Positions 1 through 64,000 of a DNA stretch of 64,000 nt are shown piece after piece. The stretch is from Thermosynechococcaceae cyanobacterium MS004 (GTDB taxonomy: Bacteria > Cyanobacteriota > Cyanobacteriia > Thermosynechococcales > Thermosynechococcaceae): the NCBI GenBank assembly GCA_022402525.1, contig JAKRSB010000089.1, positions 62,001-126,000 on the forward strand, given 5' to 3'. The stretch's first letter is position 1, and each line of letters begins with the position of its first letter. The position numbers were made by a program, and so were the translations under genes. The notes under the pieces were generated by a model. It did no database searches, was not told where the DNA came from, and was given only the letters and a program-made list of their open reading frames with translations.

Positions 1-1
1 C

Positions 2-451
2 AAGTACCCAAATGTGGTGATTGAGCTACTGTCTAGCGCGACAGCAGCAGTAGATAAAGGCCCCAAGAAAGATCTGTATCAAAATGTGTGGCGGGTGCCA
101 AACTATTTCTGGTTTCACCCTCAGACGATGGAATTTGCAGGGTTTCATTTGGTCAAGGGTCAGTATGAGGCATTAACGCCTACGGAGAACGGCTGGCTCT
201 GGAGCGATCAGCTTAAGCTATATCTAGGCATTTATGAGAATCAATTGCGCTGGTTTAGTGCAGAGGGGCAGCTTGTGCCGTTACCGGAGGAAGCAGAACG
301 GCAGGCTAGAGAGCAAGAACGACGTGCTAAGGAACAGGCTATGCAGGCTAGAGCGCAAGAACAGCAGGCTAAGGAAGAGGTGCAGCAACGGGTAAAACAA
401 TTAGAGGCGCTGTTGAGAGCACAGGGTATAGACCCAAGCACCATCGCATAA
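2..451 (+). CDS. Uma2-family endonuclease-fold protein, 5' end outside window
   Basis: The reading frame is open to the left edge, so the gene is cut by the window; the first in-frame start visible (GTG at 14) is internal to a conserved strand. Uma2 (DUF820) proteins have a PD-(D/E)xK nuclease fold and are very numerous in cyanobacteria; their role is not established. What is seen is the end of that fold: a VIELLS strand followed by a GPKKDLY helix start (the E and K fit the family's catalytic pattern), then an FWFHP strand. The last 55 residues are a charged Glu/Arg/Gln coiled coil, usual for this family. No substrate can be inferred. It opens the accessory region and is followed by an inverted-repeat unit. 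Confidence 0.8.
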   Translation, partial: KYPNVVIELLSSATAAVDKGPKKDLYQNVWRVPNYFWFHPQTMEFAGFHLVKGQYEALTPTENGWLWSDQLKLYLGIYENQLRWFSAEGQLVPLPEEAERQAREQERRAKEQAMQARAQEQQAKEEVQQRVKQLEALLRAQGIDPSTIA

Positions 452-480
452 GGTTGATGGGGGATGATGCAAATACCTGA

Positions 481-942
481 ACCCACCCCGCCCTAAGGGC
501 ACCCCTCCAAGGAGGGGATTATGGAGACAAAGGCGTATTTCATTCCTTATGAGCCGCACTTAAAGGAACTGGCGCGGCAATTGCGCCATAATATGACCCA
601 GGGAGAGGTAATTTTATGGCAGCATTTGAAGCGGCGACAAATGTGTGGCTTAGATTTTGACCGTCAACGTCCGATTGATGCGTACATTGTTGATTTTTAC
701 TGCAAACGGCTGCGGCTTGCAGTTGAAGTGGATGGCAACAGTCATGACGGTGAAGTTGCCCAACAAAATGATTTTGTAAGGCAAACTCGCCTGGAGTCTT
801 TAGGAGTAAGGTTTTTACGGTTTAGCGAGACTCAAGTTTGCCATCAAACCCAGAGCGTGTTGAACACTATCAAAACCTGGATTCTCAATCACCCACCCTA
901 AAAATCCCCTCTTGGGAGGGGTGCCCGTAGGGCGGGGTGGGT
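481..942. repeat. Unit bounded by about 40-bp inverted repeats, enclosing the DUF559 gene
   Basis: The left arm (481-520) and right arm (902-942) are near-perfect inverted copies: each holds an outer ACCCACCCCGCCCT block, a GGGCACCCCTCC centre and an inner GAGGGGATT. Each arm also contains its own small hairpin. The single enclosed gene starts at the inner edge of the left arm and stops at the inner edge of the right arm, so arms and gene look like one unit. No target duplication could be recognised. Confidence 0.8.
521..901 (+). CDS. DUF559 (Vsr-like) endonuclease-domain protein
   Basis: A 126-residue protein made of one DUF559 domain, a relative of the very-short-patch-repair endonuclease fold. 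Seen: the N-terminal helix with the MTQGEVILWQHLK stretch (the family's T-x-x-E-x-x-LW), then the FDRQRPI strand, IVDFYC with the conserved Asp, VEVDGNSHD with catalytic-type Glu/Asp, and RFLRF. Family knowledge: DUF559 proteins are predicted nucleases, often stand alone, and their function is unproven. The ATG at 521 directly follows the inverted repeat arm and an AGGAGGGGATT stretch that could serve as ribosome site. Length is typical, and no damage is seen. The tight packing between inverted repeats suggests the gene and repeat have spread together. Confidence 0.85.
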   Translation: METKAYFIPYEPHLKELARQLRHNMTQGEVILWQHLKRRQMCGLDFDRQRPIDAYIVDFYCKRLRLAVEVDGNSHDGEVAQQNDFVRQTRLESLGVRFLRFSETQVCHQTQSVLNTIKTWILNHPP

Positions 943-1007
943 CACAATGTATGCTGTTCATCCATAAGCTTGGCTACTTAAAGATTATGAAACATACCCA
1001 TGCCTCA

Positions 1008-1147
1008 GAGCTTGTTTGAAAACTTTCTAACGCTTTGCACCTGCCCCCTAAATCCCCCATTCTGGGGGACTTTCCCACTCTTAAGTCCCCCAGAATGGGG
1101 GGTTGGGGGGCGAATGTAGAAGATGCGGAGACTTTTAAAACAGCCTC
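1008..1147. mobile_element. MITE copy 1 (140 bp, 3-bp target duplication TCA)
   Basis: This 140-bp segment recurs at 49882-50022 with about 95% identity and in the same orientation. It begins GAGCTTGTTTGAAAA and ends TTTTAAAACAGCCTC, imperfect terminal inverted repeats (about 15 of 20). TCA flanks both ends (1005-1007, 1148-1150). The interior is one long hairpin, CCCCCATTCTGGGGG paired with its inverted copy. There is no coding capacity. GAG ends and a 3-bp TNA target fit elements mobilised by IS5-family (IS1031-type) transposases; that assignment is inference. Confidence 0.85.
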
Positions 1148-1341
1148 TCAGATAGATTAGAAAATGGTGCCTCATATATGGCAAAGGTTTGAGGCATTAC
1201 TGAGGTGTGCAACAGAAACAGAATTTGCCTGTTTTGCTCATAAGTTCTAAACCAAGTTCGTTTTGAATACTCCATTGAGGTGATTCGAGAGCCTCAAAGC
1301 TTTGTTCCATAGCAAGCACCATTTGCTGAAGCTATCTGCCC

Positions 1342-2097
1342 ATGAAAATCCTATCCGTCCGATTCCCAACGTTCCTTCAGCGTTTTTTGCTGCTTGGGAT
1401 AGGATGCCTAGGGCTATTGGGAATGGCTCATGCTCCATCAGCACTGGCGCTGATTGCAGATTCTTCTGTCTATTCCTACCGCAGACCTAGCTTTGACGGC
1501 ATTGGCAAACAATATATGGGGCGCGAAATTGCAGAGGTGATGGGGCATCAAGGGGCGAGCTGGCTGGAAAGGAGCGATCGCACCACGGAAGAACAGCCCC
1601 AGAAAATGCTAGCAGCCCTACATTTAGCCCCCACGGATACGGTGGCCGAAATTGGAGCCGGGACGGGCTACATCAGCTTACAGGCGGCGGCGCTTGTGCC
1701 CCAGGGGCAGGTACTGGCGGTTGATATTCAGCCAGAAATGATTGAGTTGCTCAACAGCCGCATCAAGTCCTTAAGGATCTCCAATATGACTCCCATCCTG
1801 GGCACAGAGCAAAGCCCAAATTTATCGCCGGGGAGCATTGACCTAGCCCTAATGGTGGATGCCTACCACGAGTTTAATTTTCCCCGCGAAATGATGGCGG
1901 CGATCGCTCAGGCACTGAAGCCGATGGGTCGGGTGGCCTTAGTAGAGTATCGGGGAGAAGACCCCTTCGTCTTTATAAAACCCCACCATAAAATGACCCA
2001 GGCTCAAGTCCGGCAAGAAATGGAGGCTGTGGGCTTAACCTGGCAAGAAACCCAAGCCTTGCCGCAGCAACATTTAATGATATTTGCGAAAGGATAA
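1342..2097 (+). CDS. Exported class I SAM-dependent methyltransferase
   Basis: A 251-residue protein with an N-terminal export signal (positively charged start, hydrophobic stretch about residues 13-33, AxA-like site near 36) followed by a Rossmann-fold methyltransferase. Motif I is seen as VAEIGAGTGYIS (around residue 100), the acidic end of strand 2 as VLAVDIQ, and motif IV region as LALMVDAYHEF. Substrate is not evident. Periplasmic or lumenal methyltransferases of this kind are widespread in cyanobacteria and remain uncharacterised. The start at 1342 is chosen because it gives a complete signal peptide. The gene stands alone between the MITE and the pilin genes. Confidence 0.8.
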   Translation: MKILSVRFPTFLQRFLLLGIGCLGLLGMAHAPSALALIADSSVYSYRRPSFDGIGKQYMGREIAEVMGHQGASWLERSDRTTEEQPQKMLAALHLAPTDTVAEIGAGTGYISLQAAALVPQGQVLAVDIQPEMIELLNSRIKSLRISNMTPILGTEQSPNLSPGSIDLALMVDAYHEFNFPREMMAAIAQALKPMGRVALVEYRGEDPFVFIKPHHKMTQAQVRQEMEAVGLTWQETQALPQQHLMIFAKG

Positions 2098-2296
2098 GGA
2101 ACTCTGAACCCAGCAGCGGAGTCACTATATTCACGGTAGCAGCTCAGCCCAAAGATAGAGGGCTAGCATAATTTTTCTCCGTAGGAATACTGAACTTTAA
2201 AAACGGTGATATGAACTCTGAAAAGGCTGGGTAAGGTAGTTACAGGAGCGAACGATACACTCACACCTAAACCTTCAACCCAAGAGAGCAACTACA

Positions 2297-2800
2297 ATGA
2301 AATCCGAATTTAAAGCTAAGTACCTGCAACACCTCGTCAGCAAAAAGAAAGGCAACGAAGGGTTCACCCTCATCGAACTGCTCGTTGTGATCATCATCGT
2401 CGGCGTGTTGGCAGCTATTGCCCTTCCCAGCTTCCTCAACCAGATTGGTAAAGCCCGTGGTTCTGAAGCCAAGTCCAACCTCGGCACCATCAACCGCTCT
2501 CAGCAAGCTTACCGCCTAGAAAGAAACACCTTCTCCAACGCACTGACCGCCCTTGATGCCCGTGTAACCGGTAAGTTCTACTCCTACACTGTTGCTGGTG
2601 CTGCCAACACTGCAACTGCTGTGACGACCCCCGTTGCAGCCGCTGGTGGTGGTGATCTGAAGGTTTCCTCTGCCTATGTGCGCCAGAACGGTGACACCTT
2701 CTTGCAAATTATCTGTGAATCCACCGAAACCAGTGCTGCTGTTGCTGTTGCTCCTACCGACGAAACGGCTTGTGCTGCTAACTATGTACAGGTTAACTAG
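2297..2800 (+). CDS. pilA: Type IV pilin PilA (major-pilin-like)
   Basis: A 167-residue prepilin. A charged 22-residue leader ends in Gly and is followed by FTLIELL, the prepilin peptidase (PilD) site; the Glu at mature position 5 is present. A single hydrophobic helix follows (about residues 23-45), then the cyanobacterial pilin marker region KARGSEAK and NRSQQAYR, then a variable Ala/Thr/Gly-rich head with two Cys near the C-terminus (IICE and ACAANY) that probably make the disulfide loop. Mature subunits assemble into surface pili used for motility, DNA uptake or adhesion. It has its own strong terminator downstream, so it is probably a monocistronic, highly expressed gene. A second pilin gene follows. 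Confidence 0.93.
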   Translation: MKSEFKAKYLQHLVSKKKGNEGFTLIELLVVIIIVGVLAAIALPSFLNQIGKARGSEAKSNLGTINRSQQAYRLERNTFSNALTALDARVTGKFYSYTVAGAANTATAVTTPVAAAGGGDLKVSSAYVRQNGDTFLQIICESTETSAAVAVAPTDETACAANYVQVN

Positions 2801-2902
2801 GGTTTAGTTCGTTCTAATTCCTCTCTCATGGGCAGTTGTAGCTAAAGTCTAGCTGATTTCTGAGAGTAAAGTTAATCAAAGCTAAGATCACGAAATAATG
2901 CA

Positions 2903-2942
2903 AAACCACCAGACCAGAACTTCAGGGCTGGTGGTTTTTTTT
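2903..2942 (+). terminator. Rho-independent terminator of pilA
   Basis: A 10-bp perfect stem (AAACCACCAG with CTGGTGGTTT), a 15-base loop and a run of eight T. It ends the pilA message about 100 bp after the stop codon and rules out the longest possible start of the next pilin gene. Confidence 0.92.
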
Positions 2943-2981
2943 AAGCAAGAAAACACTTGGATGCATTTTGTTGGGTTACAC

Positions 2982-3497
2982 ATGATGCAAGTTAATGATG
3001 TAGGTAAAAGTGCTACTGCAAAAAAAGCACTAGCCTTTGCCGACGGGGGATTTACGCTCATTGAATTGATTGCTTCGGTGGTGATTGTGGGTATTTTGGC
3101 AACTATTGCTCTACCGAGCTACCTTAACCAAGCTGCAAAAGCACGAGGCTCAGAAGCTAAAGCTGCACTGGGTGCAATTAACCGCTCCCAACAGTCCTAT
3201 CGCTGGGAGAGAGGTGTCTTTGCTGACAATGTTGCAAAACTTGACTTAAGATTTAATGGAAAGTTTTATAGCTATTCCATTGTATCCAGCAATGCAACAG
3301 ACACAGTAGCAATAACAACAGCCCAAGAGGAAGGCTTAAGAGTTTCTTCTGGGGCTGTAACCATAGATAGTGGTGCATTTAAGCAAATCATTTGCGAATC
3401 TCAAACAACTGAAATACTCAATGCATCAGCGAGTCTACCCACAGGCGGCGGCGGCACGCCGCTAGACTGTCCTGGTGGCTACAGAGTCGTTGAATAA
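2982..3497 (+). CDS. Second type IV pilin (minor or variant PilA)
   Basis: A prepilin paralogous to the one at 2297. It has the same leader length (about 22-23 residues ending in Gly), then FTLIELI, a hydrophobic helix, KARGSEAK and NRSQQSYR, and a divergent head with two Cys near the end. The reading frame is open back to 2898, but that start lies inside the pilA terminator; ATG codons at 2982/2985 give a normal leader and are preferred. No strong ribosome site is seen, and base composition is more AT-rich than in the first pilin, so lower expression is likely. A tandem duplication with diversification of the head is the simplest origin. Minor-pilin or alternative-pilin function is inference. 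Confidence 0.88.
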   Translation: MMQVNDVGKSATAKKALAFADGGFTLIELIASVVIVGILATIALPSYLNQAAKARGSEAKAALGAINRSQQSYRWERGVFADNVAKLDLRFNGKFYSYSIVSSNATDTVAITTAQEEGLRVSSGAVTIDSGAFKQIICESQTTEILNASASLPTGGGGTPLDCPGGYRVVE

Positions 3498-3645
3498 ACT
3501 AAGTAATTACCTGCCTTCGCAAGATCTAGATCATCACATTAAACTGTCAAGCAAAGATTTATTTGTATAAACGATTTAAAGCCCGTTTCAACTCATACAG
3601 ATGTGGGCATAATATATTTAAGTTGAATTAACAGCATTTATAAAT

Positions 3646-5832
3646 ATGTATGAGTTGAATGAAGATTATAAAACCCTCTGGCTCAAGGGTGAATATTTAC
3701 AATTCATACAAAAACTAGAAGAGTCTAGTCAGGCAGACTCAACTCAACTTACTAATGTTTGGTACCACGGCTTAGCATATTTGCTTCAGGGCGAAGAAGA
3801 AACCGCTCAGCTTATTTGGCTAAGCGCCCTTGCGGAGCAAGAGGATCAAAACCCTGATGAAGCGCTGTCTAGTTTAACCCAAATCCTCAATACAGAAGCA
3901 CAGCGCCTAGCTGATCTTGAGAAATATCGTGAAGCTTGGGCAATCCGACATCATCTGCGTGAGCTTGTACCTCAAGACTTAAATAATCTCCTTAAGCTAA
4001 TCCATCTAGACCTTAGCCTAGAAGAATTTTCAGAATCTTCTCTGCAAGAATTTGGAATAATTGATCTACTAAAATCTGAACAAGAAATTGATGTAGATGT
4101 TGCACTAGTTTATACAACATTTGATCAGGTTATTCAGCATCCATCAGATGAGTCGCTTGCCTTTGCTGAAGCTTGCTTCCCGCATTTTAAGTCTCAAAAT
4201 GAATGGGTAGAGAAAATTATCCACACAGCAGAGGTCTATGCAAATGTGCGGCATCAGGTTCACTTTGCTATTGCACTGATCAAACTATGTCTGAAGTATG
4301 CACCAGAAAATATTACAGCTCTAGGCTATCTACCCAAGTTCTACACCGATTGTAATTCTTATGAGGAAGCTCTAGAAGCTGCTCATAATTTCTATAATTT
4401 TAGTAAAACCCCTGAACAACTTTTCTTTGCAAACTGTATTTTATTAAGAGCCTTATCACGACAAGGAGACTGGAATGAAATTCCCATTGTTGCCAGTCGT
4501 CTAAAAGAAATTATAAATAATCTTATAGAAACTCAGTCTACTCAGCTTTCGTCAAGTCTAATTCGATATCTCATCATTATCACAGGTTTATATCTCTATC
4601 TCAAAGATGATATCTCTGAAAACAGAAAATTTCAAAATCAAGTCAGTCAGCTATTTCAAAAAAATATTAATGCCAATGCCTCATCAATAGTAAAGTCTCC
4701 ATCATTCAGTCCAGATTTACCTAAAAAGCGTCTTAAGGTCGGGTATATAGCGAGTACCCTCAGAAATCACTCGGTGGGCTGGCTCAGCCGCTGGCTTTTT
4801 CAGCATCACGACCACGAAAAATTTGAAATTTATGCTTATTTAGTCTATCAGCGGCAAGATAATAGCTTTTTTGCCAATTGGTTTGCAAATCAAGTGGATC
4901 ACGTTAGATTCCTGCCCAGTGATGTCACAGAATCCGTCAAAATTATCCGAGAAGATGAACTTGATATCCTCATCGACCTAGATAGTATTACCTTAGACCA
5001 GACCTGTACCATCATGTCTTTTAAGCCAGCCCCCATCCAGGCAACATGGCTAGGCTATGATGCATCCGGTTTACCCACAATCGACTATTTTATAGCCGAC
5101 CCCTACGTGCTGCCAGACGATGCTCAAGCGCACTACCAAGAAAAAATCTGGCGTCTGCCCAGTACCTATATTGCAGTAACAGGTTTTGAGGTAGATGTCC
5201 CCACCATTCATCGCTCAGATTTAGATATTCCAGAAGATGCAGTTATTTACTGGAGCAGTCAAGCAGGCTTAAAGCGCAACCCCAATATTGTCCGCTTGCA
5301 GATGAAGATTTTACAGAGAGTACCCAACAGCTACTTTCTCTTAAAAGGCTTGGGCGACCCTAGTATCTTAAACACCTTCTTCTCAACCATTGCCGAAGAG
5401 GAGGGGGTATCTACTGAGCGCCTTCGCTTCTTGCCCATTGCAGACAACGAATATATTCATCGTGCAAACCTACAAATTGCAGACGTAGTATTAGATACCT
5501 ACCCCTATAATGGGGCAACCACCACCCTCGAAACCCTCTGGGCAGGTGTTCCGCTGGTAACTCGTGTTGGCCAGCAATTCTCCGCCCGCAACAGCTACGC
5601 CTTTATGATGAATGTCGGTGTAACAGAAGGAATTGCCTGGACAGATGAAGAGTACATTGAATGGGGTGTACGATTTGGCCAGGACGAAACATTGAGGCAG
5701 CAAGTCTCATGGAAACTCAAGAAATCTCGACACACCTCACCACTCTGGAAACCCAAGCAGTTCACCCTTGACATGGAAACTGCATATCGTCAAATGTACT
5801 CAAAATTCGTTGAATCACAGGTAAATCACTAA
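3646..5832 (+). CDS. TPR-containing OGT-like (GT41) glycosyltransferase
   Basis: A 728-residue protein in two parts. Residues 1-350 are helical and TPR-like. Residues about 365-720 are the O-GlcNAc-transferase type catalytic region (SPINDLY/OGT, GT41): KVGYIASTLRNHSVGW near its start (the family's G-x-x-x-x-x-x-x-H-x-V), then APIQATWLGYDASGL, the DYFIADPYVLP segment, and the nucleotide-sugar end DTYPYNGATTTLETLWAGVPLVT. GT41 enzymes add a sugar to Ser/Thr of proteins. Being directly after two pilin genes, pilin O-glycosylation is a reasonable inference, not shown. Codon use is AT-rich like the second pilin. The 3' end overlaps by 71 bp the convergent FkbM gene. Confidence 0.88.
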   Translation: MYELNEDYKTLWLKGEYLQFIQKLEESSQADSTQLTNVWYHGLAYLLQGEEETAQLIWLSALAEQEDQNPDEALSSLTQILNTEAQRLADLEKYREAWAIRHHLRELVPQDLNNLLKLIHLDLSLEEFSESSLQEFGIIDLLKSEQEIDVDVALVYTTFDQVIQHPSDESLAFAEACFPHFKSQNEWVEKIIHTAEVYANVRHQVHFAIALIKLCLKYAPENITALGYLPKFYTDCNSYEEALEAAHNFYNFSKTPEQLFFANCILLRALSRQGDWNEIPIVASRLKEIINNLIETQSTQLSSSLIRYLIIITGLYLYLKDDISENRKFQNQVSQLFQKNINANASSIVKSPSFSPDLPKKRLKVGYIASTLRNHSVGWLSRWLFQHHDHEKFEIYAYLVYQRQDNSFFANWFANQVDHVRFLPSDVTESVKIIREDELDILIDLDSITLDQTCTIMSFKPAPIQATWLGYDASGLPTIDYFIADPYVLPDDAQAHYQEKIWRLPSTYIAVTGFEVDVPTIHRSDLDIPEDAVIYWSSQAGLKRNPNIVRLQMKILQRVPNSYFLLKGLGDPSILNTFFSTIAEEEGVSTERLRFLPIADNEYIHRANLQIADVVLDTYPYNGATTTLETLWAGVPLVTRVGQQFSARNSYAFMMNVGVTEGIAWTDEEYIEWGVRFGQDETLRQQVSWKLKKSRHTSPLWKPKQFTLDMETAYRQMYSKFVESQVNH

Positions 5833-6760
5833 AATCTCGATCATATTCAACTCCAAGCCTTGAAAAGCTTTCTACAATGACTGTTGCAAATAAGCGCTTG
5901 TTTTCTGGTGTCTCTTGAAGCATCAGGTGTTCCAAAATTTCAACCGTGTAGTCTGTGAAATCTAAGATATCTGTAATACAAGCTAATTTAAGTAACTGCT
6001 GCGGAGATTGAAATTTCAATAACCCATCATTCCCAGACAACAAATCTCTCAAGTAAAAACCCTCCCCCCACAAAATCTGCCCCGGATGTGCAGCAGAAGT
6101 AATTGGAGCGCTAACTCTACGGAGATAAGAACGGCATAGGTCAAATAGACTAAAATTTTGCTTTCTTAAAAATGTGTCAATATCGGCAAATAAAGGCTGT
6201 CCTTTATATAGCTCTGCAAACTCAACCTCAATTTGAATTCCCAGCACACTTCTGCTTAAAAGATGTATAGCACCATGTAATACATCAAGATCAGCACCTT
6301 GCACATCAATCTGCAAAAAGTCTATCTCTTCAATAGATTCTGATTCACAGAACTGATCTAACGTCGTTGTTTCAATCTCAACTTCAAAGTCTAAACCAGC
6401 CATCTCCTTTAATCCATCAAACCGAGCCATAAATTGCTCATTTGGTGGATATAAAGAGCTACACATTGGCTCATTTGTAACATAAAGCGTTTGCTCCCCA
6501 CAGGAACGCCCTAAAGCCAGCGGAATATGTATTTCATTCCAGGTCACATCACTGCGCGCAGCAATTTCAGCATTGGCAACTTCACAGGCCTCTGTATCCG
6601 CATCAAACCCATAAATGGTTAAATTCTGACCAAAATAATGCCAGCCCTGCTGCCCATAATCATCCTGTTCACTCAACTTGCGAGATCCAACAATCCCTAC
6701 CGTCATCTGTAACGAATCTAGCAGCCCATGTTCCTTAAGACTCTTTATAAAAATTGCCAT
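5762..6760 (-). CDS. FkbM-family methyltransferase
   Basis: A 332-residue SAM-dependent methyltransferase of the FkbM type, which methylates sugar hydroxyls in glycans and natural products. Seen: IYGFDADTEACEVAN (the SAM-ribose acidic strand), TTLDQFC and the family signature DFLQIDVQGADLDVLHGA (normally LKIDVEG; here Gln replaces the usual Glu-adjacent residue), then a GIQIEVEF strand. The start is placed at ATG 6760, preceded by TTAAGAAATATA; an upstream TTG would add 16 residues but has no ribosome site. The gene converges on and overlaps the GT41 gene. Glycan modification together with the neighbouring glycosyltransferase is likely. Confidence 0.8.
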   Translation of the reverse strand: MAIFIKSLKEHGLLDSLQMTVGIVGSRKLSEQDDYGQQGWHYFGQNLTIYGFDADTEACEVANAEIAARSDVTWNEIHIPLALGRSCGEQTLYVTNEPMCSSLYPPNEQFMARFDGLKEMAGLDFEVEIETTTLDQFCESESIEEIDFLQIDVQGADLDVLHGAIHLLSRSVLGIQIEVEFAELYKGQPLFADIDTFLRKQNFSLFDLCRSYLRRVSAPITSAAHPGQILWGEGFYLRDLLSGNDGLLKFQSPQQLLKLACITDILDFTDYTVEILEHLMLQETPENKRLFATVIVESFSRLGVEYDRDFSDLPVIQRILSTFDDMQFPCQG

Positions 6761-6832
6761 TATATTTCTTAAGTAAAAACTAAAATCAGACCTTATCGTT
6801 TCAGGCAAGTTTTTGAGTGCATCGCATTCTGA

Positions 6833-7699
6833 TCACAAACTTGTCTGAGCATGTTCTCTCAACCAGTTCAGCAAATCTGACTCATCCCCAAAATCTAATA
6901 AAGCTTCCCCTAGCGCCTCAAGCTGAACTAAAGACAACAACTCAATTTGTGTCTCAACCGTAGACTCCAAAACCCCCAACCGTCGGCGCAAAAACCGAAG
7001 CATAATTTCTAGAGCCTCCTGTCGTCGTCCCTCTTCTCGTCCTTCCTCCAGCGCTTCTTGATAAACACGGGTTTGTTTCAGTTCACTTAAGCCAAACATC
7101 TGCTCAATTTCCTCTCGACTTAACAGCGGAAACTTATAGACCATCACCGTCTCAATTAATTCTATGATCCTTTCTCGGTCTGCATCTTCCCGTACCTGAC
7201 CGCGCACCTTCTCTACCAGTGCTAATGCCTTTACCCCAGCCGTCTCTGGCTTTGCATCAATCAATTGCAATAGCCCTAAACCCAAAGACTCGGTAGATTC
7301 GTTTTGTAAATCCTCTAGATAAACCCGCTGTACTTGGGTACTTTCAAGTAACGTGCGAAAAAGCTGAGTCTGCTCTGGCTCCACGGAGCGCTTCGAGAAC
7401 AACACAACCGCCTTCCAGTCAGCCGTATCTGGATACTGCTGAAAGTAGAGAAAGATTTCAGCAAAAAAACGATGGTAAAACAGCGGATCTTTCTGATACT
7501 GCACCTCCACAAACCAGACTCGTCGGTCAGGTGCATTAGACTGAGGCAAAAAGACGCCATCAATACGAAAAGCAAGCTGCTTCACCTCAACTGAACGAAA
7601 CACATAGCCCTGAGCGTATTCAGCAGGCTCACCCAGTAGCTCAAAAAAGACCTCCGGTGCAGTCTGAAAAATGCGATAGAAAATGGAGTCTGTTTTCAA
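6833..7699 (-). CDS. Rpn-family nuclease (DUF2887 + DUF4351)
   Basis: A 288-residue protein starting at a TTG (7699) with a good AAGGGAG ribosome site, the usual start KTDSIFYRIFQ of DUF2887 proteins. The PD-(D/E)xK core is seen as RIDGVFLP (Asp), WFVEVQYQ (E-x-Q) with a following KDPLFYHRFFAE, and a WKAVVLF strand. A helical, Glu/Arg-rich linker (EEGREEGRRQEAL) leads to a C-terminal DUF4351-like module ending LLNWLREH. Rpn proteins stimulate RecA-independent recombination in E. coli and cut DNA in vitro; the cyanobacterial versions are abundant and unassigned. It shares its C-terminal module with the gene at 9554 but not its N-terminus. Confidence 0.88.
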   Translation of the reverse strand: MKTDSIFYRIFQTAPEVFFELLGEPAEYAQGYVFRSVEVKQLAFRIDGVFLPQSNAPDRRVWFVEVQYQKDPLFYHRFFAEIFLYFQQYPDTADWKAVVLFSKRSVEPEQTQLFRTLLESTQVQRVYLEDLQNESTESLGLGLLQLIDAKPETAGVKALALVEKVRGQVREDADRERIIELIETVMVYKFPLLSREEIEQMFGLSELKQTRVYQEALEEGREEGRRQEALEIMLRFLRRRLGVLESTVETQIELLSLVQLEALGEALLDFGDESDLLNWLREHAQTSL

Positions 7700-7733
7700 C
7701 GGGTTTGCTCCCTTGGTTAAGGGCCGTAACTGT

Positions 7734-9308
7734 CTAAGCGGTTGGTGTTGCTACAACATTTAGCTGCCCTGTCAACGAATCTAATGAATCCAGCTTAGTC
7801 AACTGCTGTAGGTAAGGCTGATAAACACTCAGCTCATAGCCGTTCTGTACCAAAAATTGGGCTACCTCCAAATTGCTCCCCTGAGACCCTGCAATATTTT
7901 CATACAATATGACAGGCGCAAACTCCGCTAAAAGCCGCTGTGCGCCCTGCAAAACATTTATCTCGTGCCCCTCTGCGTCGAGCTTTAATAAATTAACTGC
8001 GCCAAGCTGCTCCGTGGCAATCAGGCTATCCAGCGTTATGCAGGGCACCTCAACCACCTGCCCCGATGTAACCTCCACATCCTCTGCAATGACCTCATTC
8101 AGCTCACTTGCCCCGTGAAGCGCTAGACGAAGGTTGCCCGTGCGATCGCTTGCTGCTGCGCCGTACACCTTTACCCAATCAAACTGATTAACACGACAAG
8201 TTTCTTCTAAATAGCTTACGCAGGCCGGGAACGGTTCGATCGCAATCACCTTACCCGTTGTCCCCACCCTTGTGGCGGCGCTAAAGGTATAAACCCCAGC
8301 ATTAGCCCCCACATCAATCACCGTCATGCCAGGTTTTAGCCAACTGCGCCAAAACTCCATCTCACTTTCAAACCAGTCCCCCTCACCCAGCAGCACACTT
8401 GTCACAATGCTCTTGAGGCTGGGCTGTACCGCCAGCGTGACCCCTTGATCAAAAGGCACGTAGGTAAATAAGCTATCTGGACTAGCCTTTGTCCAAACCA
8501 AACCAGGATCCGAACTTTCTTGCTGGAGCGCTTGTGCTTCAGTCCAGTAATGATGCGCCACCGAGAGATCTCCTAAATCCCGATAGGCAAGCGCCAAGCT
8601 TTGCAGCACAGTCGCATTGTGGGGTGCCAGCCGCCGCGCATTATGAAGACTAATAAAACCCTCGACCCGCTGCGCCATAGCAGAGGCAATTCCCTGCTTG
8701 AGCTGGAAACTTGGCATCTTCGGATTTATCTGAACTGCCACAGAGAGTGCATGAACGCCCGTCGAGTTGTAAAAAATCTGCGCTGAACGTACAAAGACTT
8801 GATTCAGGTACTGATAGGCTTGCGTCACCCCATCCTGAACTGATTCGTACAGTTCCTCCATAACCTGAGCCTGGTCAATGGCGCGACCATACCAACTTGC
8901 GGGAAAGTAAATAAGACCCATAGGAATATCGCCATTATCAGCCTCTAACGAAATCTGAAGCTGAAGCAGTACAGCAAAAGCTTGCTGATGAGCCGCACGA
9001 AACCCGCCCGTCAGCACCTTAGCCACAAAGCCATGAGCCTTACAGAGCGGAAAATTGCTCTCACCTTCACTAAACGCATCCTGTGCCAGCTCTAATAGAG
9101 AAGCTTTCAGCGACAAATCATCACAGTCTTGAGCCTGAATTAGTGCCGCAACCCCTACATTATTTAAGTCCTGCCCAGAAGTAGGGGCATCCCAATCCGT
9201 TGCAGAGCAAATTGTATCCAGGGTTTGCTTTACAGCGTCACTAACCTGCCACCCTAACTGGTACAGAGACTCTAGGTAAGACTGCGTTGCTTCACTGGCC
9301 ATACACAT
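7734..9308 (-). CDS. Helical-repeat protein with C-terminal FkbM methyltransferase domain
   Basis: A 524-residue protein. Residues 1-270 are helical and TPR-like, including the clear repeat around NARRLAPHNATVLQSLALAY. The FkbM domain follows (about 315-500): GMTVIDVGANAGVYTFSA (motif I), VIAIEPFPACVSYLEE, TLDSLI and LLKLDAEGHEINVLQGA, the full family signature with D-A-E-G. It therefore looks catalytically intact, unlike its neighbour at 5762, which has a variant signature. O-methylation of a surface glycan is the probable activity. The start is ATG 9308 (second ATG two codons on). It sits between two Rpn genes in the same orientation. Confidence 0.85.
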   Translation of the reverse strand: MCMASEATQSYLESLYQLGWQVSDAVKQTLDTICSATDWDAPTSGQDLNNVGVAALIQAQDCDDLSLKASLLELAQDAFSEGESNFPLCKAHGFVAKVLTGGFRAAHQQAFAVLLQLQISLEADNGDIPMGLIYFPASWYGRAIDQAQVMEELYESVQDGVTQAYQYLNQVFVRSAQIFYNSTGVHALSVAVQINPKMPSFQLKQGIASAMAQRVEGFISLHNARRLAPHNATVLQSLALAYRDLGDLSVAHHYWTEAQALQQESSDPGLVWTKASPDSLFTYVPFDQGVTLAVQPSLKSIVTSVLLGEGDWFESEMEFWRSWLKPGMTVIDVGANAGVYTFSAATRVGTTGKVIAIEPFPACVSYLEETCRVNQFDWVKVYGAAASDRTGNLRLALHGASELNEVIAEDVEVTSGQVVEVPCITLDSLIATEQLGAVNLLKLDAEGHEINVLQGAQRLLAEFAPVILYENIAGSQGSNLEVAQFLVQNGYELSVYQPYLQQLTKLDSLDSLTGQLNVVATPTA

Positions 9309-9353
9309 TACGGATAAAAACGGCGAATCGCTTTATCAGTATGCCCACATACC

Positions 9354-9593
9354 GTGCGATCGCATTCCCTCTGGTTCAACCCAGTTGCGTGAATTAGCTT
9401 GAGACGTGCGATCGTAGCCAGTCTGGTAGGTCAGTGCGATCGCCTTCCCTCTAGCTCAACCCAGTTGAGTGGGTTAGGCTGAGACGTGCGATCATAGCCA
9501 GTCTGATAGGTCAGTGCGATCGCCTTCCCTCTAGCTCAACTCAGTTGCGTGAATTAGGTTAAGACGTGCGATCGTAGCCAGTTTAGTAGATCA
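9354..9593. repeat. Three tandem copies of an 80-bp repeat
   Basis: Exact 80-bp period: 9354-9433, 9434-9513, 9514-9593. Each copy starts GTGCGATCGC, holds a small hairpin (CAACCCA / TGGGTTA type) and ends CAGTCTGGTAGGTCA or close to it. Read on the minus strand, each copy contains the last dozen codons of an Rpn-family gene (WLRSHV then stop); the third copy is the real 3' end of the gene at 9554. Two more dispersed copies lie at 10496 and 11402. Confidence 0.95.
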
Positions 9594-10444
9594 GAGTTAG
9601 CCTTGAAATCCAATAGTGCTTCTCCCAAGTCTTCAAGCTGCGGTAAAGATAGCGCCTGTACCTGCGCCTGTATCTCTGGAGAAAGTTCACCGATGCGACG
9701 CACTAACAGACGCAGGACAAGTCTTACTTCCCCCTCTCGAAGCCCTTCTTGTCGTCCCTCCTGCCGTCCCTCTTGTCGTCCCTCCTGCCGCCCTTCTTGT
9801 CGTCCCTCTTGTAAAAATTCTTCTCGCCACTCTTGATAGATCACAGACTGCTGCATGATTTCTCTCCGAAGCACCTGATTGATGAAGTCTTGCTTCAATG
9901 TTAACCCAGCCAAAATCCCCGCCGATGCCGCTACATTACTCTGCACCCTTAAGTCAGGTATTGTCTCTACCTTCGCCGCCACCTGCCGCAAAGTTTGCGC
10001 CTTGTCAGAGGTTTGGCTCAATACAGCCAAAGGCAATAATCCCGTCGCCTCCAGAAATGGCTGGGTGGGCTGTTCCCATAAGCGAATGACTTCAAATTCG
10101 TGTCGCATCTTGGCTGTCTCAAAAGTCGTTTGATCAATCAATTCAGACCGACTGGGGGTGAGATAAACCACGACCTGCTGTATCCGCTTTCTAGGAAAAC
10201 GACGATAAATTCGGAGGTAATAGTCCGCCATCCGAAAGGCCATAGTCGGGTCTGGCTCGGTTTGAAATTCAGCATGGAGTACCACATCGGCAGAACCCAT
10301 CAAAATCAATGAATCGGCTCGAATCGGCTCCAGGGAAAGTTCGGTGGGGCTCAGTTTTGAGAGGGAGATCGGTTCACCGAGTAGCCAAGTGGCAAAATCA
10401 GCGGGAAAACTCTCTGCTAAAAATTTACAGGTCGGGTCAATCAT
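9554..10444 (-). CDS. Rpn-family nuclease (PD-(D/E)xK N-terminus + DUF4351)
   Basis: A 296-residue relative of the recombination-promoting nucleases. The N-terminal core shows the Asp-bearing ADSLILMG strand, HAEFQTEPDPTM (E-x-Q) and QVVVYLTP. A QEGR tetrapeptide repeated about six times (near residues 215-240, 12-bp DNA unit) forms a charged coiled linker. The C-terminal DUF4351-type module runs LRLLVRRIG to LLNWLRSHV. The last codons are encoded by an 80-bp repeat copy. Family members are predicted nucleases and often move as gene families; the nearby pseudogene at 11442 and the tail remnants are from close relatives. The ATG at 10444 is the only good start. Confidence 0.88.
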   Translation of the reverse strand: MIDPTCKFLAESFPADFATWLLGEPISLSKLSPTELSLEPIRADSLILMGSADVVLHAEFQTEPDPTMAFRMADYYLRIYRRFPRKRIQQVVVYLTPSRSELIDQTTFETAKMRHEFEVIRLWEQPTQPFLEATGLLPLAVLSQTSDKAQTLRQVAAKVETIPDLRVQSNVAASAGILAGLTLKQDFINQVLRREIMQQSVIYQEWREEFLQEGRQEGRQEGRQEGRQEGRQEGLREGEVRLVLRLLVRRIGELSPEIQAQVQALSLPQLEDLGEALLDFKANSDLLNWLRSHVLT

Positions 10445-10495
10445 GAGGCGATTGTACCGGAGAAGGTCTATCTGTCCGTAGTCGGCTCACATCCA

Positions 10496-10575
10496 GAGCG
10501 ATCGCCTTCCCTCTAGCCCAACTCAGTTGCGTGGGCTAGGTGGAGACGTGCGATCGTAGCCAGTTTAGTAAATCT
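10496..10575. repeat. Dispersed copy of the 80-bp Rpn-tail repeat
   Basis: About 85% identical to the copies at 9354-9593. On the minus strand it still encodes the last Rpn residues (LLNWLRSHVST, stop), but nothing of the rest of such a gene remains; the sequence beyond is the end of hepT. Confidence 0.9.
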
Positions 10576-10616
10576 GAGGCAGTTTTAAAAATAAGAGGCA
10601 TCTCTCAAAAAAACCG

Positions 10617-10958
10617 TTATTGTTCCCATCGAAGAATTTTTCTCACCTCAGCATCTAACTCAGGGATTTTATTGCTGACCACATCCCACACAATATCGTA
10701 GTCAACACCAAAATAATTGTGGATTAGGCGATCACGCATTACAGCCATCGCTCGCCATTCAACAGCCGTGTGCCTTTGCCGTAATGCATCTGGCAAATGT
10801 TTGGCAGCCTCGCCAATGATCTCAATACTTCGGACGTAGGCGCGCTTTAGCGTTTCATCCTGCATAAACATCGCCTTATCGACCTCTCTAACGCTGTTGA
10901 TCACATAGGCTGTCTCGTCCAGAATATGCCGCAGATATTCATCCGCTGACGGAGACAT
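10617..10958 (-). CDS. hepT: HepT-type HEPN ribonuclease toxin
   Basis: A 113-residue all-helical protein (DUF86/HepT). The RNase motif R-x4-6-H is present as [20 protein letters not shown], with the Tyr three residues after His that is the site AMPylated by the partner in characterised MntA/HepT pairs. Also conserved: YLRHILDE at the start, [15 protein letters not shown] in the middle. The ATG at 10958 has AGGT five bases upstream and lies inside the end of mntA (20-bp overlap), so the two are translationally coupled. Family knowledge: HepT cleaves tRNA or mRNA and is silenced by MntA. Confidence 0.93.
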
Positions 10959-11253
10959 ATTCAACCTCAGCTAAAATGTGCGCACCAATATAGGGACTTA
11001 AAGACTCAACAGTAATTAGATCTACCGCTCTCTCAAATAGGTCTTCTAAAAAAAAAGATAGGTGCATAAAATTATCAAATGTCTTTTTCTCTGGCTCAAA
11101 GGCCACCAGGATATCTACATCACTCTGCGCATGGATGCCAGAATCTCGCACAAATGACCCAAACACCCCACACTGCGTCACCCCAAAAGCTCTTAACTCT
11201 TGCTTATGGTTCGTCAAAAGAGATAAAACTTGTTTTTTAGTTTGGATAGACAT
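10939..11253 (-). CDS. mntA: MntA-type nucleotidyltransferase antitoxin
   Basis: A 104-residue minimal nucleotidyltransferase. The active-site pattern GSF-x-R...SDVDILV is complete ([25 protein letters not shown]), followed by the third acidic residue in AVDLITVE. In characterised pairs MntA neutralises HepT by attaching AMP groups to a Tyr rather than by binding alone. Start chosen at ATG 11253; the open frame runs further up to a TTG at 11328, but those residues (two near-repeats of NWHQEQLA/MSI context) are not typical. It overlaps hepT and the pair lies between two 80-bp Rpn-tail repeats. Confidence 0.93.
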
Positions 11254-11401
11254 TGTTCTTGATGCCAATTGCTCTTGATGCCAATTAAATGTCATTGGGC
11301 GCTGGGCATTTGCTGTATCACAAGCCAAACTCCAAAGATTTTTACCCTCTCTGGCAAAGAAAAGAAATGGTTCATGGGATTATGGTCAGTTTAGCAAATG
11401 C

Positions 11402-11481
11402 ATGCGATCGCCTTCCCTCTGGTTCAACTCAGTTGCGTGGGTTAGGTGGAGACGTGCGATCGTAGCCAGTCTGGTAGGTCA
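11402..11481. repeat. Dispersed copy of the 80-bp Rpn-tail repeat
   Basis: Fifth copy, at the end of the Rpn pseudogene. It keeps the start ATGCGATCGCC, the hairpin and the CAGTCTGGTAGGTCA end. Confidence 0.92.
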
Positions 11482-11800
11482 GAGTTAGCCTTAAAATCCA
11501 ATCGTGCTTCTCCCAAGTCTTCAAGCTGTGGTAGAGATAGCGCCTGCACCTCCGGCTTCATTCACCCAGCCAGAATCTCTGCGGAGGCCGCAACATTACT
11601 CTGTACTCTCAATTTTGCAATGGTTTCTGCCTTTGCCACCACTTGCCCCAGGATTTTTGGTTTATATAGCGTTTGGGTCAAAATTGCTAAAGGCAGTAGT
11701 CCTGCTGATTCCAGAAATGGTTGAGTAGGCTGCTCCTATTGCCGAATGGTTTCAAATCCATGCCGAACTATTCTCATGCTGTATCGTGGCCGCTTCAAAT
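11442..11800 (-). pseudogene. Rpn-family nuclease remnant, internally deleted
   Basis: Minus-strand translation matches the gene at 9554 closely but in pieces. From the 5' side: F-E-T-I-R then a stop where the intact gene has Trp (RLWEQ versus RQ-stop-EQ), then PTQPFLESAGLLPLAIL, VAKAETIAKLRVQSNVAASAEILAG, then a TGA, then a jump straight to VQALSLPQLEDLGEA and the WLRSHVST tail. About 85 residues, including the QEGR linker, are missing, and a frameshift lies near 11780. Nothing recognisable of the N-terminal nuclease core remains beyond about 11800. It is therefore a dead, shortened copy. Confidence 0.88.
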
Positions 11801-12034
11801 CCCTTTTGATGACCTGTCAACTGTAGGGAAGCTGAAAACGCTCTCCAAAACTTTTAAGGCACCTCTCAGGAACCGCTCACTGCGGGATAAGTTTGGGGCA
11901 TTAGTCTTGATTTTAGTCTTGATTCATGAGCTGAAATTCAATCGAAAATTGCTCGCAAAGCGGTTGAATCATTCAAGACCTAGCCAAACCGGTTAGATAG
12001 GCCCATTTTTATTACAGAAGGACATTCACACATC
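11801..12034. other. Non-coding stretch before the YHS gene
   Basis: No gene is recognised. It follows the Rpn pseudogene. The segment ACTTTTAAGGCACCTCTCAG (11850-11869) resembles the right end of the MITE, but no left end was found, so it is not called as a copy. Confidence 0.5.
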
Positions 12035-12574
12035 ATGAAAGCTACCGACCTGGCAGCCCTAGCCGTTGCGAGTACATTAATAATCGGAGTTTTGGGCAGC
12101 ATGAGCGCCTCGGCTTTCCGCCCTGCATCTCCTGCTGAGTCAAACTCTGCACAGAAAATTGCTAAAACTGCGGAGACTCGTCACCCTAAGGTCTATACCG
12201 AAAACGGCGTTGCGCTGGATGGCCAAGATGTCGTTGCCTACTTTACTCAAAGCGCTGTGGTGAAAGGTAGCGCGCAGTATGCACACCGCTGGCAGGGGGC
12301 CCGTTGGCTATTCTCTAGTAAAGCAAACCGCGATTTATTTGCCAAAAACCCTGGAAAGTATGGGCCTCAGTATGGCGGCTACTGCGCCAAGGCGGCAGCA
12401 GGTGGAGTCTTGGCAACAACGGTGCCCACGGCCTGGGAAGTTCGGGATGGCAAGCTCTACCTGAACTATAGTGCAGATGCCCAAAAAGAATGGAAACAGG
12501 ATACGGCAAGCAAAATTGTAAAGGCCAACGCCAACTGGCCTAAGATTTTGAATAACGAATCCTTAAAGAGATAG
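12035..12574 (+). CDS. Exported YHS-domain protein
   Basis: A 179-residue protein with a signal peptide (hydrophobic residues about 6-24, cleavage near SASA). The YHS-type fold covers about residues 55-150: VYTENGVALDGQDVVAYF at its start, then ARWLFSSKANRDLFAKNPGKYGPQYGGYCAKA, the region that binds metal in related YHS proteins (Cys and His pattern partly kept: YCA). Family members are periplasmic and of unknown function; a metal-related role is inferred only. An AGAAGGAC ribosome site precedes the ATG. It is a single gene between the accessory zone and aconitase. Confidence 0.85.
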   Translation: MKATDLAALAVASTLIIGVLGSMSASAFRPASPAESNSAQKIAKTAETRHPKVYTENGVALDGQDVVAYFTQSAVVKGSAQYAHRWQGARWLFSSKANRDLFAKNPGKYGPQYGGYCAKAAAGGVLATTVPTAWEVRDGKLYLNYSADAQKEWKQDTASKIVKANANWPKILNNESLKR

Positions 12575-12703
12575 TCTCCAGACTTTCCAGCCGCTCTAGC
12601 ATTACGGAGCAAGCCAGAGCGATCGCCTAGAACCTAAAGAGCGATCGCTCTGGTTGAGCATTAGCTGAGCCATCTTGGATACCCAACTCAAGCGATCGCT
12701 CAC

Positions 12704-15295
12704 TTAAGCGCTGGCAGTCACGAGTTTTGACTCTTCTTCTTTCGAGATCACCCGTCCCTCATCTTCAAAGCCAGAAATCTGGTCAAAGTTGAGGTAGCGA
12801 TAGAGGTCTGCGGCAAAGGGATCAATTTTGTTTTGGACAATATCCATGTATTCCTGCACCGTAGGAATCTTGCCCAAAAGCGCGCAGACAGCAGCTAGCT
12901 CCGCAGAACCCAGGTAGACCTGTGCGCCTTTGCCCATGCGGTTGTTGAAATTTCGGGTGGAGGTTGAAAAGACCGTCACCCCATCATCTACCCGCGCCTG
13001 GTTTCCCATGCAGAGGCTGCATCCTGGGACTTCGGTGCGGGCATTAGCCGCCACAAAAATATCGTAAATGCCCTCCGCCCTCAACTGCTGCTCATCCATG
13101 CGCGTGGGGGGCGCAATCCACAGCCGTACCTTCACCTCGCCTGCCCCTTCTAGAATTTTGGCGGCGGCGCGGTAGTGGCCAATATTGGTCATACAGGAGC
13201 CAATAAAGACTTCTTGGATGGGGTCGCCTGCACATTCAGAGATCAGCTTAATGTTATCGGGGTCGTTGGGGGCAGCCACTAGTGGCTCGATGATCTGGTC
13301 GAGATCAACTTCAATAATTTCGGCATACTCGGCATCTGCGTCGGCCTTCATGAGCTGAGGATTCGCCAGCCATTCTTCCATTTTGCGGACGCGGCGCAAA
13401 ATGGTGCGGGCATCGCCATAACCGCGAGCCACCATATTCTTGAGCAGCGCGACGTTGGAGCTGAGATATTCTGCCACCGTGTCAGGGCTGAGGGCGATCG
13501 CACTGCCAGCGGCAGAGCGCTCTGCAGTGGCGTCCGTTAGCTCAAAGGCTTGCTCTAGCTTCAGATCGGGTAGCCCTTCCATTTCAATAATTTTGCCGGA
13601 GTAGATATTTTTCTTATTCTCCTTGGCCACGGTTAGGCTTCCCTGCTGAATGGCCACATAAGGAATAGCATTGACCACATCCCGCAGTGTCACTCCGGGC
13701 TGGAGGCTACCCTTGAAGCGCACCAAGACTGACTCCGGCATATCCAACGGCATCACGCCCAGAGCCGCCGCAAAGGCCACCAGTCCAGACCCAGCAGGGA
13801 AAGAAATTCCCAAAGGAAAGCGCGTGTGGGAGTCTCCTCCGGTGCCGACGGTATCCGGAAGCAGCATTCGATTCAGCCAGGAGTGAATAATGCCGTCCCC
13901 TGGACGCAGAGACACGCCACCCCGTGAGGTAATAAAGTCTGGCAGCTCTTGATGGGTCTTAAGATCGACAGGCTTGGGGTAGGCGGCGGTGTGGCAGAAG
14001 CTCTGCATGACTAAATCGGCACTAAACCCTAAGCAGGCCAGCTCTTTTAGCTCATCGCGGGTCATGGGGCCAGTGGTGTCCTGGGAGCCCACGGTGGTCA
14101 TAAGTGGTTCGCAGGAGGTACCGGGACGGACACCGGGTAGGCCACAGGCTTTGCCCACCATTTTTTGGGCAAGGGTAAAGCCTTTGCCCGAATCCACAGG
14201 CGACTTGGGGCGGATAAACAGTGGACTAGGGGGCAAGCCCTGGTCAGCGCGGATCTTATCGGTGAGGGTGCGGCCAATTAAGAGCGGAATCCGTCCTCCA
14301 GCTCGCACCTCATCCAAGATGGTGTCGGGCTTCAGGGTGAAGGTGGAGATGACGGTACCGCTGGCGTCTGTGATTTCGCCTTTGTAGGGATAGATCGTAA
14401 TGACATCGCCTGTTTCGAGTGCGGTGACATCGCACTCAATGGGCAGTGCGCCGGAATCTTCGGCGGTGTTGAAGAAAATGGGAGCAATTTTGCTGCCGAG
14501 CACGAACCCACCCCCGCGCTTGTTGGGTACGAAGGGGACATCGTCGCCCACATGCCACAGCACTGAGTTAATGGCGGATTTGCGGGAAGAACCCGTCCCC
14601 ACTACATCCCCCACGTAGGCAACGGGATGCCCCTTTTTCTTGAGTTCGACAATGGTTTCTAGAGATCCAGGCTGACGGGTTTCTAGCATGGCCAAGGCGT
14701 GAAGCGGGATATCGGGACGGGTGGTGGCGTGGGTGGCGGGGGATAGGTCGTCGGTGTTGGTTTCGCCAGGAACTTTGAAGACGGTGACGGTAATGGCTTC
14801 AGCAAGGGTGGGGCGACTGGTAAACCATTCGGCCTCTGACCAAGATTGAATGACCTGCTGGGCGTAGATATTTCCACCTTCGGCCAGCTCTTGCACGTCG
14901 TGATAGGCATCGTAAACCAGGAGGGTTTTGCTGAGGGCTTCGGCGGCAGTGGTGGCGATCGCCGTATCTTCGACCTGCATTAAATCAATCAATGACCGCA
15001 CGTTGTACCCCCCACCCATAGTGCCCAACAGCACTACGGCCTCTTGGGACGAGAGGAGTGGGCTGGTGACCGTACCCTGGGCGATCGCCGTCAAGAAGCC
15101 CGCCTTCACATAGGCGGCTGGGTCTACACCAGGCGGAACGCGATCGCGCAGGAGATGGAGGAGAAAATCAGCTTCCCCGTCCGGTGGATGTTTCAGGAGT
15201 TCGCATAGGTCAGCCGTTTGCTCTGCGCTGAGCGGCAGCGGCGGAATCCCCAGCGCTTCACGTTCAGCAGCCTCTTGACGGTAAACCTTCAGCAT
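12704..15295 (-). CDS. acnB: Aconitate hydratase B
   Basis: An 863-residue aconitase of the AcnB type, almost the same length as the E. coli enzyme (865). AcnB interconverts citrate and isocitrate (and can act on 2-methylisocitrate) in the cytosol. The domain order is the AcnB order: N-terminal HEAT-like domain (YRQEAAEREALG start, 1-155), swivel domain next (VGTGSSRKSAINSVLW), then catalytic domains. The [4Fe-4S] ligands are seen in FIGSCMTNIG and CSLCMGNQ. It feeds 2-oxoglutarate to the GOGAT genes further along. It appears monocistronic; the start ATG 15295 matches the normal N-terminus. Confidence 0.98.
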   Translation of the reverse strand: MLKVYRQEAAEREALGIPPLPLSAEQTADLCELLKHPPDGEADFLLHLLRDRVPPGVDPAAYVKAGFLTAIAQGTVTSPLLSSQEAVVLLGTMGGGYNVRSLIDLMQVEDTAIATTAAEALSKTLLVYDAYHDVQELAEGGNIYAQQVIQSWSEAEWFTSRPTLAEAITVTVFKVPGETNTDDLSPATHATTRPDIPLHALAMLETRQPGSLETIVELKKKGHPVAYVGDVVGTGSSRKSAINSVLWHVGDDVPFVPNKRGGGFVLGSKIAPIFFNTAEDSGALPIECDVTALETGDVITIYPYKGEITDASGTVISTFTLKPDTILDEVRAGGRIPLLIGRTLTDKIRADQGLPPSPLFIRPKSPVDSGKGFTLAQKMVGKACGLPGVRPGTSCEPLMTTVGSQDTTGPMTRDELKELACLGFSADLVMQSFCHTAAYPKPVDLKTHQELPDFITSRGGVSLRPGDGIIHSWLNRMLLPDTVGTGGDSHTRFPLGISFPAGSGLVAFAAALGVMPLDMPESVLVRFKGSLQPGVTLRDVVNAIPYVAIQQGSLTVAKENKKNIYSGKIIEMEGLPDLKLEQAFELTDATAERSAAGSAIALSPDTVAEYLSSNVALLKNMVARGYGDARTILRRVRKMEEWLANPQLMKADADAEYAEIIEVDLDQIIEPLVAAPNDPDNIKLISECAGDPIQEVFIGSCMTNIGHYRAAAKILEGAGEVKVRLWIAPPTRMDEQQLRAEGIYDIFVAANARTEVPGCSLCMGNQARVDDGVTVFSTSTRNFNNRMGKGAQVYLGSAELAAVCALLGKIPTVQEYMDIVQNKIDPFAADLYRYLNFDQISGFEDEGRVISKEEESKLVTASA

Positions 15296-15687
15296 GAATC
15301 TAAACCTCTATCCCAAAACAAGACACAACTAAAACAAGACACCAGACAAGGCACAATTCAGTTCACTCGCACATCAACCCACCCAAAATTGGCAAGCAGA
15401 ATGCAAACATAAATTAATTGCTTGTCCAACGGATTTACTCATACAGCACAGCGCAATATTCAGCCCATTCTGACAGACTCTCGCCTCCCATTTCGGTAAA
15501 ATTCATAGCAGCTTTATGGACAGATTTCCTAAAGCCGAGATATCTACAGCGCTTTGCGCGACGATTAGACACATCGAGTTCTAATGAATCAAACTCTTTG
15601 GAGCTTGTGCTGTACCCAATGGATACGCAACCCGCTGTATCAACGTTCAATGAACTCAACCAATGTACTCATAACCAATGTACTCAA
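15296..15687. other. Gap between acnB and the GT2 gene
   Basis: No gene is supported. It holds an imperfect tandem duplication AAAACAAGACAC (about 15315-15345) in the acnB upstream region and another, CCAATGTACTCA, at 15661-15687. A minus-strand open frame of 74 codons (15435-15659) begins with TTG, has no ribosome site and resembles nothing known to me. Confidence 0.5.
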
Positions 15688-17076
15688 TCAGCTCACAGAA
15701 GGGTCAGACTGTCCCACATGAAGGGTCTTAACCCAGTTGAAGCGCTTTGGCCGAATCGCCATGCGCGCAGTGACGCTGGCAATGACGACAAACCAGTGCG
15801 CCATATAGAGCGTCCCCAGCGCAGACTGAAACAGCATCTGTCCCAAACCGCTTAGGTCTAAGGCAATGGGCTCCTTCTGGTGACGACGAATCCGGTTTAG
15901 TCCCGCAAACATCCCCACAAAAGACAAACTCATGGTGAGGCTGGACAGGGGCAGTAAAATCGGAGCCTGACCCAGCCAAATTGACGCCAAAGTATCCGGA
16001 ATGATAGCAGTGGGCACCACATACTGAAGCAGCCAAAACATGCCCAGGTCAAAGGTTTTTCGGAATTTGAGCCGATTCGTAATGAGCAGTGGCCAGTAGT
16101 CCAGGTAACGCTGATAGCCGCCTTCCGCCCAGCGATTGCGCTGATGCCATAGTCCAATGGTGCGGGTCACACCTTCCTCTTGCACCGTTGGAAACAGCAC
16201 CGAGGCAATATCCCACTGGTCAAGGTGTAGACGGAAGGTTAGGTCTAGATCATCGGTAATGGTTTCTTCATTCCACTGACCGCAGCGCTCCAGGGCCGTG
16301 CGCCGCACAAACTGCCCATTGCCGCGCAGCTCGCCAATTCCGCCTGTGATGTTGCGCCGCTCATGGAGGAAGGAATCCAAAATCATCTCTGCGGCTTGAC
16401 CCCGCGTCCAGAAGTTGATGTTCGCATTCGCAATCACCTTGCGCACCTGCACCGCACCCACGCTGGGATTGGCAAAGTGGGGCAGGACTGAATAAATCAG
16501 GTCGGTCTCCACCTGAGCATCGGCATCAAAGACGCCAATAAATTCTCCTTTCATCCTGGGCAGAATTTGATTGAGGGCACCGGACTTACCGCCCGTTGAC
16601 CCAGCCGCCCGCCGCATCCAGCGCAGTTGAGAATATTGAGTAGCTAAGTCAGCCAGAATCAAGGGCGTGCGATCGCTACTGTTGTCATCGACTACCCACA
16701 GCTCATAGCGATCAAGGGGATAGTCGATGGCGCAGAGCTTTTTAACAAGGACAGGAAGCACCGCCTCTTCATCCTTTGCAGACACAACTAGGGAAACAAA
16801 GGGCCACTGAGTCGGGGGCTGTGGGGACTCAGCAGGATTGCTGTCCAAAGAAAGCTGCGCTGGTGAAGCAGGCGCTAGCGGGTCGCCTGGTGTTGAGAGC
16901 AGCATTCGCAGTGCATGAATTCCCATGAGCGTCGTGAGTCCCAAGATAACCCAAGGGCCAATGGACAGAAGATGGAGCAAGATGACCATGCTCCAGATTG
17001 CGAGCAGCAACATGGCAGATTTTCGACGCCGCCCCTCGCTTCTGGGGTAGACGTGGAGCGTATTCGATGCATCCAT
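15688..17076 (-). CDS. Membrane-bound family 2 glycosyltransferase (cellulose-synthase/NAGT type)
   Basis: A 462-residue processive-type GT2 enzyme. Two N-terminal membrane segments (about 20-55) precede the catalytic domain: VVDDNSSD, GVFDADAQVE (DxD), ITDDLDLTFRL (catalytic Asp) and QRNRWAEGGYQRY (the Q-x-x-RW motif of processive enzymes). At least three C-terminal membrane helices follow (about 340-445). This is the architecture of enzymes that polymerise or transfer UDP-sugars at the inner membrane for exopolysaccharide. The exact product cannot be told. No partner gene is adjacent, so no operon context helps. Confidence 0.9.
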   Translation of the reverse strand: MDASNTLHVYPRSEGRRRKSAMLLLAIWSMVILLHLLSIGPWVILGLTTLMGIHALRMLLSTPGDPLAPASPAQLSLDSNPAESPQPPTQWPFVSLVVSAKDEEAVLPVLVKKLCAIDYPLDRYELWVVDDNSSDRTPLILADLATQYSQLRWMRRAAGSTGGKSGALNQILPRMKGEFIGVFDADAQVETDLIYSVLPHFANPSVGAVQVRKVIANANINFWTRGQAAEMILDSFLHERRNITGGIGELRGNGQFVRRTALERCGQWNEETITDDLDLTFRLHLDQWDIASVLFPTVQEEGVTRTIGLWHQRNRWAEGGYQRYLDYWPLLITNRLKFRKTFDLGMFWLLQYVVPTAIIPDTLASIWLGQAPILLPLSSLTMSLSFVGMFAGLNRIRRHQKEPIALDLSGLGQMLFQSALGTLYMAHWFVVIASVTARMAIRPKRFNWVKTLHVGQSDPSVS

Positions 17077-17638
17077 TAATTCAGTTAATCAGTTGTGATA
17101 CTAAAGTTGTGATAATTCAGTTGTGAGCGGTTGTGAGCCAAATCGGGTTGCGTGATTTCAGCAAGGCTAAAGGCATCTGCCGGAGAATCAGGATGCCTGC
17201 TTGAATCCCAGTCACTCTGATGACATTGAGATGACATTGAGTCTGATGACATTGAAGAAAGGAGAGACAGTATACTCTCATTGTTCATTACTTTCATCAT
17301 TCAATACTCTCATCCTTCATTAAAGCAGCATCGAGAAGTTAAAGCGGCTCGACGCTCTGGACTGGCTGTTTTATGGGCAGTATAAATTTATGGGCAGTAT
17401 AAATTTGTGGGCAGTATAAATTTGTGGGCAAGATAGAAACAAGGCGGACAACCAACGCCAAAGGGCTGCCTGTGACGGAGCGATCGCAGCGGTCTTTATC
17501 CTCACAACGCCCATTGATGGACTCAGCCAATCCAGTAGGGAACTCAATGGGTTAGCCAAGGGGAATCCCAGTGGCTAACCCAAGGGCAAACCCATACATT
17601 ATTCACCCAATCACTAAAAGATAGACCAGGAACCGAGC
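17077..17638. other. Repeat-rich non-coding gap
   Basis: No gene is supported. It carries three separate tandem duplications: GTTGTGA-type steps at 17090-17140, GATGACATTGA three times at 17218-17254, and the 17-bp repeat at 17370-17434. Minus-strand open frames here are low-complexity Ser-rich products of those repeats. Confidence 0.6.
17370..17434. repeat. Tandem repeat, 17-bp unit, four copies
   Basis: Unit TTTATGGGCAGTATAAA, with the later copies TTTGTGGGCAGTATAAA and a broken last one. It is intergenic, with no flanking CRISPR-like spacers. Confidence 0.93.
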
Positions 17639-18019
17639 ATGGGAAACGAACTCAGCACCCTACAGCCCGTCCCCAATCGAGATGTAGCAATGTATCTTCC
17701 TTACTATCAAGGAACCAAGCGGGACATGCTGCCCTTAGCTATGGCGCTGTATCAGGTTGGCAACTTTGAGGGGGCGCGCGGTATTGAGGGAGCGGATAAT
17801 ATTCCGTTTCTGTCAACCTGGAGCATTTTGGCACTCCCGGCAGACCTAACCCGCTGTCGGATTCAGTTCAACAATGATGCTGAGCTGAGTTATGAAGTCA
17901 CCTTGACCAACTTTGAATTTATTGGCTTTTTGATTGATGTTCTAACCAACTACAAGCGATCTGAGGTCGCAGACTTTCCCAAAACCTTCTACCGGAAATT
18001 GCTGAAGCTGGAAGAATAG
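17639..18019 (+). CDS. Conserved cyanobacterial protein, possibly EbsA-like
   Basis: A 126-residue soluble protein without membrane segments. Recognisable stretches are DVAMYLPYYQGTKRDMLPLA, ADLTRCRIQF and a C-terminal helix with NYKRSEVADFPKTFYRKLL. The pattern looks like the small cyanobacterial family that includes EbsA, a type IV pilus biogenesis and biofilm-suppression factor, but this rests on memory of the family and not on an alignment. If right, it would belong with the pilins at 2.3-3.5 kb. Start is ATG 17639, just after CCGAGC; the next gene starts 172 bp on. Function should be treated as unknown. Confidence 0.6.
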   Translation: MGNELSTLQPVPNRDVAMYLPYYQGTKRDMLPLAMALYQVGNFEGARGIEGADNIPFLSTWSILALPADLTRCRIQFNNDAELSYEVTLTNFEFIGFLIDVLTNYKRSEVADFPKTFYRKLLKLEE

Positions 18020-18191
18020 ACGCGACCATCCTGCAAAACGCGATTTATAGAAAACCAGTTCGGGCGGCAGGGTTTGCAGTTAAAATCTGAAGGCACAGTC
18101 TTAAGATGCAACAGATGCAGCGCTGAAGCGACCACATCCTTCAAACCTGTTACACTGCGTCGATGAGCAATTTTAAGAGAGGAGTGAGGGC

Positions 18192-19289
18192 GTGCCATAC
18201 CCCACCAAGCATCTGCTAATTGGGTCTCCAGAGGCCTATAGCGGTAAGTCTGCGGCTGTTTTGGGGCTGATTCCCCAAATTCTAGAGAGGGGTCTCCGGG
18301 TGGCCTACGGCAAACCCCTCAGCATCAATTTCAGCGGTGGGTCTGACGAACTGCCTGGGGGTGATCCTGATGTTGATTTAGACGTGCAGTTTATTGTATC
18401 GGCGCTGAATCTCAAGGAGCAGCAGGTGGTTCCCTCTACCCTCACCTTGACTGAGGCTGATGTTCAACAACGGCTCCGGCTAGGCCCTAGTCTGCCTCAG
18501 GCTCCTGTACTCCCTGCGATCGCCCAGGCGGATTTGGTCGTGCTAGAGGGGCCAAGCACCTTGGCTGAAGGAACGCTGTTTGGGTTTTCCTTACTCCAGC
18601 AGGCAGAACAAATGGATGCGGCCATTTTGCTGGTGGCGCGATGTCAAACCTTAGCCGTGGTGGATGAGCTGCTGGCGGCTAAGGCTCAGCTGGGCGATCG
18701 CCTAGCTGGGGTGGTCTTAAACGATGTGCCCAAGGCGTTTTCTCCTGCCGTGGATCAGTTTGTGACGCCATTCCTAGAGCAAAACGGTATTGCAGTCTTT
18801 GGCCAAATTCCTAGCCATCCCCTCCTGCGCAGCATTAGCGTCCGCGAAATTGTGCAGAAGCTGGGGGCCGAAGTGCTGTGCTGTGGCGATCGCCTAAATC
18901 TCATGGTGGAACAGCTCACTATCGGGGCTATGAACGTCAACTCAGCCCTGCGCTACTTTAATCGAGCCAGCAATATGGCCGTCGTCACCGGCGGTGATCG
19001 TACAGATATTCAGCTTGCCGCTCTGGAAGCTTCCACAAACTGCCTTATTTTGACCGGACATTTTTTGCCAAACTCCATCGTGATCAATCGGGCAGAAGAC
19101 CTAGAAGTGCCCGTCCTTTCTGTAGATCTTGATACCCTAACCACCGTGGAGCTAATCGACAAAGCCTTTAGTCAGGCGCGCTTCAGTGAAACCATTAAAG
19201 TTGACTGCATTTTGCAGCTCTTTAAGCAAAACGTTGACCTAGAGCGTCTCCTAGCCCAGCTAGAGATTAAGCCTCCCGTGCGCGCGTGA
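18192..19289 (+). CDS. Phosphotransacetylase-family P-loop protein (BioD-like + DRTGG)
   Basis: A 365-residue protein. Residues 1-200 form an AAA_26/dethiobiotin-synthetase-like P-loop domain (LLIGSPEAYSGKSAAVLGL, a degenerate Walker A with GKSA); residues about 215-330 are a DRTGG domain (VVTGGDRTDIQLAALEAS is the namesake region). This is the N-terminal half of long Pta proteins without the catalytic PTA domain, so acetyl transfer is not expected; a regulatory role is inferred. It starts with GTG at 18192 behind GAGAGGAGTGAGG. The stop overlaps the GTG start of the next gene (GTGA), indicating translational coupling. Confidence 0.85.
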   Translation: MPYPTKHLLIGSPEAYSGKSAAVLGLIPQILERGLRVAYGKPLSINFSGGSDELPGGDPDVDLDVQFIVSALNLKEQQVVPSTLTLTEADVQQRLRLGPSLPQAPVLPAIAQADLVVLEGPSTLAEGTLFGFSLLQQAEQMDAAILLVARCQTLAVVDELLAAKAQLGDRLAGVVLNDVPKAFSPAVDQFVTPFLEQNGIAVFGQIPSHPLLRSISVREIVQKLGAEVLCCGDRLNLMVEQLTIGAMNVNSALRYFNRASNMAVVTGGDRTDIQLAALEASTNCLILTGHFLPNSIVINRAEDLEVPVLSVDLDTLTTVELIDKAFSQARFSETIKVDCILQLFKQNVDLERLLAQLEIKPPVRA

Positions 19290-19660
19290 AAAAACAGGTG
19301 AAACGACAAAAGCATCCTCACCTCCTGAGCTCCAAGTGGACGGCCAAGGAAAAAACCTTTGGGTGGAGACACTTTCAGGTTGTGAGCCGCAAAAATGAAG
19401 CGTCGACCGTCTTTGCCGAGATGGTCGCGGCCTGTGACCCTGCAGTCAGCTTCTGGATCAACGCCCAATCTCTTAAAGACCGCCAACGCTGGCAGCCTGG
19501 ATGGAAGTCTTTAGCAGAGCAAGGGCGAACTGCTCCAGAAACTAAAAGATCTGAAGTACAGGGACTAAACGCAGGACAAGATGCGCCAGACTCAAGCAAT
19601 CCAGGAAAAATGAGGGAAAATTTGCCCCAACCCTCAGCGCCTGTGCCTTCTATAATGTGA
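19286..19660 (+). CDS. TIGR02450-family Trp-rich protein
   Basis: A 124-residue protein with the compact Trp-rich domain of TIGR02450 in residues 10-72: LLSSKWTAKEKTFGWRHFQV, VAACDPAVSFWI and KDRQRWQPGW. This family is common in cyanobacteria and gamma-proteobacteria, and its role is unknown. The C-terminal 50 residues are polar, Pro-rich and not conserved, longer than usual for the family. It starts with GTG overlapping the upstream stop, so it is in an operon with the phosphotransacetylase-like gene. Confidence 0.85.
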   Translation: MKKQVKRQKHPHLLSSKWTAKEKTFGWRHFQVVSRKNEASTVFAEMVAACDPAVSFWINAQSLKDRQRWQPGWKSLAEQGRTAPETKRSEVQGLNAGQDAPDSSNPGKMRENLPQPSAPVPSIM

Positions 19661-19719
19661 ACTGACGAAATGTGAACTGATAAAAAGATAGGCCGTCGGT
19701 GGTCTTTGAAATACGCCTC

Positions 19720-20271
19720 ATGAAACCCCTCTACACGCTTCTTCGCAGCTTTTTTATTGTATTCACCGTAGGAATTTGCCTGCTTCAGCCCATCGCTCCA
19801 GCATGGGCTATGGGTGGGCAACCCCTACCGCTCAATCAGTCAGCCCCAGGCTTTGTGCTACCGACGAATGACGGGAAAGGCCAGATATCTCTTTCCGATT
19901 TTCGAGGAAAGTGGATTGTTCTTTACTTCTATCCCAAAGACTTCACATCGGGCTGTACCCTTGAGGCACAGCGATTTCAACGGGATTTACCCAAGTACCA
20001 GGCGCTGAATGCAGAAATTCTAGGCGTGAGTGCAGATTCCGTGGACACCCATGCTGAATTTTGTAGTGCAGAAGGCCTTAAGTTTCCCCTGCTGGCCGAT
20101 GAAGATGGTGCGGTCAGTAAGGCCTACGGCTCTTGGATGGGCTATTTGTCCATGCGCCATACTTTTCTCATTGACCCTGCCGGGATCTTGCGCGAGCGGT
20201 TTGTCAAAGTCGCGCCTGCGGTGCATAGTGCAGAGGTGTTAAATCGGCTGACGGAACTCCAGGCTGCATAG
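19720..20271 (+). CDS. Exported PrxQ/Bcp-type peroxiredoxin (1-Cys)
   Basis: A 183-residue thioredoxin-fold peroxidase with a signal peptide (residues about 8-30, ending APAWAMG). Motifs: the FYPKDFTSGCTLEAQRF segment with the peroxidatic Cys, GVSADS, and RHTFLIDPAG. PrxQ enzymes usually have a resolving Cys five residues after the first; here that position is Gln (GCTLEAQ), so it would act as a 1-Cys enzyme. Location in the periplasm or thylakoid lumen is inferred from the signal. The ATG at 19720 is preferred to a GTG at 19699 because it gives a normal signal peptide. Compare the cytosolic 2-Cys relative at 59399. Confidence 0.9.
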   Translation: MKPLYTLLRSFFIVFTVGICLLQPIAPAWAMGGQPLPLNQSAPGFVLPTNDGKGQISLSDFRGKWIVLYFYPKDFTSGCTLEAQRFQRDLPKYQALNAEILGVSADSVDTHAEFCSAEGLKFPLLADEDGAVSKAYGSWMGYLSMRHTFLIDPAGILRERFVKVAPAVHSAEVLNRLTELQAA

Positions 20272-20437
20272 AATGAATATTCGTCCCGCAATCAGTACGT
20301 GCGTTTATTCGGGCTATGCCTCCAAGAAACGTCAAAATGGTCGCCAGAGTGGGTGAAAAATGGGCGAAAAATGAGCGCTAGATATAAGCCTGCAGAACAG
20401 ACCGTCCCTCCTCTCATCGTTTTTATGGTTCTATGCT

Positions 20438-21427
20438 GTGCCAGATATTGCCCTCGAACTGCCTAGCCCCAAGAGCGCGATCGCCCTTGCGGGGGAGCAG
20501 GAGTCCAATCTTAAGACCTTAGCGCAACAGTCGGGGGCAAAGCTGCTGCTGCGCGGTCAGGCGCTCCAGATTTCCGGCTCCGAGGCTCAAGTACGTCTAG
20601 CGAGCGAGATGGTTGCCCTGCTAAAAGATTTTTGGCAGGAGGGGCGCAGCATTACGGCGGTCGATATTTTGGCGGTTCGGCAAGCCCTCAATACGCAGCA
20701 AACCGATGAATGGCAGGCCCTGCAAGACGATGTGCTAGTGCGGACGCGGCGTGGAGAGTCGATTCGCGCAAGAACCTTTCGACAGCGGGAATATATCAAA
20801 GCCATTCGCCACAACGCCATTACCTTTGGCATTGGCCCCGCAGGCACCGGCAAGACCTTTCTGGCAGCACTGCTCGCCGTTAAGGCGCTCCTAGATAACG
20901 AGTACGAGCGCCTGATTCTCACACGGCCTGCGGTAGAAGCTGGCGAAAAGCTAGGGTTTTTACCCGGAGACCTACAGCAAAAAATTGATCCCTACTTGCG
21001 TCCGCTCTACGACGCGCTGTATGAGCTCATTGAACCAGAGCGCATTTCCTCCCTCATGGAGCGAGGGGTGGTAGAAGTTGCCCCCTTGGCCTACATGCGG
21101 GGACGAACCCTCAATAATGCCTTCGTAATCTTGGATGAGGCTCAAAATACAACCCCCGCCCAAATGAAAATGATGCTGACGCGCATCGGCATGAAGTCGC
21201 GTTTGGTGGTGACTGGAGATCTCACCCAGACTGATCTGCCCTCCCACCAGACTTCTGGACTGGCGATCGCCCGTAAAATTTTGGAGCCCATCGAGGGCAT
21301 CGCCTTTTGCTACTTATCCAAGGGTGACATTGTGCGCCATCCCCTCGTGGAAAAAATTATTGACGCTTACGAACGGTTTGAAGCGGATGGGCTTGGACAG
21401 CCTGTGAACCTGTCTCAAAAGTCCTAA
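20438..21427 (+). CDS. phoH: PhoH-family ATPase
   Basis: A 329-residue PhoH-like protein: an N-terminal KH-like segment (residues 20-75), then the P-loop ATPase with Walker A GPAGTGKT (about residue 135), the family stretch LTRPAVEAGEKLGFLPGD, VAPLAYMRGRTL, and Walker B VILDEAQNTT. PhoH proteins resemble the ATPase half of RNA helicases and are linked to RNA processing; the precise role is unsettled. GTG 20438 gives the usual N-terminus. A hairpin at 21472-21503 lies just after the gene; its T-run on this strand is short, so termination from this side may be partial. Confidence 0.93.
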   Translation: MPDIALELPSPKSAIALAGEQESNLKTLAQQSGAKLLLRGQALQISGSEAQVRLASEMVALLKDFWQEGRSITAVDILAVRQALNTQQTDEWQALQDDVLVRTRRGESIRARTFRQREYIKAIRHNAITFGIGPAGTGKTFLAALLAVKALLDNEYERLILTRPAVEAGEKLGFLPGDLQQKIDPYLRPLYDALYELIEPERISSLMERGVVEVAPLAYMRGRTLNNAFVILDEAQNTTPAQMKMMLTRIGMKSRLVVTGDLTQTDLPSHQTSGLAIARKILEPIEGIAFCYLSKGDIVRHPLVEKIIDAYERFEADGLGQPVNLSQKS

Positions 21428-21465
21428 AACTCAGAAATTCTCAAACTCAGAAGCCCTAAAAACAG

Positions 21466-21503
21466 ACAAAAAAAGCGGTGTTGCATAGATTCAACACCGC
21501 TTT
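21466..21503 (-). terminator. Rho-independent terminator (minus strand; possibly bidirectional)
   Basis: A 12-bp perfect stem AAAGCGGTGTTG/CAACACCGCTTT with an 8-base loop, followed on the minus strand by seven T. On the plus strand it closes phoH with only TTT. Confidence 0.9.
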
Positions 21504-21704
21504 ACCTTTAGGAGAAACTATGTAGAGTAGGCAAGCCGCGCTACTCATTGTAAGAAGAAGAAAAGTCCCTTCGACACTAGCAGCATCCATACCCCTCAAT
21601 GCTGTTTGGTTTAGGTCTGCTAATCTGCGCCTTGTCCTTTCGGTGCAAGTTGCCTTTTCGGGGACTACGTGGGCCATTGCGGGGGGTATGACAGCCCAAT
21701 CAAT
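21466..21704 (-). ncRNA. Candidate structured non-coding RNA, family not recognised
   Basis: On the minus strand a sigma70-type promoter (21711-21738) is followed about 200 bases later by a strong terminator. Between them there is potential for long-range pairing: CATACCCC (21683-21690 on the complement) with GGGGTATG (21588-21595), GTCCC with GGGAC around the inner domain, and a GAGTAG/CTACTC hairpin near 21535. I do not recognise it as tmRNA, RNase P, SRP or a known riboswitch. A 43-codon frame starting at ATG 21590 is also open through part of it, so a small-protein message cannot be excluded. Confidence 0.45.
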
Positions 21705-21710
21705 GTATTT

Positions 21711-21738
21711 AATATAGCTATGGTGGCATCGTTCCCAA
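21711..21738 (-). promoter_or_regulatory. Predicted promoter of the ncRNA candidate
   Basis: Minus strand: TTGGGA (21738-21733), 16-bp spacer, TATATT (21716-21711). A start near 21704 is implied. A further hairpin with AAAACCCGTA arms lies just upstream. Confidence 0.5.
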
Positions 21739-21950
21739 AACCGTACAATTACGGGTTTTTGGAGCATTTTCTGGAATGCTTCTCTCCGTGTTTCTACAGA
21801 TTTTGGGGCATATGTCAGGAGTTGATGACCTCAAATTAATGACCTCAAGACATCATGCTGCTTACCCTGCTTAGGACGCAATCCAATCAGACGCTGTCAA
21901 AGCATCCCTTCTCATCGAGCTGATTCATTGGGCTGAATCACTCGACTGAT

Positions 21951-22919
21951 TCATTGAGCTGATCTAGGACGGCGAGAGAGGCCCAGATACAGGATAAGAC
22001 CCGCTAATAAGCTCAAGCCGAAAAGGTACTTCAGGGCAGCAGGAACTGCCGGAGCAGGGGAAAAGAACCCTTCAATCACCCCAGCAATGACGAGCATGGG
22101 CACCACGCCAAACATTAGTTGAATCGCTTTGCCCCCATTTAAACGCAGCAGGTCGAGACGACGATACTGTCCTGGAAATAAAATTGCGCGCCCCAACAGA
22201 AGCCCAGCACCCCCTGAAAAAAAAATAGCGGGTAGCTCTAGCGCGCCGTGGGGCCAGACAAAGGCCCAAAATGGATAGGAGAGATTGTGCTGCGCGACCA
22301 AGGTGGAGATTGCGCCAAAGCTAAGGCCATTGTTCCACAGAATAAAAGTTGTCCAGGTACCCGCCAGCATGCCCCCCGCAAAGGCCGAAATGGAGACGCT
22401 GATGTTGTTGCGCATAATGCCAGAGGAGGCCATCGGCTCAATACCCACAATAGAGCCCATCCAAAGCTCTCCCTTTTTCTGCACCAGATTCAAAATATGG
22501 GAGGGCACAATCATCGGCAAAAAGGAAGGATCTCGCCAGGCATACCACCAGCCAATCAATCCGCCCAAAATGGCGATCGCGGTAGAAATTGCGATATAGG
22601 GCAGCGTTTCCCGCACCACTTCCGGGAAGCCCCAGCGGTAGAATGCCCACAGATCTGACCAGCTTTGCTGGCGTTTACCCTGATAAATCTGGGTATAGCT
22701 GCGCTGGGTTAGGCTCGTAAGCTGCTCCAGCACCACAGCCCCAACCTGATGGGTGCGCGCACGGGATAAATCGGCACTGACTTTGCGGTAGAGGCTGCTA
22801 AACTCCTGCACCTCTGCTGCTGTAAAGTGTCTCATTCCTTGGGTTTCCGCCTGCTTGAGCAGCGCTCCTAGACGCTGCCAGTAGGGTTCATGGCGCTTTA
22901 GCCACCGTTTAATATCCAT
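21951..22919 (-). CDS. SpoIIM (stage II sporulation protein M)-like membrane protein
   Basis: A 322-residue membrane protein. Residues 1-100 are cytosolic and helical (MDIKRWLKRHEPYWQRLGALL start; SSLYRKVSADLSRAR). Residues 105-315 contain about six membrane helices, with the family's conserved stretch NNISVSISAFAGGMLAGTWT and WPHGALELPAIFFSGGAGLLLG. In sporulating Firmicutes SpoIIM takes part in septal peptidoglycan remodelling; the widespread non-sporulating relatives, including those in cyanobacteria, are of unknown role. It is next to, and in the same direction as, the bestrophin gene with 129 bp between them. Confidence 0.88.
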   Translation of the reverse strand: MDIKRWLKRHEPYWQRLGALLKQAETQGMRHFTAAEVQEFSSLYRKVSADLSRARTHQVGAVVLEQLTSLTQRSYTQIYQGKRQQSWSDLWAFYRWGFPEVVRETLPYIAISTAIAILGGLIGWWYAWRDPSFLPMIVPSHILNLVQKKGELWMGSIVGIEPMASSGIMRNNISVSISAFAGGMLAGTWTTFILWNNGLSFGAISTLVAQHNLSYPFWAFVWPHGALELPAIFFSGGAGLLLGRAILFPGQYRRLDLLRLNGGKAIQLMFGVVPMLVIAGVIEGFFSPAPAVPAALKYLFGLSLLAGLILYLGLSRRPRSAQ

Positions 22920-22969
22920 AGGCTATCCCCGCTTAATTTTTTCACTCAATCAGGATTCCTGGCTCATAT

Positions 22970-23041
22970 ACCCAGAATCTAATATCCACAGAGTCTAATA
23001 TCTACAGAATCAATATCTACAGAATCAATATCTACAGAGTC
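22970..23041. repeat. Degenerate tandem repeat, about 15-bp unit
   Basis: Steps of AATCTAATATCCACAG and ATCTACAGAATCAAT, about four copies, fill the space between the bestrophin stop and the SpoIIM-like gene. Confidence 0.85.
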
Positions 23042-23048
23042 AGTAGGC

Positions 23049-24023
23049 CTAGAGAGAGCGTAGCCCAGCACTTAAGACAGACTCTGTTGGCAAGGCATTC
23101 TCGTCCTGCTTCCAATGACGATAGGCTGTGGGCTGTAGCTCCATCAAAGACTCTACGTTGATTCCCATCGTGCGACAGATATCATCTAACGGCAAGTCGT
23201 TGGGGTCGTGGCCAAAAGGATTTTCAATTTCTAGGCCAATTTCTTCAATCCCAAACAGGGTAAAGCTGACCAGCCCCACAATAGGCCCTGCCCAGTATCC
23301 AATTTCTCCTACCATTTGGAGGGGCAGCAGCAGGCAGTAAATTAACAGCAACTGCTTGAGGTGAATTGCGTAGGCCATGGGCATGGGGGTTTTTAAAATG
23401 CGCTCACAGGCCCCTAAGGTATCAACCATCGTATCCAGAAGCATATTCATCGTTGTGATTTGGTAGAGGTCTACCCGCTGTGCTGCATACTGCTGCTGGA
23501 GGTAGTCTTCAATCCAAAACGCCAAGGTGAGAGGTGGGTTGGGGGTATCTTGTAGAAATTGGTGGCGATCGCCCATCCAGTCGAGTAACTCTTGGCCTTC
23601 CTGCTCTTGGCCTCCTTGCTCTTGGCGCAAATGGTATTTCATAGCGATCGTAAAAGCCACAATTAGCTTGAGCGCCTCAACCTTATGGGCGCGATCTTCA
23701 GGCGTTTTTTCTTCCACGAATACCCAGATCCGACGGGTCAAATTGCGCACCGTATTGACCAAGGTTCCCCAAGCCTTACGCCCTTCCCAAAATCGCTCGT
23801 AAGCCGTGTTGGTGCGAAACACCAGCAGCAAACCCAGCACAATACTGGGAATCACGTTGCTAAGGGTTGGCCAGCCATTGACCCAGTGCCAGTCTTCGAG
23901 CAGGGAAACAAAAATCCCAAACCCGCTGCACAGTAGCACCTTGGGCATTACAGCCGGAATCACGGATCCCTTCAAGCTGAACACTATGCGAAACCAATGC
24001 AGTTTTGGACGAGACATCATCAT
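23049..24023 (-). CDS. Bestrophin-like anion channel protein
   Basis: A 324-residue bestrophin (RFP-TM) family membrane protein. Seen: the N-terminal PKLHWFRIVFSLKGSVIP, hydrophobic helices around residues 25-75, the family stretch FRTNTAYERFWEGRKAWGTLVN, and after the central region another pair of helices (IYCLLLPLQMVGEIG, IVGLVSFTLFGIEEIGLEIENPFG), the last being the highly conserved bestrophin end. Related bestrophins form pentameric chloride or bicarbonate channels in thylakoid membranes of algae and plants; the same in cyanobacteria is inference. The start has three consecutive ATG codons; the first is used. Just upstream lie three near-copies of GGGGAATATCAGAAA. Confidence 0.92.
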   Translation of the reverse strand: MMMSRPKLHWFRIVFSLKGSVIPAVMPKVLLCSGFGIFVSLLEDWHWVNGWPTLSNVIPSIVLGLLLVFRTNTAYERFWEGRKAWGTLVNTVRNLTRRIWVFVEEKTPEDRAHKVEALKLIVAFTIAMKYHLRQEQGGQEQEGQELLDWMGDRHQFLQDTPNPPLTLAFWIEDYLQQQYAAQRVDLYQITTMNMLLDTMVDTLGACERILKTPMPMAYAIHLKQLLLIYCLLLPLQMVGEIGYWAGPIVGLVSFTLFGIEEIGLEIENPFGHDPNDLPLDDICRTMGINVESLMELQPTAYRHWKQDENALPTESVLSAGLRSL

Positions 24024-24227
24024 TGAATATCAAGAATTGGGGAATATCAGAAACTGGGGAATATCAGAAATGGGGCAAGTTAATGAATCAAAGGCACTGG
24101 CTATTGTGCCATTTCGTAAATCTTTAAGGGGTGTTCTAAACTGCGGAGCCTGAAGTTTGCAGAAGTGGACTCCTACGGGTTAATCAAGGAACATGCTGGG
24201 GTAAAGCAATCACCCATGAATCAACCA

Positions 24228-24262
24228 AAAATCCCCCCCAGATGGAACCTGAAGGGGATTTT
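24228..24262 (-). terminator. Terminator of the psbB-psbT transcript
   Basis: Minus strand: AATCCCC, loop, GGGGGGATT then a T-run, about 20 bp after the psbT stop. Confidence 0.8.
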
Positions 24263-24282
24263 GAATCGTCTTTAAACGTCCG

Positions 24283-24381
24283 CTAGTCTTTCGTAATTCT
24301 CGGAGGCTCACGGAAGAAGATAGCGAAAAAGAATAGACCAAGAATACAGGCGAAAATAAATACGTATGCGATCGCTTCCAT
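24283..24381 (-). CDS. psbT: Photosystem II reaction centre protein PsbT
   Basis: A 32-residue single-helix protein beginning [19 protein letters not shown] and ending REPPRITKD, the standard PsbT sequence. It sits at the PSII dimer interface near the QA site and aids repair and dimer stability. It lies 101 bp downstream of psbB in the same direction, the usual cyanobacterial arrangement, and is followed by a terminator. GGGAGG lies directly upstream of ATG 24381. The gene was recognised from the translation; it is short but unambiguous. Confidence 0.98.
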
Positions 24382-24482
24382 GGGAGGCTCACCAAAATCC
24401 CTACAGTGTTCAGTGTACCGCTTTAGAGAATATTCATTTTGGAGAGCAGCAGCATGAGCCCGCTCTCCAAAACTAAAGGCCC

Positions 24483-26015
24483 CTATATCGGTGTGGTTCG
24501 ACGAGTAGTCTTGTCACCCAGCTTCTGATAGAAGCCCCATTCGACCTGCTCTTCAGAAAGGTCTGGGTCAACCCCAGCAAACACATCCCGGAACAAGGTT
24601 CGTGAACCATGCCAGATGTGGCCAAAGAAGAAGAGTAGAGCAAAACAAGCATGACCGAAAGTAAACCAGCCCCTCGGAGACGTGCGGAAAATCCCGTCGG
24701 AGTTCAAGGTTTCAGCATCAAAGTCAAAGGGTTCACCCAGTTGAGCTTTGCGAGCATACTTCTTCACCACGGCTGGGTCGCTGAAGGTTTGTCCCCCCAG
24801 GGCACCACCGTAAAAGCTTACTGTTACGCCCTTCTGCTCAAAGCTGTACTTAGACTCAGCCCGCCGGAACGGAATATCAGCCTGAATTTGCCCCGAAGCA
24901 TCCGTGAGCACCACGGGGAAGGTTTCAAAGAAGTTGGGGAGGCGACGCACAAATAGCTCTTCACCCTTGCTGTCCTTAAAGACAGGGTGACCCAGCCATT
25001 CTTTCGCAATTCCGTCACCACCATTCATTGCGCCTGTGCGGAACAAACCACCCTTCGCGGGGCTATTGCCTACATAGTCGTAAAATGCCAGCTTCTCAGG
25101 TACCGTAGCCCAAGCCTCATCCAAGCTCTTGCCATCGGCAACGCTCGTCTGAACCTCGCGGATCATCTCTTGCTTGAAGTAGTCTCCATCCCACTGGTAG
25201 CGGGTGGGGCCAAACAGCTCAATGGGCGTTGAGGCACTGCCGTACCACATGGTTCCAGCCACAATAAAGGCGGCAAAGAACACGGCTGCAATGCTGCTAG
25301 AGAGCACGGTTTCAATATTCCCCATGCGCAGCGCACGATAAAGCCGCTGGGGTGGACGCACAATGAGGTGAAACAGACCCGCCACAATGCCGACTACGCC
25401 TGCCGCAATATGGTGAGCCACAATGCCGCCAGGATTGAACGGATTAAACCCATCCGGCCCCCAAGAGGGTGCAACCGGCTCTACATGACCCGTCAGTCCA
25501 TAGGGGTCAGACACCCACATTCCCGGCCCCCACAGGCCCGTCAGATGGAATGCTCCAAATCCAAAGCAGAGAAGGCCAGACAAAAAGAGGTGAATCCCAA
25601 ACATCTTGGGTAAGTCTAATGCAGGCTCGCCCGTGCGGGGATCTCTGAATAAATCAAGATCCCAGTAAACCCAGTGCCAAATGGCAGCCAAGAATAAAAG
25701 ACCTGAGAGCACGATGTGGGCCAAGGCGACCCCTTCATAGCTCCAGAAACCGGGGTTAACACCCGTTTCTCCCGTAATGCTCCAGCCGCCCCAAGACCCA
25801 GTGACGCCTAAGCGCGTCATGAACGGCAGCACAAACATGCCCTGTCGCCACATGGGATTCAAGACGGGGTCACTGGGGTCAAATACGGCTAGCTCATAAA
25901 GAGCCATGGAGCCAGCCCAGCCTGCGACCAGCGCGGTATGCATCAAGTGCGTCGCGATGAGTCGCCCTGGGTCATTAATTAAAACCGTGTGTACGCGGTA
26001 CCAGGGTAGTCCCAT
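24483..26015 (-). CDS. psbB: Photosystem II CP47 chlorophyll apoprotein
   Basis: A 510-residue inner-antenna protein, full length. It starts [19 protein letters not shown], has six membrane helices, chlorophyll-binding His residues in several ([57 protein letters not shown]), and the long lumenal loop between helices 5 and 6 (about residues 258-445). It collects light and passes energy to the D1/D2 core. It is the first gene of psbB-psbT. The upstream stretch has GAGGAGGAGCG close to ATG 26015. No abnormal feature is seen. Confidence 0.99.
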
Positions 26016-26629
26016 TGACTACGCTCCTCCTCTTAAAAACGTTGACACTTTCTCTTAGCCATTTGTTAAGGTGCATGGCCTGCTCGCTTTGCCGGATTAG
26101 CTTGCATCACTCACGGACTCAATGCACGTTTCTCGTTATTAAAAGGCTTTGTCGGGTATGGCTGCCCAAAAGCCTGTCATTCTGACGAACCTCAGCCACC
26201 TAAGCCAATTCGACGTTAATAACTGCCGTTGACAACTATTGAAGCATACTTAGGGTGCTGCATTAATCAGCCCCCTAACCCTATTCTCATCGGTTTTAGA
26301 GGGGTTGAGAGAGAGACTGTCTTCAGCGAAAAAGTCTGACGCTGGTGCGACGACAATCTGAGAACAAGATGCATCTCTTAAAGAAAACCCTTCACTTGGC
26401 GAGAAAATAGACGGCTTTGTTGCAAAAAACTATACAGTATATAAAGAAGTGTAACTAGCGGCTCTGGGGTTTTCAAGGAAGCTTAACGTTTTGAAACCTA
26501 TAGGGCATAAGCTTTCGCTTCGTTCCTTTGGCTTTGTTTACATGGCTTTGTTTACAGTGGGCTTTAAGGCTTAGCGGATCTTCTTATCTTGTTTGTTTGT
26601 GTTGAGTCCGTCACTTGGGAGATTGTTTT
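26016..26629. other. Divergent promoter region of psbB and the ferredoxin-psbM genes
   Basis: About 600 bp without a gene. It must hold the psbB promoter (minus) and the ferredoxin promoter (plus; the best candidate is at 26417-26445). The long leader between that promoter and ATG 26630 (about 180 bases) contains repeated GGCTTTGTTTACA steps at 26527-26560. No further structure was recognised. Confidence 0.6.
26417..26445 (+). promoter_or_regulatory. Predicted promoter for the ferredoxin gene and psbM
   Basis: TTGTTG (26417-26422), 17-bp spacer, TATAAA (26440-26445) on the plus strand, in the divergent region opposite psbB. Confidence 0.5.
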
Positions 26630-27022
26630 ATGAGTCAAACCGCCAACGCTGGAAGTGAGCTTGAAGCGGCGACTGAGCCAACTGCGTCAGTCGCTCCTGG
26701 GTTGTCTGCGCCTCGGCCATCTACGCTTGCTAAGATTACCTTTATAAAAGAAGACAAAGAAGTCGTGGTGGCGGCAGGAAGCAACCTTCGCCAGAAGGCA
26801 ATAGAGAATGGGATAGATCTCTATACCTTCAAGGGCAAGCTGATGAACTGTGGTGGCGTGGGGCAGTGCGGAACCTGCGTGGTCAATGTGGTGGAGGGTG
26901 CTGATGGGCTTTCTCCTAGGACAGCTTTTGAGGAGCGCAAGCTTAAGCGCAAGCCTGAAACCTACCGATTGGCCTGTCAGGCGATGGTGAATGGCACTGT
27001 TCGTGTTGAAACGAAGCCCTAG
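26630..27022 (+). CDS. Plant-type 2Fe-2S ferredoxin-like protein
   Basis: A 130-residue protein. An Ala/Thr/Pro-rich N-terminal tail (residues 1-35) precedes a beta-grasp ferredoxin domain with cluster ligands in [14 protein letters not shown] (C-x5-C-x2-C) and the fourth Cys in RLACQ near the end. It is more basic and shorter in loops than photosynthetic PetF. This ferredoxin next to psbM and divergent from psbB is a conserved cyanobacterial neighbourhood, which suggests a link with PSII, unproved. Start is ATG 26630; the TTG at 26615 would add five residues. psbM follows after 129 bp in the same direction. Confidence 0.9.
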
Positions 27023-27151
27023 CGATCGCCTTGATGTCGCCTTGATGTCACTTTGATGGTGCCCTAATTTAATTTCTGCGCAGATTAGGCGCTTGGGCTT
27101 AGGGTATTGTAGGGTTAAGGTAAACGCTGTGATGGAATAGAGCTGACTCTT

Positions 27152-27265
27152 ATGGAAGTTAATAACCTCGGACTAATTGCAACTGCTTTATTTGTCTTTG
27201 TTCCAACCGTTTTTCTAATCATCCTCTATGTGCAGACAGCGAGTCGCGAGGCTGGTAAAAACTGA
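27152..27265 (+). CDS. psbM: Photosystem II reaction centre protein PsbM
   Basis: A 37-residue single-helix protein, [20 protein letters not shown] then [12 protein letters not shown]. It matches PsbM, a small subunit at the PSII dimer interface opposite PsbT. The gene is too short for a length-filtered ORF search but unambiguous by sequence. It follows the ferredoxin gene and is closed by a terminator at 27321. The start ATG 27152 has only a weak ribosome site upstream. Confidence 0.97.
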
Positions 27266-27320
27266 GGGTGAGTGGCTAGGAGCGATCGCAAGGTTTATCT
27301 AGGCGCAAGCTCACTGAAGG

Positions 27321-27360
27321 TAAAACATGCCCCTCATCGTCAGAGGAGCATGTTTTTTTT
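27321..27360 (+). terminator. Terminator after psbM
   Basis: AAACATGC with an inner CCTC/GAGG stem and GCATGTTT, then eight T. Confidence 0.9.
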
Positions 27361-27556
27361 GAGGCGTTACGCTAGAGGCATTACGCGATGTTTCTTGCTT
27401 GTTTAACCGAACAAAAGCGGTTTCGCTCCAGCTCTAGGCGAGGTGCTTATTTCCAGAGTGGTAGCTTGGGTTGAGGGCACGAAAGATTTAACCGATTAGG
27501 AGTGTCCTAAATTCTGTCGTTAGACCCTGTCGTTTTTGGTTAAGGAAGTGATTGAT

Positions 27557-28054
27557 ATGTTCGGTTCCCGCCGCATTGCTCCGCAGCCCGGACAGGAATC
27601 GGTTTGGGACTACCCTAGACCGCCTGCGGTGGTGGCAGCGACGAAGCAGGTGCGGGTAGAGGTGGATGGGATTACCATTGCCGAAACCTCTCGCGCTCAG
27701 CGTGTGCTGGAAACAAGCCATCCGCCGGTGTACTATATTCCGCCGGAAGATATCCAGATGAGCTACCTAGAAGCGATCGCAGGCGCTAGCTTTTGCGAGT
27801 GGAAAGGACTTGCGTCTTACTACAGTCTGGTGGTGGGCGATCGTCGGATTGAGAAAGCGGCCTGGACTTATCCAGAACCGACGCCAGCCTTTGAGGTCAT
27901 CCGCAACTACGTAGCGTTTTACCCTAGCCGCGTCGATGGCTGCTACGTCGGAGACGAAAAGGTAGAGGCGCAGCCCGGAGATTTTTACGGCGGCTGGATC
28001 ACGCAGGATATTGTGGGGCCGTTTAAGGGTTCACCGGGCACCTGGGGATGGTAG
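27557..28054 (+). CDS. DUF427-domain protein
   Basis: A 165-residue protein holding one DUF427 domain: SVWDYPRPP, a beta-rich stretch with VDGITIAETSRAQRVLETSHPPVYYIP, then FCEWKGLASYYSL, AWTYPEP and a C-terminal FYPSRVDGCYVGDEKV. The motif SHPPVYYIP and the WKG-x-A-x-Y are diagnostic. Function is unknown; the fold suggests small-molecule binding. Start is ATG 27557 with AAGGAAG nine bases upstream; a TTG at 27536 is less likely. It appears single. Confidence 0.93.
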   Translation: MFGSRRIAPQPGQESVWDYPRPPAVVAATKQVRVEVDGITIAETSRAQRVLETSHPPVYYIPPEDIQMSYLEAIAGASFCEWKGLASYYSLVVGDRRIEKAAWTYPEPTPAFEVIRNYVAFYPSRVDGCYVGDEKVEAQPGDFYGGWITQDIVGPFKGSPGTWGW

Positions 28055-28191
28055 CTCATGAATTCGCTCCTGAATCAGCGCGCTGCAGAATCAGCACACT
28101 GCTCAGCCGTCCCAGCGGATACGGAGTAGCATGGATTAGTAAACCCCTGGTAGGGCGATCGCGCTGAGGGCGATTGGGTTGAATAAGTGTC

Positions 28192-29319
28192 ATGAATAAT
28201 AGAATTGCAAACGATAAAATTGCAAACGATAAAACTGCAAACGATAAAATTGCAGTCGGTCTATCGGGTGGTGTGGATAGCTCTGTAGCGGTAGCGGTGC
28301 TTCAGCAGCAGGGGTATGACGTGGTGGGTGTCACCCTTTGGCTCATGAAGGGAAAAGGGCAGTGCTGCTCGGAAGGAATGGTGGATGCCGCCCAGCTTTG
28401 CGAACAGCTCGGCATTGAGCACCATGTGGTGGATACCCGCGACTTGTTTCAAGAAAATATTGTGGATTATCTTGTGGCGGGCTATCAGGCTGGGGTGACG
28501 CCGCTGCCCTGCTCTCAGTGCAATCGTGCGGTCAAGTTTGGCCCCATGCTGCGCTACGCCCAAGAATCCCTCAAGGCTAACAAGATTGCAACGGGGCATT
28601 ATGCTCAGGTCGAGTACAGCGCCGAACGCGATCGCTTTGCGCTGAAGCGCGCTGTGGATCGCAATAAGGATCAGTCTTACTTTTTATACGATCTCTCCCA
28701 AGAGGTTTTGGCAAACTGTGTCTTTCCCCTGGGCACCCAGACCAAGCCCGAAACCCGACGGGTGGCGGCGGAGCTAGATCTACACACGGCGGACAAGCCC
28801 GAAAGCCAGGATTTATGCCTTGTGGAAGCCCACGGCTCCATGAGTACGTTTTTAGATCAGTACATTCGCCCCCATCAGGGACAGATTGTGGACACCCACG
28901 GCAAGGTTTTGGGGCACCATCAGGGGATTCATCACTATACGATTGGCCAGCGGAAGGGCTTGGGCATTGCAGCGGCTGAGCCCCTTTACGTGGTTGAGCT
29001 AGACCCCATCATGAATCGGGTGGTGGTGGGCGATCGCGGGAGTGCGGTGCAGCCAGACTGTACGGTGCAGCGGGTCAACTGGGTATCGATCGCAGCCCCA
29101 GATGTGCCGCTTCGTGCCCAGGTGCAGGTGCGCTACCGAACCCCAGCAGTACCGGTCAGCGTGATACCGCTCGCATCAGAGGATGGCCTGGGGCAGCGGG
29201 TCAAGCTGGTATTTGATGAGCCACAGTTTGGGGTGACGCCGGGGCAGGCTGCAGTCTGGTATGACGGAGAGACGGTACTGGGCGGCGGTATCATTGAGCG
29301 CTCGACTAGCGCTAGCTGA
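28192..29319 (+). CDS. mnmA: tRNA-specific 2-thiouridylase
   Basis: A 375-residue enzyme that places sulfur on U34 of tRNA for Lys, Glu and Gln. The PP-loop SGGVDSS lies near residue 24; the catalytic Cys pair is in CSQCN and SQDLCLV; tRNA-binding KDQSYFLY and [12 protein letters not shown] are also clear. The N-terminus is odd: where most homologues begin a few residues before the PP-loop, this one has three in-frame copies of a 15-bp unit ([10 protein letters not shown]), giving about 15 extra residues. ATG 28192 is the only start that fits, though an internal start is impossible to exclude. The rest is normal. Confidence 0.97.
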
Positions 29320-29366
29320 GGGCTGGTTGAGCGCTCAATTCGCGCTAAGTTCACGATTTACAAACT

Positions 29367-29996
29367 ATGGGCTACAAAGGTTTCCTCGGCGTTGGGGCGA
29401 TTATCCTGACATTTATTGCCTTTTATCCCTATATCCGAGGAATTTTGCGGGGGCGCATCAAACCCCATGTTCTCTCCTGGGTCATTTGGGCCATCACAAC
29501 CTTTGTGGTGTTTTTGGCGCAGCTTGCAGATAATGGCGGCGCGGGGGCTTGGCCCATTGGGGTGTCGGGCGTTATTACGGGATATGTGGCGATCGCGGCT
29601 TTTCTGAAGCGCTCAGATACGGCTGTGACTAAAGCTGACTGGGCTTTTTTCAGCATGGCGGCCCTGGCTTTGCCTTTTTGGTACTTCACCGCTGACCCGC
29701 TCTGGGCGGTTGTAATTCTGACCACGGTGGATGTATTAGGGTTTGGCCCAACCTTTAGAAAAGCCTATTTTTTGCCTTTTGAGGAGCACCTGACGTTTTT
29801 TGCGCTGTTTACCGTGCGTAACGGCATCGCCATGATGGCCCTAGAGCACTACTCCCTCACAACCCTGCTCTTTCCAGGGGTGACGGGCATCGCCTGTCTG
29901 GGTTTGATTGCGATGGTGCTGTACCGTAGGCGTAAGCTCAAGGCGATAGTCAATCTCGAATCAATCTCGACTAGACCCCCTATCCCTCGTCCGTAG
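29367..29996 (+). CDS. Hypothetical seven-helix membrane protein
   Basis: A 209-residue integral membrane protein with about seven hydrophobic helices. The first helix is GFLGVGAIILTFIAFYPYI, followed by KPHVLSWVIWAITTF; the P-x-x-x-S-W-x-x-W pattern recalls PQ-loop/SWEET-type transporters but is too weak for assignment. The tail is basic (YRRRKLK). It starts 47 bp after mnmA in the same direction and ends inside the 3' end of the convergent ispE gene (17-bp overlap). Function unknown. Confidence 0.75.
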   Translation: MGYKGFLGVGAIILTFIAFYPYIRGILRGRIKPHVLSWVIWAITTFVVFLAQLADNGGAGAWPIGVSGVITGYVAIAAFLKRSDTAVTKADWAFFSMAALALPFWYFTADPLWAVVILTTVDVLGFGPTFRKAYFLPFEEHLTFFALFTVRNGIAMMALEHYSLTTLLFPGVTGIACLGLIAMVLYRRRKLKAIVNLESISTRPPIPRP

Positions 29997-30924
29997 GAGC
30001 AAGATGGATGCCGTGGGCAATCAATTTTGTGACCCACACGTCTAGATCCGGATCGGGCAATTCTTGGCTTAGCTGGCTAGCGATCTGCTGCGCATCCTGT
30101 GAGTTGTCCGCCAAGGCAAAGACCGTAGGGCCAGAGCCAGACATCATGCCGCCCAGTGCTGATTTGTTTGCTAGGGTTTCCCGGAGCTGGGCTACTTTAG
30201 GATGCGCTGTCAGCACCACTTTTTCTAGGTCATTGTGCAGCGCCTGAGCGATCGCTAACCCATTCCGATGGGCGATCGCGCTCAGCAGCGGTACTGAAGG
30301 CCCCGTGCGGCGGCGCGCTTCTTGCGCTGAAGGGTCTTGGGCGTAGGCGTGGCCAAATTTTTCACGGTAGGTTTGGTACGCCCAGGGGGTTGATACCGAG
30401 AGGCTACGATATTTGGCCAGTACCGCATAGAGCTGATCTAAATCCGTGAGGGGCGAGAGTTCTTCGCCGCGACCTAGGGCAAGGGCTGTTCCACCCGCAA
30501 TGCAAAAGGGCACATCAGAACCAAGCTTGGCCGCAAGGCAATGGAGGTCTTCCTGCGTTAGCCCTAGACTCCACATCAGGTCTAGCCCGACCAAGACCGC
30601 TGCTGCATCGGTGGAGCCGCCCGCTAGCCCTGCACCAATGGGAATGCGTTTTTGAATAGAAATTTCCAGACCGCCATGCCCTGGAAAGTTTTCCTGCATT
30701 AGCTTTGCGGCGCGATAGGCCAGATTTGTTTCGTCGCTGGGCACCTGGGGATGGTCACACTGTAGGGCAATGCGATCGCCGCTGACAGGCTTAATCTCAA
30801 TTTCATCGGCTAGGTCAATACTTTGGAGCACCATCACCAGCTCATGGTAGCCATCGGGTCGATTTCCAATGATTTCAAGCAGCAGGTTAATTTTGGCGGG
30901 GGCAATAAGGCGATAGGGACGCAT
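29980..30924 (-). CDS. ispE: 4-diphosphocytidyl-2-C-methyl-D-erythritol kinase
   Basis: A 314-residue GHMP kinase of the MEP isoprenoid pathway, which supplies carotenoid, phytol and quinone side chains. Seen: APAKINLLLEI (substrate Lys/Asn), DGYHELVMVLQSI, the phosphate-binding loop PIGAGLAGGSTDAAA, and GSDVPF with the catalytic Asp, then MSGSGPTVF near the C-terminus. The start is placed at ATG 30924, which gives MRPYRLIAPAKIN; the frame is open 39 codons further up, but those residues are Ser/Ala-rich and not part of the family. It is convergent with the preceding gene. Confidence 0.97.
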   Translation of the reverse strand: MRPYRLIAPAKINLLLEIIGNRPDGYHELVMVLQSIDLADEIEIKPVSGDRIALQCDHPQVPSDETNLAYRAAKLMQENFPGHGGLEISIQKRIPIGAGLAGGSTDAAAVLVGLDLMWSLGLTQEDLHCLAAKLGSDVPFCIAGGTALALGRGEELSPLTDLDQLYAVLAKYRSLSVSTPWAYQTYREKFGHAYAQDPSAQEARRRTGPSVPLLSAIAHRNGLAIAQALHNDLEKVVLTAHPKVAQLRETLANKSALGGMMSGSGPTVFALADNSQDAQQIASQLSQELPDPDLDVWVTKLIAHGIHLAPTDEG

Positions 30925-31221
30925 GAATTTAACTTGAGGGCTTAAGGTTGGCGCGCCAGACGTCGGCCGCAGGGCAGAACTCGCAGAACTTGCACCGCTA
31001 AGACTTCTGTGGAGTTCCACTGGGCAAGTCGGGGAGTTCACCAGTCTAATTGTCAGGTTAGCAGGACTTGCAGTGCGTCAGTCTAAAAGATCGGGTTGCG
31101 AGCCAGAAACAAGACTTTGTTAATGATTTAGGAATTGATGATTTAGGAAAGGCTCTCTTTTTTTCTGAGTCGCTGATCTTCTGAACTCCTGATCGGATGA
31201 ACTGGCACCCAGCACATCAAA

Positions 31222-31416
31222 TCAGTAGCCTGCGATCGCCTCCTGCAATACAAGCGCGATCGTCCCCGTTCCTAGGTTCAAACCATAAACAATGGCGTTA
31301 AACCAATGAAGACCTTCCTCATCAACGGGAGAACCTGCACCTTTGAATCTGGCGAGGTTGGATAGCAGGTAGCGATGGCTGGAATGCGCTGGATTTGACC
31401 GAGCGCTAAACCGCAT
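31222..31416 (-). CDS. Small ORF next to a Zur-type box (doubtful)
   Basis: A possible 64-residue protein. The first half is polar (Ser/Arg/His); the second half has a hydrophobic stretch (WFNAIVYGLNLGTGTIALVL) that could be a membrane helix. The ATG at 31416 lies only 19 bp from the Zur-type box, closer than any other gene, but there is no clear ribosome site and I recognise no family. It could be a real Zur-controlled small protein or a chance frame. Confidence 0.3.
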   Translation of the reverse strand: MRFSARSNPAHSSHRYLLSNLARFKGAGSPVDEEGLHWFNAIVYGLNLGTGTIALVLQEAIAGY

Positions 31417-31435
31417 GACATCTTATGTTTTCTAA

Positions 31436-31454
31436 AATGAGAATAATAATCATT
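31436..31454. promoter_or_regulatory. Zur/Fur-type box 1
   Basis: AATGAGAA-TAA-TAATCATT, an imperfect inverted repeat matching the AATGATAA-N3-TTATCATT form found at 41228. It is upstream of the FAD enzyme gene (plus) and the small ORF (minus). Confidence 0.75.
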
Positions 31455-31506
31455 ATTGTTTTATGATGAGAGGAACGCAAACGTTCCCCGAAAAAGGAGC
31501 CGTTTG

Positions 31507-31597
31507 ATGTCTTTGGCTGACGGTTAGTCAGCCTCTGGAGGAGCCTGATATGAGGAGTTTGAAGGTAATGAAATCGGTTAGGGGTCGAGAGTCCTAG
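31507..31597 (+). other. Two leader mini-ORFs upstream of the FAD enzyme
   Basis: 31507-31527 encodes a six-residue peptide (MSLADG) behind AAAGGAG; 31550-31597 encodes a 15-residue peptide behind GGAGGAG. Both have stronger ribosome sites than the gene at 31654. They could attenuate or tune translation of the downstream gene; this is inference. Confidence 0.4.
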
Positions 31598-31653
31598 AGT
31601 TCCAGAGTTTAGCGCTCGGCCCCGTTATTCTGCCTCAATATCTGTCTCAATAA

Positions 31654-32934
31654 ATGACTGCCCCAGTTAGGGAGAATTCTTTTTTGAAACTGCAAACAGA
31701 GCTGCAAACAGAACTGCAAACAGATATTGCCATTATTGGCGCGGGGCCACAGGCGCTGACGATAACGACTCACCTGCTTCAAAAAGGTGGACGGCGATCG
31801 CCACAGCTTGTTGTCCTTGACCCAAGCGGCACCTGGATGCAGCGATGGCATCAGCAGTTTGCAGCACAGGACATTGCATATTTGCGATCGCCTGTGGCTC
31901 ACCATCCTGACCCGAATCCCTATGCGTTAAGGGCTTTTGCGGAATCGCGTCATCGAGAATTATTTCCACCTTATGATCGTCCTAGCCGTCAGCTCTTTCA
32001 AGATTTCTGTCACGCCTTGATTCAGCGGTGGAACCTACAAGATCGCGTGATGGCCGCTGAAGTTGTTCAAATTGAACCTATCAGGCAGCAACGGTATCGA
32101 TTTCGACTTTGGCTCAAGGATGGACGCGGACTTTTGGCTCGACGGGTGGTGCTGGCAGGGGGTGATGGCGCGCTCAATGTACCCGAATGGGCGAGATCGC
32201 TTCAGGAGACTCATCAGGGGGCTTACCCGACCGATCGGTTGAGCCATTCGGATCAGGTTGACTTAGGTCAGCTTCAGCTTCAGGGCGATCGCGTTTTAGT
32301 GATTGGCGGCGGCTTGACCAGTGGACATCTTGCCCTAGGTGCAATGCATCGGGGCGCAAACGTTAAGCTCATGGCGCGTCGTCAGTTCCAAGTCAAGCTA
32401 TTTGATGCCGATCCGGGCTGGGTTGGCCCCAAATACCTTAAAGGCTTTAATGCCGAAGCAAGCTGGCAGCGGCGGTGGCAGATGATTCAAGATGCTCGCA
32501 ATGGCGGCTCATTCACTCCCGATGTGATGCTAAAGCTCCGCCGTGCCCAGCGAGATAAATCCATTGAACTGATAGAGCAATGTCAAGTGGTGCAGGTACG
32601 CTGGTGTAGCGATTGCTGGCAAGTTGACTGCACGGATGGGGAGCATTTTGAGTGCGATCGCATTTGGTATGCGACAGGCCGCAAGTTAGATGCGGCACAA
32701 TGCCCTCTGCTGAAAGAAATTCAAGCGCAGTATCCCGCCAAACTGGTGCATGGCTTGCCAATTTTAGATTCTCATCTGCGCTGGCCGGGTTGTGAGCTAT
32801 TTGTAATGGGTGGATTAGCTGCCCTTCAGGTCGGCCCGGTGGCACGCAACCTGCGCGGTGCAACAATTGCTAGCGATCGCATTGTGGAAGCCTTGATGAA
32901 ACCGACTATCGCCTTAAGTAGAGCAGTCGCCTAG
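31654..32934 (+). CDS. FAD/NAD(P)-binding oxidoreductase (ornithine/lysine N-monooxygenase-like)
   Basis: A 426-residue flavoprotein. The FAD-binding motif IAIIGAGPQALT is near residue 26, the NAD(P) site VLVIGGGLTSGHLALGA near residue 215, and the ATG-R motif of N-hydroxylating monooxygenases appears as WYATGRKLD near 345; FVMGGLAALQVGPVARNLRGA closes the FAD site. The family includes SidA/IucD siderophore hydroxylases and uncharacterised relatives, so a metallophore or other N-oxygenation is possible but not shown. The N-terminus has a 12-bp tandem duplication (LQTE three times). It starts the zinc island, 200 bp after box 1, with the TAAATG start preceded by no strong ribosome site. Confidence 0.82.
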   Translation: MTAPVRENSFLKLQTELQTELQTDIAIIGAGPQALTITTHLLQKGGRRSPQLVVLDPSGTWMQRWHQQFAAQDIAYLRSPVAHHPDPNPYALRAFAESRHRELFPPYDRPSRQLFQDFCHALIQRWNLQDRVMAAEVVQIEPIRQQRYRFRLWLKDGRGLLARRVVLAGGDGALNVPEWARSLQETHQGAYPTDRLSHSDQVDLGQLQLQGDRVLVIGGGLTSGHLALGAMHRGANVKLMARRQFQVKLFDADPGWVGPKYLKGFNAEASWQRRWQMIQDARNGGSFTPDVMLKLRRAQRDKSIELIEQCQVVQVRWCSDCWQVDCTDGEHFECDRIWYATGRKLDAAQCPLLKEIQAQYPAKLVHGLPILDSHLRWPGCELFVMGGLAALQVGPVARNLRGATIASDRIVEALMKPTIALSRAVA

Positions 32935-33069
32935 GCAAAGAAACCAATCTTACGCTGGTTGAAAGATCCTTCAAAAACATCAGAGGCTCTCCTCACTCAG
33001 GAAAGCCTCTGGAAAAATCTATAAAGCTTTACGCACTTGTGCAACAGAAAAATCAAAGAAGCGGTAGCC

Positions 33070-33261
33070 TTATTTACCTTCTTGCCAGCTCTCTAACCAG
33101 TCGCCCTCGACATCTTCATAGTAGATATCAACTCGGTCGTGACCTAAGCGTCGTCCATCAGACTGCAACTGCCTTGATGCCTTCAAAGCTTCGCTAAAGC
33201 GCTTACGCGGAGGGTTTAAAGCTGTCTGTTGTTGCGTTACATCTAAAATTGGACTAACCAT
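33070..33261 (-). CDS. Small hypothetical protein
   Basis: A 63-residue soluble protein, not recognised. An excellent GGAGG lies five bases before ATG 33261, which supports translation. The sequence is polar, with RKRFSEALKASRQLQSDGRR as a probable helix and an acidic aromatic end (DIYYEDVEGDWLESW). It is 36 bp from the next minus-strand gene upstream and could be co-transcribed with it. A toxin-antitoxin partner role is thinkable but has no evidence. Confidence 0.6.
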   Translation of the reverse strand: MVSPILDVTQQQTALNPPRKRFSEALKASRQLQSDGRRLGHDRVDIYYEDVEGDWLESWQEGK

Positions 33262-33296
33262 ATAACCTCCAATCAGGCGGCTGTAGATCTAAAATA

Positions 33297-34079
33297 TTAC
33301 ACAAAAACTGTTTCCTGACATCCGTATGATGGCAGACTATCGCTTCTGTCAACTAATAGTACTGCTAATTTTCGGCTATCCCTATATTGCCCACATGGAT
33401 TGAAACTCATGAACAAGGCTCTCGTTATTTTCCAGTAATTTAATGCTTCTCTCCAATGGCGTATTTTTTCCGTAGTGTTTTGCTGGGCACTGATTGTGAG
33501 CTGCACACATAGCACCTGCTCCAGAGACCCACTAACCACTAAATCTGTCGCCATAGAGAAATCAAGGATCATGTTTCGATAAACTTGTCCTCCACAATAC
33601 GTGATAGAGCTTGCAAGCTGACCGATTTGAGCTTCATCATCCCGTTCATAAGTATTTTTTAGGATTTCTCGTTTCCACTTAGGGAGCTTGGGATCTGGCT
33701 CATTTAGCCAACGCGGAAAAAGGGTAAAGTACCAAAACTGTTCAACCGCGCTCAGGCTGTGCCGCTCAATATCTTGTTCTTCAGAAGACATCTCGCAAAA
33801 CCCTAACCAAAGGTCTGCATCAACAATGATCTCCGTCAGAAAATTTAGAAGCACCTTCTTCCGCATTAAGAGTCCGGGTGGCTTATCTTCTATCCATTTG
33901 CTAATTTCTCCCAATCGGTTGGCTAAAGCAGGTTCTAGACTCTGTGCCTCGCTGATCAGGCGTTGAAGCGTAGGCATTACCTCTTGCGGTGAAATTTTTG
34001 ACATGAATGCAGTTTGTACAGCTTCTTGTACAGCTTCAAAGAAATTGCCTATTCCTATAAGCTTCCCAAAATAAGACAA
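33297..34079 (-). CDS. Hypothetical protein with nuclease-like C-terminal module
   Basis: A 260-residue protein, mostly helical in the first 160 residues. The C-terminal 80 residues hold the stretch EQVLCVQLTISAQQNTTEKIRHW followed by EALNYWKITRALFMSFNP. I have seen similar LCVQLT...W-G-I-x-R-x-LF-x-SYNP modules at the ends of large cyanobacterial regulatory proteins, where E-x-Q could be part of a PD-(D/E)xK fold; this is memory, not alignment. It lies between two zinc-island genes on the other strand and has no Zur-type box, so it may be an insertion. Confidence 0.6.
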   Translation of the reverse strand: MSYFGKLIGIGNFFEAVQEAVQTAFMSKISPQEVMPTLQRLISEAQSLEPALANRLGEISKWIEDKPPGLLMRKKVLLNFLTEIIVDADLWLGFCEMSSEEQDIERHSLSAVEQFWYFTLFPRWLNEPDPKLPKWKREILKNTYERDDEAQIGQLASSITYCGGQVYRNMILDFSMATDLVVSGSLEQVLCVQLTISAQQNTTEKIRHWREALNYWKITRALFMSFNPCGQYRDSRKLAVLLVDRSDSLPSYGCQETVFV

Positions 34080-34124
34080 CTCTATCCGTCATAGGTGTTC
34101 ATTCCTAGCCAAATCCTCTATAGT

Positions 34125-34143
34125 TTTGATAACGATTATCGTT
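34125..34143. promoter_or_regulatory. Zur/Fur-type box 2
   Basis: TTTGATAA-CGA-TTATCGTT, 25 bp before the start of the COG0523 GTPase at 34169. The core TGATAACGATTATC matches box 3 exactly. Confidence 0.85.
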
Positions 34144-34168
34144 GTATAAGCTAAAGAGGATTCAGCCG

Positions 34169-35140
34169 ATGGTTGCCAACGCGATCGCCCATGCAGTACC
34201 TGTAACCGTTCTGACGGGCTACTTGGGAGCAGGTAAAACGACCTTGCTCAACCGTATTTTGACCCATGAGCATGGCAAAAAAGTGGCCGTCATTGTGAAT
34301 GAGTTTGGCGAAGTGGGTATTGATAATCAGCTTGTGATCAATGCCGATGAAGAAATCTTTGAGATGAATAACGGCTGTATCTGCTGCACGGTACGCGGTG
34401 ACCTGATTCGGATTATCAGCAACCTGATGCGGCGGCGGGATAAGTTTGACCATTTGGTCATTGAAACCACGGGGTTGGCTGACCCCGCTCCGGTGATTCA
34501 AACCTTTTTTATGGATGAAGAGGTGCAGTCCCAGAGCTTTCTAGATGCCGTAGTAACGGTGGTAGATGCCAAGCACATCTGGCAGCACTGGGAGGCAGAA
34601 GAAGCCCAGGAGCAGATTGCCTTTGCAGATGTCATTCTGCTCAATAAGGTTGATTTAGTCGATGCAGACACGCTAGATGAGCTGGAACGACGCATCCGCA
34701 GCATGAATGCCATGACCAAAATTTACCGCACCCGCAATGCAGAGATTGAGATGGACGATCTGCTAGGCGTTAAAGCCTTTGATCTTAATCGGGCATTAGA
34801 AATTGATCCCGAATTCTTAGGCGAAGATGCCCACGAGCATGATGAGACTGTCGGTTCTGTTGCAATTGTTGAATCCGGTGCTATTAGCGAGAAGCGCCTC
34901 AATGATTGGTTGGGAACACTGCTGCGGACGAAAGGGGCAGATATCTTTCGGATGAAAGGCATCTTAAATGTGAAGGGCGACGACAATCGCTTTGTGTTTC
35001 AAGGGGTGCATATGCTGTTTGATGGAAACCGCGATCGCCCTTGGCGTGCCAATGAAACTCGCAAGAACGAACTGGTCTTTATTGGTCGCAATCTCAACGA
35101 AACTGAGCTTAAAGAGGCATTTCGCAAGTGTTTGGTCTAA
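34169..35140 (+). CDS. COG0523 metallochaperone GTPase (CobW/ZagA-like)
   Basis: A 323-residue G3E GTPase. Walker A GYLGAGKT, the metal-binding CICCTV (C-x-C-C), ETTGLADPAP (switch II), and NKVDLVD (base recognition) are all intact; a CobW C-terminal domain follows (residues about 235-320: FRMKGILNVKGDDNRFVFQGVH). A short His/Glu stretch (DAHEHDE, near 220) lies in the linker. Family knowledge: COG0523 proteins hand metal to client enzymes, and zinc-linked members are induced by Zur under zinc shortage. The Zur-type box just upstream supports zinc. Start ATG 34169 has AAAGAGGA upstream; the TTG at 34142 lies inside the box. Confidence 0.93.
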   Translation: MVANAIAHAVPVTVLTGYLGAGKTTLLNRILTHEHGKKVAVIVNEFGEVGIDNQLVINADEEIFEMNNGCICCTVRGDLIRIISNLMRRRDKFDHLVIETTGLADPAPVIQTFFMDEEVQSQSFLDAVVTVVDAKHIWQHWEAEEAQEQIAFADVILLNKVDLVDADTLDELERRIRSMNAMTKIYRTRNAEIEMDDLLGVKAFDLNRALEIDPEFLGEDAHEHDETVGSVAIVESGAISEKRLNDWLGTLLRTKGADIFRMKGILNVKGDDNRFVFQGVHMLFDGNRDRPWRANETRKNELVFIGRNLNETELKEAFRKCLV

Positions 35141-36225
35141 AGCCTTCCGGTCGTCAGTCTTGGAAACAAACTTGGCGACATCAGCTTTCTGAATATGTGA
35201 CCCAAGTGGCCTGGTCGCCCGATGGCACCTTGTTAGCCGCCTGCTCTGCTGCGGGGGAAATTATCCTTCAGTCGTTTAGAAACCATACCCCTGGAGAATT
35301 GGTTGCTCTGGACGATGCGCCTGAGTCGATTAACCAGTTGGCGTTTTCTGCTGACGGTCAGTTTTTGGCTGCTGGAGACCAAGCGGGACAGGTGCGGATC
35401 TGGTCTAACCAAGGACACACCTTTACCCCGCTCATGACCCACAATCGAAAAGGCTACTGGGTTGAGCACCTGTGCTGGCATCCGACAGCGCCTCTGGTGG
35501 CGTTCAATGTGGGACATACGACTGAAGTCCTGAATGTCGCCACTCAATCTGTCGTTGCGAAGTTGGATTTTGAAAACTCTTCGGTGCTTTGCCTGACCTG
35601 GCATCCGACCAACGGGCAGCTAATCGTCGGCGGCTATCAGGGACTCAAAGTCTGGAATAGCCACAACTGGAATGAAGAGCCGTTGATTGGGGAGCTAGAT
35701 TCTGCAAGCTTGGAGATCGCCTGGTCCCCCGATGGGCGCTACCTCGCCTCAGGCAATCTGGATCGCACCATTACGGTTTTAGAGTGGTTGGGCCTCACAC
35801 CTGAATCAGTCCCTTGGGTGATGCGAGGGTTTCCAGGCAAAATTCGCCATCTTGCCTGGTCAAATGACCCTAGCCGTCCCAGTTCAATTCTCGCCTCAGC
35901 CAGCATTGAAGGCGTTGTCATTTGGGGACGTGACCCAGACCCAGCCATTGGATGGGAGGGACGGGTATTAGAGGGGCATACCCAAGCCGTAGAGGCGATC
36001 GCCTTTCAGCCCCAGACCCAACATCTCGCTTCAGCAAGTGCAGATGGATTCGTGAATATTTGGCAGAATGCTGAGCGCCTCACTCAATCACTGACGGGTG
36101 CGAATCAAGGGTTTTCCTGTCTCTGTTGGCACCCTCAAGGTCAATTTTTAGCCGCAGGTGGAAGTCAAGGGGGATTATTCATTTGGGCCCAATCTCAAGC
36201 AGGCAAAGGCTTCAGCAACGGTTAA
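35128..36225 (+). CDS. WD40-repeat protein coupled to a COG0523 gene
   Basis: A 365-residue beta-propeller. Blades are visible as repeated W-S/H-P-x-G-x-x-L/V-A and -V-x-x-W ends: VAWSPDGTLLAAC, LAFSADGQFLAAGDQAGQVRIW, LCWHPTAPLVAF, LTWHPTNGQLIVGGYQGLKVW, IAWSPDGRYLASG, IAFQPQTQHLASASADGFVNIW and LCWHPQGQFLAAGGSQGGLFIW, so seven. It overlaps the GTPase gene by 13 bp (GTG start 35128) and must be co-translated, so it is inside the same Zur-controlled unit. A scaffold for the metallochaperone or its client is a reasonable inference. No enzymatic motif is seen. Confidence 0.9.
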   Translation: MFGLKPSGRQSWKQTWRHQLSEYVTQVAWSPDGTLLAACSAAGEIILQSFRNHTPGELVALDDAPESINQLAFSADGQFLAAGDQAGQVRIWSNQGHTFTPLMTHNRKGYWVEHLCWHPTAPLVAFNVGHTTEVLNVATQSVVAKLDFENSSVLCLTWHPTNGQLIVGGYQGLKVWNSHNWNEEPLIGELDSASLEIAWSPDGRYLASGNLDRTITVLEWLGLTPESVPWVMRGFPGKIRHLAWSNDPSRPSSILASASIEGVVIWGRDPDPAIGWEGRVLEGHTQAVEAIAFQPQTQHLASASADGFVNIWQNAERLTQSLTGANQGFSCLCWHPQGQFLAAGGSQGGLFIWAQSQAGKGFSNG

Positions 36226-36273
36226 GCGCAACGCTTAAGATCGCGTTAATCAGATCGCGTTAATCAGGTCGCG

Positions 36274-36663
36274 CTAATCAGATTCATCTAAATGTTCTGA
36301 TGCATCACGATAGAGATTGAGAATGTGGCTATCTTTGAGGCTATAGAAAACATTTCGCCCCTGCTTGCTGTAGCGGACTAGGCGCATGGTTCGCAAAATG
36401 CGTAGCTGGTGAGAGACCGCCGATTCCGTCATTTCCACAACCTCTGCCAAGTCTCGTACCCGCATCTCCTGGACAGCCAAGGCAGACAAAATTCGCCAGC
36501 GATTTGGGTCGCCCAAAACCCCAAAAAACTCCGCCATCCGCTGCGCTTTGTCAACCGTTATGATGCGCTGCTTGAGGTCTTTTCCGTCCTGCACTGCTAT
36601 CGCCTCAGATACCCCCTCGTCCGTCAATGCGATCGCCCTGTGGACGTGATGATGATCGGGCAT
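36274..36663 (-). CDS. smtB: ArsR/SmtB-family zinc-responsive repressor
   Basis: A 129-residue winged-helix repressor. Recognition helix TESAVSHQLRILRTMRLV and wing RYSKQGRNVFYSL match SmtB. The alpha5 zinc site is complete: DSHILNLYRDASEHLDE gives D-x-H-x10-H-x2-E, the same spacing as D104/H106/H117/E120 of Synechococcus SmtB. The alpha3N cysteine site is missing: where SmtB has CVC, this has RVR (QEMRVRDLAE). The N-terminus has HHH. It is divergent from smtA with palindromic operators between them, so release by zinc is expected. Metals that need the alpha3N thiolates (Cd, Pb) should be sensed poorly. Confidence 0.92.
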   Translation of the reverse strand: MPDHHHVHRAIALTDEGVSEAIAVQDGKDLKQRIITVDKAQRMAEFFGVLGDPNRWRILSALAVQEMRVRDLAEVVEMTESAVSHQLRILRTMRLVRYSKQGRNVFYSLKDSHILNLYRDASEHLDESD

Positions 36664-36693
36664 AAAACCTGCGCAGAAAAACTTAAATCGTCA

Positions 36694-36717
36694 ATACATG
36701 AACAGTTGCTCATGTAT
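36694..36717. promoter_or_regulatory. SmtB-type operator 1
   Basis: ATACATGA, 8-base spacer, TCATGTAT, between smtB and smtA. It overlaps the region just upstream of the probable -10 element TATAGA at 36726. Confidence 0.75.
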
Positions 36718-36735
36718 TAGGCTACTATAGAAAAG

Positions 36736-36749
36736 TGAACACTTGTTCA
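36736..36749. promoter_or_regulatory. SmtB-type operator 2
   Basis: A perfect TGAACA-CT-TGTTCA palindrome, 37 bp before the smtA start. TGAACA...TGTTCA is the core of the SmtB/ZiaR 12-2-12 operator. Confidence 0.85.
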
Positions 36750-36786
36750 TGCTTCTTTCTTAACTATACTGACCCAGGAGTAGATT

Positions 36787-36954
36787 ATGACGACCGTGAC
36801 TCAAATGAAGTGCGCCTGCGAATCGTGCCTGTGCATTGTAGACCTTAGTTCAGCCCTCCAAAAAGACGAAAAGCCCTACTGTAGCGATGCCTGCGCTAAC
36901 GGACACCCTAGTGGTACAGGCTGCGGTCACACGGGCTGTGGCTGTCATCACTAA
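36787..36954 (+). CDS. smtA: Bacterial metallothionein SmtA
   Basis: A 55-residue Cys/His-rich protein. Cysteines at 9, 11, 14, 16, 32, 36, 46, 51 and 53 and histidines at 40 and 48 match the zinc-binding residues of the Synechococcus SmtA (KCACESCLC, YCSDACANGH, GCGHTGCGC). SmtA binds four zinc ions and buffers zinc excess. The frame is too short for a length-filtered search. AGGAG lies seven bases before ATG 36787. The divergent repressor and two operators explain its control. It stands in the middle of the Zur-controlled genes. Confidence 0.97.
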   Translation: MTTVTQMKCACESCLCIVDLSSALQKDEKPYCSDACANGHPSGTGCGHTGCGCHH

Positions 36955-36958
36955 AAGT

Positions 36959-37483
36959 CTAAGAAAGCCAGCCCGAACGGTGCTGTAGCTTTAAGCCTGT
37001 ATTCATTCGCGACAAGTGCATTGCTAATGAGCTGGCTTGCCGTCTAAGTGGGTTAGCGCTTGACTGGATCTCAATCAACCCAGAGTCATTTTCTATGCCC
37101 TTTTCTGAGCTATAGTTGCGCTCTCGAATATCCAGCATGATATCAATCAGTTGCTGAGCATTGGGGGCTTTTTTGACTGCAACAGCAAGCTTGTCTGTTT
37201 CTTCATCCAAAATAGCTTGAGCCTGCTGTTCAGTTTTGGCAAGACTGAGGCGAGCTACAAATGTTTTTAAGCCACTGCGCAGAATACCCGCTTCCGCAGA
37301 GCTGGGGAGCTGCTCAATGGTGGATTGAATCTCTCGCTGGGCTGCAGCAATTCTCGGCATCGAATTTAGCTGAACGTCGCGCGTGTCTAAGGTCGTTATG
37401 GGCTGAACAACGGCAGTTGGAGGAACGTCAGAGACAGGAACCATAAACGTAAATACCGAGACAACCAGACATGAGACACACAT
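36959..37483 (-). CDS. Hypothetical exported protein
   Basis: A 174-residue protein with a hydrophobic N-terminus (CLVVSVFTFMVPV) that could be a signal peptide or anchor. The rest is helical and polar (IAAAQREIQSTIEQL, KTEQQAQAILDEETDKLAVAVKKA). No family is recognised. GGAGAAG is eight bases before ATG 37483. It converges on smtA with only 4 bp between the stop codons, so no terminator separates them. Confidence 0.65.
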   Translation of the reverse strand: MCVSCLVVSVFTFMVPVSDVPPTAVVQPITTLDTRDVQLNSMPRIAAAQREIQSTIEQLPSSAEAGILRSGLKTFVARLSLAKTEQQAQAILDEETDKLAVAVKKAPNAQQLIDIMLDIRERNYSSEKGIENDSGLIEIQSSANPLRRQASSLAMHLSRMNTGLKLQHRSGWLS

Positions 37484-37716
37484 ACGCGAACTTCTCCAAC
37501 GTCGTTTATTCTAAACCTGCGGTTCTTTCCGTTCTGAGCGGCTTTCTTTTCCCCCTTCCCATCAATTTTAATCTCTGTTGAGCGTTTGGTTGGTCTGTAA
37601 TAGCAACCAAGCGCTCTGCCATCAGGAAAATCGCGCCAGGGTAGAGAGATTGGGACAGTGGCGATCGCTGATTTGCTGGGGTTAATGCAGAAAACTATCG
37701 ATCCCAGCAACGTTAG

Positions 37717-38076
37717 TTAAACGACAAGTTGCTGAAGTAGGAGTGGGGCTTCACGGAAGAAACAACTTCTGGCCCCCGTATGACAGGCAACATTGCCCAC
37801 CTGCTCAATTTTTAAAAGCAGTGCATCTGCGTCACAGTCATAGGAGAGAGACTTGACCTTCTGAAGGTGCCCAGAAGTGGCCCCTTTATGCCAGAGTTCG
37901 GAGCGGGAACGGCTCCAGTAGTGAACTTCACCAGTTTTGACGGTCTGTTGGATAGAGTCCCGATTCATCCAGGCCATCATGAGTACGGTGCCATCTTGGT
38001 GATCTTGGGCGATCGCCGGAATCAGCCCCTGCTCATTAAATTTCAGCGTATCCAGCCAAAGTATTTCTTGATTCAT
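37717..38076 (-). CDS. hisI: Phosphoribosyl-AMP cyclohydrolase (stand-alone HisI)
   Basis: A 119-residue enzyme for the third step of histidine biosynthesis (PR-AMP ring opening). It is HisI only; no HisE pyrophosphohydrolase domain follows. Mg site DCDAD (near residue 80) and zinc ligands Cys in DCDAD, ACHTG and RSCFF are all kept, so it should still need zinc. It overlaps the COG0523 gene upstream by ATGA. Family knowledge: stand-alone HisI next to COG0523 is a recurring Zur-regulon pattern, thought to be a low-zinc copy served by the chaperone. Whether another HisIE exists elsewhere cannot be told. Confidence 0.95.
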
Positions 38077-39041
38077 GATGCTGTACCGAGGCAGTTGGTT
38101 AAAAGCTGCTGGAGATTGAGCGGATTCAGATTACGGCCAATCCAAACCAGTTGCGTTTTGGGTGGGGTATGCCATTCGTCGCTATCAAGACTGATACGCT
38201 TGCCGCTGAGCTGAAACAGATGGCGGTCGGGGCTATCCTCAATACGTAAAATCCCTTTACCGCGAAAGACTTCTTGGGGGAGCTGGTAGTCTAAAAACTG
38301 CTGGAATTTCCGCAGGCTGACGGGGCGATCGCTCTCAAAAGAAACCGCCATATAGCCCTCATTTAAGGTTTGGGGAATCGTTTTCTGCTGATCCGATGCG
38401 GGCGCTGTACAGAAATCTGAATCATGCAGCTTAATATCTAAAATCAGCGGTAGCGGCACCTGACCGTAGCTCATTCTCACAATTCTAGGATTCGGCTTGA
38501 TGGTGTGGAGATACTGCTCTAGGGCTTCAAGGGTGGTTTCCGTTACCAGATCGGTCTTATTGAGCAGAATCATATCGCTGTAGGCAATCTGCCGATAGGC
38601 AATTTCGCTGCCGAAATGCTCTGGCGTAAAAGCTTCTGCATCTACCACAGTCAAAATGGCGTCAACACGGGTAAAGTTCCAAAGCTCAGTCGCCAGAAAG
38701 GTGGTGGCGATCGGAAGGGGGTCAGCAATGCCCGTGGTTTCCACAATGAGGGAGTCAATGCGATCGCGGTGGGCCAAAATGCGAAAGACTGCCTCGCTCA
38801 GATTGTTGTTAATGGTGCAGCAGATACAGCCATTGGTTAGCTCAATGACGTCTTCATCGACCGCAATCAGAAGCTGACTGTCAATATTGATATCCCCAAA
38901 CTCATTGACCAACACCGCAACGCGCCCATGGGGGAACTGTTTGAGAATTTCATTGAGGAGCGTCGTTTTACCGCTGCCTAAAAAGCCCGTAATGAGGGTA
39001 ACGGGCAGTTTAGCTTCGGGCATCAGAGGGCGCTCAAACAT
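38073..39041 (-). CDS. COG0523 metallochaperone GTPase
   Basis: A 322-residue G3E GTPase with [24 protein letters not shown] and NKTDLV all intact and a CobW C-terminal domain ([24 protein letters not shown]). It lacks the His-rich insert of its paralogue at 39750 but is otherwise very close to it (for example [14 protein letters not shown] in both), so the two arose by duplication. It starts with TAATG overlapping the folE stop and ends ATGA overlapping hisI, so folE, this GTPase and hisI are translated as one unit. The probable clients are those two enzymes. Confidence 0.94.
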
Positions 39042-39691
39042 TAGCGCAGTTGAGAAGAACGCTGAATCAGACTCATAAATTCTTGACGGGTACGAGCATC
39101 ATCCGCAAAGATCCCGCGCATGGCGCTCGTTGCTGTCCAAGATCCGGGCTTTTGCACCCCGCGCATCACCATACACATGTGGGTAGCCTCCACCACCACA
39201 GCTACTCCCTGAGGCTGAAGCAAGCCTTGAAGAGCATCAGCAATTTGGGCAGTCAAGCGCTCCTGTACCTGTAAGCGTCGTCCATACATTTCACAAATAC
39301 GGGCAATTTTAGAGAGGCCAATTACCTTGCCGTTAGGGATGTAGGCCACATGGGCACGACCCAAAATCGGTAGGATATGGTGCTCACAGGAGCTAAACAA
39401 GTCAATATCGCGCACTAGAACCATTTCATCGGTATTTTCGGTAAAGACGGCACCGTTGAGAAGTTCATCGAGGGACTGCTGATAGCCAGAGGTCAAAAAC
39501 TTGAGCGCTTTGACCACCCGTTTTGGGGTATCCAGCAGCCCTTCTCGATCTGGATCTTCCCCCAGGCCAATCAGAAGCGTACGGACAGCCTGCCGCATAT
39601 CTTCTTCGGTGACAGGAGGATGGGAGGGAGACTTTAGCGCCAGCTCAAGGCTTTCAACGGGAGACAGATCGGAAGAATTAGAGGGGGTCAT
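39041..39691 (-). CDS. folE: GTP cyclohydrolase I (FolE type IA)
   Basis: A 216-residue enzyme making dihydroneopterin triphosphate from GTP for folate and pterin synthesis. The zinc ligands are present: Cys in SSCEHH, His of the same motif, and Cys in HMCMVMRG. The family stretch [22 protein letters not shown] and [10 protein letters not shown] are normal. The zinc-independent IB type (FolE2) would lack these, so this copy still needs zinc. Its location between two COG0523 GTPases under a Zur-type box suggests it is a copy supplied by a chaperone. Start is ATG 39691. Confidence 0.96.
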
Positions 39692-39749
39692 AAACTATCT
39701 CGAAATGAGGTGGATTGGACAGCAAGCACGGAAAGGGTTCTGGACTCCA

Positions 39750-40880
39750 TCAAGAAGACAGAACGGCCTTAGCGCCAGATAGGGCAGGTTCTAGGCAGTT
39801 ATTTAAGTCTGCTTTTAGCTGCTCAGGATTCAAATTGCGCCCAATCAGCACAAGCTGATTGGTGGGGGGCACTTTCCATTCATCGGTTGCCATGTCATAG
39901 CGCTTGCCGCTGAGCTGAAAGATATAGCGCAACTGGCTTTCCCTAAACCACAGCAGACCCTTGGCGCGAAATACATCATCGGGCAGGTGGAAATCTAGAA
40001 AATTCTGGAACCCCGTCAGAGAAAACGGGCGATCGCTCTGAAAGGACACCGAAATAAACCCATCATTGTCCAAGTGCGCCGAGTGGTGATGATGATGCTC
40101 ATGATCGTGGTGATGCCCATCGTGATGCCGATCGTGATGATGTTCAGCGTGGTGATGCCCATCGTGATGGTGTTCGTCGTGATGATGAGCCTGATCTTGT
40201 TCCGTTTGGCAAATTTCTTCTTCGACTAAATCGGCATAAGCGGTGGGGTTGTTGTAACCCACATCTAGGATCAACGGTAGCGATACTTTGCCATATTCAG
40301 AGCGCAAAATTCGCGCCCCTGGTTTGACTTCACGGATTTCCGCTTCTAGCGCAATCACCCTTGCTTCCGGCACAAGATCGGTTTTATTCAGCACGATGAT
40401 GTCGCCGTAGATAATTTGCTTGGCGGCAGCTTCGCTATCAAAATGCTCTGGGGTAAAGGTTTCAGAATCTACCAGCGTCAAAATCGAGTCAACGCGGGTT
40501 AAGTCTCGTAAATCCGTCCCTAAAAAGGTCAGCACAATCGGGAGAGGGTCTGCGATACCCGTGGTTTCAATCACCATGTAGTCCACCTTGTCTGGACGCT
40601 CTAGGATGTTGTAGACAGCTTCCACCAAGTTGTCATTGATGGTGCAGCAGATACAGCCGTTGCTCAGCTCTACCATGCCCTCATCAATCGACACTAAGAG
40701 CTGACTGTCGATGTTGATATCGCCAAACTCGTTGACTAAGACCGCAATTTTGAGGTCAGACTGATTTTCTAAAATGTGATTCAACAGCGTGGTTTTACCG
40801 CTGCCGAGAAACCCCGTGAGAATGGTAACGGGCATCCCCCGCTTGGGAAGATCGAGAGGCGGCGTGGAAGGTGAAAACAT
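39750..40880 (-). CDS. COG0523 metallochaperone GTPase with large His tract
   Basis: A 376-residue G3E GTPase: [30 protein letters not shown] and the CobW C-terminal domain (FRAKGLLWFRESQLRYIFQL). Between the domains (about residues 225-270) lies a His/Asp/Glu tract with 24 His in about 40 residues, a typical zinc-binding or storage insert. It is paralogous to the gene at 38073. ATG 40880 is used with GGAG about ten bases upstream; the longer GTG start at 40922 adds a short hydrophobic piece that is not conserved. It follows the DUF1830 gene in the same operon. Confidence 0.94.
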   Translation of the reverse strand: MFSPSTPPLDLPKRGMPVTILTGFLGSGKTTLLNHILENQSDLKIAVLVNEFGDINIDSQLLVSIDEGMVELSNGCICCTINDNLVEAVYNILERPDKVDYMVIETTGIADPLPIVLTFLGTDLRDLTRVDSILTLVDSETFTPEHFDSEAAAKQIIYGDIIVLNKTDLVPEARVIALEAEIREVKPGARILRSEYGKVSLPLILDVGYNNPTAYADLVEEEICQTEQDQAHHHDEHHHDGHHHAEHHHDRHHDGHHHDHEHHHHHSAHLDNDGFISVSFQSDRPFSLTGFQNFLDFHLPDDVFRAKGLLWFRESQLRYIFQLSGKRYDMATDEWKVPPTNQLVLIGRNLNPEQLKADLNNCLEPALSGAKAVLSS

Positions 40881-40925
40881 CACAATGGCTCCTAAGACAA
40901 AACTGAGAGGAAAGGACGACACACC

Positions 40926-41162
40926 CTAGGCGGGAGCATGAACCTCTGACGGCACAGCAAGGCTGGCGCAAGGAATGCGATCTGACAAGATGGCGCTAAC
41001 CACGACTCCGGTATGAATTTCTAGGTGTGCCTCTGGCGTTGCCTCAAACAGAATGCAGACGTTGGGGAAAACGACCCGCTCAAAATATCCCCTGGGTAAA
41101 TCGACAATTCGCACTATCTGGACGCTGTGGGTGGTGTTGGTATAGCGGCAAAGCAAATCCAT
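40926..41162 (-). CDS. DUF1830 protein
   Basis: A 78-residue protein of the cyanobacteria-specific DUF1830 family: MDLLCRYTNTTHSVQIVRI, FERVVFP, LFEATPEAHLEIHTG and ILSDRIPCASL. Function is unknown. It is the first gene after Zur-type box 3 and probably the leader gene of the operon DUF1830 - COG0523(His) - folE - COG0523 - hisI. ATG 41162 is used; the frame extends seven codons further to a TTG that has no support. The two Cys (one near each end) may be metal-related, but this is only a guess. Confidence 0.88.
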   Translation of the reverse strand: MDLLCRYTNTTHSVQIVRIVDLPRGYFERVVFPNVCILFEATPEAHLEIHTGVVVSAILSDRIPCASLAVPSEVHAPA

Positions 41163-41227
41163 TGGCGATCCGTGATGCGTCAAGATTCAAGGAGTGGCTT
41201 CCCCAAGATGACTCAATTCTAACAAAC

Positions 41228-41246
41228 AATGATAACGATTATCATT
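41228..41246. promoter_or_regulatory. Zur/Fur-type box 3 (best copy)
   Basis: AATGATAA-CGA-TTATCATT, a perfect 8-3-8 inverted repeat, 66 bp upstream of the DUF1830 start and just at the stop codon of the metallophosphatase-like gene at 41242. Confidence 0.92.
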
Positions 41247-42048
41247 CGTTTTTCTTCTGATTCATTTCAAGTCGCGGAGGTCGAGCACGTTGTTTTGCTG
41301 CGATTGTTTTGCTGCGATTTGGCAGTCGAAATCCTTTGAAATGTCCATACCGCACGGTCTGGAACTGGACGCGATTCGTCCCAGGGTCGTAGAGGGTATA
41401 GGTGGCTTCTCCTGCTGTCCGCCCCACGTTGCCCACGCCTACAATTTGACGAGCAGTGATCGTCACGGATTGGGTCTGGGCAGCGTGGTTCAGGGTTTGA
41501 ATTGTGGAGGCGATCGCACTTTCCTTAATCTCATACTGAAAGGCCAGCCCAGACCGTCCACAGAATAGGTTGTTTGCCCCAAACCGCAGCAGCCGATCTA
41601 GCAAAATCTGTACTGGAGTCTCTGGGGTCAGCGTATCTTCTACGCCCACTGAACTCCCGTGAACCAGCAGACAGTCGAGTTCATAGATGCCAAATTCTAG
41701 AGATCGCATCCACTCCACGGTTTGACGCGACACCGAATCCCAGAGGGTTTTCACCATCGGCATTCCATATTTTTCAATCAGCGAGGTTGGCTCACTGATG
41801 CGCCCCAGCCCATACAAAATTAAGCACTGCTCTTCCCACCAGCCCAGGCAAATTTGAGGTTCAAGCTCCCCCCGTCGCTGCTTTTGAATGCGCTGCACAA
41901 GCGCTTCGCTCTCAGGGTGAGGGCCAACCACATCTCCCAGCAGGTAAAGGGAGCTAACGGGGTGCCGCTGTCGTTTAATATCCGCTAAAACCGCTTCGTA
42001 GGCCGTAAGGTTGCCTTCGATGCCGCTTAAAATCGCCCAATATTCCAT
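41242..42048 (-). CDS. Degenerate metallophosphatase-fold protein
   Basis: A 268-residue protein of the calcineurin-like phosphoesterase fold (YfcE-like family) in which nearly every metal ligand has changed. The D-x-H motif is LSGIEGN (normal SDIHGN), GD is kept in YLLGDVVGPHP, the GNHD motif is LGWWEEQ, and the final GHTH motif is CGRSG; only LLVHGSS is kept. Catalysis by a two-metal mechanism is thus unlikely. It starts 3 bp after the stop of its better preserved paralogue at 42052, and ends in a basic tail (RSKTIAAKQRARPPR). A regulatory or scaffold role is inferred. Confidence 0.85.
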   Translation of the reverse strand: MEYWAILSGIEGNLTAYEAVLADIKRQRHPVSSLYLLGDVVGPHPESEALVQRIQKQRRGELEPQICLGWWEEQCLILYGLGRISEPTSLIEKYGMPMVKTLWDSVSRQTVEWMRSLEFGIYELDCLLVHGSSVGVEDTLTPETPVQILLDRLLRFGANNLFCGRSGLAFQYEIKESAIASTIQTLNHAAQTQSVTITARQIVGVGNVGRTAGEATYTLYDPGTNRVQFQTVRYGHFKGFRLPNRSKTIAAKQRARPPRLEMNQKKNE

Positions 42049-42051
42049 AAC

Positions 42052-42867
42052 TTACCGCTCACAGACATGGGTTGGATCTTCAGCACGTTCGGCATACTCC
42101 ATGCCTTGGGCTAACCGCCACGCAAAGATCGGGGGCAACCCTTTCTCGATGATGGCCTGACAGGTTTTTTGATAGTCGTAGGGCACTTCGCGGAGCGCCA
42201 CATCTTGAGTCTCACTGTCATAAAGTACATAGGTTGCATCGGTGCGTCCATGCCGGGGTTCGCCCACCGAGCCAGCATTGATCAGTCGCTTTAAGGGCGC
42301 TTCAAATCGCCCAGTTTGATCGGGGTCAGCGTTCGGCTGGCTAATCCGCACCTGAAACGTCCCCTCACTCAGAGCCCGAACGTAAGGGACATGGGTATGA
42401 CCGCAAAACATCACGTCTGCACCCGTGGAAAGCACTCGCTCTAGGGCCGTAAACGCATGGATATCCGGCAGTAAATACTCATGCTGGCTATGGGGGCTAC
42501 CGTGGACGAAGCACAGGTTGTCTTCCTGCACCACCATTGGCAGCGTTGCCAAAAACGATCGCGTCTCTGGATGAATTTCTTGATTCGTCCATTCGTGGGC
42601 AACTCGACCTCGTTTTTCTGCCAAGACCGAGGGGTAGCTGCACTCACAGGAGTTGAGTCCTTCCACAATGTCTTCGTCCCAGCAGCCCTGACAGGTCGGG
42701 ATATCCAGACTCCGAATCATTTCAACAACCTGGTTGGGGTAAGGGCCATAGCCGACTAAATCACCCAAGCAAAATATCTTGTCTGCTTTCTGAGCATCAA
42801 TATCTGAAAGCACCGCATTCAGGGCTTCGTAATTACCGTGAATGCAGGACATCACCGCAATTTTCAT
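42052..42867 (-). CDS. Metallophosphatase-fold protein with Cys-substituted metal sites
   Basis: A 271-residue calcineurin-like phosphoesterase. Most motifs are good: GDLVGYGP, LCFVHGSPHS and CGHTHVP. But the first Asp is Cys (MSCIHGN in place of SDIHGN) and the GNHD motif reads QGCWDEDI, so the bridging Asn and His are changed and another Cys is present. Several more Cys lie near (LNSCECSY). A site with Cys ligands would favour zinc or iron; this is inference. It is translationally coupled (ATGA overlap) with the P-loop gene upstream. Substrate unknown. Confidence 0.88.
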   Translation of the reverse strand: MKIAVMSCIHGNYEALNAVLSDIDAQKADKIFCLGDLVGYGPYPNQVVEMIRSLDIPTCQGCWDEDIVEGLNSCECSYPSVLAEKRGRVAHEWTNQEIHPETRSFLATLPMVVQEDNLCFVHGSPHSQHEYLLPDIHAFTALERVLSTGADVMFCGHTHVPYVRALSEGTFQVRISQPNADPDQTGRFEAPLKRLINAGSVGEPRHGRTDATYVLYDSETQDVALREVPYDYQKTCQAIIEKGLPPIFAWRLAQGMEYAERAEDPTHVCER

Positions 42868-43649
42868 GCTGCCTGTTCTCCTAACGATTCTTTGATTTGG
42901 GCTTGGTAGTAGGCGATCGCATCATCTTCTAGTCCACAGTCCCCCAAGGTTGAAGCAATACTGGCTTGGTCAAACCCTTCTCCCACTACCTCAAGGCCAC
43001 TAAAGCGCTCAGGTCGACCCTTCAACCAGCGCGGCACCTTTAGCTCAACGTATTGGGTATTGGGCAGCCCTGCCACGTAGTTGAAATAAAACGCTCGTCC
43101 ATCTACCAGGTCAAAAATTCCCTTAGCCCGATGGACTGCGCCGTAAGCACCTTGGGTGAGTTCGTGCCAAAAGGTATCGAGGCTGGCAGGGTCAAGAATT
43201 TGTCCGGTCAGGGGCGATCGCCAAATCTGAGTTGCCGAAAAGTCACGATAAACCTCTGCGGCTGGGACAACGTCATCGGCCCAATTCTTAAGATCAAGAT
43301 CCTCAGAACTGGAGGGCAGCACAGCCACTCGATGACACAACCCTGGATCAAACGGCAGCACTAGCGCCAATGGGTCAATATGAAACCCAATTTCTACATA
43401 GATTGCCGCACCTTCAGCCAGTCGCATCTCTACGACTGCGGCGATAGACTCACGCTGTGCTTCATCTAATACTTCAAGGGTTGGAGACTCCGTGGCGAGA
43501 TAGCTGGCATCCACAGGAATCTGCGCCCCCAAAGCCAAGTAAGCGCCAAGGGCTTGCGGAGATTGCTGGGAATGAAAATGGGTATAAATCCAGCTTGTTT
43601 TACCTGAACCTGATGGCCCAGCCACCAAGTTGATGGGTGCAGTTTTCAT
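42864..43649 (-). CDS. Divergent P-loop protein with CobW-like C-terminal domain
   Basis: A 261-residue protein. Walker A is GPSGSGKTS at residue 12, but the COG0523 hallmarks are absent: no C-x-C-C, no NKxD, and switch II is replaced by an IYVEIGFHIDPLALVL stretch. The second half (about 165-245) resembles the CobW C-terminal domain: YGAVHRAKGIFDLVDGRAFYFNYV and RFSGLEVVGEGFD. It is thus a shortened relative of the metallochaperones that probably cannot bind metal through the usual site. It is first in an operon with the two metallophosphatase-like genes, behind Zur-type box 4. Confidence 0.8.
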   Translation of the reverse strand: MKTAPINLVAGPSGSGKTSWIYTHFHSQQSPQALGAYLALGAQIPVDASYLATESPTLEVLDEAQRESIAAVVEMRLAEGAAIYVEIGFHIDPLALVLPFDPGLCHRVAVLPSSSEDLDLKNWADDVVPAAEVYRDFSATQIWRSPLTGQILDPASLDTFWHELTQGAYGAVHRAKGIFDLVDGRAFYFNYVAGLPNTQYVELKVPRWLKGRPERFSGLEVVGEGFDQASIASTLGDCGLEDDAIAYYQAQIKESLGEQAA

Positions 43650-43714
43650 GAATTGTTCTTTTGATTGTCCTCATTGCTGAATAAACCAATATTGAATAAA
43701 GCAATGTTGACCAA

Positions 43715-43733
43715 AGCAATAATCATTCTCATT
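43715..43733. promoter_or_regulatory. Zur/Fur-type box 4
   Basis: AGCAATAA-TCA-TTCTCATT: the right half fits the consensus at seven of eight positions, the left half less well. It lies 65 bp upstream of the P-loop/metallophosphatase operon. Confidence 0.65.
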
Positions 43734-43783
43734 TTTAGGCTCATACCGTTGGCCTAGTTGGGTCATTCAATTCATTGCTTTAA

Positions 43784-44758
43784 TCAGTGCTTTAGCAGCA
43801 ATGCGGCTTCTTTGGCAAAATAGGTCAAAATCAGGTCTGCCCCAGCTCGTTTCAGGCTAGTGAGCGTTTCCAGCATCACTGCTTTCTCATCAATCCAGCC
43901 CTTCTGGGCAGCGGCCTTGATCATGGCGTACTCCCCGCTCACGTTATAGGCGGCGATGGGTAAATGGGTTGCGGCTCGGATGCGATGGATGATATCCATA
44001 TAGGCCAAAGCAGGTTTGACCATCACAATATCCGCGCCTTCGGCAATATCTAGACCCACTTCCTTCAGGGCTTCAAGGGCATTGGCTGAGTCCATTTGAT
44101 AGGTCTTTTTGTCGCCAAATCGAGGGGCAGACTCTAGCGCATCCCGGAAAGGGCCATAGTAGGCTGAAGCATATTTGGCCGAATAAGCCAGAATACTCAC
44201 GTCCCAATAGCCTGCTTCATCTAGAGCTTTACGAATCGCTCCCACACGCCCATCCATCATGTCTGAGGGGGCAACCCAATCCGCGCCCGCGCCCGCTTGA
44301 ATCAGCGCCATTTTTGCCAAAACTTCAACCGTCGGGTCATTGAGAATTCGCCCCTCTTCATCGGCCAAGCCATCATGTCCCAGGCTGCTGTAGGGGTCTA
44401 GCGCCACATCGGTAATGACGACTAAATCTGGAAAGATTTGCTTAATTGCGCTGACCGTTCGTGGAATGAGTCCTTCAGGATTAAGACTTTCTGTGGCTTG
44501 GGCATCTTTTTGGGTGTCTGGAATGAGCGGGAAAAGTGCGATCGCCCCAATCCCTGCGACCTGGGCATCCTCAATTTCCTTGAGCAACTCATCTAGGGAG
44601 TAACGATAGCAACCCGGCATTGACGGAACTTCTACCTTGAGCTGCTCCCCCTCCATCACAAACAGGGGATAAATCAAATCATTAACCGTAAGCTGCGTTT
44701 CGCGCACCAGACGGCGAATCGATTCAGACGTCCGAAGACGGCGGGGGCGTAATGTCAT
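43784..44758 (-). CDS. hemB: Porphobilinogen synthase (zinc-free type)
   Basis: A 324-residue enzyme joining two 5-aminolevulinate molecules for haem and chlorophyll. The active-site lysines are in AYSAKYAS and MVKPAL. In zinc-type enzymes the metal motif has three Cys (D-x-C-x-C...C); here it reads ITDVALDPYSSLGHDG, with Ala/Asp in place of Cys, so this is the magnesium/zinc-independent type seen in plants and other phototrophs. That suits expression under zinc shortage. ATG 44758 is used (GAGAG nine bases upstream); TTG 44767 is less likely. It is divergent from zur and shares box 5. Confidence 0.97.
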   Translation of the reverse strand: MTLRPRRLRTSESIRRLVRETQLTVNDLIYPLFVMEGEQLKVEVPSMPGCYRYSLDELLKEIEDAQVAGIGAIALFPLIPDTQKDAQATESLNPEGLIPRTVSAIKQIFPDLVVITDVALDPYSSLGHDGLADEEGRILNDPTVEVLAKMALIQAGAGADWVAPSDMMDGRVGAIRKALDEAGYWDVSILAYSAKYASAYYGPFRDALESAPRFGDKKTYQMDSANALEALKEVGLDIAEGADIVMVKPALAYMDIIHRIRAATHLPIAAYNVSGEYAMIKAAAQKGWIDEKAVMLETLTSLKRAGADLILTYFAKEAALLLKH

Positions 44759-44832
44759 GGAACACAACTCTCAATCATGTTGGCAATCATGTTGACAAGG
44801 ATCAATTGGCAAGGATAAAACACATCGGATAA

Positions 44833-44851
44833 AATGATAATCATTATCTTA
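44833..44851. promoter_or_regulatory. Zur/Fur-type box 5, shared by hemB and zur
   Basis: AATGATAA-TCA-TTATCTTA; the inner GATAATCATTATC is a perfect palindrome. It lies 75 bp before hemB (minus) and 54 bp before zur (plus), so autoregulation of zur is predicted. Confidence 0.88.
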
Positions 44852-44904
44852 ATCATTTGAAGCGGTTCCATCAACCCTAGAATTGATTCTGTACGTGAAC
44901 AGCC

Positions 44905-45324
44905 ATGTCTGCGTTAAGCCCTTTGACCCCTCATCAAGCCACCATTCTTAATCTGCTGAAAACCCTTGAGTCTGAAGTATCGGCTCAAACGCTTTATGCC
45001 GAGCTGCGGCAGCAAAAGTATCGCCTAGGGTTGGCGACAGTGTACCGAGCACTCAAGCATTTACAGCTTCAAGGGGCGGTGCAGGCCAGATCCTTACCGA
45101 ATGGAGAAGCGGTCTACAGCCTGGCGTCTAAAGAGAGGCACTATGTCACCTGCGTTAAATGTGGCACCTCGGTTCCTCTGGATCACTGTCCAGTTGACGA
45201 GCAGAGGCTGTCTCAGGCACTTGCGTCACAACAAGCGATCGCCCCTCAGTTCAAAATTTTCTATCACACCCTAGAACTCTTTGGCTTATGCTCACCTTGT
45301 TTGGAGCATAAATACCTGGCTTAG
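44905..45324 (+). CDS. zur: Fur-family zinc uptake regulator
   Basis: A 139-residue Fur-family protein. The DNA-binding winged helix is in residues 8-80 (LGLATVYRALKHLQLQGAVQ is the recognition region). The structural zinc site is complete: CVKCG at residue 87 and CSPC near the end; histidines for the sensory site are seen in RHYVTC and FYHTLELFG. Its length and the C-terminal C-x2-C fit Zur rather than PerR or Fur, and the surrounding zinc genes support this. It is expected to bind the AATGATAA-N3-TTATCATT boxes when zinc is ample and so shut off the island. Confidence 0.92.
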   Translation: MSALSPLTPHQATILNLLKTLESEVSAQTLYAELRQQKYRLGLATVYRALKHLQLQGAVQARSLPNGEAVYSLASKERHYVTCVKCGTSVPLDHCPVDEQRLSQALASQQAIAPQFKIFYHTLELFGLCSPCLEHKYLA

Positions 45325-45451
45325 AGCATGTCCTAGAATATGTGCCCTAGTAGAATGTGTGCCCTAGAGTGCATGCCCTAGAGTCAGCAGCCTTAACCGG
45401 ACTCCTTCAGCCACACCTGAGGTTAATACGCATTATAAAATCTATTTCTTT

Positions 45452-45470
45452 AATGAGAATTACTTGCATT
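45452..45470. promoter_or_regulatory. Possible weak Zur/Fur-type box 6
   Basis: AATGAGAA-TTA-CTTGCATT; left half good, right half 5 of 8. It is 36 bp before the ferredoxin-like gene at 45506 and could be a Fur (iron) site instead. Confidence 0.4.
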
Positions 45471-45505
45471 TAGGGTAGGATGGTAGATGACGTTATGCAA
45501 CTCCT

Positions 45506-46105
45506 ATGGGTACTTCGCAAACATCATCCGTCCAACTGGTGGGTCAGCTAGAGGGCTATGAGCTAGGCAAAAGCGGTAAAGTCCGTGCTCTACGCTTGGA
45601 GACGACCCATGGGCTTCAGGTTATTAAACTCACGCAGTCTAGTCGCCTTGACCTTCTCAAGTTCACCTTGAGCACCCAGGTTTCTCAAGGGTCTTGGGTT
45701 GAAGTGGTAGGGCAACAAAAGCTTGACTCCGGAGGTAGGGTCAAGCGATTCAAAGCAGAGGGTTTAAGAGTATTGCCGCAAGTGTTACCGCCCTATGGGG
45801 CTTCCATCACCCATCGGGTACAGTCCTCAGCAGAACAATCTGCTACACCCGCTAAGATTTTAATTTGTCAAAAATCCTCTTGCCGCAAGCGCGGCAGCTT
45901 AGCCCTTGAGCAAGCCCTTGAGCAAGCCCTTGACGATCGCCAACTTAGCGGACAAGTCTGCGTGAAGGCGACAGGCTGTCTAAAGCACTGTAGTAAAGGG
46001 CCAAATCTCGTGATTGGCAAAACTTCTTACCGAAACGTAACGGTCAAAGATTTGGCGAAGCTCCTGGATCTACACTTTGCAGCCTGCCCAGCCGTTATGA
46101 TCTAG
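45506..46105 (+). CDS. Thioredoxin-like [2Fe-2S] ferredoxin-domain protein
   Basis: A 199-residue protein. The first 95 residues are beta-rich (QLVGQLEGYELGKSGKVRALRL) and of unknown role. The C-terminal half is a thioredoxin-like ferredoxin: cluster ligands in CQKSSCRKRGS and ATGCLKHCSKGP, as in the NuoE/clostridial type. The type is common in cyanobacteria as a two-domain protein of unknown partner. A 12-bp tandem duplication adds LEQA repeats near residue 135. The weak box 6 could put it under Zur or Fur. It is the last gene before the glycosyltransferase pair. Confidence 0.88.
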   Translation: MGTSQTSSVQLVGQLEGYELGKSGKVRALRLETTHGLQVIKLTQSSRLDLLKFTLSTQVSQGSWVEVVGQQKLDSGGRVKRFKAEGLRVLPQVLPPYGASITHRVQSSAEQSATPAKILICQKSSCRKRGSLALEQALEQALDDRQLSGQVCVKATGCLKHCSKGPNLVIGKTSYRNVTVKDLAKLLDLHFAACPAVMI

Positions 46106-46142
46106 ACCAGGCTGAGCTGTCCACAAGCCCTCTAAGCAATCT

Positions 46143-46907
46143 GTGAAGGAATCCCTCTCAACTTCTCCAGCGTTAAATCCAGATTCATGTCCAGATTTAT
46201 GTCCAGATTCAAAGCGCTGCATTTTGGTCTTTGTAAAAGCGCCCTACCCTGGCCAAGTCAAGACGCGCTTAGGACAATCCGTAGGCGATCGCCAAGCGGC
46301 TCAGCTCTACCGATGTTTTACGGAAGATGTGCTAGATACAGTCGAGTCATTAGAGGCAGACTGCCTGATTTGCTTTGCGCCAGCGGCTGAGGTGAGTTTT
46401 CTCAAAGCATGGCTGGGCAATCATCGCTCCTACCTCGCCCAATCGGGGATAGATCTGGGTGAACGAATGGCGACGGCATTTCGCCACAGCTTTCGGGTCG
46501 GTTATGAGCAGGTCTTAATTGTGGGTAGCGATAGCCCTGACCTTCCCCGCACCTACCTGACACAAGCCTTTGACGCGCTTCAGCAAGAGCAGGCTGTAAT
46601 TGGCCCCAGTGAAGATGGTGGGTACTATACTCTAGGCTTTACGCCCAGCAATTTTTGTCCGGAAGTATTTGGCCCCCTGCCCTGGAGTACACCCCAGGTA
46701 TATCCTCAAACGCTAAGTATTCTCAAAAATGCTGGGGCATCTGTTCACATCTTGCCGCCCTGGCCAGATATCGACACCCTAGAGGATCTGCGGCAATATT
46801 TTTTACGCCATCAGGCTCAAGACATCAATCAAATCCAAACTTCTAGAAGCTTGGCCTCTAGAAGCTTGACCTATCTTCAAGACCACGCCAAAAACCTGAG
46901 CATTTGA
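46143..46907 (+). CDS. TIGR04282-type glycosyltransferase (arsenosugar-type, DUF2064)
   Basis: A 254-residue protein of the family named for arsenosugar gene clusters. Seen: CILVFVKAPYPGQVKTRLG (nucleotide-sugar binding start), LIVGSDSPDLP with the DxD-like acidic site, and GPSEDGGYYTLGF. The annotation comes from neighbourhood in arsenic loci; its true donor and acceptor are not proved. The start is uncertain: GTG 46143 gives a Pro/Asp/Cys N-terminus made by a 12-bp tandem duplication (PDSCPDLCPDS), and the conserved part begins about residue 22. Near the C-terminus a 15-bp duplication gives SRSLASRSL. It precedes the TIGR04283 gene directly. Confidence 0.9.
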   Translation: MKESLSTSPALNPDSCPDLCPDSKRCILVFVKAPYPGQVKTRLGQSVGDRQAAQLYRCFTEDVLDTVESLEADCLICFAPAAEVSFLKAWLGNHRSYLAQSGIDLGERMATAFRHSFRVGYEQVLIVGSDSPDLPRTYLTQAFDALQQEQAVIGPSEDGGYYTLGFTPSNFCPEVFGPLPWSTPQVYPQTLSILKNAGASVHILPPWPDIDTLEDLRQYFLRHQAQDINQIQTSRSLASRSLTYLQDHAKNLSI

Positions 46908-46909
46908 GG

Positions 46910-47686
46910 ATGGAGCTTGAGCCGTTAAAGCCTAGTCTGCTAGAGCCTGAGATTTCAGTCATCATTCCAGTCCTCCATGAAGGCGATCGCATTGGGGCTT
47001 GTCTGGCCCATTTGGCGCAGATTGCCGAGCAAATTCCCTACGAAGTGATTGTGTCTGACGGCGATCCGCAGGATTCCACCCTAAGTAGACTCCCTGACGG
47101 TACCCAGAACCTGGTGCCCGTGCGATCACCGATGGGCCGTGGCGCTCAGCTCAATGCTGGAGCAAGGGTAGCGCGGGGAAAGGTTTTGCTGTTTCTCCAT
47201 GTAGATGCCTGCTTACCCCCAAGGGCGCTCCATCAGATTCAAGAAACCTGTCTTGAGGCCGTGGGCGGCGCTTTTGACTTGGCGATCGCATCCCCTCGGC
47301 TCTCCCTAAAAGGGATTGCGAAAGTTGCCTCTTGGCGATCGCGTCTGACCCGGATTCCCTATGGCGACCAGGCAATTTTTTTACGTCGAGAAATCTTTGA
47401 GCAGGTCAACGGCTATCCGGACTTGCCGATCATGGAAGATGTGGCGCTGATGCAGCGGCTCAAGCGGGGACAGTACAGGCTAAAAATTTTGCCAGAGGCA
47501 GTAACGGTTTCCGCGCGGCGGTGGGAAAAAGAAGGGATTCTTCGCTGCACCCTGCGCAACTGGAGCCTAATCACAATGTACTTCTGGGGTGTGCACCCTA
47601 ATGTCCTGGTGCGCTGGTATCGGCCCCAGTCTGCACTGTCCACTAGCCATGAGAAATCCAGCCAGGGACGTGACAGCGCTCTATGA
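46910..47686 (+). CDS. TIGR04283-type family 2 glycosyltransferase (arsenosugar-type)
   Basis: A 258-residue GT2 enzyme: ISVIIPVLHEGDRIGACLAHL, VIVSDGDPQDST, GRGAQLNAGA, LLFLHVDACLPP (DxD-like) and YGDQAIFLRREIF. It pairs with the TIGR04282 gene, as in many cyanobacteria; the pair is predicted to build the sugar part of arsenosugars, yet no arsM or arsS is in this window, so another glycan is possible. ATG 46910 is used, only 2 bp after the upstream stop; a TTG at 46904 would overlap it. Both genes thus form one transcription unit. Confidence 0.9.
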   Translation: MELEPLKPSLLEPEISVIIPVLHEGDRIGACLAHLAQIAEQIPYEVIVSDGDPQDSTLSRLPDGTQNLVPVRSPMGRGAQLNAGARVARGKVLLFLHVDACLPPRALHQIQETCLEAVGGAFDLAIASPRLSLKGIAKVASWRSRLTRIPYGDQAIFLRREIFEQVNGYPDLPIMEDVALMQRLKRGQYRLKILPEAVTVSARRWEKEGILRCTLRNWSLITMYFWGVHPNVLVRWYRPQSALSTSHEKSSQGRDSAL

Positions 47687-47772
47687 CAAATCACGCGGCC
47701 AAAGGCTACCAAATAATGTCAAGCTATCAATGGCCCTAAGCCGATATAGCCCCCTTTAACCTTGAGTGACCC

Positions 47773-49881
47773 ATGACTGACTCCGTGCGAATTTTGATGT
47801 GTGCCCCCAGTCATTACGAGGTTGATTACGTCATCAACCCCTGGATGGAAGGCAATATTCATCGTTCCTCGCGGGAAAAGGCGACAGTCCAGTGGAATCA
47901 GCTTTACGAGGTGCTCAAAACCTACGCCACGGTGGATCTCGTTGAGCCGCAGCCGGGATGGCCGGATATGGTATTCACGGCCAATGCGGGGCTGGTGCTG
48001 GGGGATGCGGTCGTCTTAAGCCGCTTTTTTCACCCAGAGCGTCAGGGAGAAGAGCCCTACTTCCAGCAGTGGTTTGAAGCACAGGGCTACAAAGTCTATC
48101 TTTTGCCGAAAAGTCTGCCCTTTGAAGGGGCAGGAGATGCCCTCTTGGATCGTGCGGGTCGGTGGCTATGGGCGGGCTATGGGTTCCGTTCTGAGCTAGA
48201 TTCTCATCCCTATTTGGCAAAGTGGCTGGATGTGGAGGTCTTGTCTCTCAGGCTAGTGGATCAACGGTTTTACCATCTTGACACCTGCTTTTGCCCCCTG
48301 ACGGATGGCTATTTGCTCTACTATCCGCCAGCCTTTGATACCTATTCCAATCACCTGATTGAGCTACGGGTTCCGCCAGAAAAGCGTATTCCCATTGCAG
48401 AAGTGGACGCGGTAAATTTCGCCTGCAATACGGTGAATATTGATCGGGTCGTTGTGATGAACCAAGCCAGCGAGGGGCTTAAAAAAGCCTTGGGCGATCG
48501 CGGCTTTACCGTAGTTGAAACGCCGCTTACCGAGTTTTTGAAAGCGGGGGGCGCGGCAAAATGCCTCACCCTACGGGTGACAGAACCCAGACCCGAATCG
48601 CCCCAGGCCTCCACAGTACAGAGCCGAGTGGTTCACCTCGAAGGCCATTTGCTGGATACGGGGTTAGTCAATCGGGCGCTGGATGCCATTGTGGCGGGGG
48701 GCGGCAGCTTTCAGGTGCTGAATTTTCGTCTGGGCGAACAGCGCCAAGACCAGTCTGCGGCAGAGGTGAAGGTCTCTGCGCCAGATGCAGCAGTGCTGGC
48801 CGATATCATGGGGCAGCTCATCGACCTAGGGGCCGTGAGCATTGCGGAGGAGGTCAGTGAAGCAAACCTCGCACCCGTTGTGCAGGCAGGGGTTGCCCCC
48901 GATGACTTTTATGTCACCACCATCTATCCCACGGAGGTTTTGATCGGTGGCCATTGGGTAAAGGTACAGGGACAGCGCATGGACGGGGCGATCGCCATTA
49001 CCCAATCAGCCGAAGGAACCCTAGCGCGCTGTAAGCTCCTACGAGATCTGGCGGTGGGCGAGTCGGTGGTGATTGGGAGCGATGGCATTCGCACCAAGCG
49101 CAAGACCACAACCCTCAAGCCAGCCAAAACCGAAGAATTTAGCTTCATGGGCGCTGGGGTTTCCAGTGAACGCCGAGTAGAGCTCGTTGTTGAGCAAATT
49201 GCCTGGGATCTGCGCCGGATTCGCGACCAGGGCGGTAAGGTGGTCGTCACCGCAGGCCCCGTGGTGATCCACACGGGCGGCAGCGAACATCTCAATCGGC
49301 TGATTCGGGACGGCTATGTCCATGCCCTCTTGGGTGGCAATGCGATCGCCGTCCACGATATTGAGCAGTCCATGATGGGCACTTCCCTGGGTGTAGATAT
49401 GCAGCGGGGGGTATCCGTCCACGGCGGCCATCGTCATCACCTCAAAGCCATCAACGCCATTCGACGGTGCGGCAGCATTGCCAAAGCCGTAGAGCAGGGG
49501 GTGCTGCGTAGCGGCGTGATGTACGAATGCGTGAAGCACAATATTCCCTTTTCCCTGGCCGGCTCCATTCGAGACGATGGCCCCTTGCCCGACACCAAAA
49601 TGGATCTGCTCGAAGCGCAAGCAGACTATGCCCGCCTCATTGAAGGGGCAGACTTGATCTTGATGCTATCGAGTATGCTCCACTCCATCGGGGTGGGCAA
49701 TATGACCCCAGCGGGGGTGAAGATGGTCTGTGTAGACATTAATCCGGCCGTGGTCACAAAGCTGAGCGATCGCGGCTCCATTGAGTCCATTGGGGTGGTA
49801 ACGGATGTAGGTCTATTTCTAAGCCTGCTCGTACAGCAGCTCAATAAGCTGACGGGCGATTATGCTCAAAAATCAGCCTAA
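47773..49881 (+). CDS. argZ: Bifunctional arginine dihydrolase / ornithine cyclodeaminase (ArgZ/AgrE)
   Basis: A 702-residue protein. The N-terminal 280 residues form the guanidine-group-modifying fold of arginine dihydrolase (DMVFTANAGLVLGD substrate site; FEGAGDAL; catalytic Cys in GGAAKCLTLR), converting arginine to ornithine, CO2 and ammonia. The rest is the LOR/SDH ornithine-cyclodeaminase-like domain (NAD-type stretch AGPVVIHTGGSEHL, VHGGHRHHLKAINAI, GVGNMTPAGVKMV), which makes proline from ornithine in the filamentous-cyanobacterial enzyme. This runs nitrogen recycling from cyanophycin arginine. The stop TAA is also the 3-bp target of a MITE that starts at the next base. Confidence 0.95.
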   Translation: MTDSVRILMCAPSHYEVDYVINPWMEGNIHRSSREKATVQWNQLYEVLKTYATVDLVEPQPGWPDMVFTANAGLVLGDAVVLSRFFHPERQGEEPYFQQWFEAQGYKVYLLPKSLPFEGAGDALLDRAGRWLWAGYGFRSELDSHPYLAKWLDVEVLSLRLVDQRFYHLDTCFCPLTDGYLLYYPPAFDTYSNHLIELRVPPEKRIPIAEVDAVNFACNTVNIDRVVVMNQASEGLKKALGDRGFTVVETPLTEFLKAGGAAKCLTLRVTEPRPESPQASTVQSRVVHLEGHLLDTGLVNRALDAIVAGGGSFQVLNFRLGEQRQDQSAAEVKVSAPDAAVLADIMGQLIDLGAVSIAEEVSEANLAPVVQAGVAPDDFYVTTIYPTEVLIGGHWVKVQGQRMDGAIAITQSAEGTLARCKLLRDLAVGESVVIGSDGIRTKRKTTTLKPAKTEEFSFMGAGVSSERRVELVVEQIAWDLRRIRDQGGKVVVTAGPVVIHTGGSEHLNRLIRDGYVHALLGGNAIAVHDIEQSMMGTSLGVDMQRGVSVHGGHRHHLKAINAIRRCGSIAKAVEQGVLRSGVMYECVKHNIPFSLAGSIRDDGPLPDTKMDLLEAQADYARLIEGADLILMLSSMLHSIGVGNMTPAGVKMVCVDINPAVVTKLSDRGSIESIGVVTDVGLFLSLLVQQLNKLTGDYAQKSA

Positions 49882-50022
49882 GAGCTTGTTTGAAAACTTT
49901 CTAACGCTTTGCACCTGCCCCCCAAAGTCCCCCATTCTGGGGGACTTTCCAACTCTTAAGTCCCCCAGAATGGGGGGTTGGGGGGCGAATGTAGAAGATG
50001 CGGAGACTTATAAAACAGCCTC
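49882..50022. mobile_element. MITE copy 2 (141 bp, target duplication TAA = argZ stop codon)
   Basis: Same element as 1008-1147. The left flank TAA (49879-49881) is the argZ stop codon and is duplicated at 50023-50025. Ends are GAGCTTGTTTGAAAA and TATAAAACAGCCTC. The internal hairpin with CCCCCATTCTGGGGG could also end argZ transcription. Confidence 0.9.
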
Positions 50023-50053
50023 TAAGCGATCACAGCATTGGACTCAAAGGAAA

Positions 50054-50737
50054 TTATCGGCTGCTTAGGAGTAAGTCAGAATCTAGCGTTAATTCAAGGC
50101 TCTCTACAGCAGGGTCAACCACAATGACCTCTGTTTTCTTACGACCTGCCAGCAGCCAGCCTGCGAGTGCGCCAGCGCCAGCCCCGCCCAGCACTTTAAA
50201 AATTCCAACGTCACTCACAATTGAAGAAATAATGGCAGAAGCGCCACCGCCCACGATCGCCCCTTGCCAAATGGGATCAATATTGACCCCCTTCCTAATT
50301 CTCTTGCGCGTATTAATGACATTGGAACTGGCGTCTAGATTCCGCTCAGTGCCGTCTCGAAAGATAATACGACGGGCAAAAAATTGAGTCCCTTCACGAT
50401 CTCTCGCTGGGCGAAACTCACCCTCAATTTGAGTGCCTCTAGGAATCAAAATCGTACCCCGATCCGATCGTACAGGTTCTACTGTCACGAGGGTTGCCGC
50501 CAAGTTTTCGTCGGGGCCAATCACAATTTTTTTGCCATCCTGTTCTTCGACTCGGATGCGCGTTCCCGAAAACACATCCCCACCACGCACCGGATTCCGC
50601 TGAGAAACTGAATTACTTTGGGAAAAAATTCCGGCAACAGCGGGCCGCTCTAGCATCACAAGCGGGGCAATTGATGAGGTACCCAGGCTCAATGCCATCA
50701 ATACCGCGATATTTGTCCGTAACGTTGGTTTCAACAT
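50054..50737 (-). CDS. Exported conserved protein, TrbI/VirB10-like region
   Basis: A 227-residue protein with a signal peptide (about residues 9-32). A beta-rich middle, GTILIPRGTQIEGEFRPA then GTQFFARRIIFRDG, recalls VirB10/TrbI outer-membrane domains, so such genes are often named TrbI in databases; there is no conjugation gene nearby and the name should not be taken as function. A glycine-rich hydrophobic stretch (IVGGGASAIISSIV, LGGAGAGALAGWLLAG) near 150-195 resembles glycine-zipper membrane segments. ATG 50737 with AAGGAAGAG upstream is chosen. Confidence 0.75.
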   Translation of the reverse strand: MLKPTLRTNIAVLMALSLGTSSIAPLVMLERPAVAGIFSQSNSVSQRNPVRGGDVFSGTRIRVEEQDGKKIVIGPDENLAATLVTVEPVRSDRGTILIPRGTQIEGEFRPARDREGTQFFARRIIFRDGTERNLDASSNVINTRKRIRKGVNIDPIWQGAIVGGGASAIISSIVSDVGIFKVLGGAGAGALAGWLLAGRKKTEVIVVDPAVESLELTLDSDLLLSSR

Positions 50738-51021
50738 TTGCATCTCTTCCTTTGCAACACCGCTAGATCTGCACAACAAAAATGCAGACCGATAAAGATC
50801 AACTCAGCAGCCTCGCTTAGACAGGTTTCTTTAGAAGGTTGCCCTTTAAAAATTGCTTTTAGAATTGCTTTTTAGAAGATTGTTCTCTCAAAGATTTTCC
50901 TAAAGAGATTCTTCTCAGCTTTTTCTAAGTTCTTTTAAAGAAATGTTCTTTTAAAGAAGTTGCTCTAACACCTAGCCGCTTGGAGGTGAAGACCTAATTG
51001 CGATCTAGAAAGTTCCAAAGG

Positions 51022-51288
51022 CTAATAGCTATCGTTGTCTTTGGCAGTCCGCATTTCCAAGAGATGATTGGCATGGTTGAGCCGATTGGCGATCGCCTGT
51101 CTCCAGGTCAGGCTGACGGTGGGGTCAGCCAAAACTTCTTGGGCTGACTCGCGGTACTCAGCACTTTCCGCAACGTCCACTTGCTCTAGTCGCTGAAGGT
51201 TGTGGTAGACCGTGCGCAGAGAGTTTTTAATTTCTTCGCTTGCTTGTTCTTCGTTGATTTGTTCTTCGTTTATTTTCGCTTTGCTCAT
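51022..51288 (-). CDS. Small hypothetical protein
   Basis: An 88-residue soluble, helical, acidic protein, not recognised. It begins MSKAKINEEQINEEQASEE, where a 15-bp tandem duplication created the repeated INEEQ. The rest (LRTVYHNLQRLEQV, WRQAIANRLNHANHLLEMR) is probably a helical bundle. ATG 51288 has GGAAGAAC upstream; the in-frame ATG at 51300 is also possible. It stands alone between the exported protein and gltD. Confidence 0.65.
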   Translation of the reverse strand: MSKAKINEEQINEEQASEEIKNSLRTVYHNLQRLEQVDVAESAEYRESAQEVLADPTVSLTWRQAIANRLNHANHLLEMRTAKDNDSY

Positions 51289-51505
51289 TTGTTCTTCCAT
51301 CCTGAATGCCTGATCTTAGACTCTGAAGCGACCGTTAATCTTGAGCTATTTCCCTATAATCTTCCATTTCCAGCCGGGTTGCCGATGAAATAAGCAAACG
51401 TACTGAAAATATAGAAAAGCACACAAAACACAAGATTTTGGTAAATTCTTCTCATATCCCTGAAACGAAGACACCCAGAGGTCGCTGGGGTATGGTAGCG
51501 CCCTA

Positions 51506-52990
51506 CTAAGGTAGCTCCGTCGCGCCCATCAAAAAGCGATCGCACTCCCGCGCCACCTCTCGCCCTTCGTTAAAGGCCCAGACCACCAGGCTTTGGCCTC
51601 GCCGACAGTCCCCGGCAGCAAACACTCCAGGAATACTGGTGGCGTAGGTGCCATAGTCTGCCTTTACATTACTTCGGGCATCGCGCTCAACCCCTAGGGC
51701 GTCGAGGAGCGGCTGTTCTGGCCCTAAAAAGCCCATGGCCAGCAAGACGAGCTGAGCTGACAGCACCTGCTCTGTGCCAGGAACCTGCGCCGGAATAAAC
51801 TGACCCTTCTCGTTTTTCTGCCACTGCACCTGGACGGTATGTACCGCCTTCACATTGCCCTGCTCATCTCCCTCAAAGCGGGTTGCGGTCGTTAAGTAGC
51901 CCCTAGGGTCATCCCCAAACTGGGCGGCAGCCTCTTCTTGGCCGTAGTCCATTCGGTAAACCTTTGGCCATTCCGGCCAGGGGTTATCGGCAGCGCGACT
52001 CTCTGGAGGTTTGGGCAAAATCTCAACCTGCACCAGGCTCTTGCAGCCGTGACGCAGGGAGGTTCCCACGCAGTCTGTCCCCGTATCGCCACCACCAATA
52101 ATCACCACGTCCTTCCCCTGGGCGGAGATAAAGTTTTCCCCTTCCCGCTGATCCAGGAGCGCCTGGGTGTTGGCGCTCAAAAAGTCCATGGCAAAGTGAA
52201 TACCCTTGAGCGATCGCCCTTCAATGGGCAGGTCACGGGGGCGCGTGGCTCCGGTACAGAGAATGACCGAGTCAAAGTCTTTTAGTAAGGTTTCTACGGG
52301 CAGGTCTTTACCAACTTCCGTATTGCACTGGAAGGTAATGCCCTCCGCTTCAAGGAGCTGAATCCGACGCAGCACAACCGATTCTTTCTCTAGCTTCATG
52401 TTGGGGATACCATACATGAGCAACCCTCCAGGGCGATCGGCTCGCTCAAATACTGTCACCCAGTGGCCCGCCCGATTGAGCTGAGCGGCGGTTGAAAGGC
52501 CAGCAGGCCCAGACCCAATCACTGCAACCTTCTTGCCCGTGCGCTTGGTGGGTGGTTCTGCGGTAATCCAGCCTTCCTCCCAGCCCTTATCGACGATCGA
52601 GCATTCGATATTTTTGATCGTCACGGGAGGATTGGTAATGCCCAGCACACAGGAGCCTTCGCAGGGTGCCGGACAGACGCGCCCCGTAAATTCAGGAAAG
52701 TTATTGGTTTTGTGAAGACGATCAAGGGCTTCACGCCAGAGTCCGCGATAGATCAGATCATTCCATTCTGGAATGAGATTATTAATGGGGCAGCCGCTAG
52801 CCATGCCGCTCAGAATGGTGCCCGTATGGCAAAAGGGCGTTCCGCAGTCCATGCACCGTGCGCCCTGGATTTGCAGTTTTTCATCGGGTGTCGGCTGATG
52901 AATGTCGTTCCAGTCGTGGATGCGCTCTGCAGGAGGGCGATCGGCAGGAAGTTCGCGAAGGTACTCAATGAAGCCGGTTGGTTTTCCCAT
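51506..52990 (-). CDS. gltD: Glutamate synthase small subunit
   Basis: A 494-residue flavoprotein that passes electrons from NAD(P)H to GltB. The N-terminal Fe-S region shows [20 protein letters not shown] and [15 protein letters not shown] binding [20 protein letters not shown](P) binding [21 protein letters not shown]; and the closing FAD stretch [18 protein letters not shown]. Full length. Together with gltB it makes an NADH-type GOGAT. It lies in the same direction as gltB but separated from it by a two-gene toxin-antitoxin module. Confidence 0.98.
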
Positions 52991-53031
52991 AATTCTTTCT
53001 TTAGTACAGTTTTTCTGAAGAGCGCTGGAGC

Positions 53032-53466
53032 TTATGATGTGAAATTCGTGTCAGTTACCATGCTCAGGAATGTTTCTGCCGTTATGATTTTTACGTTCTG
53101 AAATGGACTCAGCACTAATAAGTCCGCATCACCGCTGATGATGTAGGCAGCATCGCCATCTAGCGCTAGTCCTAAAATTGGATCATCCTTGGGATCGCGA
53201 CAGGCTTGGACAGGTGTAACGAGGTCAACCAAGACCGCGACAGCAACAAATGTCTCTAAAAACGCTTCTCGCTCATGACTGGTGATGTAGCGACTAAACT
53301 TTTTTCGACTTAAGACCTCGTTTAGCTCCTCCAATAGCTCAAGAGACAGCAAAATTTCGCCATGCTGTAGCGCATAGCGAAAAGCCCTGGCAGGTTTACT
53401 GCTCTCAAACAGCAGTGCACTGATAATAACGTTGGAGTCAAAGACATATCGCGCTTTAGGCTTCAT
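53032..53466 (-). CDS. PIN-domain toxin (putative)
   Basis: A 144-residue PIN-fold ribonuclease. Acidic active-site residues: VFDSNVIIS (Asp10), [10 protein letters not shown] (Glu), [14 protein letters not shown] and ISGDADLL. This is the COG1569-type toxin component. It overlaps the upstream small gene by 11 bp, the usual antitoxin-toxin order, and lies 41 bp before gltD. In such pairs the toxin cleaves RNA when the antitoxin is lost. No damage is seen. Confidence 0.9.
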
Positions 53467-53683
53467 TCAATATTGAGTCTAAGGCTTCTGGCGTTAGCCC
53501 TCGTGCTGCTGCATGGCGACTAATCTCGCTCATGACCTGTTCTAGAGGCCTATTTCGTCCAGCGATTTCGCTTAGTTTCAGGCTCAGCAATGCTTCTAAC
53601 TTTCTTTGTTGCTCTTCTGGAACTGTTTCAAACAGTTCCGCAGCATCAGCGGCCACGTGAATTGTGATTGCTTTTGTTTTCAT
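53456..53683 (-). CDS. Antitoxin of the PIN-domain pair
   Basis: A 75-residue protein, beginning MKTKAITIHVAADAAELFE, with a beta strand and two helices typical of small ribbon-helix-helix-like antitoxins, followed by a helical C-terminus ([20 protein letters not shown]), which often wraps the toxin. Position and overlap with the PIN gene are the main evidence. It starts 18 bp after the gltB stop, so it is probably read as part of the gltB message and could also have its own promoter within gltB. Confidence 0.82.
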   Translation of the reverse strand: MKTKAITIHVAADAAELFETVPEEQQRKLEALLSLKLSEIAGRNRPLEQVMSEISRHAAARGLTPEALDSILNEA

Positions 53684-53701
53684 GTTTAGCTCCCACCCAT
53701 T

Positions 53702-56700
53702 TTAACTCCCGCCAATTCGCGCCACATCACGGGCATTTTCTTCAAAGGCCGCAGTCAGTGCATCATCACCGCTCAGTCCAGCGGCGATCGCGCTTTCAAT
53801 GGCCTGGAGCACCCGTTTGTAATCCTTTGGCATCACCTTGACAAACTTCGGCACCGTCTCTTCCCAAGCAGAGAGAAGCTTCTGTCCCTTTTGGCTATGG
53901 GTATAGTCCACATGCTGCTGAATGAGCTGACGCAGATCGGCAATTTCTTCAACATCTTCAAGGCTCTCTAGTCCCACCATTTGGAGGTTGCAGCGCGTCG
54001 CAAAGTCGCCACGCTCGTCAAGAATGTAGGCCACACCCCCACTCATCCCTGCGGCAAAGTTGCGCCCCGTCTCGCCCAGAATGACAACCTTGCCCCCCGT
54101 CATGTACTCGCAGCCGTGGTCGCCGACGCCTTCCACAACGGTATCAACCCCAGAGTTGCGAACGCAGAACCGCTCGCCCGCAATGCCGCGAATATAGACC
54201 TCTCCACTGGTTGCGCCATAGAGGGCAACGTTGCCCGCAATGATATTGTCTTCCGCCACAAAGGTGGAACGTCGGGAAGGATAAAGCATAATCTTGCCGC
54301 CGCTGAGGCCCTTGCCCAAGTAGTCGTTGGTGTCGCCTTCGAGTTCGAGGGTGACGCCCTTAGGCACAAAGGCTCCAAAGCTCTGCCCCGCGCTGCCCTG
54401 GAAGTGCAGATGCACCGTATCATCGGGCAAGCCTTCCCAGTGGCGCTGGGTGATCTCGTTGCCCAGGATCGTGCCCACAGCGCGGTTCACGTTTTTGATG
54501 GGCAGGGTTGCCTTGACGGGTTCACCTTTTTCGATGGCAGGCTGACACAGATCCAGCAGCACCGTTAAGTCGAGGGACTTATCCAAACCGTGATCCTGGG
54601 GAATTTGACAGAAGCGGCCCACCTCTGCCCCCGCTTCCGGCTGATACAGAATTTTAGAAAAATCTAGTCCCTTGGCCTTCCAGTGCTCAACGGCCTGCTT
54701 CGGCTCTAGGACATCGGTACGGCCCACCATCTCGTTAAGGGTACGGAAGCCGAGCTGCGCCATCAGCTCTCGTACTTCTTGGGCAATGAAGCGCATGAAG
54801 TTGACAGTGTGGGCAGGGTCGCCAGTAAAGTTTTTGCGCAGGTGCGGGTCTTGGGTGGCCACCCCAACGGGGCAGGTATTCAGGTGACAGACTCGCATCA
54901 TGATGCAGCCCAGGGTGATCAGCGGCGCGGTGGCAAACCCAAATTCCTCTGCGCCCAAGAGAGCCGCGATGACAACATCCCGTCCTGTCTTCATTTGGCC
55001 ATCGGTTTCGACCACAATGCGGCTACGGAGGTTATTCAGCACAAGCGTTTGGTGGGTTTCAGCTAGACCCAGTTCCCAGGGGAGTCCTGCATGCTTAATA
55101 GAGGTTTGGGGAGAGGCTCCCGTGCCGCCGTCATAGCCCGAAATCAGCACCACATCGGCATGGGCTTTTGAGACCCCCGCCGCGATCGTCCCAACCCCCA
55201 CCTCGGACACGAGCTTGACGCTAATTCTGGCCTTACGGTTGGCATTTTTTAGGTCGTGAATCAGCTCGGCCAGATCTTCAATGGAGTAGATATCGTGGTG
55301 GGGCGGGGGCGAAATCAAGCCGACTCCAGGAGTGGAGTGACGCACTTTAGCAATCCACGGATACACCTTTTTCCCCGGTAGCTGACCGCCCTCTCCAGGC
55401 TTGGCACCCTGTGCCATTTTGATCTGAATCTCTTGGGCCTGGGACAGATAGAGGCTAGTAACGCCAAAGCGGCCGGACGCAACCTGCTTAATGGCGCTAT
55501 TTTTAGAGTCACCCTGGTCGTTTGACCAAGTGTAGCGATCGGGGTCTTCGCCGCCTTCCCCAGTGTTGGATTTGCCACCAACCCGATTCATGGCGATCGC
55601 CAAGGATTCATGGGCTTCCTTAGAAATAGAGCCGTAGCTCATCGCGCCTGTCTTGAAGCGCTTCATGATGGCCTCCACGGACTCCACTTCTTCAAGGGGG
55701 ACGGGTTCACGGGTGCGGAAGTTGAGCAGGCCGCGCAGGGTATAGTGCTGCTGATTTTGCTCATTCACTAGAGCGGCATAGTGCTGATAGGCTTCATAGC
55801 TATTTTCGCGCACCGCCTTTTGCAGCGTATGAATCGTCTGGGGGCTGAACAGGTGGGCTTCCCCTTCCTTGCGCCACTGGTAGTCGCCGCCCACGTCCAG
55901 GGTTGGGCTGTCACTCGAACGGGTCGGAAAGGCATGGGCATGGCGCAGAATAGCCTCTTGGGCAATGACCTCTAAGTCTGCGCCCTCAATGCGGGAGGCC
56001 GTCCAGGTAAAGTAGCGGTCAACTAACGATTTGTTCAGGCCGATTGCCTCAAAAATCTGCGCGCCTCGATAGCTCTGGATTGTAGAAATTCCAATCTTAG
56101 AGGCCACCTTTACCACGCCCTTGGTTGCAGCCTTAATGTAGTTTTTGCAGGCGGCCTTGTGGTCTACATTGACCAGTAAGCCCTGCTGAATCATGTCGTC
56201 CAGGGTCTCAAAGGCAAGGTAGGGGTTAATGGCCCCGCAGCCATAGCCAATAAGCAGAGCATGATGATGAACCTCTCTGGGTTCTCCAGACTCTAGCACC
56301 AGCCCCACACGGGTACGGGTTCCCTGACGAATCAGGTGATGGTGCAGCCCCGCCACGGCCAAGAGAGCCGGAATGGGAGCGTGGTCTGGATCTACGCCTC
56401 GGTCAGACAGGATGAGGATATTGGTTTGATCGGCGATCGCCCCATCGGCCATCTCGTAAATGCGCTCCATAGCGGCTTCTAGCCCCTGCGCTCCATCCTG
56501 AGGGTTAAACAGAATTGGGAGGGTAATGGACTTAAATTCGCCCTCGCTCACATGCTTGAGCTTGGCAAATTCCTCATTGCTCAGAATAGGAGACTTGAGC
56601 TCAATCAGGTGACAGCTCTTCGGCTCCGGCTTGAGTAAATTCCGCTCAGAGCCGATAGTCGTTTCAGCGGAGGTAATAATCTCTTCGCGAATCGAGTCAA

Positions 56701-58291
56701 TGGGTGGGTTAGTGACCTGGGCAAAGAGCTGTTGAAAGTAGTCATAAAGCAGCTTGGGCCGATTAGACAGCACGGCTAAGGGCGTATCTGCCCCCATCGC
56801 ACCGACCGCCTCGACCCCGTCCCGCGCCATGGGCGTGAGCAGCAGACGCAGTTCTTCAAAGGTGTAGCCAAAGGCCATTTGCTGCTGGAGCGTAGCGCGA
56901 TGGGGGGGCTCTACGAGCTGTGGCGCATCCTGGACATCGGCCAGGGCGACCATATGCTGGTCAATCCAAGCTTGGTAGGGATGTTCCGTGGCGATTTTCT
57001 GCTTAATTTCCTCATCCGCAATAATGCGGCCTTCCTGCATGTCTACCAAAAACATGCGTCCCGGCTGGAGCCGCCCTTTCACGGCCACCCGCTCTGGCTC
57101 AATGGGTAAAACCCCCGCCTCGGAGGCCATAATGACGAGATCATCTTTCGTGACGTAGTATCGCGAAGGCCGTAGCCCATTGCGATCCAGCACCGCACCC
57201 ATCATGGTGCCGTCGGTAAAGGCAATGGATGCAGGGCCGTCCCATGGCTCCATCAGGCAAGAGTGATATTTATAAAATGCCTTTTTCTCTGGACTCATGG
57301 ACTCGTGGGCAGTCCAGGGCTCCGGAATCATCATCATCACCGCGTGGGGCAATGACCGCCCGGACAGAACAAGTAGCTCTAGGGCATTATCAAAAATGGT
57401 GGAGTCGCTGCCCTCGATGTTGATGACGGGCTTAATTTTCTGCATGTCGTCGCCGAATAGCTCCGACTCAAACATCGACTGCCTTGCGTGCATCCAATTC
57501 ATGTTGCCGCGCATGGTATTGATTTCGCCGTTGTGAGCGATGTAGCGGTAGGGGTGCGATCGCTCCCAGCTCGGAAAAGTATTGGTGCTAAACCGCGAAT
57601 GCACCAGCGCCAAAGCGCTCTCCAAGTCAGGATCTAGCAGGTCAGGATAATACTCACCCACCTGGAGGGGCATCAGCATGCCCTTATAGACCATCGTGCG
57701 GCAGGACAGGCTTGCCGGATACCAGTAGGGATCAACCCCAGTCGCACGAATGGCGTTGTGCGATCGCTTGCGAATGACAAACAGCTTACGATCAAAGGCT
57801 AAGTCGTCGGCAAGCTCAGGCGATCGGGCAATAAAGACCTGCCGCATAAACGGCTCACTGGACTTTGCCGTATTGCCGATGGGGCTATTGTTTGTAGGCA
57901 CATCGCGCCAGCCCAAGACCTGAAGCCCTTCCTCCGCCACAACCTGCTCAAAGGCTTGCTGCCCCTGGGCACGAGCTACCGCATCTGGAGAGGTGTAAAC
58001 CATCCCCACTCCATACTGTCCCGCCTCTGGTAGAGCAATATTTTCTGCCGCCGCCACCTTTTTCAGAAACTTGTGAGGCACCTGAATCAGAATTCCAGCA
58101 CCGTCTCCAGTATTCGTCTCGCAGCCACAGGCCCCGCGATGATCCAGATTAACCAGAATCGTCAGTGCCTGCGCCACAATCTCATGAGACTTGTGCCCCT
58201 TCATGTGCACAATAAACCCAACCCCGCACGCATCATGCTCGAACTGCGGATCGTAAAGGCCCTGAGCTACTGGCAGTCCGTTATGGTTCAT
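53702..58291 (-). CDS. gltB: Glutamate synthase large subunit
   Basis: A 1529-residue enzyme that transfers the amide of glutamine to 2-oxoglutarate. The order is standard: N-terminal glutaminase with nucleophile Cys ([20 protein letters not shown]), central domain, FMN-binding synthase domain ([26 protein letters not shown]), the [3Fe-4S] ligands in [15 protein letters not shown], and the beta-helix GXGXG domain at the end ([30 protein letters not shown]). The Cys after the short leader suggests processing of a 21-residue prosequence. With gltD present, the NADH-dependent form is likely rather than ferredoxin GlsF. Confidence 0.98.
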
Positions 58292-58866
58292 GAATATATA
58301 GCCTCAAGAGAGAAAAGATGAGAGACGGAGAACAAGGGTCGGAAATGCTCATTTAGGTGGGGCAAGGAGAGGGATGCCCGTTCAGCAGATTCGGTTGAAT
58401 GGATCGCTCAGAATTGAATTGTCTAACAAGAAGCATGACTAAGGTAGATGTCTTAAGGAAATTGTCAGATCTTGCAGGCATGGCGATCATGGGGGATTGA
58501 TTTTGAATGCGCATCAGTCCTCTAGGGCAGAATCCCAGAGAATGCTGAGAGAACGGGTGAAGCCCTCTTGCCGTTGTGTATGCTCTAGATCAAAATCCTT
58601 AAGCTTTCTTCGCCTGAACCGTCCAGTGAACTGGACGAGTGGCCTCTGAATCATGGCCTTTGGAGCAACCGATTTTTCCAATACCTACACGCTTGGCCTG
58701 AACTGCGTCTCCTGTCAATTTTGCAGGCAACTCCAAGCGAAATATGTGTAATCCTTGACACTTTTTACTTTGCTGTCTCTACTAGGTTAATCAATGGGTC
58801 ATCAAAAAGCACTGGAATTGGTCTTTATCTAATACGGTCTTTTATCTAATACGGTCTTTTCTTGAA
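58292..58866. other. Upstream region of gltB
   Basis: About 570 bp without an accepted gene. It holds a perfect palindrome GTCCAGT-GA-ACTGGAC (58620-58637), a 45-codon coding-like segment (listed separately), and a tandem pair of ATCTAATACGGTCTTTT at 58828-58861. No NtcA site (GTA-N8-TAC) was recognised with confidence. Confidence 0.5.
58599..58736 (-). CDS. Possible small protein, TTG start
   Basis: Minus-strand frame of 45 codons whose translation looks protein-like: LPAKLTGDAVQAKRVGIGKI, then GCSKGHDSEATRPVHWTV and QAKKA at the end. It has no ATG; TTG 58736 is the first possible start, and there is no obvious ribosome site. The frame overlaps the palindrome at 58620. It may be a real small gene, the 3' end of a decayed gene, or chance. 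I do not recognise a family. Confidence 0.3.
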   Translation of the reverse strand: MELPAKLTGDAVQAKRVGIGKIGCSKGHDSEATRPVHWTVQAKKA

Positions 58867-59322
58867 TTAGGCAAGCGTCGTGCCGCCGTTCCAGTAGTCC
58901 TTAAGCTGACGGTCATGATCGTGGCTAAGCTGCCCATAGGGAATGTCCTGGGGCAGAAAGGCCCGAACCTCGCCAATTTCATGGGTTGTTTGAATGGCAA
59001 AGTTTCCCGTGACGGTGGCTTCAATGGTTACGCAGATCGAGTGCGCCCGTGGATCCCGATCAAGTGATGAGTAAACGCCCACCAGTCGGCCAACCTGAAG
59101 CACCTGAAGACCCGTCTCTTCTTTCAATTCACGGTGCAGGGTAGACAAAATATCTTCCCCCCAGTCCACGACGCCTCCGGGTAGCCCCCAAGATTGATTA
59201 TCTTGGCGGCGCACCAGGACGATGCGGCCATCCTCCAAAATCGGCACGATCGCAACGCCGCAGACTGGATGCCTAAAGATGACTTGGACAAGGGAGGGAA
59301 TGGCGCGCCAAGGAAGCTTCAC
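58867..59322 (-). CDS. Nudix hydrolase
   Basis: A 151-residue enzyme with a perfect Nudix box (G-x5-E-x7-REUxEE-x-GU): GGVVDWGEDILSTLHRELKE then ETGL. Before it the strand VCGVAIVPILEDGRIVLVRR and QSWGLPGG are typical. Nudix enzymes hydrolyse nucleoside-diphosphate-linked substrates; the substrate here (nucleotide, ADP-ribose, NADH) cannot be told. A monocistronic gene, 77 bp from prxQ in the same direction. Confidence 0.93.
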   Translation of the reverse strand: MKLPWRAIPSLVQVIFRHPVCGVAIVPILEDGRIVLVRRQDNQSWGLPGGVVDWGEDILSTLHRELKEETGLQVLQVGRLVGVYSSLDRDPRAHSICVTIEATVTGNFAIQTTHEIGEVRAFLPQDIPYGQLSHDHDRQLKDYWNGGTTLA

Positions 59323-59398
59323 GTCGGGGCTATCTCTTAGGGGTTTGCCGAGCGTAGATCTGCATAAAGGCTAGATCTCGGAAAAATCGGTGGAAAGG

Positions 59399-59911
59399 TT
59401 ACAGGTTGGCGAGATCTTCCAAAACTTCCGCTGCATGGGTTTCTGGCTTTACTTTGCGGTAAATTTTGGCGATGAGGCCGTTGGGGTCAATGATGAAGGT
59501 GTGACGGTAGACGCCCTCATAGGTTTTGCCCATAAATTTTTTGAGGCCGTAGCTGCCGTAGGCTGTGGCGATCGCACCGTCTGGATCGCTGAGGAGAGTA
59601 AAGGGCAGGTCAAATTTTTTGACAAATTTCTGATGGGCTTTTCCATCATCGGCACTCACCCCCAGAACGCAAATGTCCTGCGCCAAAAATTCTGAATGGC
59701 GATCGCGAAAGCCGCAGGCTTCCTTGGTGCATCCCGGCGTATTGTCTCTGGGGTAAAAATACAGCACAACCCACCGCCCCCGCAGGTGCGAGAGATTCAC
59801 AGATTGTCCTTGGGCATCGTTTAGCGTAAAGTCTGGCGCAACTTGGCCAGGTGCAAGTGGTTCAGGTGTCGCTTCACTTGGCAAGGAGGACTCCCTAAGC
59901 GGACTGCTCAT
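59399..59911 (-). CDS. bcp: PrxQ/Bcp thiol peroxidase
   Basis: A 170-residue cytosolic peroxiredoxin. The peroxidatic Cys lies in FYPRDNTPGCTKEACGFRD, and the resolving Cys is five residues later (GCTKEAC), so this is the classical atypical 2-Cys type, in contrast to the exported 1-Cys protein at 19720. Other motifs: GVSADD, and YRHTFIIDPNGLIAKIY. It reduces H2O2 and organic hydroperoxides with thioredoxin. An alternative reading would begin downstream of the Pro/Glu-rich leader; ATG 59911 is kept. Confidence 0.95.
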   Translation of the reverse strand: MSSPLRESSLPSEATPEPLAPGQVAPDFTLNDAQGQSVNLSHLRGRWVVLYFYPRDNTPGCTKEACGFRDRHSEFLAQDICVLGVSADDGKAHQKFVKKFDLPFTLLSDPDGAIATAYGSYGLKKFMGKTYEGVYRHTFIIDPNGLIAKIYRKVKPETHAAEVLEDLANL

Positions 59912-60240
59912 TATGAATACACAACATCAATACACAATAATCATCAATACATAATTTCATCAATACACAGTTTATTGATCCCGCTAGCTGTGCACCGATC
60001 ACGGGAAGACAACGCAAATCATGCATCGTGCCAAGCAAAAGGCAAGATGTGAATCAAGCAAAATCTCTGAACGCAATCTAACAGCGATATCATAGAGCTA
60101 AGTTAACGATTCGTCACACACCATCACACAACTCTTAAAGCATTGCGCTTAAAGCACTGCGAGGGAGGCAAGCCTCTGCACTCGTCTCGTGCTCAACATT
60201 CTGACTCCACTTTACCCTTCCGTCTTAACCCTAAATTCCT
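59912..60240. other. Gap with short repeats
   Basis: No gene is seen. Four degenerate copies of ATCAATACACAAT lie directly upstream of the PrxQ start (59917-59972), and an AAAGCATTGCGCTT/AAAGCACTGCG duplication at 60137-60162. Confidence 0.6.
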
Positions 60241-60438
60241 ATGGCTTTTTTCCGGCAGTACATTGCGCCCTTGTTTATTGTGCTTATTTTTCTGGTGGCT
60301 TTAGCGGCTGTGAGCGCCAGAGCATTTTTACCCTCAGATATGGCCCAGCCTGCCCCCACGGAGGAAAATACAGCAGCCCTCAGCAGTCGGTCTCAGCCAA
60401 TGGCTTGGCTCATGACTTGGCCTAATGACTTGGCCTAA
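60241..60438 (+). CDS. Small membrane or exported protein, C-terminus altered by an inserted element
   Basis: A 65-residue protein with one hydrophobic helix (residues 8-27: YIAPLFIVLIFLVALAAVSA) and a polar tail. The end is odd: the stop codon TAA at 60436 lies in the terminal inverted repeat of a 158-bp element, and the last codons (WLMTWPNDLA) are a short duplication. On the far side of the element a near-copy of the same sequence continues as GLMTWPLC-like codons, so the original protein probably ended differently. Function unknown. Confidence 0.65.
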   Translation: MAFFRQYIAPLFIVLIFLVALAAVSARAFLPSDMAQPAPTEENTAALSSRSQPMAWLMTWPNDLA

Positions 60439-60593
60439 CGTGAGTTCGACAAAAAACAACCGCCCCTCATCCTCCCATTCTCCTTCTCCCTAGGGAGAAG
60501 GAGGAGCAATTAAAAATCAAGCTTCTTAAGCCCCTCGCCTTTGGGAGAGGGGTTTGGGGTGAGGGGCTTCAAGTGCATCATCGAATTCACGTT
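60436..60593. mobile_element. MITE-like element with terminal inverted repeats
   Basis: Ends TAACGTGAGTTCGAC (60436-60450) and ATCGAATTCACGTT (60580-60593) are inverted copies. The interior is two hairpins, CTTCTCCCTAGGGAGAAG (60485-60502) and CCCCTCGCC...GGTGAGGGG (60531-60568). It has no coding capacity. The sequence GGCCTAATGACT occurs on both sides and may be a target duplication or the local tandem repeat. Confidence 0.7.
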
Positions 60594-60679
60594 GGCCTAA
60601 TGACTGGGCTCATGACTTGGCCACTATGCCCATTGCATAGTGAAACAACATTGTTAACGGTGCGCGGGCATAGAAATCA

Positions 60680-61174
60680 ATGCCAAAGACTGAGGTACTG
60701 CTAGCCTCTGGGCAAGAATATTCCCTCCAGGTTGGCAAAAAGGGCGATCGCAAAGTCTTACTCAAGATGATGCAGCACGCCTATCAAGAGCAGCACCCTG
60801 ACGCAAATCTGGAGGCGATCGCCGAGACGATGGAGCAGCTCTGGTCAGAGCACACTCCTTTTTGGCTGGTGCTGGAGCCTCACCCGCAGGCTACTGTCGA
60901 CCCTCTGGCCCTAGGATGCCTCTGGATTGGGGCTGTATTAGATCCCATTACAGGCGATCGCTGTCCCCATGTCTTTTTGCTTTACGTTGATCCCCAGTAC
61001 CGACGGCGGGGTTTGGGTCGTGCCCTGATGCAGCACGGAGAAACCTGGGCGATCGCCCAAGGGTTTCAACAGCTAGGGCTGCATGTATTTGTAGAAAATG
61101 TCCCGGCTCAGTCTCTTTATCAAGGCCTAGGCTACGGCCCACAATCCGTTATTCTCCAGAAGACACTGCGTTAG
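60680..61174 (+). CDS. GNAT-family N-acetyltransferase
   Basis: A 164-residue acyl-CoA transferase. The acetyl-CoA motif A is VFLLYVDPQYRRRGLGRALM (Q/R-x-x-G-x-G/A), and motif B is in LHVFVENVPAQSLYQGLGYG. The substrate is unknown. The N-terminal third (residues 1-70) contains a HAYQEQHPDANLEAI helix. It starts with ATG 60680 after the MITE-like element; no clear ribosome site is seen. No neighbour suggests a role. Confidence 0.9.
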   Translation: MPKTEVLLASGQEYSLQVGKKGDRKVLLKMMQHAYQEQHPDANLEAIAETMEQLWSEHTPFWLVLEPHPQATVDPLALGCLWIGAVLDPITGDRCPHVFLLYVDPQYRRRGLGRALMQHGETWAIAQGFQQLGLHVFVENVPAQSLYQGLGYGPQSVILQKTLR

Positions 61175-61373
61175 CCTATGCTCTTAAAAGATACCGTTTA
61201 TACCGACAACCTCAGAACAAATCAGTCTTGGCTGTGCCAATCCATAAATTTTAGAGCGACTGCTGTTGTTGTTCGGGACAAATACGGGAATGATACCTAC
61301 AGCACAACGCCTTGTTGCATTATTCGTGGCGTCCACCAGCAGCAATCATTAGCGGCAATCATTAGCGGCAATC

Positions 61374-61580
61374 ATGAGTAATCCACTTTCCTATCCCGTC
61401 CCTCATGATTCTCAGCATTTATCTGTCCTGTATAAGCAGCTTGTCATCAGCCTAAAGTTTCATCACGGCCAAACCTTGAGTGAGCTTCCGAGAGACTTAG
61501 CCCTACAGGCTATGAATGAAGTTTGGGAATCCTGCATTTCAAAACCCGTACCGACCCGTAAGCCTTTACCCCCTATCTAG
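61374..61580 (+). CDS. Small conserved-looking hypothetical protein
   Basis: A 68-residue soluble protein with a good helix-like core (LSVLYKQLVISLKFHHGQTLSEL and ALQAMNEVWESCISK). I cannot assign a family. The ATG lies at the end of a tandem duplication ATTAGCGGCAATC (three near-copies, 61347-61373), which removes any ordinary ribosome site. The next gene, hisA, is 130 bp on. Confidence 0.5.
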   Translation: MSNPLSYPVPHDSQHLSVLYKQLVISLKFHHGQTLSELPRDLALQAMNEVWESCISKPVPTRKPLPPI

Positions 61581-61709
61581 AGACTGAGGCAAGACGGGAT
61601 CGAAGTTTGATGCACTGAGGTTGAATGCGCTGAGGTTGAATGGGTTGCAAAAGCTGCTTCAATGGAGGCTGGCGATCGCAGTAGGGACAGGAGCTATGGG
61701 ACAAGCACT

Positions 61710-62495
61710 ATGGATGTAATACCTGCCATCGATTTATTAAACGGTCGATGCGTACGCCTTTATCAAGGGGACTATAGCCAGTCAGAGGTGTTTGGAGAAG
61801 ACCCCATAGCGATGGCGCAAACCTGGGTTGATCAGGGCGCGAGCTGGCTGCATTTGGTGGATTTAGATGGGGCAAAAACGGGGGAGCCCATCAATTTACC
61901 CGTCATTGCCAAAATTTTGGAGCAGATATCCATTCCAGTGCAGGTCGGTGGTGGACTGCGAACTGCCGAGCGAGTCAAGGAACTGCTGGGACTGGGCGTG
62001 CGACGAGTCATTTTAGGGACGATTGCCATTGAGCAGCCCGACCTTGTAACTCAGCTTTGCGAACAGTATCCGCAACAGATTGTGGTGGGCATTGATGCGC
62101 GTGAGGGGAAGGTCGCAACCCGTGGCTGGCTGGAAACATCTGAGGTGGCAGCCGTCACCCTCGGACAGCAAATGGCGATCGCAGGAGCAGCGGCCATTAT
62201 CTACACAGACATCCAGCGTGATGGAACCCTGCAAGGCCCAAACCTCCCCATGCTGCGGGAAATGGCGGAAGCAGTCTCTATTCCGATTATTGCTTCCGGC
62301 GGCATTGGCTCCCTAACGGACCTCCTGAGTCTCTTAGGGCTAGAGCATCAGGGGGTCACGGGAGTCATTGTGGGGAAGGCGCTGTATTCAGGAAATGTGT
62401 CCTTGCGCGAGGCAATCCGAGCGATCGGCCCTGGTCGGTGGCAAGATGTTCCGCCAGACCGCTCTCCAGATCTAGACTCATCTGCCTTCGCCTAA
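61710..62495 (+). CDS. hisA: Phosphoribosylformimino-5-aminoimidazole carboxamide ribotide isomerase
   Basis: A 261-residue (beta-alpha)8-barrel enzyme of histidine biosynthesis. The catalytic Asp is in the start [20 protein letters not shown]; phosphate-binding motifs are VGGGLRT and ASGGIGSL; second catalytic Asp in [19 protein letters not shown] 61710 gives the usual N-terminus; the frame is open 16 codons further up. It is a step following HisI, whose stand-alone gene is at 37717. Not in an operon with other his genes, as is usual in cyanobacteria. Confidence 0.97.
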
Positions 62496-62526
62496 GGAAG
62501 TTTTACCAGAGAGGTCTGCCAGGGAC

Positions 62527-63954
<1,428 letters not shown>

Positions 63955-64000
63955 TTAAATTGCAGGGTAAAGTTGCAGGATAAAATCGCAGGATAAAACT

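Follow-up and report, generated by a model that had tools for sequence, protein, structure and literature searches.

The locus described here raises the question of what two neighbouring proteins of the metallophosphoesterase fold, one with rewritten metal ligands and the other with almost none, may do among genes of the zinc-starvation response. It lies in a window (the whole stretch of DNA that was analysed, 64,000 nucleotides) from Thermosynechococcaceae cyanobacterium MS004. The original prediction, made from this DNA alone, described two tandem open reading frames with rewritten ligand motifs, and both were found on the minus strand with the coordinates and motifs claimed. The metallophosphatase-type fold ascribed to the pair was recovered in both proteins (P1 and P2), but a third partner (P3) had been overlooked, as were a C74-x-C76 pair and a likeness to Car1-type proteins. 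The three genes and the key codons are the following:

42864..43649, minus strand: P3, a degenerate COG0523-like protein of 261 aa (CobW_C domain, P-loop, profile comparison)
42052..42867, minus strand: P1, a metallophosphoesterase-fold protein of 271 aa (Pfam, homologue alignment, predicted fold)
42844..42846, minus strand: codon of P1 Cys8, at the motif I Asp position (homologue alignment)
42682..42684, minus strand: codon of P1 Cys62, at the motif III Asn position (homologue alignment)
42640..42648, minus strand: codons for C74-x-C76 of P1, the counterpart of CGC in arsenic-operon metallophosphoesterases (alignment; PMC12124457)
41242..42048, minus strand: P2, a P1 paralogue of 268 aa whose metal ligands are lost (homology to P1, predicted fold)

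The translated P1 carries the motifs SCIHGN, GDLVGYG, GCWDED, FVHGS and GHTH. The motif I Asp is replaced by Cys8, the Asn ligand by Cys62 and the catalytic His by Trp63; the ligands H10, D36, H122, H157 and H159 are kept and the C74-x-C76 pair comes in addition. The ordinary metallophosphoesterase set, DxH...GD...GNH(D/E)...H...GHxH, is thus absent from P1 (111/111 homologues), and it is absent from P2 as well. Nonetheless, both proteins have the fold of the calcineurin-like metallophosphoesterase superfamily, as indicated for P1 by its Pfam Metallophos_2 score (75.1 bits, cut-off 27) and its AlphaFold2 model (mean pLDDT 85.4) and for P2 by its model (mean pLDDT 89.8), these models being single chains without metal. 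The solved structures nearest to the two models (Z about 21-28) are the Ap4A hydrolase SapH (Spr1479, 3qfm), the archaeal PF1291/PH1004 (1nnw, 2gju) and 3rqz. The archaeal proteins have other degenerate motifs (ANIAGN, GNIVG, GKYD) and 3rqz has ordinary ones, and none of them shows the Cys residues. We know of no partner gene system for SapH, PF1291/PH1004 or 3rqz. In the P1 model, the order of strands and helices (DSSP) would place C74-x-C76 and C155 in or beside the active-site loops. Judging from its motifs, P1 is probably no ordinary phosphatase.

P2 is homologous to P1 (30% identity, E 8e-20; hhalign 99.9%) and its model matches 1nnw/2gju with Z about 24, whereas no Pfam family exceeds its cut-off in P2. 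Its motifs read SGIEGN, GDVVG, GWWEEQ, VHGS and GRSG, so that D39 and H130 are the only metal ligands left, in agreement with the nearly ligand-free partner that had been proposed. P2 is less conserved than P1; however, G69, W71, E72, Q74, H130 and R165 are invariant among 34 diverse members.

The rewiring of the P1 site, claimed from a single sequence, holds throughout the family. In an alignment of cyanobacterial homologues from 111 loci (a few genomes being present in both source sets), C8, H10, D36, C62, W63, D64, E65, D66, C74, C76, H122, C155, H157 and H159 are invariant in 111/111 proteins. The conservation of the Cys residues, which had been suggested as a check, therefore extends to C8 and C62 in every homologue, and homologues with ordinary ligands beside COG0523 genes, the finding that was to speak for private decay, number 0/111. 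In Prochlorococcus and marine Synechococcus, where the trio also occurs, identity is down to about 60% and the invariant positions are unchanged. The same motifs are found in a divergent lineage beyond the 111-locus set (about 60% identity). Mean column identity amounts to 74% for P1, 52% for P2 and 44% for P3.

The three genes are also kept together. In the window, the stop of P3 and the start of P1 overlap by 4 bp and P2 starts 3 bp after P1. The order P3-P1-P2 is seen in 95/111 loci, and several of the remaining ones lie near a contig edge or contain a broken gene. S. salina, related to Synechocystis sp. PCC 6803, is among the carriers of the trio (locus L046). Among 116 genomes of the class, P1 is present in 31, together with P3 in 31/31 and with P2 in 29/31, the P1 genes of the two exceptions being close to contig ends; this co-occurrence can partly reflect kinship. 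P3 occurs alone in three genomes of this sample and P2 alone in three, two of the latter with internal stops. Since most of the sampled genomes have no trio, it is not essential to the zinc economy in general.

P3 has a P-loop (GPSGSGKT) and a CobW_C domain (25.4 bits, cut-off 22), and the best solved relative of its profile is the COG0523 protein YjiA (E 4e-5). It resembles in this the COG0523/G3E metallochaperones (YjiA, ZNG1, ZagA, and P47K of nitrile hydratase operons), and, as is common for G3E proteins, its gene adjoins that of its likely client. However, P3 is shorter, and its consensus has neither the CxCC (GCICC) nor the NKxD (NKTD) stretch of the COG0523 profile, which makes a GTP-driven metal transfer doubtful. 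An hhalign comparison of the P3 profile with one built from the window's two COG0523 proteins and their relatives aligned only the C-terminal part (88%, E 3e-6). The usual task of G3E proteins is to mature a metalloenzyme whose gene lies nearby. In nitrile hydratase operons, the P47K-type G3E protein acts on a Cys-ligated subunit paired with a metal-free one, and the genetic layout of P3-P1-P2 recalls this arrangement by analogy only.

The trio lies among genes typical of zinc starvation:

44905..45324, plus strand: FUR-family regulator, probably Zur (domain match, neighbourhood)
43784..44767, minus strand: backup copy of hemB, zinc-free type, DVALDPYSSLGHDG (domain match, motif comparison with the second copy)
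39750..40922, minus strand: COG0523 protein with GCICC and a His-rich loop (domain match, profile)
39041..39691, minus strand: folE, second copy in the genome (domain match; other copy elsewhere)
38073..39041, minus strand: second COG0523 protein (domain match)
37717..38076, minus strand: hisI (domain match)

The other HemB of the MS004 genome, located elsewhere, is of the Cys type (DTCLCEYTPHGHCG), while that of the window matches the Zur-regulated HemB2 described as zinc-free (PMC2770081). Across loci, hemB, COG0523, folE, hisI and FUR-family genes are frequent neighbours of the trio, and on plasmids of Trichormus and Dolichospermum a zinc ABC transporter gene, thrS and metal transporters are also found nearby. 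These neighbours, together with Zur-box-like sites, are those of the zinc-sparing islands of Zur regulons (hemB2, folE2, hisI, thrS2, COG0523). Nevertheless, the usual backup proteins of such islands lose zinc ligands, whereas P1 gains Cys ligands.

Zur boxes were searched with the consensus TGATAATNATTATCA, single-base shuffles serving as controls. Three sites of the window concern the surroundings of the trio:

43717..43731, minus strand: putative Zur box for P3-P1-P2 with 3 mismatches, lying 67 bp upstream of the P3 start and reading TGAGAATGATTATTG on the coding strand
41230..41244, no strand given: Zur-box-like site with 1 mismatch, between P2 and the DUF1830-COG0523 genes (pattern search)
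44835..44849, no strand given: Zur-box-like site with 1 mismatch, in the gap that separates hemB from the divergent FUR-family gene (pattern search)

With 3 mismatches, the P3 box of the window is weak taken alone, and this candidate is backed mainly by the relatives. A box with at most 2 mismatches lies within 400 bp upstream of P3 in 54/107 loci against 0.25 in the shuffles, and within 4 kb in 53/71 loci against 1.7, these loci being related to one another so that the counts are not independent events. In many loci where P3 has no near box, folE, hisI or COG0523 lies directly upstream. A chance origin of the signal was rejected by these single-base shuffles, with the same reserve about related loci. 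In the MS004 genome as a whole, the pattern with 1 mismatch occurs in 12 places against 9 with a reversed control, so that a single box there is weak evidence by itself. The Zur control originally proposed for the operon is thus borne out as regards its context (COG0523 genes, zinc-free HemB, Zur-box-like sites), but the strong box at 41230-41244 is located downstream of P2 and the operon's own box has 3 mismatches. The strong box was rejected as driver of the trio and would serve DUF1830-COG0523.

Several further observations concern this region. The DUF1830 protein (40926-41183, minus strand) is encoded directly behind the best Zur-box-like site and upstream of COG0523, and it adjoins COG0523 in three other loci too (L068, L089 and L101). 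A third COG0523 gene (34142-35140, plus strand), with a Zur-box-like site directly upstream (34127-34141, 2 mismatches), is followed by a WD40-repeat-like ORF (35128-36225). An ORF resembling FAD/NAD(P)-binding oxidoreductases (31654-32934, plus strand) has a Zur-box-like site about 200 bp upstream (31438-31452); in PCC 7002, a FAD-dependent oxidoreductase beside the P3 stub described below is Zur-regulated (PMC4628125). Near the zinc island, an ArsR/SmtB-like regulator by sequence (36274-36663, minus strand) is perhaps a sensor of zinc excess.

Expression evidence comes from Picosynechococcus PCC 7002, a strain with a broken operon. Its plasmid pAQ7 (L126, 3122-4893) carries P3 up to residue 147 (this stub being 99% identical to PCC 7117), then an unrelated ORF, then the C-terminal half of P2. 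By position and description, we take these to be G0131, G0130 and G0129, respectively. Expression of G0131 rises in a zur mutant as well as with TPEN, while G0129 and G0130 are not up in the mutant (PMC4628125). If this gene mapping is right, the derepression of G0131 would point to a Zur-controlled promoter upstream of P3, the mutant data covering PCC 7002 only.

Outside cyanobacteria, the best plasmid matches of P1 (31-38% identity) are located in arsenic operons. In Pontibacter, Adhaeribacter, Paraclostridium and Hymenobacter, the gene of the relative is flanked by arsR and the ACR3 gene; in Rubrobacter, Mucilaginibacter and Pedobacter, it adjoins arsenic genes. A CGC pair with GNYD characterizes the protein in 8/9 arsenic loci examined; among these nine, the Flammeovirga protein, encoded next to arsA, has no CxC. 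The CxC of these proteins aligns with C74/C76 of P1 and, in Hymenobacter, occupies residues 74 and 76 without any gap. In the Mucilaginibacter and Pedobacter loci, a second, CxC-less protein adjoins the CGC protein. Tandem metallophosphoesterases of arsenic operons from Bacteroidota (L121, 1501-2993; L139, 727-2238), a CGC protein with GNYD followed by a CxC-less one with GNHD, parallel the P1-P2 pair.

One arsenic-operon protein is about 40% identical to Car1, which reduces As(V) in Rufibacter tibetensis, and contains the Cys74 and Cys76 that are essential in the latter (PMC12124457). P1 thus shares with Car1 and the arsenic-operon metallophosphoesterases (orf1, MrMe1) the fold family and the positions of C74-x-C76, tandem pairs being found in both settings. 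The catalytic His is replaced in both, by Tyr in the arsenic-operon proteins and by Trp in P1. However, the arsenic-operon proteins have Asp8/Asn62 and lie with arsR, ACR3 or other arsenic genes whereas P1 has Cys8/Cys62 and lies in a zinc-starvation island, the ligand comparison being one with the arsenic-operon homologues of Car1. The arsenic-operon CxC proteins all retain Asp8 and Asn62, and both ligand swaps occur only in the cyanobacterial set. No arsenic-operon context was seen for P1; its loci with flanks show hemB/folE/COG0523/hisI/zur.

In the best trees, P1 does not group with these proteins. In a tree built without the CxC columns, P1 and P2 group together against all others (97/95), although the branch of P2 is long and attraction is possible. 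When P2 too is left out, the best tree separates P1 from the arsenic-operon set, but a joint clade of the two is not rejected (AU p 0.107). On these trees, P1 was not accepted as an orthologue of Car1. The stretch from GHTH to GSVG is longer in P1 and P2 than in arsenic-operon and non-photosynthetic relatives, and both paralogues have Trp at the position of the catalytic His. Joined to their grouping, this suggests that the P1/P2 duplication postdates the loss of this His. Non-photosynthetic relatives within the phylum were rejected as a source of the changes: the eight examined keep the Asp and the Asn and have no CxC. Because the nearest relatives of P1 have normal ligands, its Cys swaps are taken to be derived.

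From the observed sequences, invariance, predicted fold, gene order, co-occurrence and Zur-box enrichment, we infer a mechanism in which the identity of the metal, a P1/P2/P3 complex, redox gating and metal transfer all figure. P3-P1-P2 would be under Zur control and translationally coupled, its three proteins forming a unit in the response of cyanobacteria to zinc starvation. According to the standard ligand assignment for the fold, the two-metal site of P1 would be rebuilt with Cys8/His10/Asp36/His159 as site 1 and Asp36/Cys62/His122/His157 as site 2. Both sites would have a full ligand set with a thiolate, and the proton donor for the leaving group is missing. Such a site seems better fitted to hold a soft metal tightly, most likely zinc, than to hydrolyse phosphate esters; P1 would do no ordinary phosphatase work. 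The C74-x-C76 pair beside the metal site could gate metal release or take part in another thiol reaction. The metal-less P2 would form a heterodimer with P1, and P3, a shrunken COG0523-type NTPase, would load or unload P1, so that the trio may hold scarce zinc or hand it to clients. That P3-P1-P2 is a Zur-induced unit that holds and passes metal under redox gating seems quite possible, and we propose it tentatively. The narrower version, a non-hydrolytic metallophosphoesterase fold that stores or relays zinc at a Cys-ligated, redox-gated two-metal site, in a heterodimer with a metal-less paralogue and with a dedicated shrunken COG0523 partner, is more doubtful. Against the metal-holding unit, a tight Cys zinc site could compete with the needs of the cell under scarcity.

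Other explanations share part of this evidence. P1 could be a thiol reductase of the Car1 type, in which Cys74 would attack an oxyanion or an oxidised substrate, Cys76 would resolve and thioredoxin would recycle, C8/C62 retuning the metal site and Zur control reflecting a substrate or stress linked to zinc shortage. The original Car1 study reportedly describes thioredoxin coupling and a two-step Cys mechanism. The ungapped alignment of C74-x-C76 with the same residue numbers, the requirement of the Car1 pair for As(V) reduction and the tandem pairs of arsenic operons all agree with such a role; it is an unlikely one, given that P1 is never in an arsenic operon among the loci examined, that it has lost the Asp and Asn ligands kept by the arsenic-operon proteins and that the tree does not group it with them. 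A working hydrolase with a mixed or substitute metal pair, acting on a nucleotide built up in zinc shortage (e.g., a dinucleotide or ZTP) with P2 as regulator and P3 as metal inserter, is improbable to a similar degree. It would fit the habit of G3E proteins to mature nearby-encoded enzymes, and SapH (Z about 26) is the closest solved enzyme of known activity to P1. Furthermore, the lariat debranching enzyme Dbr1, a working hydrolase, has an invariant Cys14 at the motif I Asp position, like Cys8 of P1, and requires it for activity (PMC4176325), so that P1 may still hydrolyse. However, neither the Asn nor the catalytic His is replaced in Dbr1, which thus shares only one of the two Cys swaps; P1, with Cys62 and an invariant W63, does not have the Dbr1 pattern.

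The conservation of P2 despite near-total ligand loss, the Trp common to both paralogues and the degenerate archaeal relatives (1nnw) would also be compatible with a non-catalytic scaffold or sensor pair, in which the metal or disulfide state of P1 alters binding to P3 or to COG0523 proteins. By analogy with inactive subunits of the phosphoesterase fold, such a pair is conceivable but decidedly unlikely: P1 is much better conserved than either P2 or P3, and this conservation, with a complete possible ligand set, suggests chemistry. As for a dying gene pair whose ligands drifted, the stripped P2 and the broken operon of PCC 7002 are what could be quoted for it, and it retains next to no probability; identical changes in all P1 homologues, with the kept gene order and Zur boxes, rule out private decay for P1. 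Taken with P3 and the Car1-type likeness, C74-x-C76 appears to point to a thiol-redox or metal-handling role rather than to the phosphatase with another metal first imagined.

Together, the three proteins probably handle metal as a machine of a so far undescribed type. As the original prediction had stated for the pair, neither a function of P3-P1-P2 nor a protein with both Cys swaps was found described in the searchable literature, many subscription papers, that on the Anabaena Zur regulon included, lying beyond its scope. A known fold family is met here in a new regulatory setting, and the protein with both Cys swaps is a new aspect. The genes of the trio annotated as "metallophosphoesterase" or "metallophosphatase" probably do not encode ordinary phosphatases. 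PCC 7002, a common laboratory strain, has no P1 on pAQ7, so that zinc studies in it would miss the trio. If P1 does bind zinc through Cys residues that replace catalytic acids, it would show a hydrolase fold becoming a metal-handling device, and it would link Car1-type arsenic reductases with COG0523 zinc chaperones, a link of which no earlier instance was found. From hot springs to the open ocean, cyanobacteria share out very little zinc, and the Zur-linked trio offers a direct handle on how they do so.
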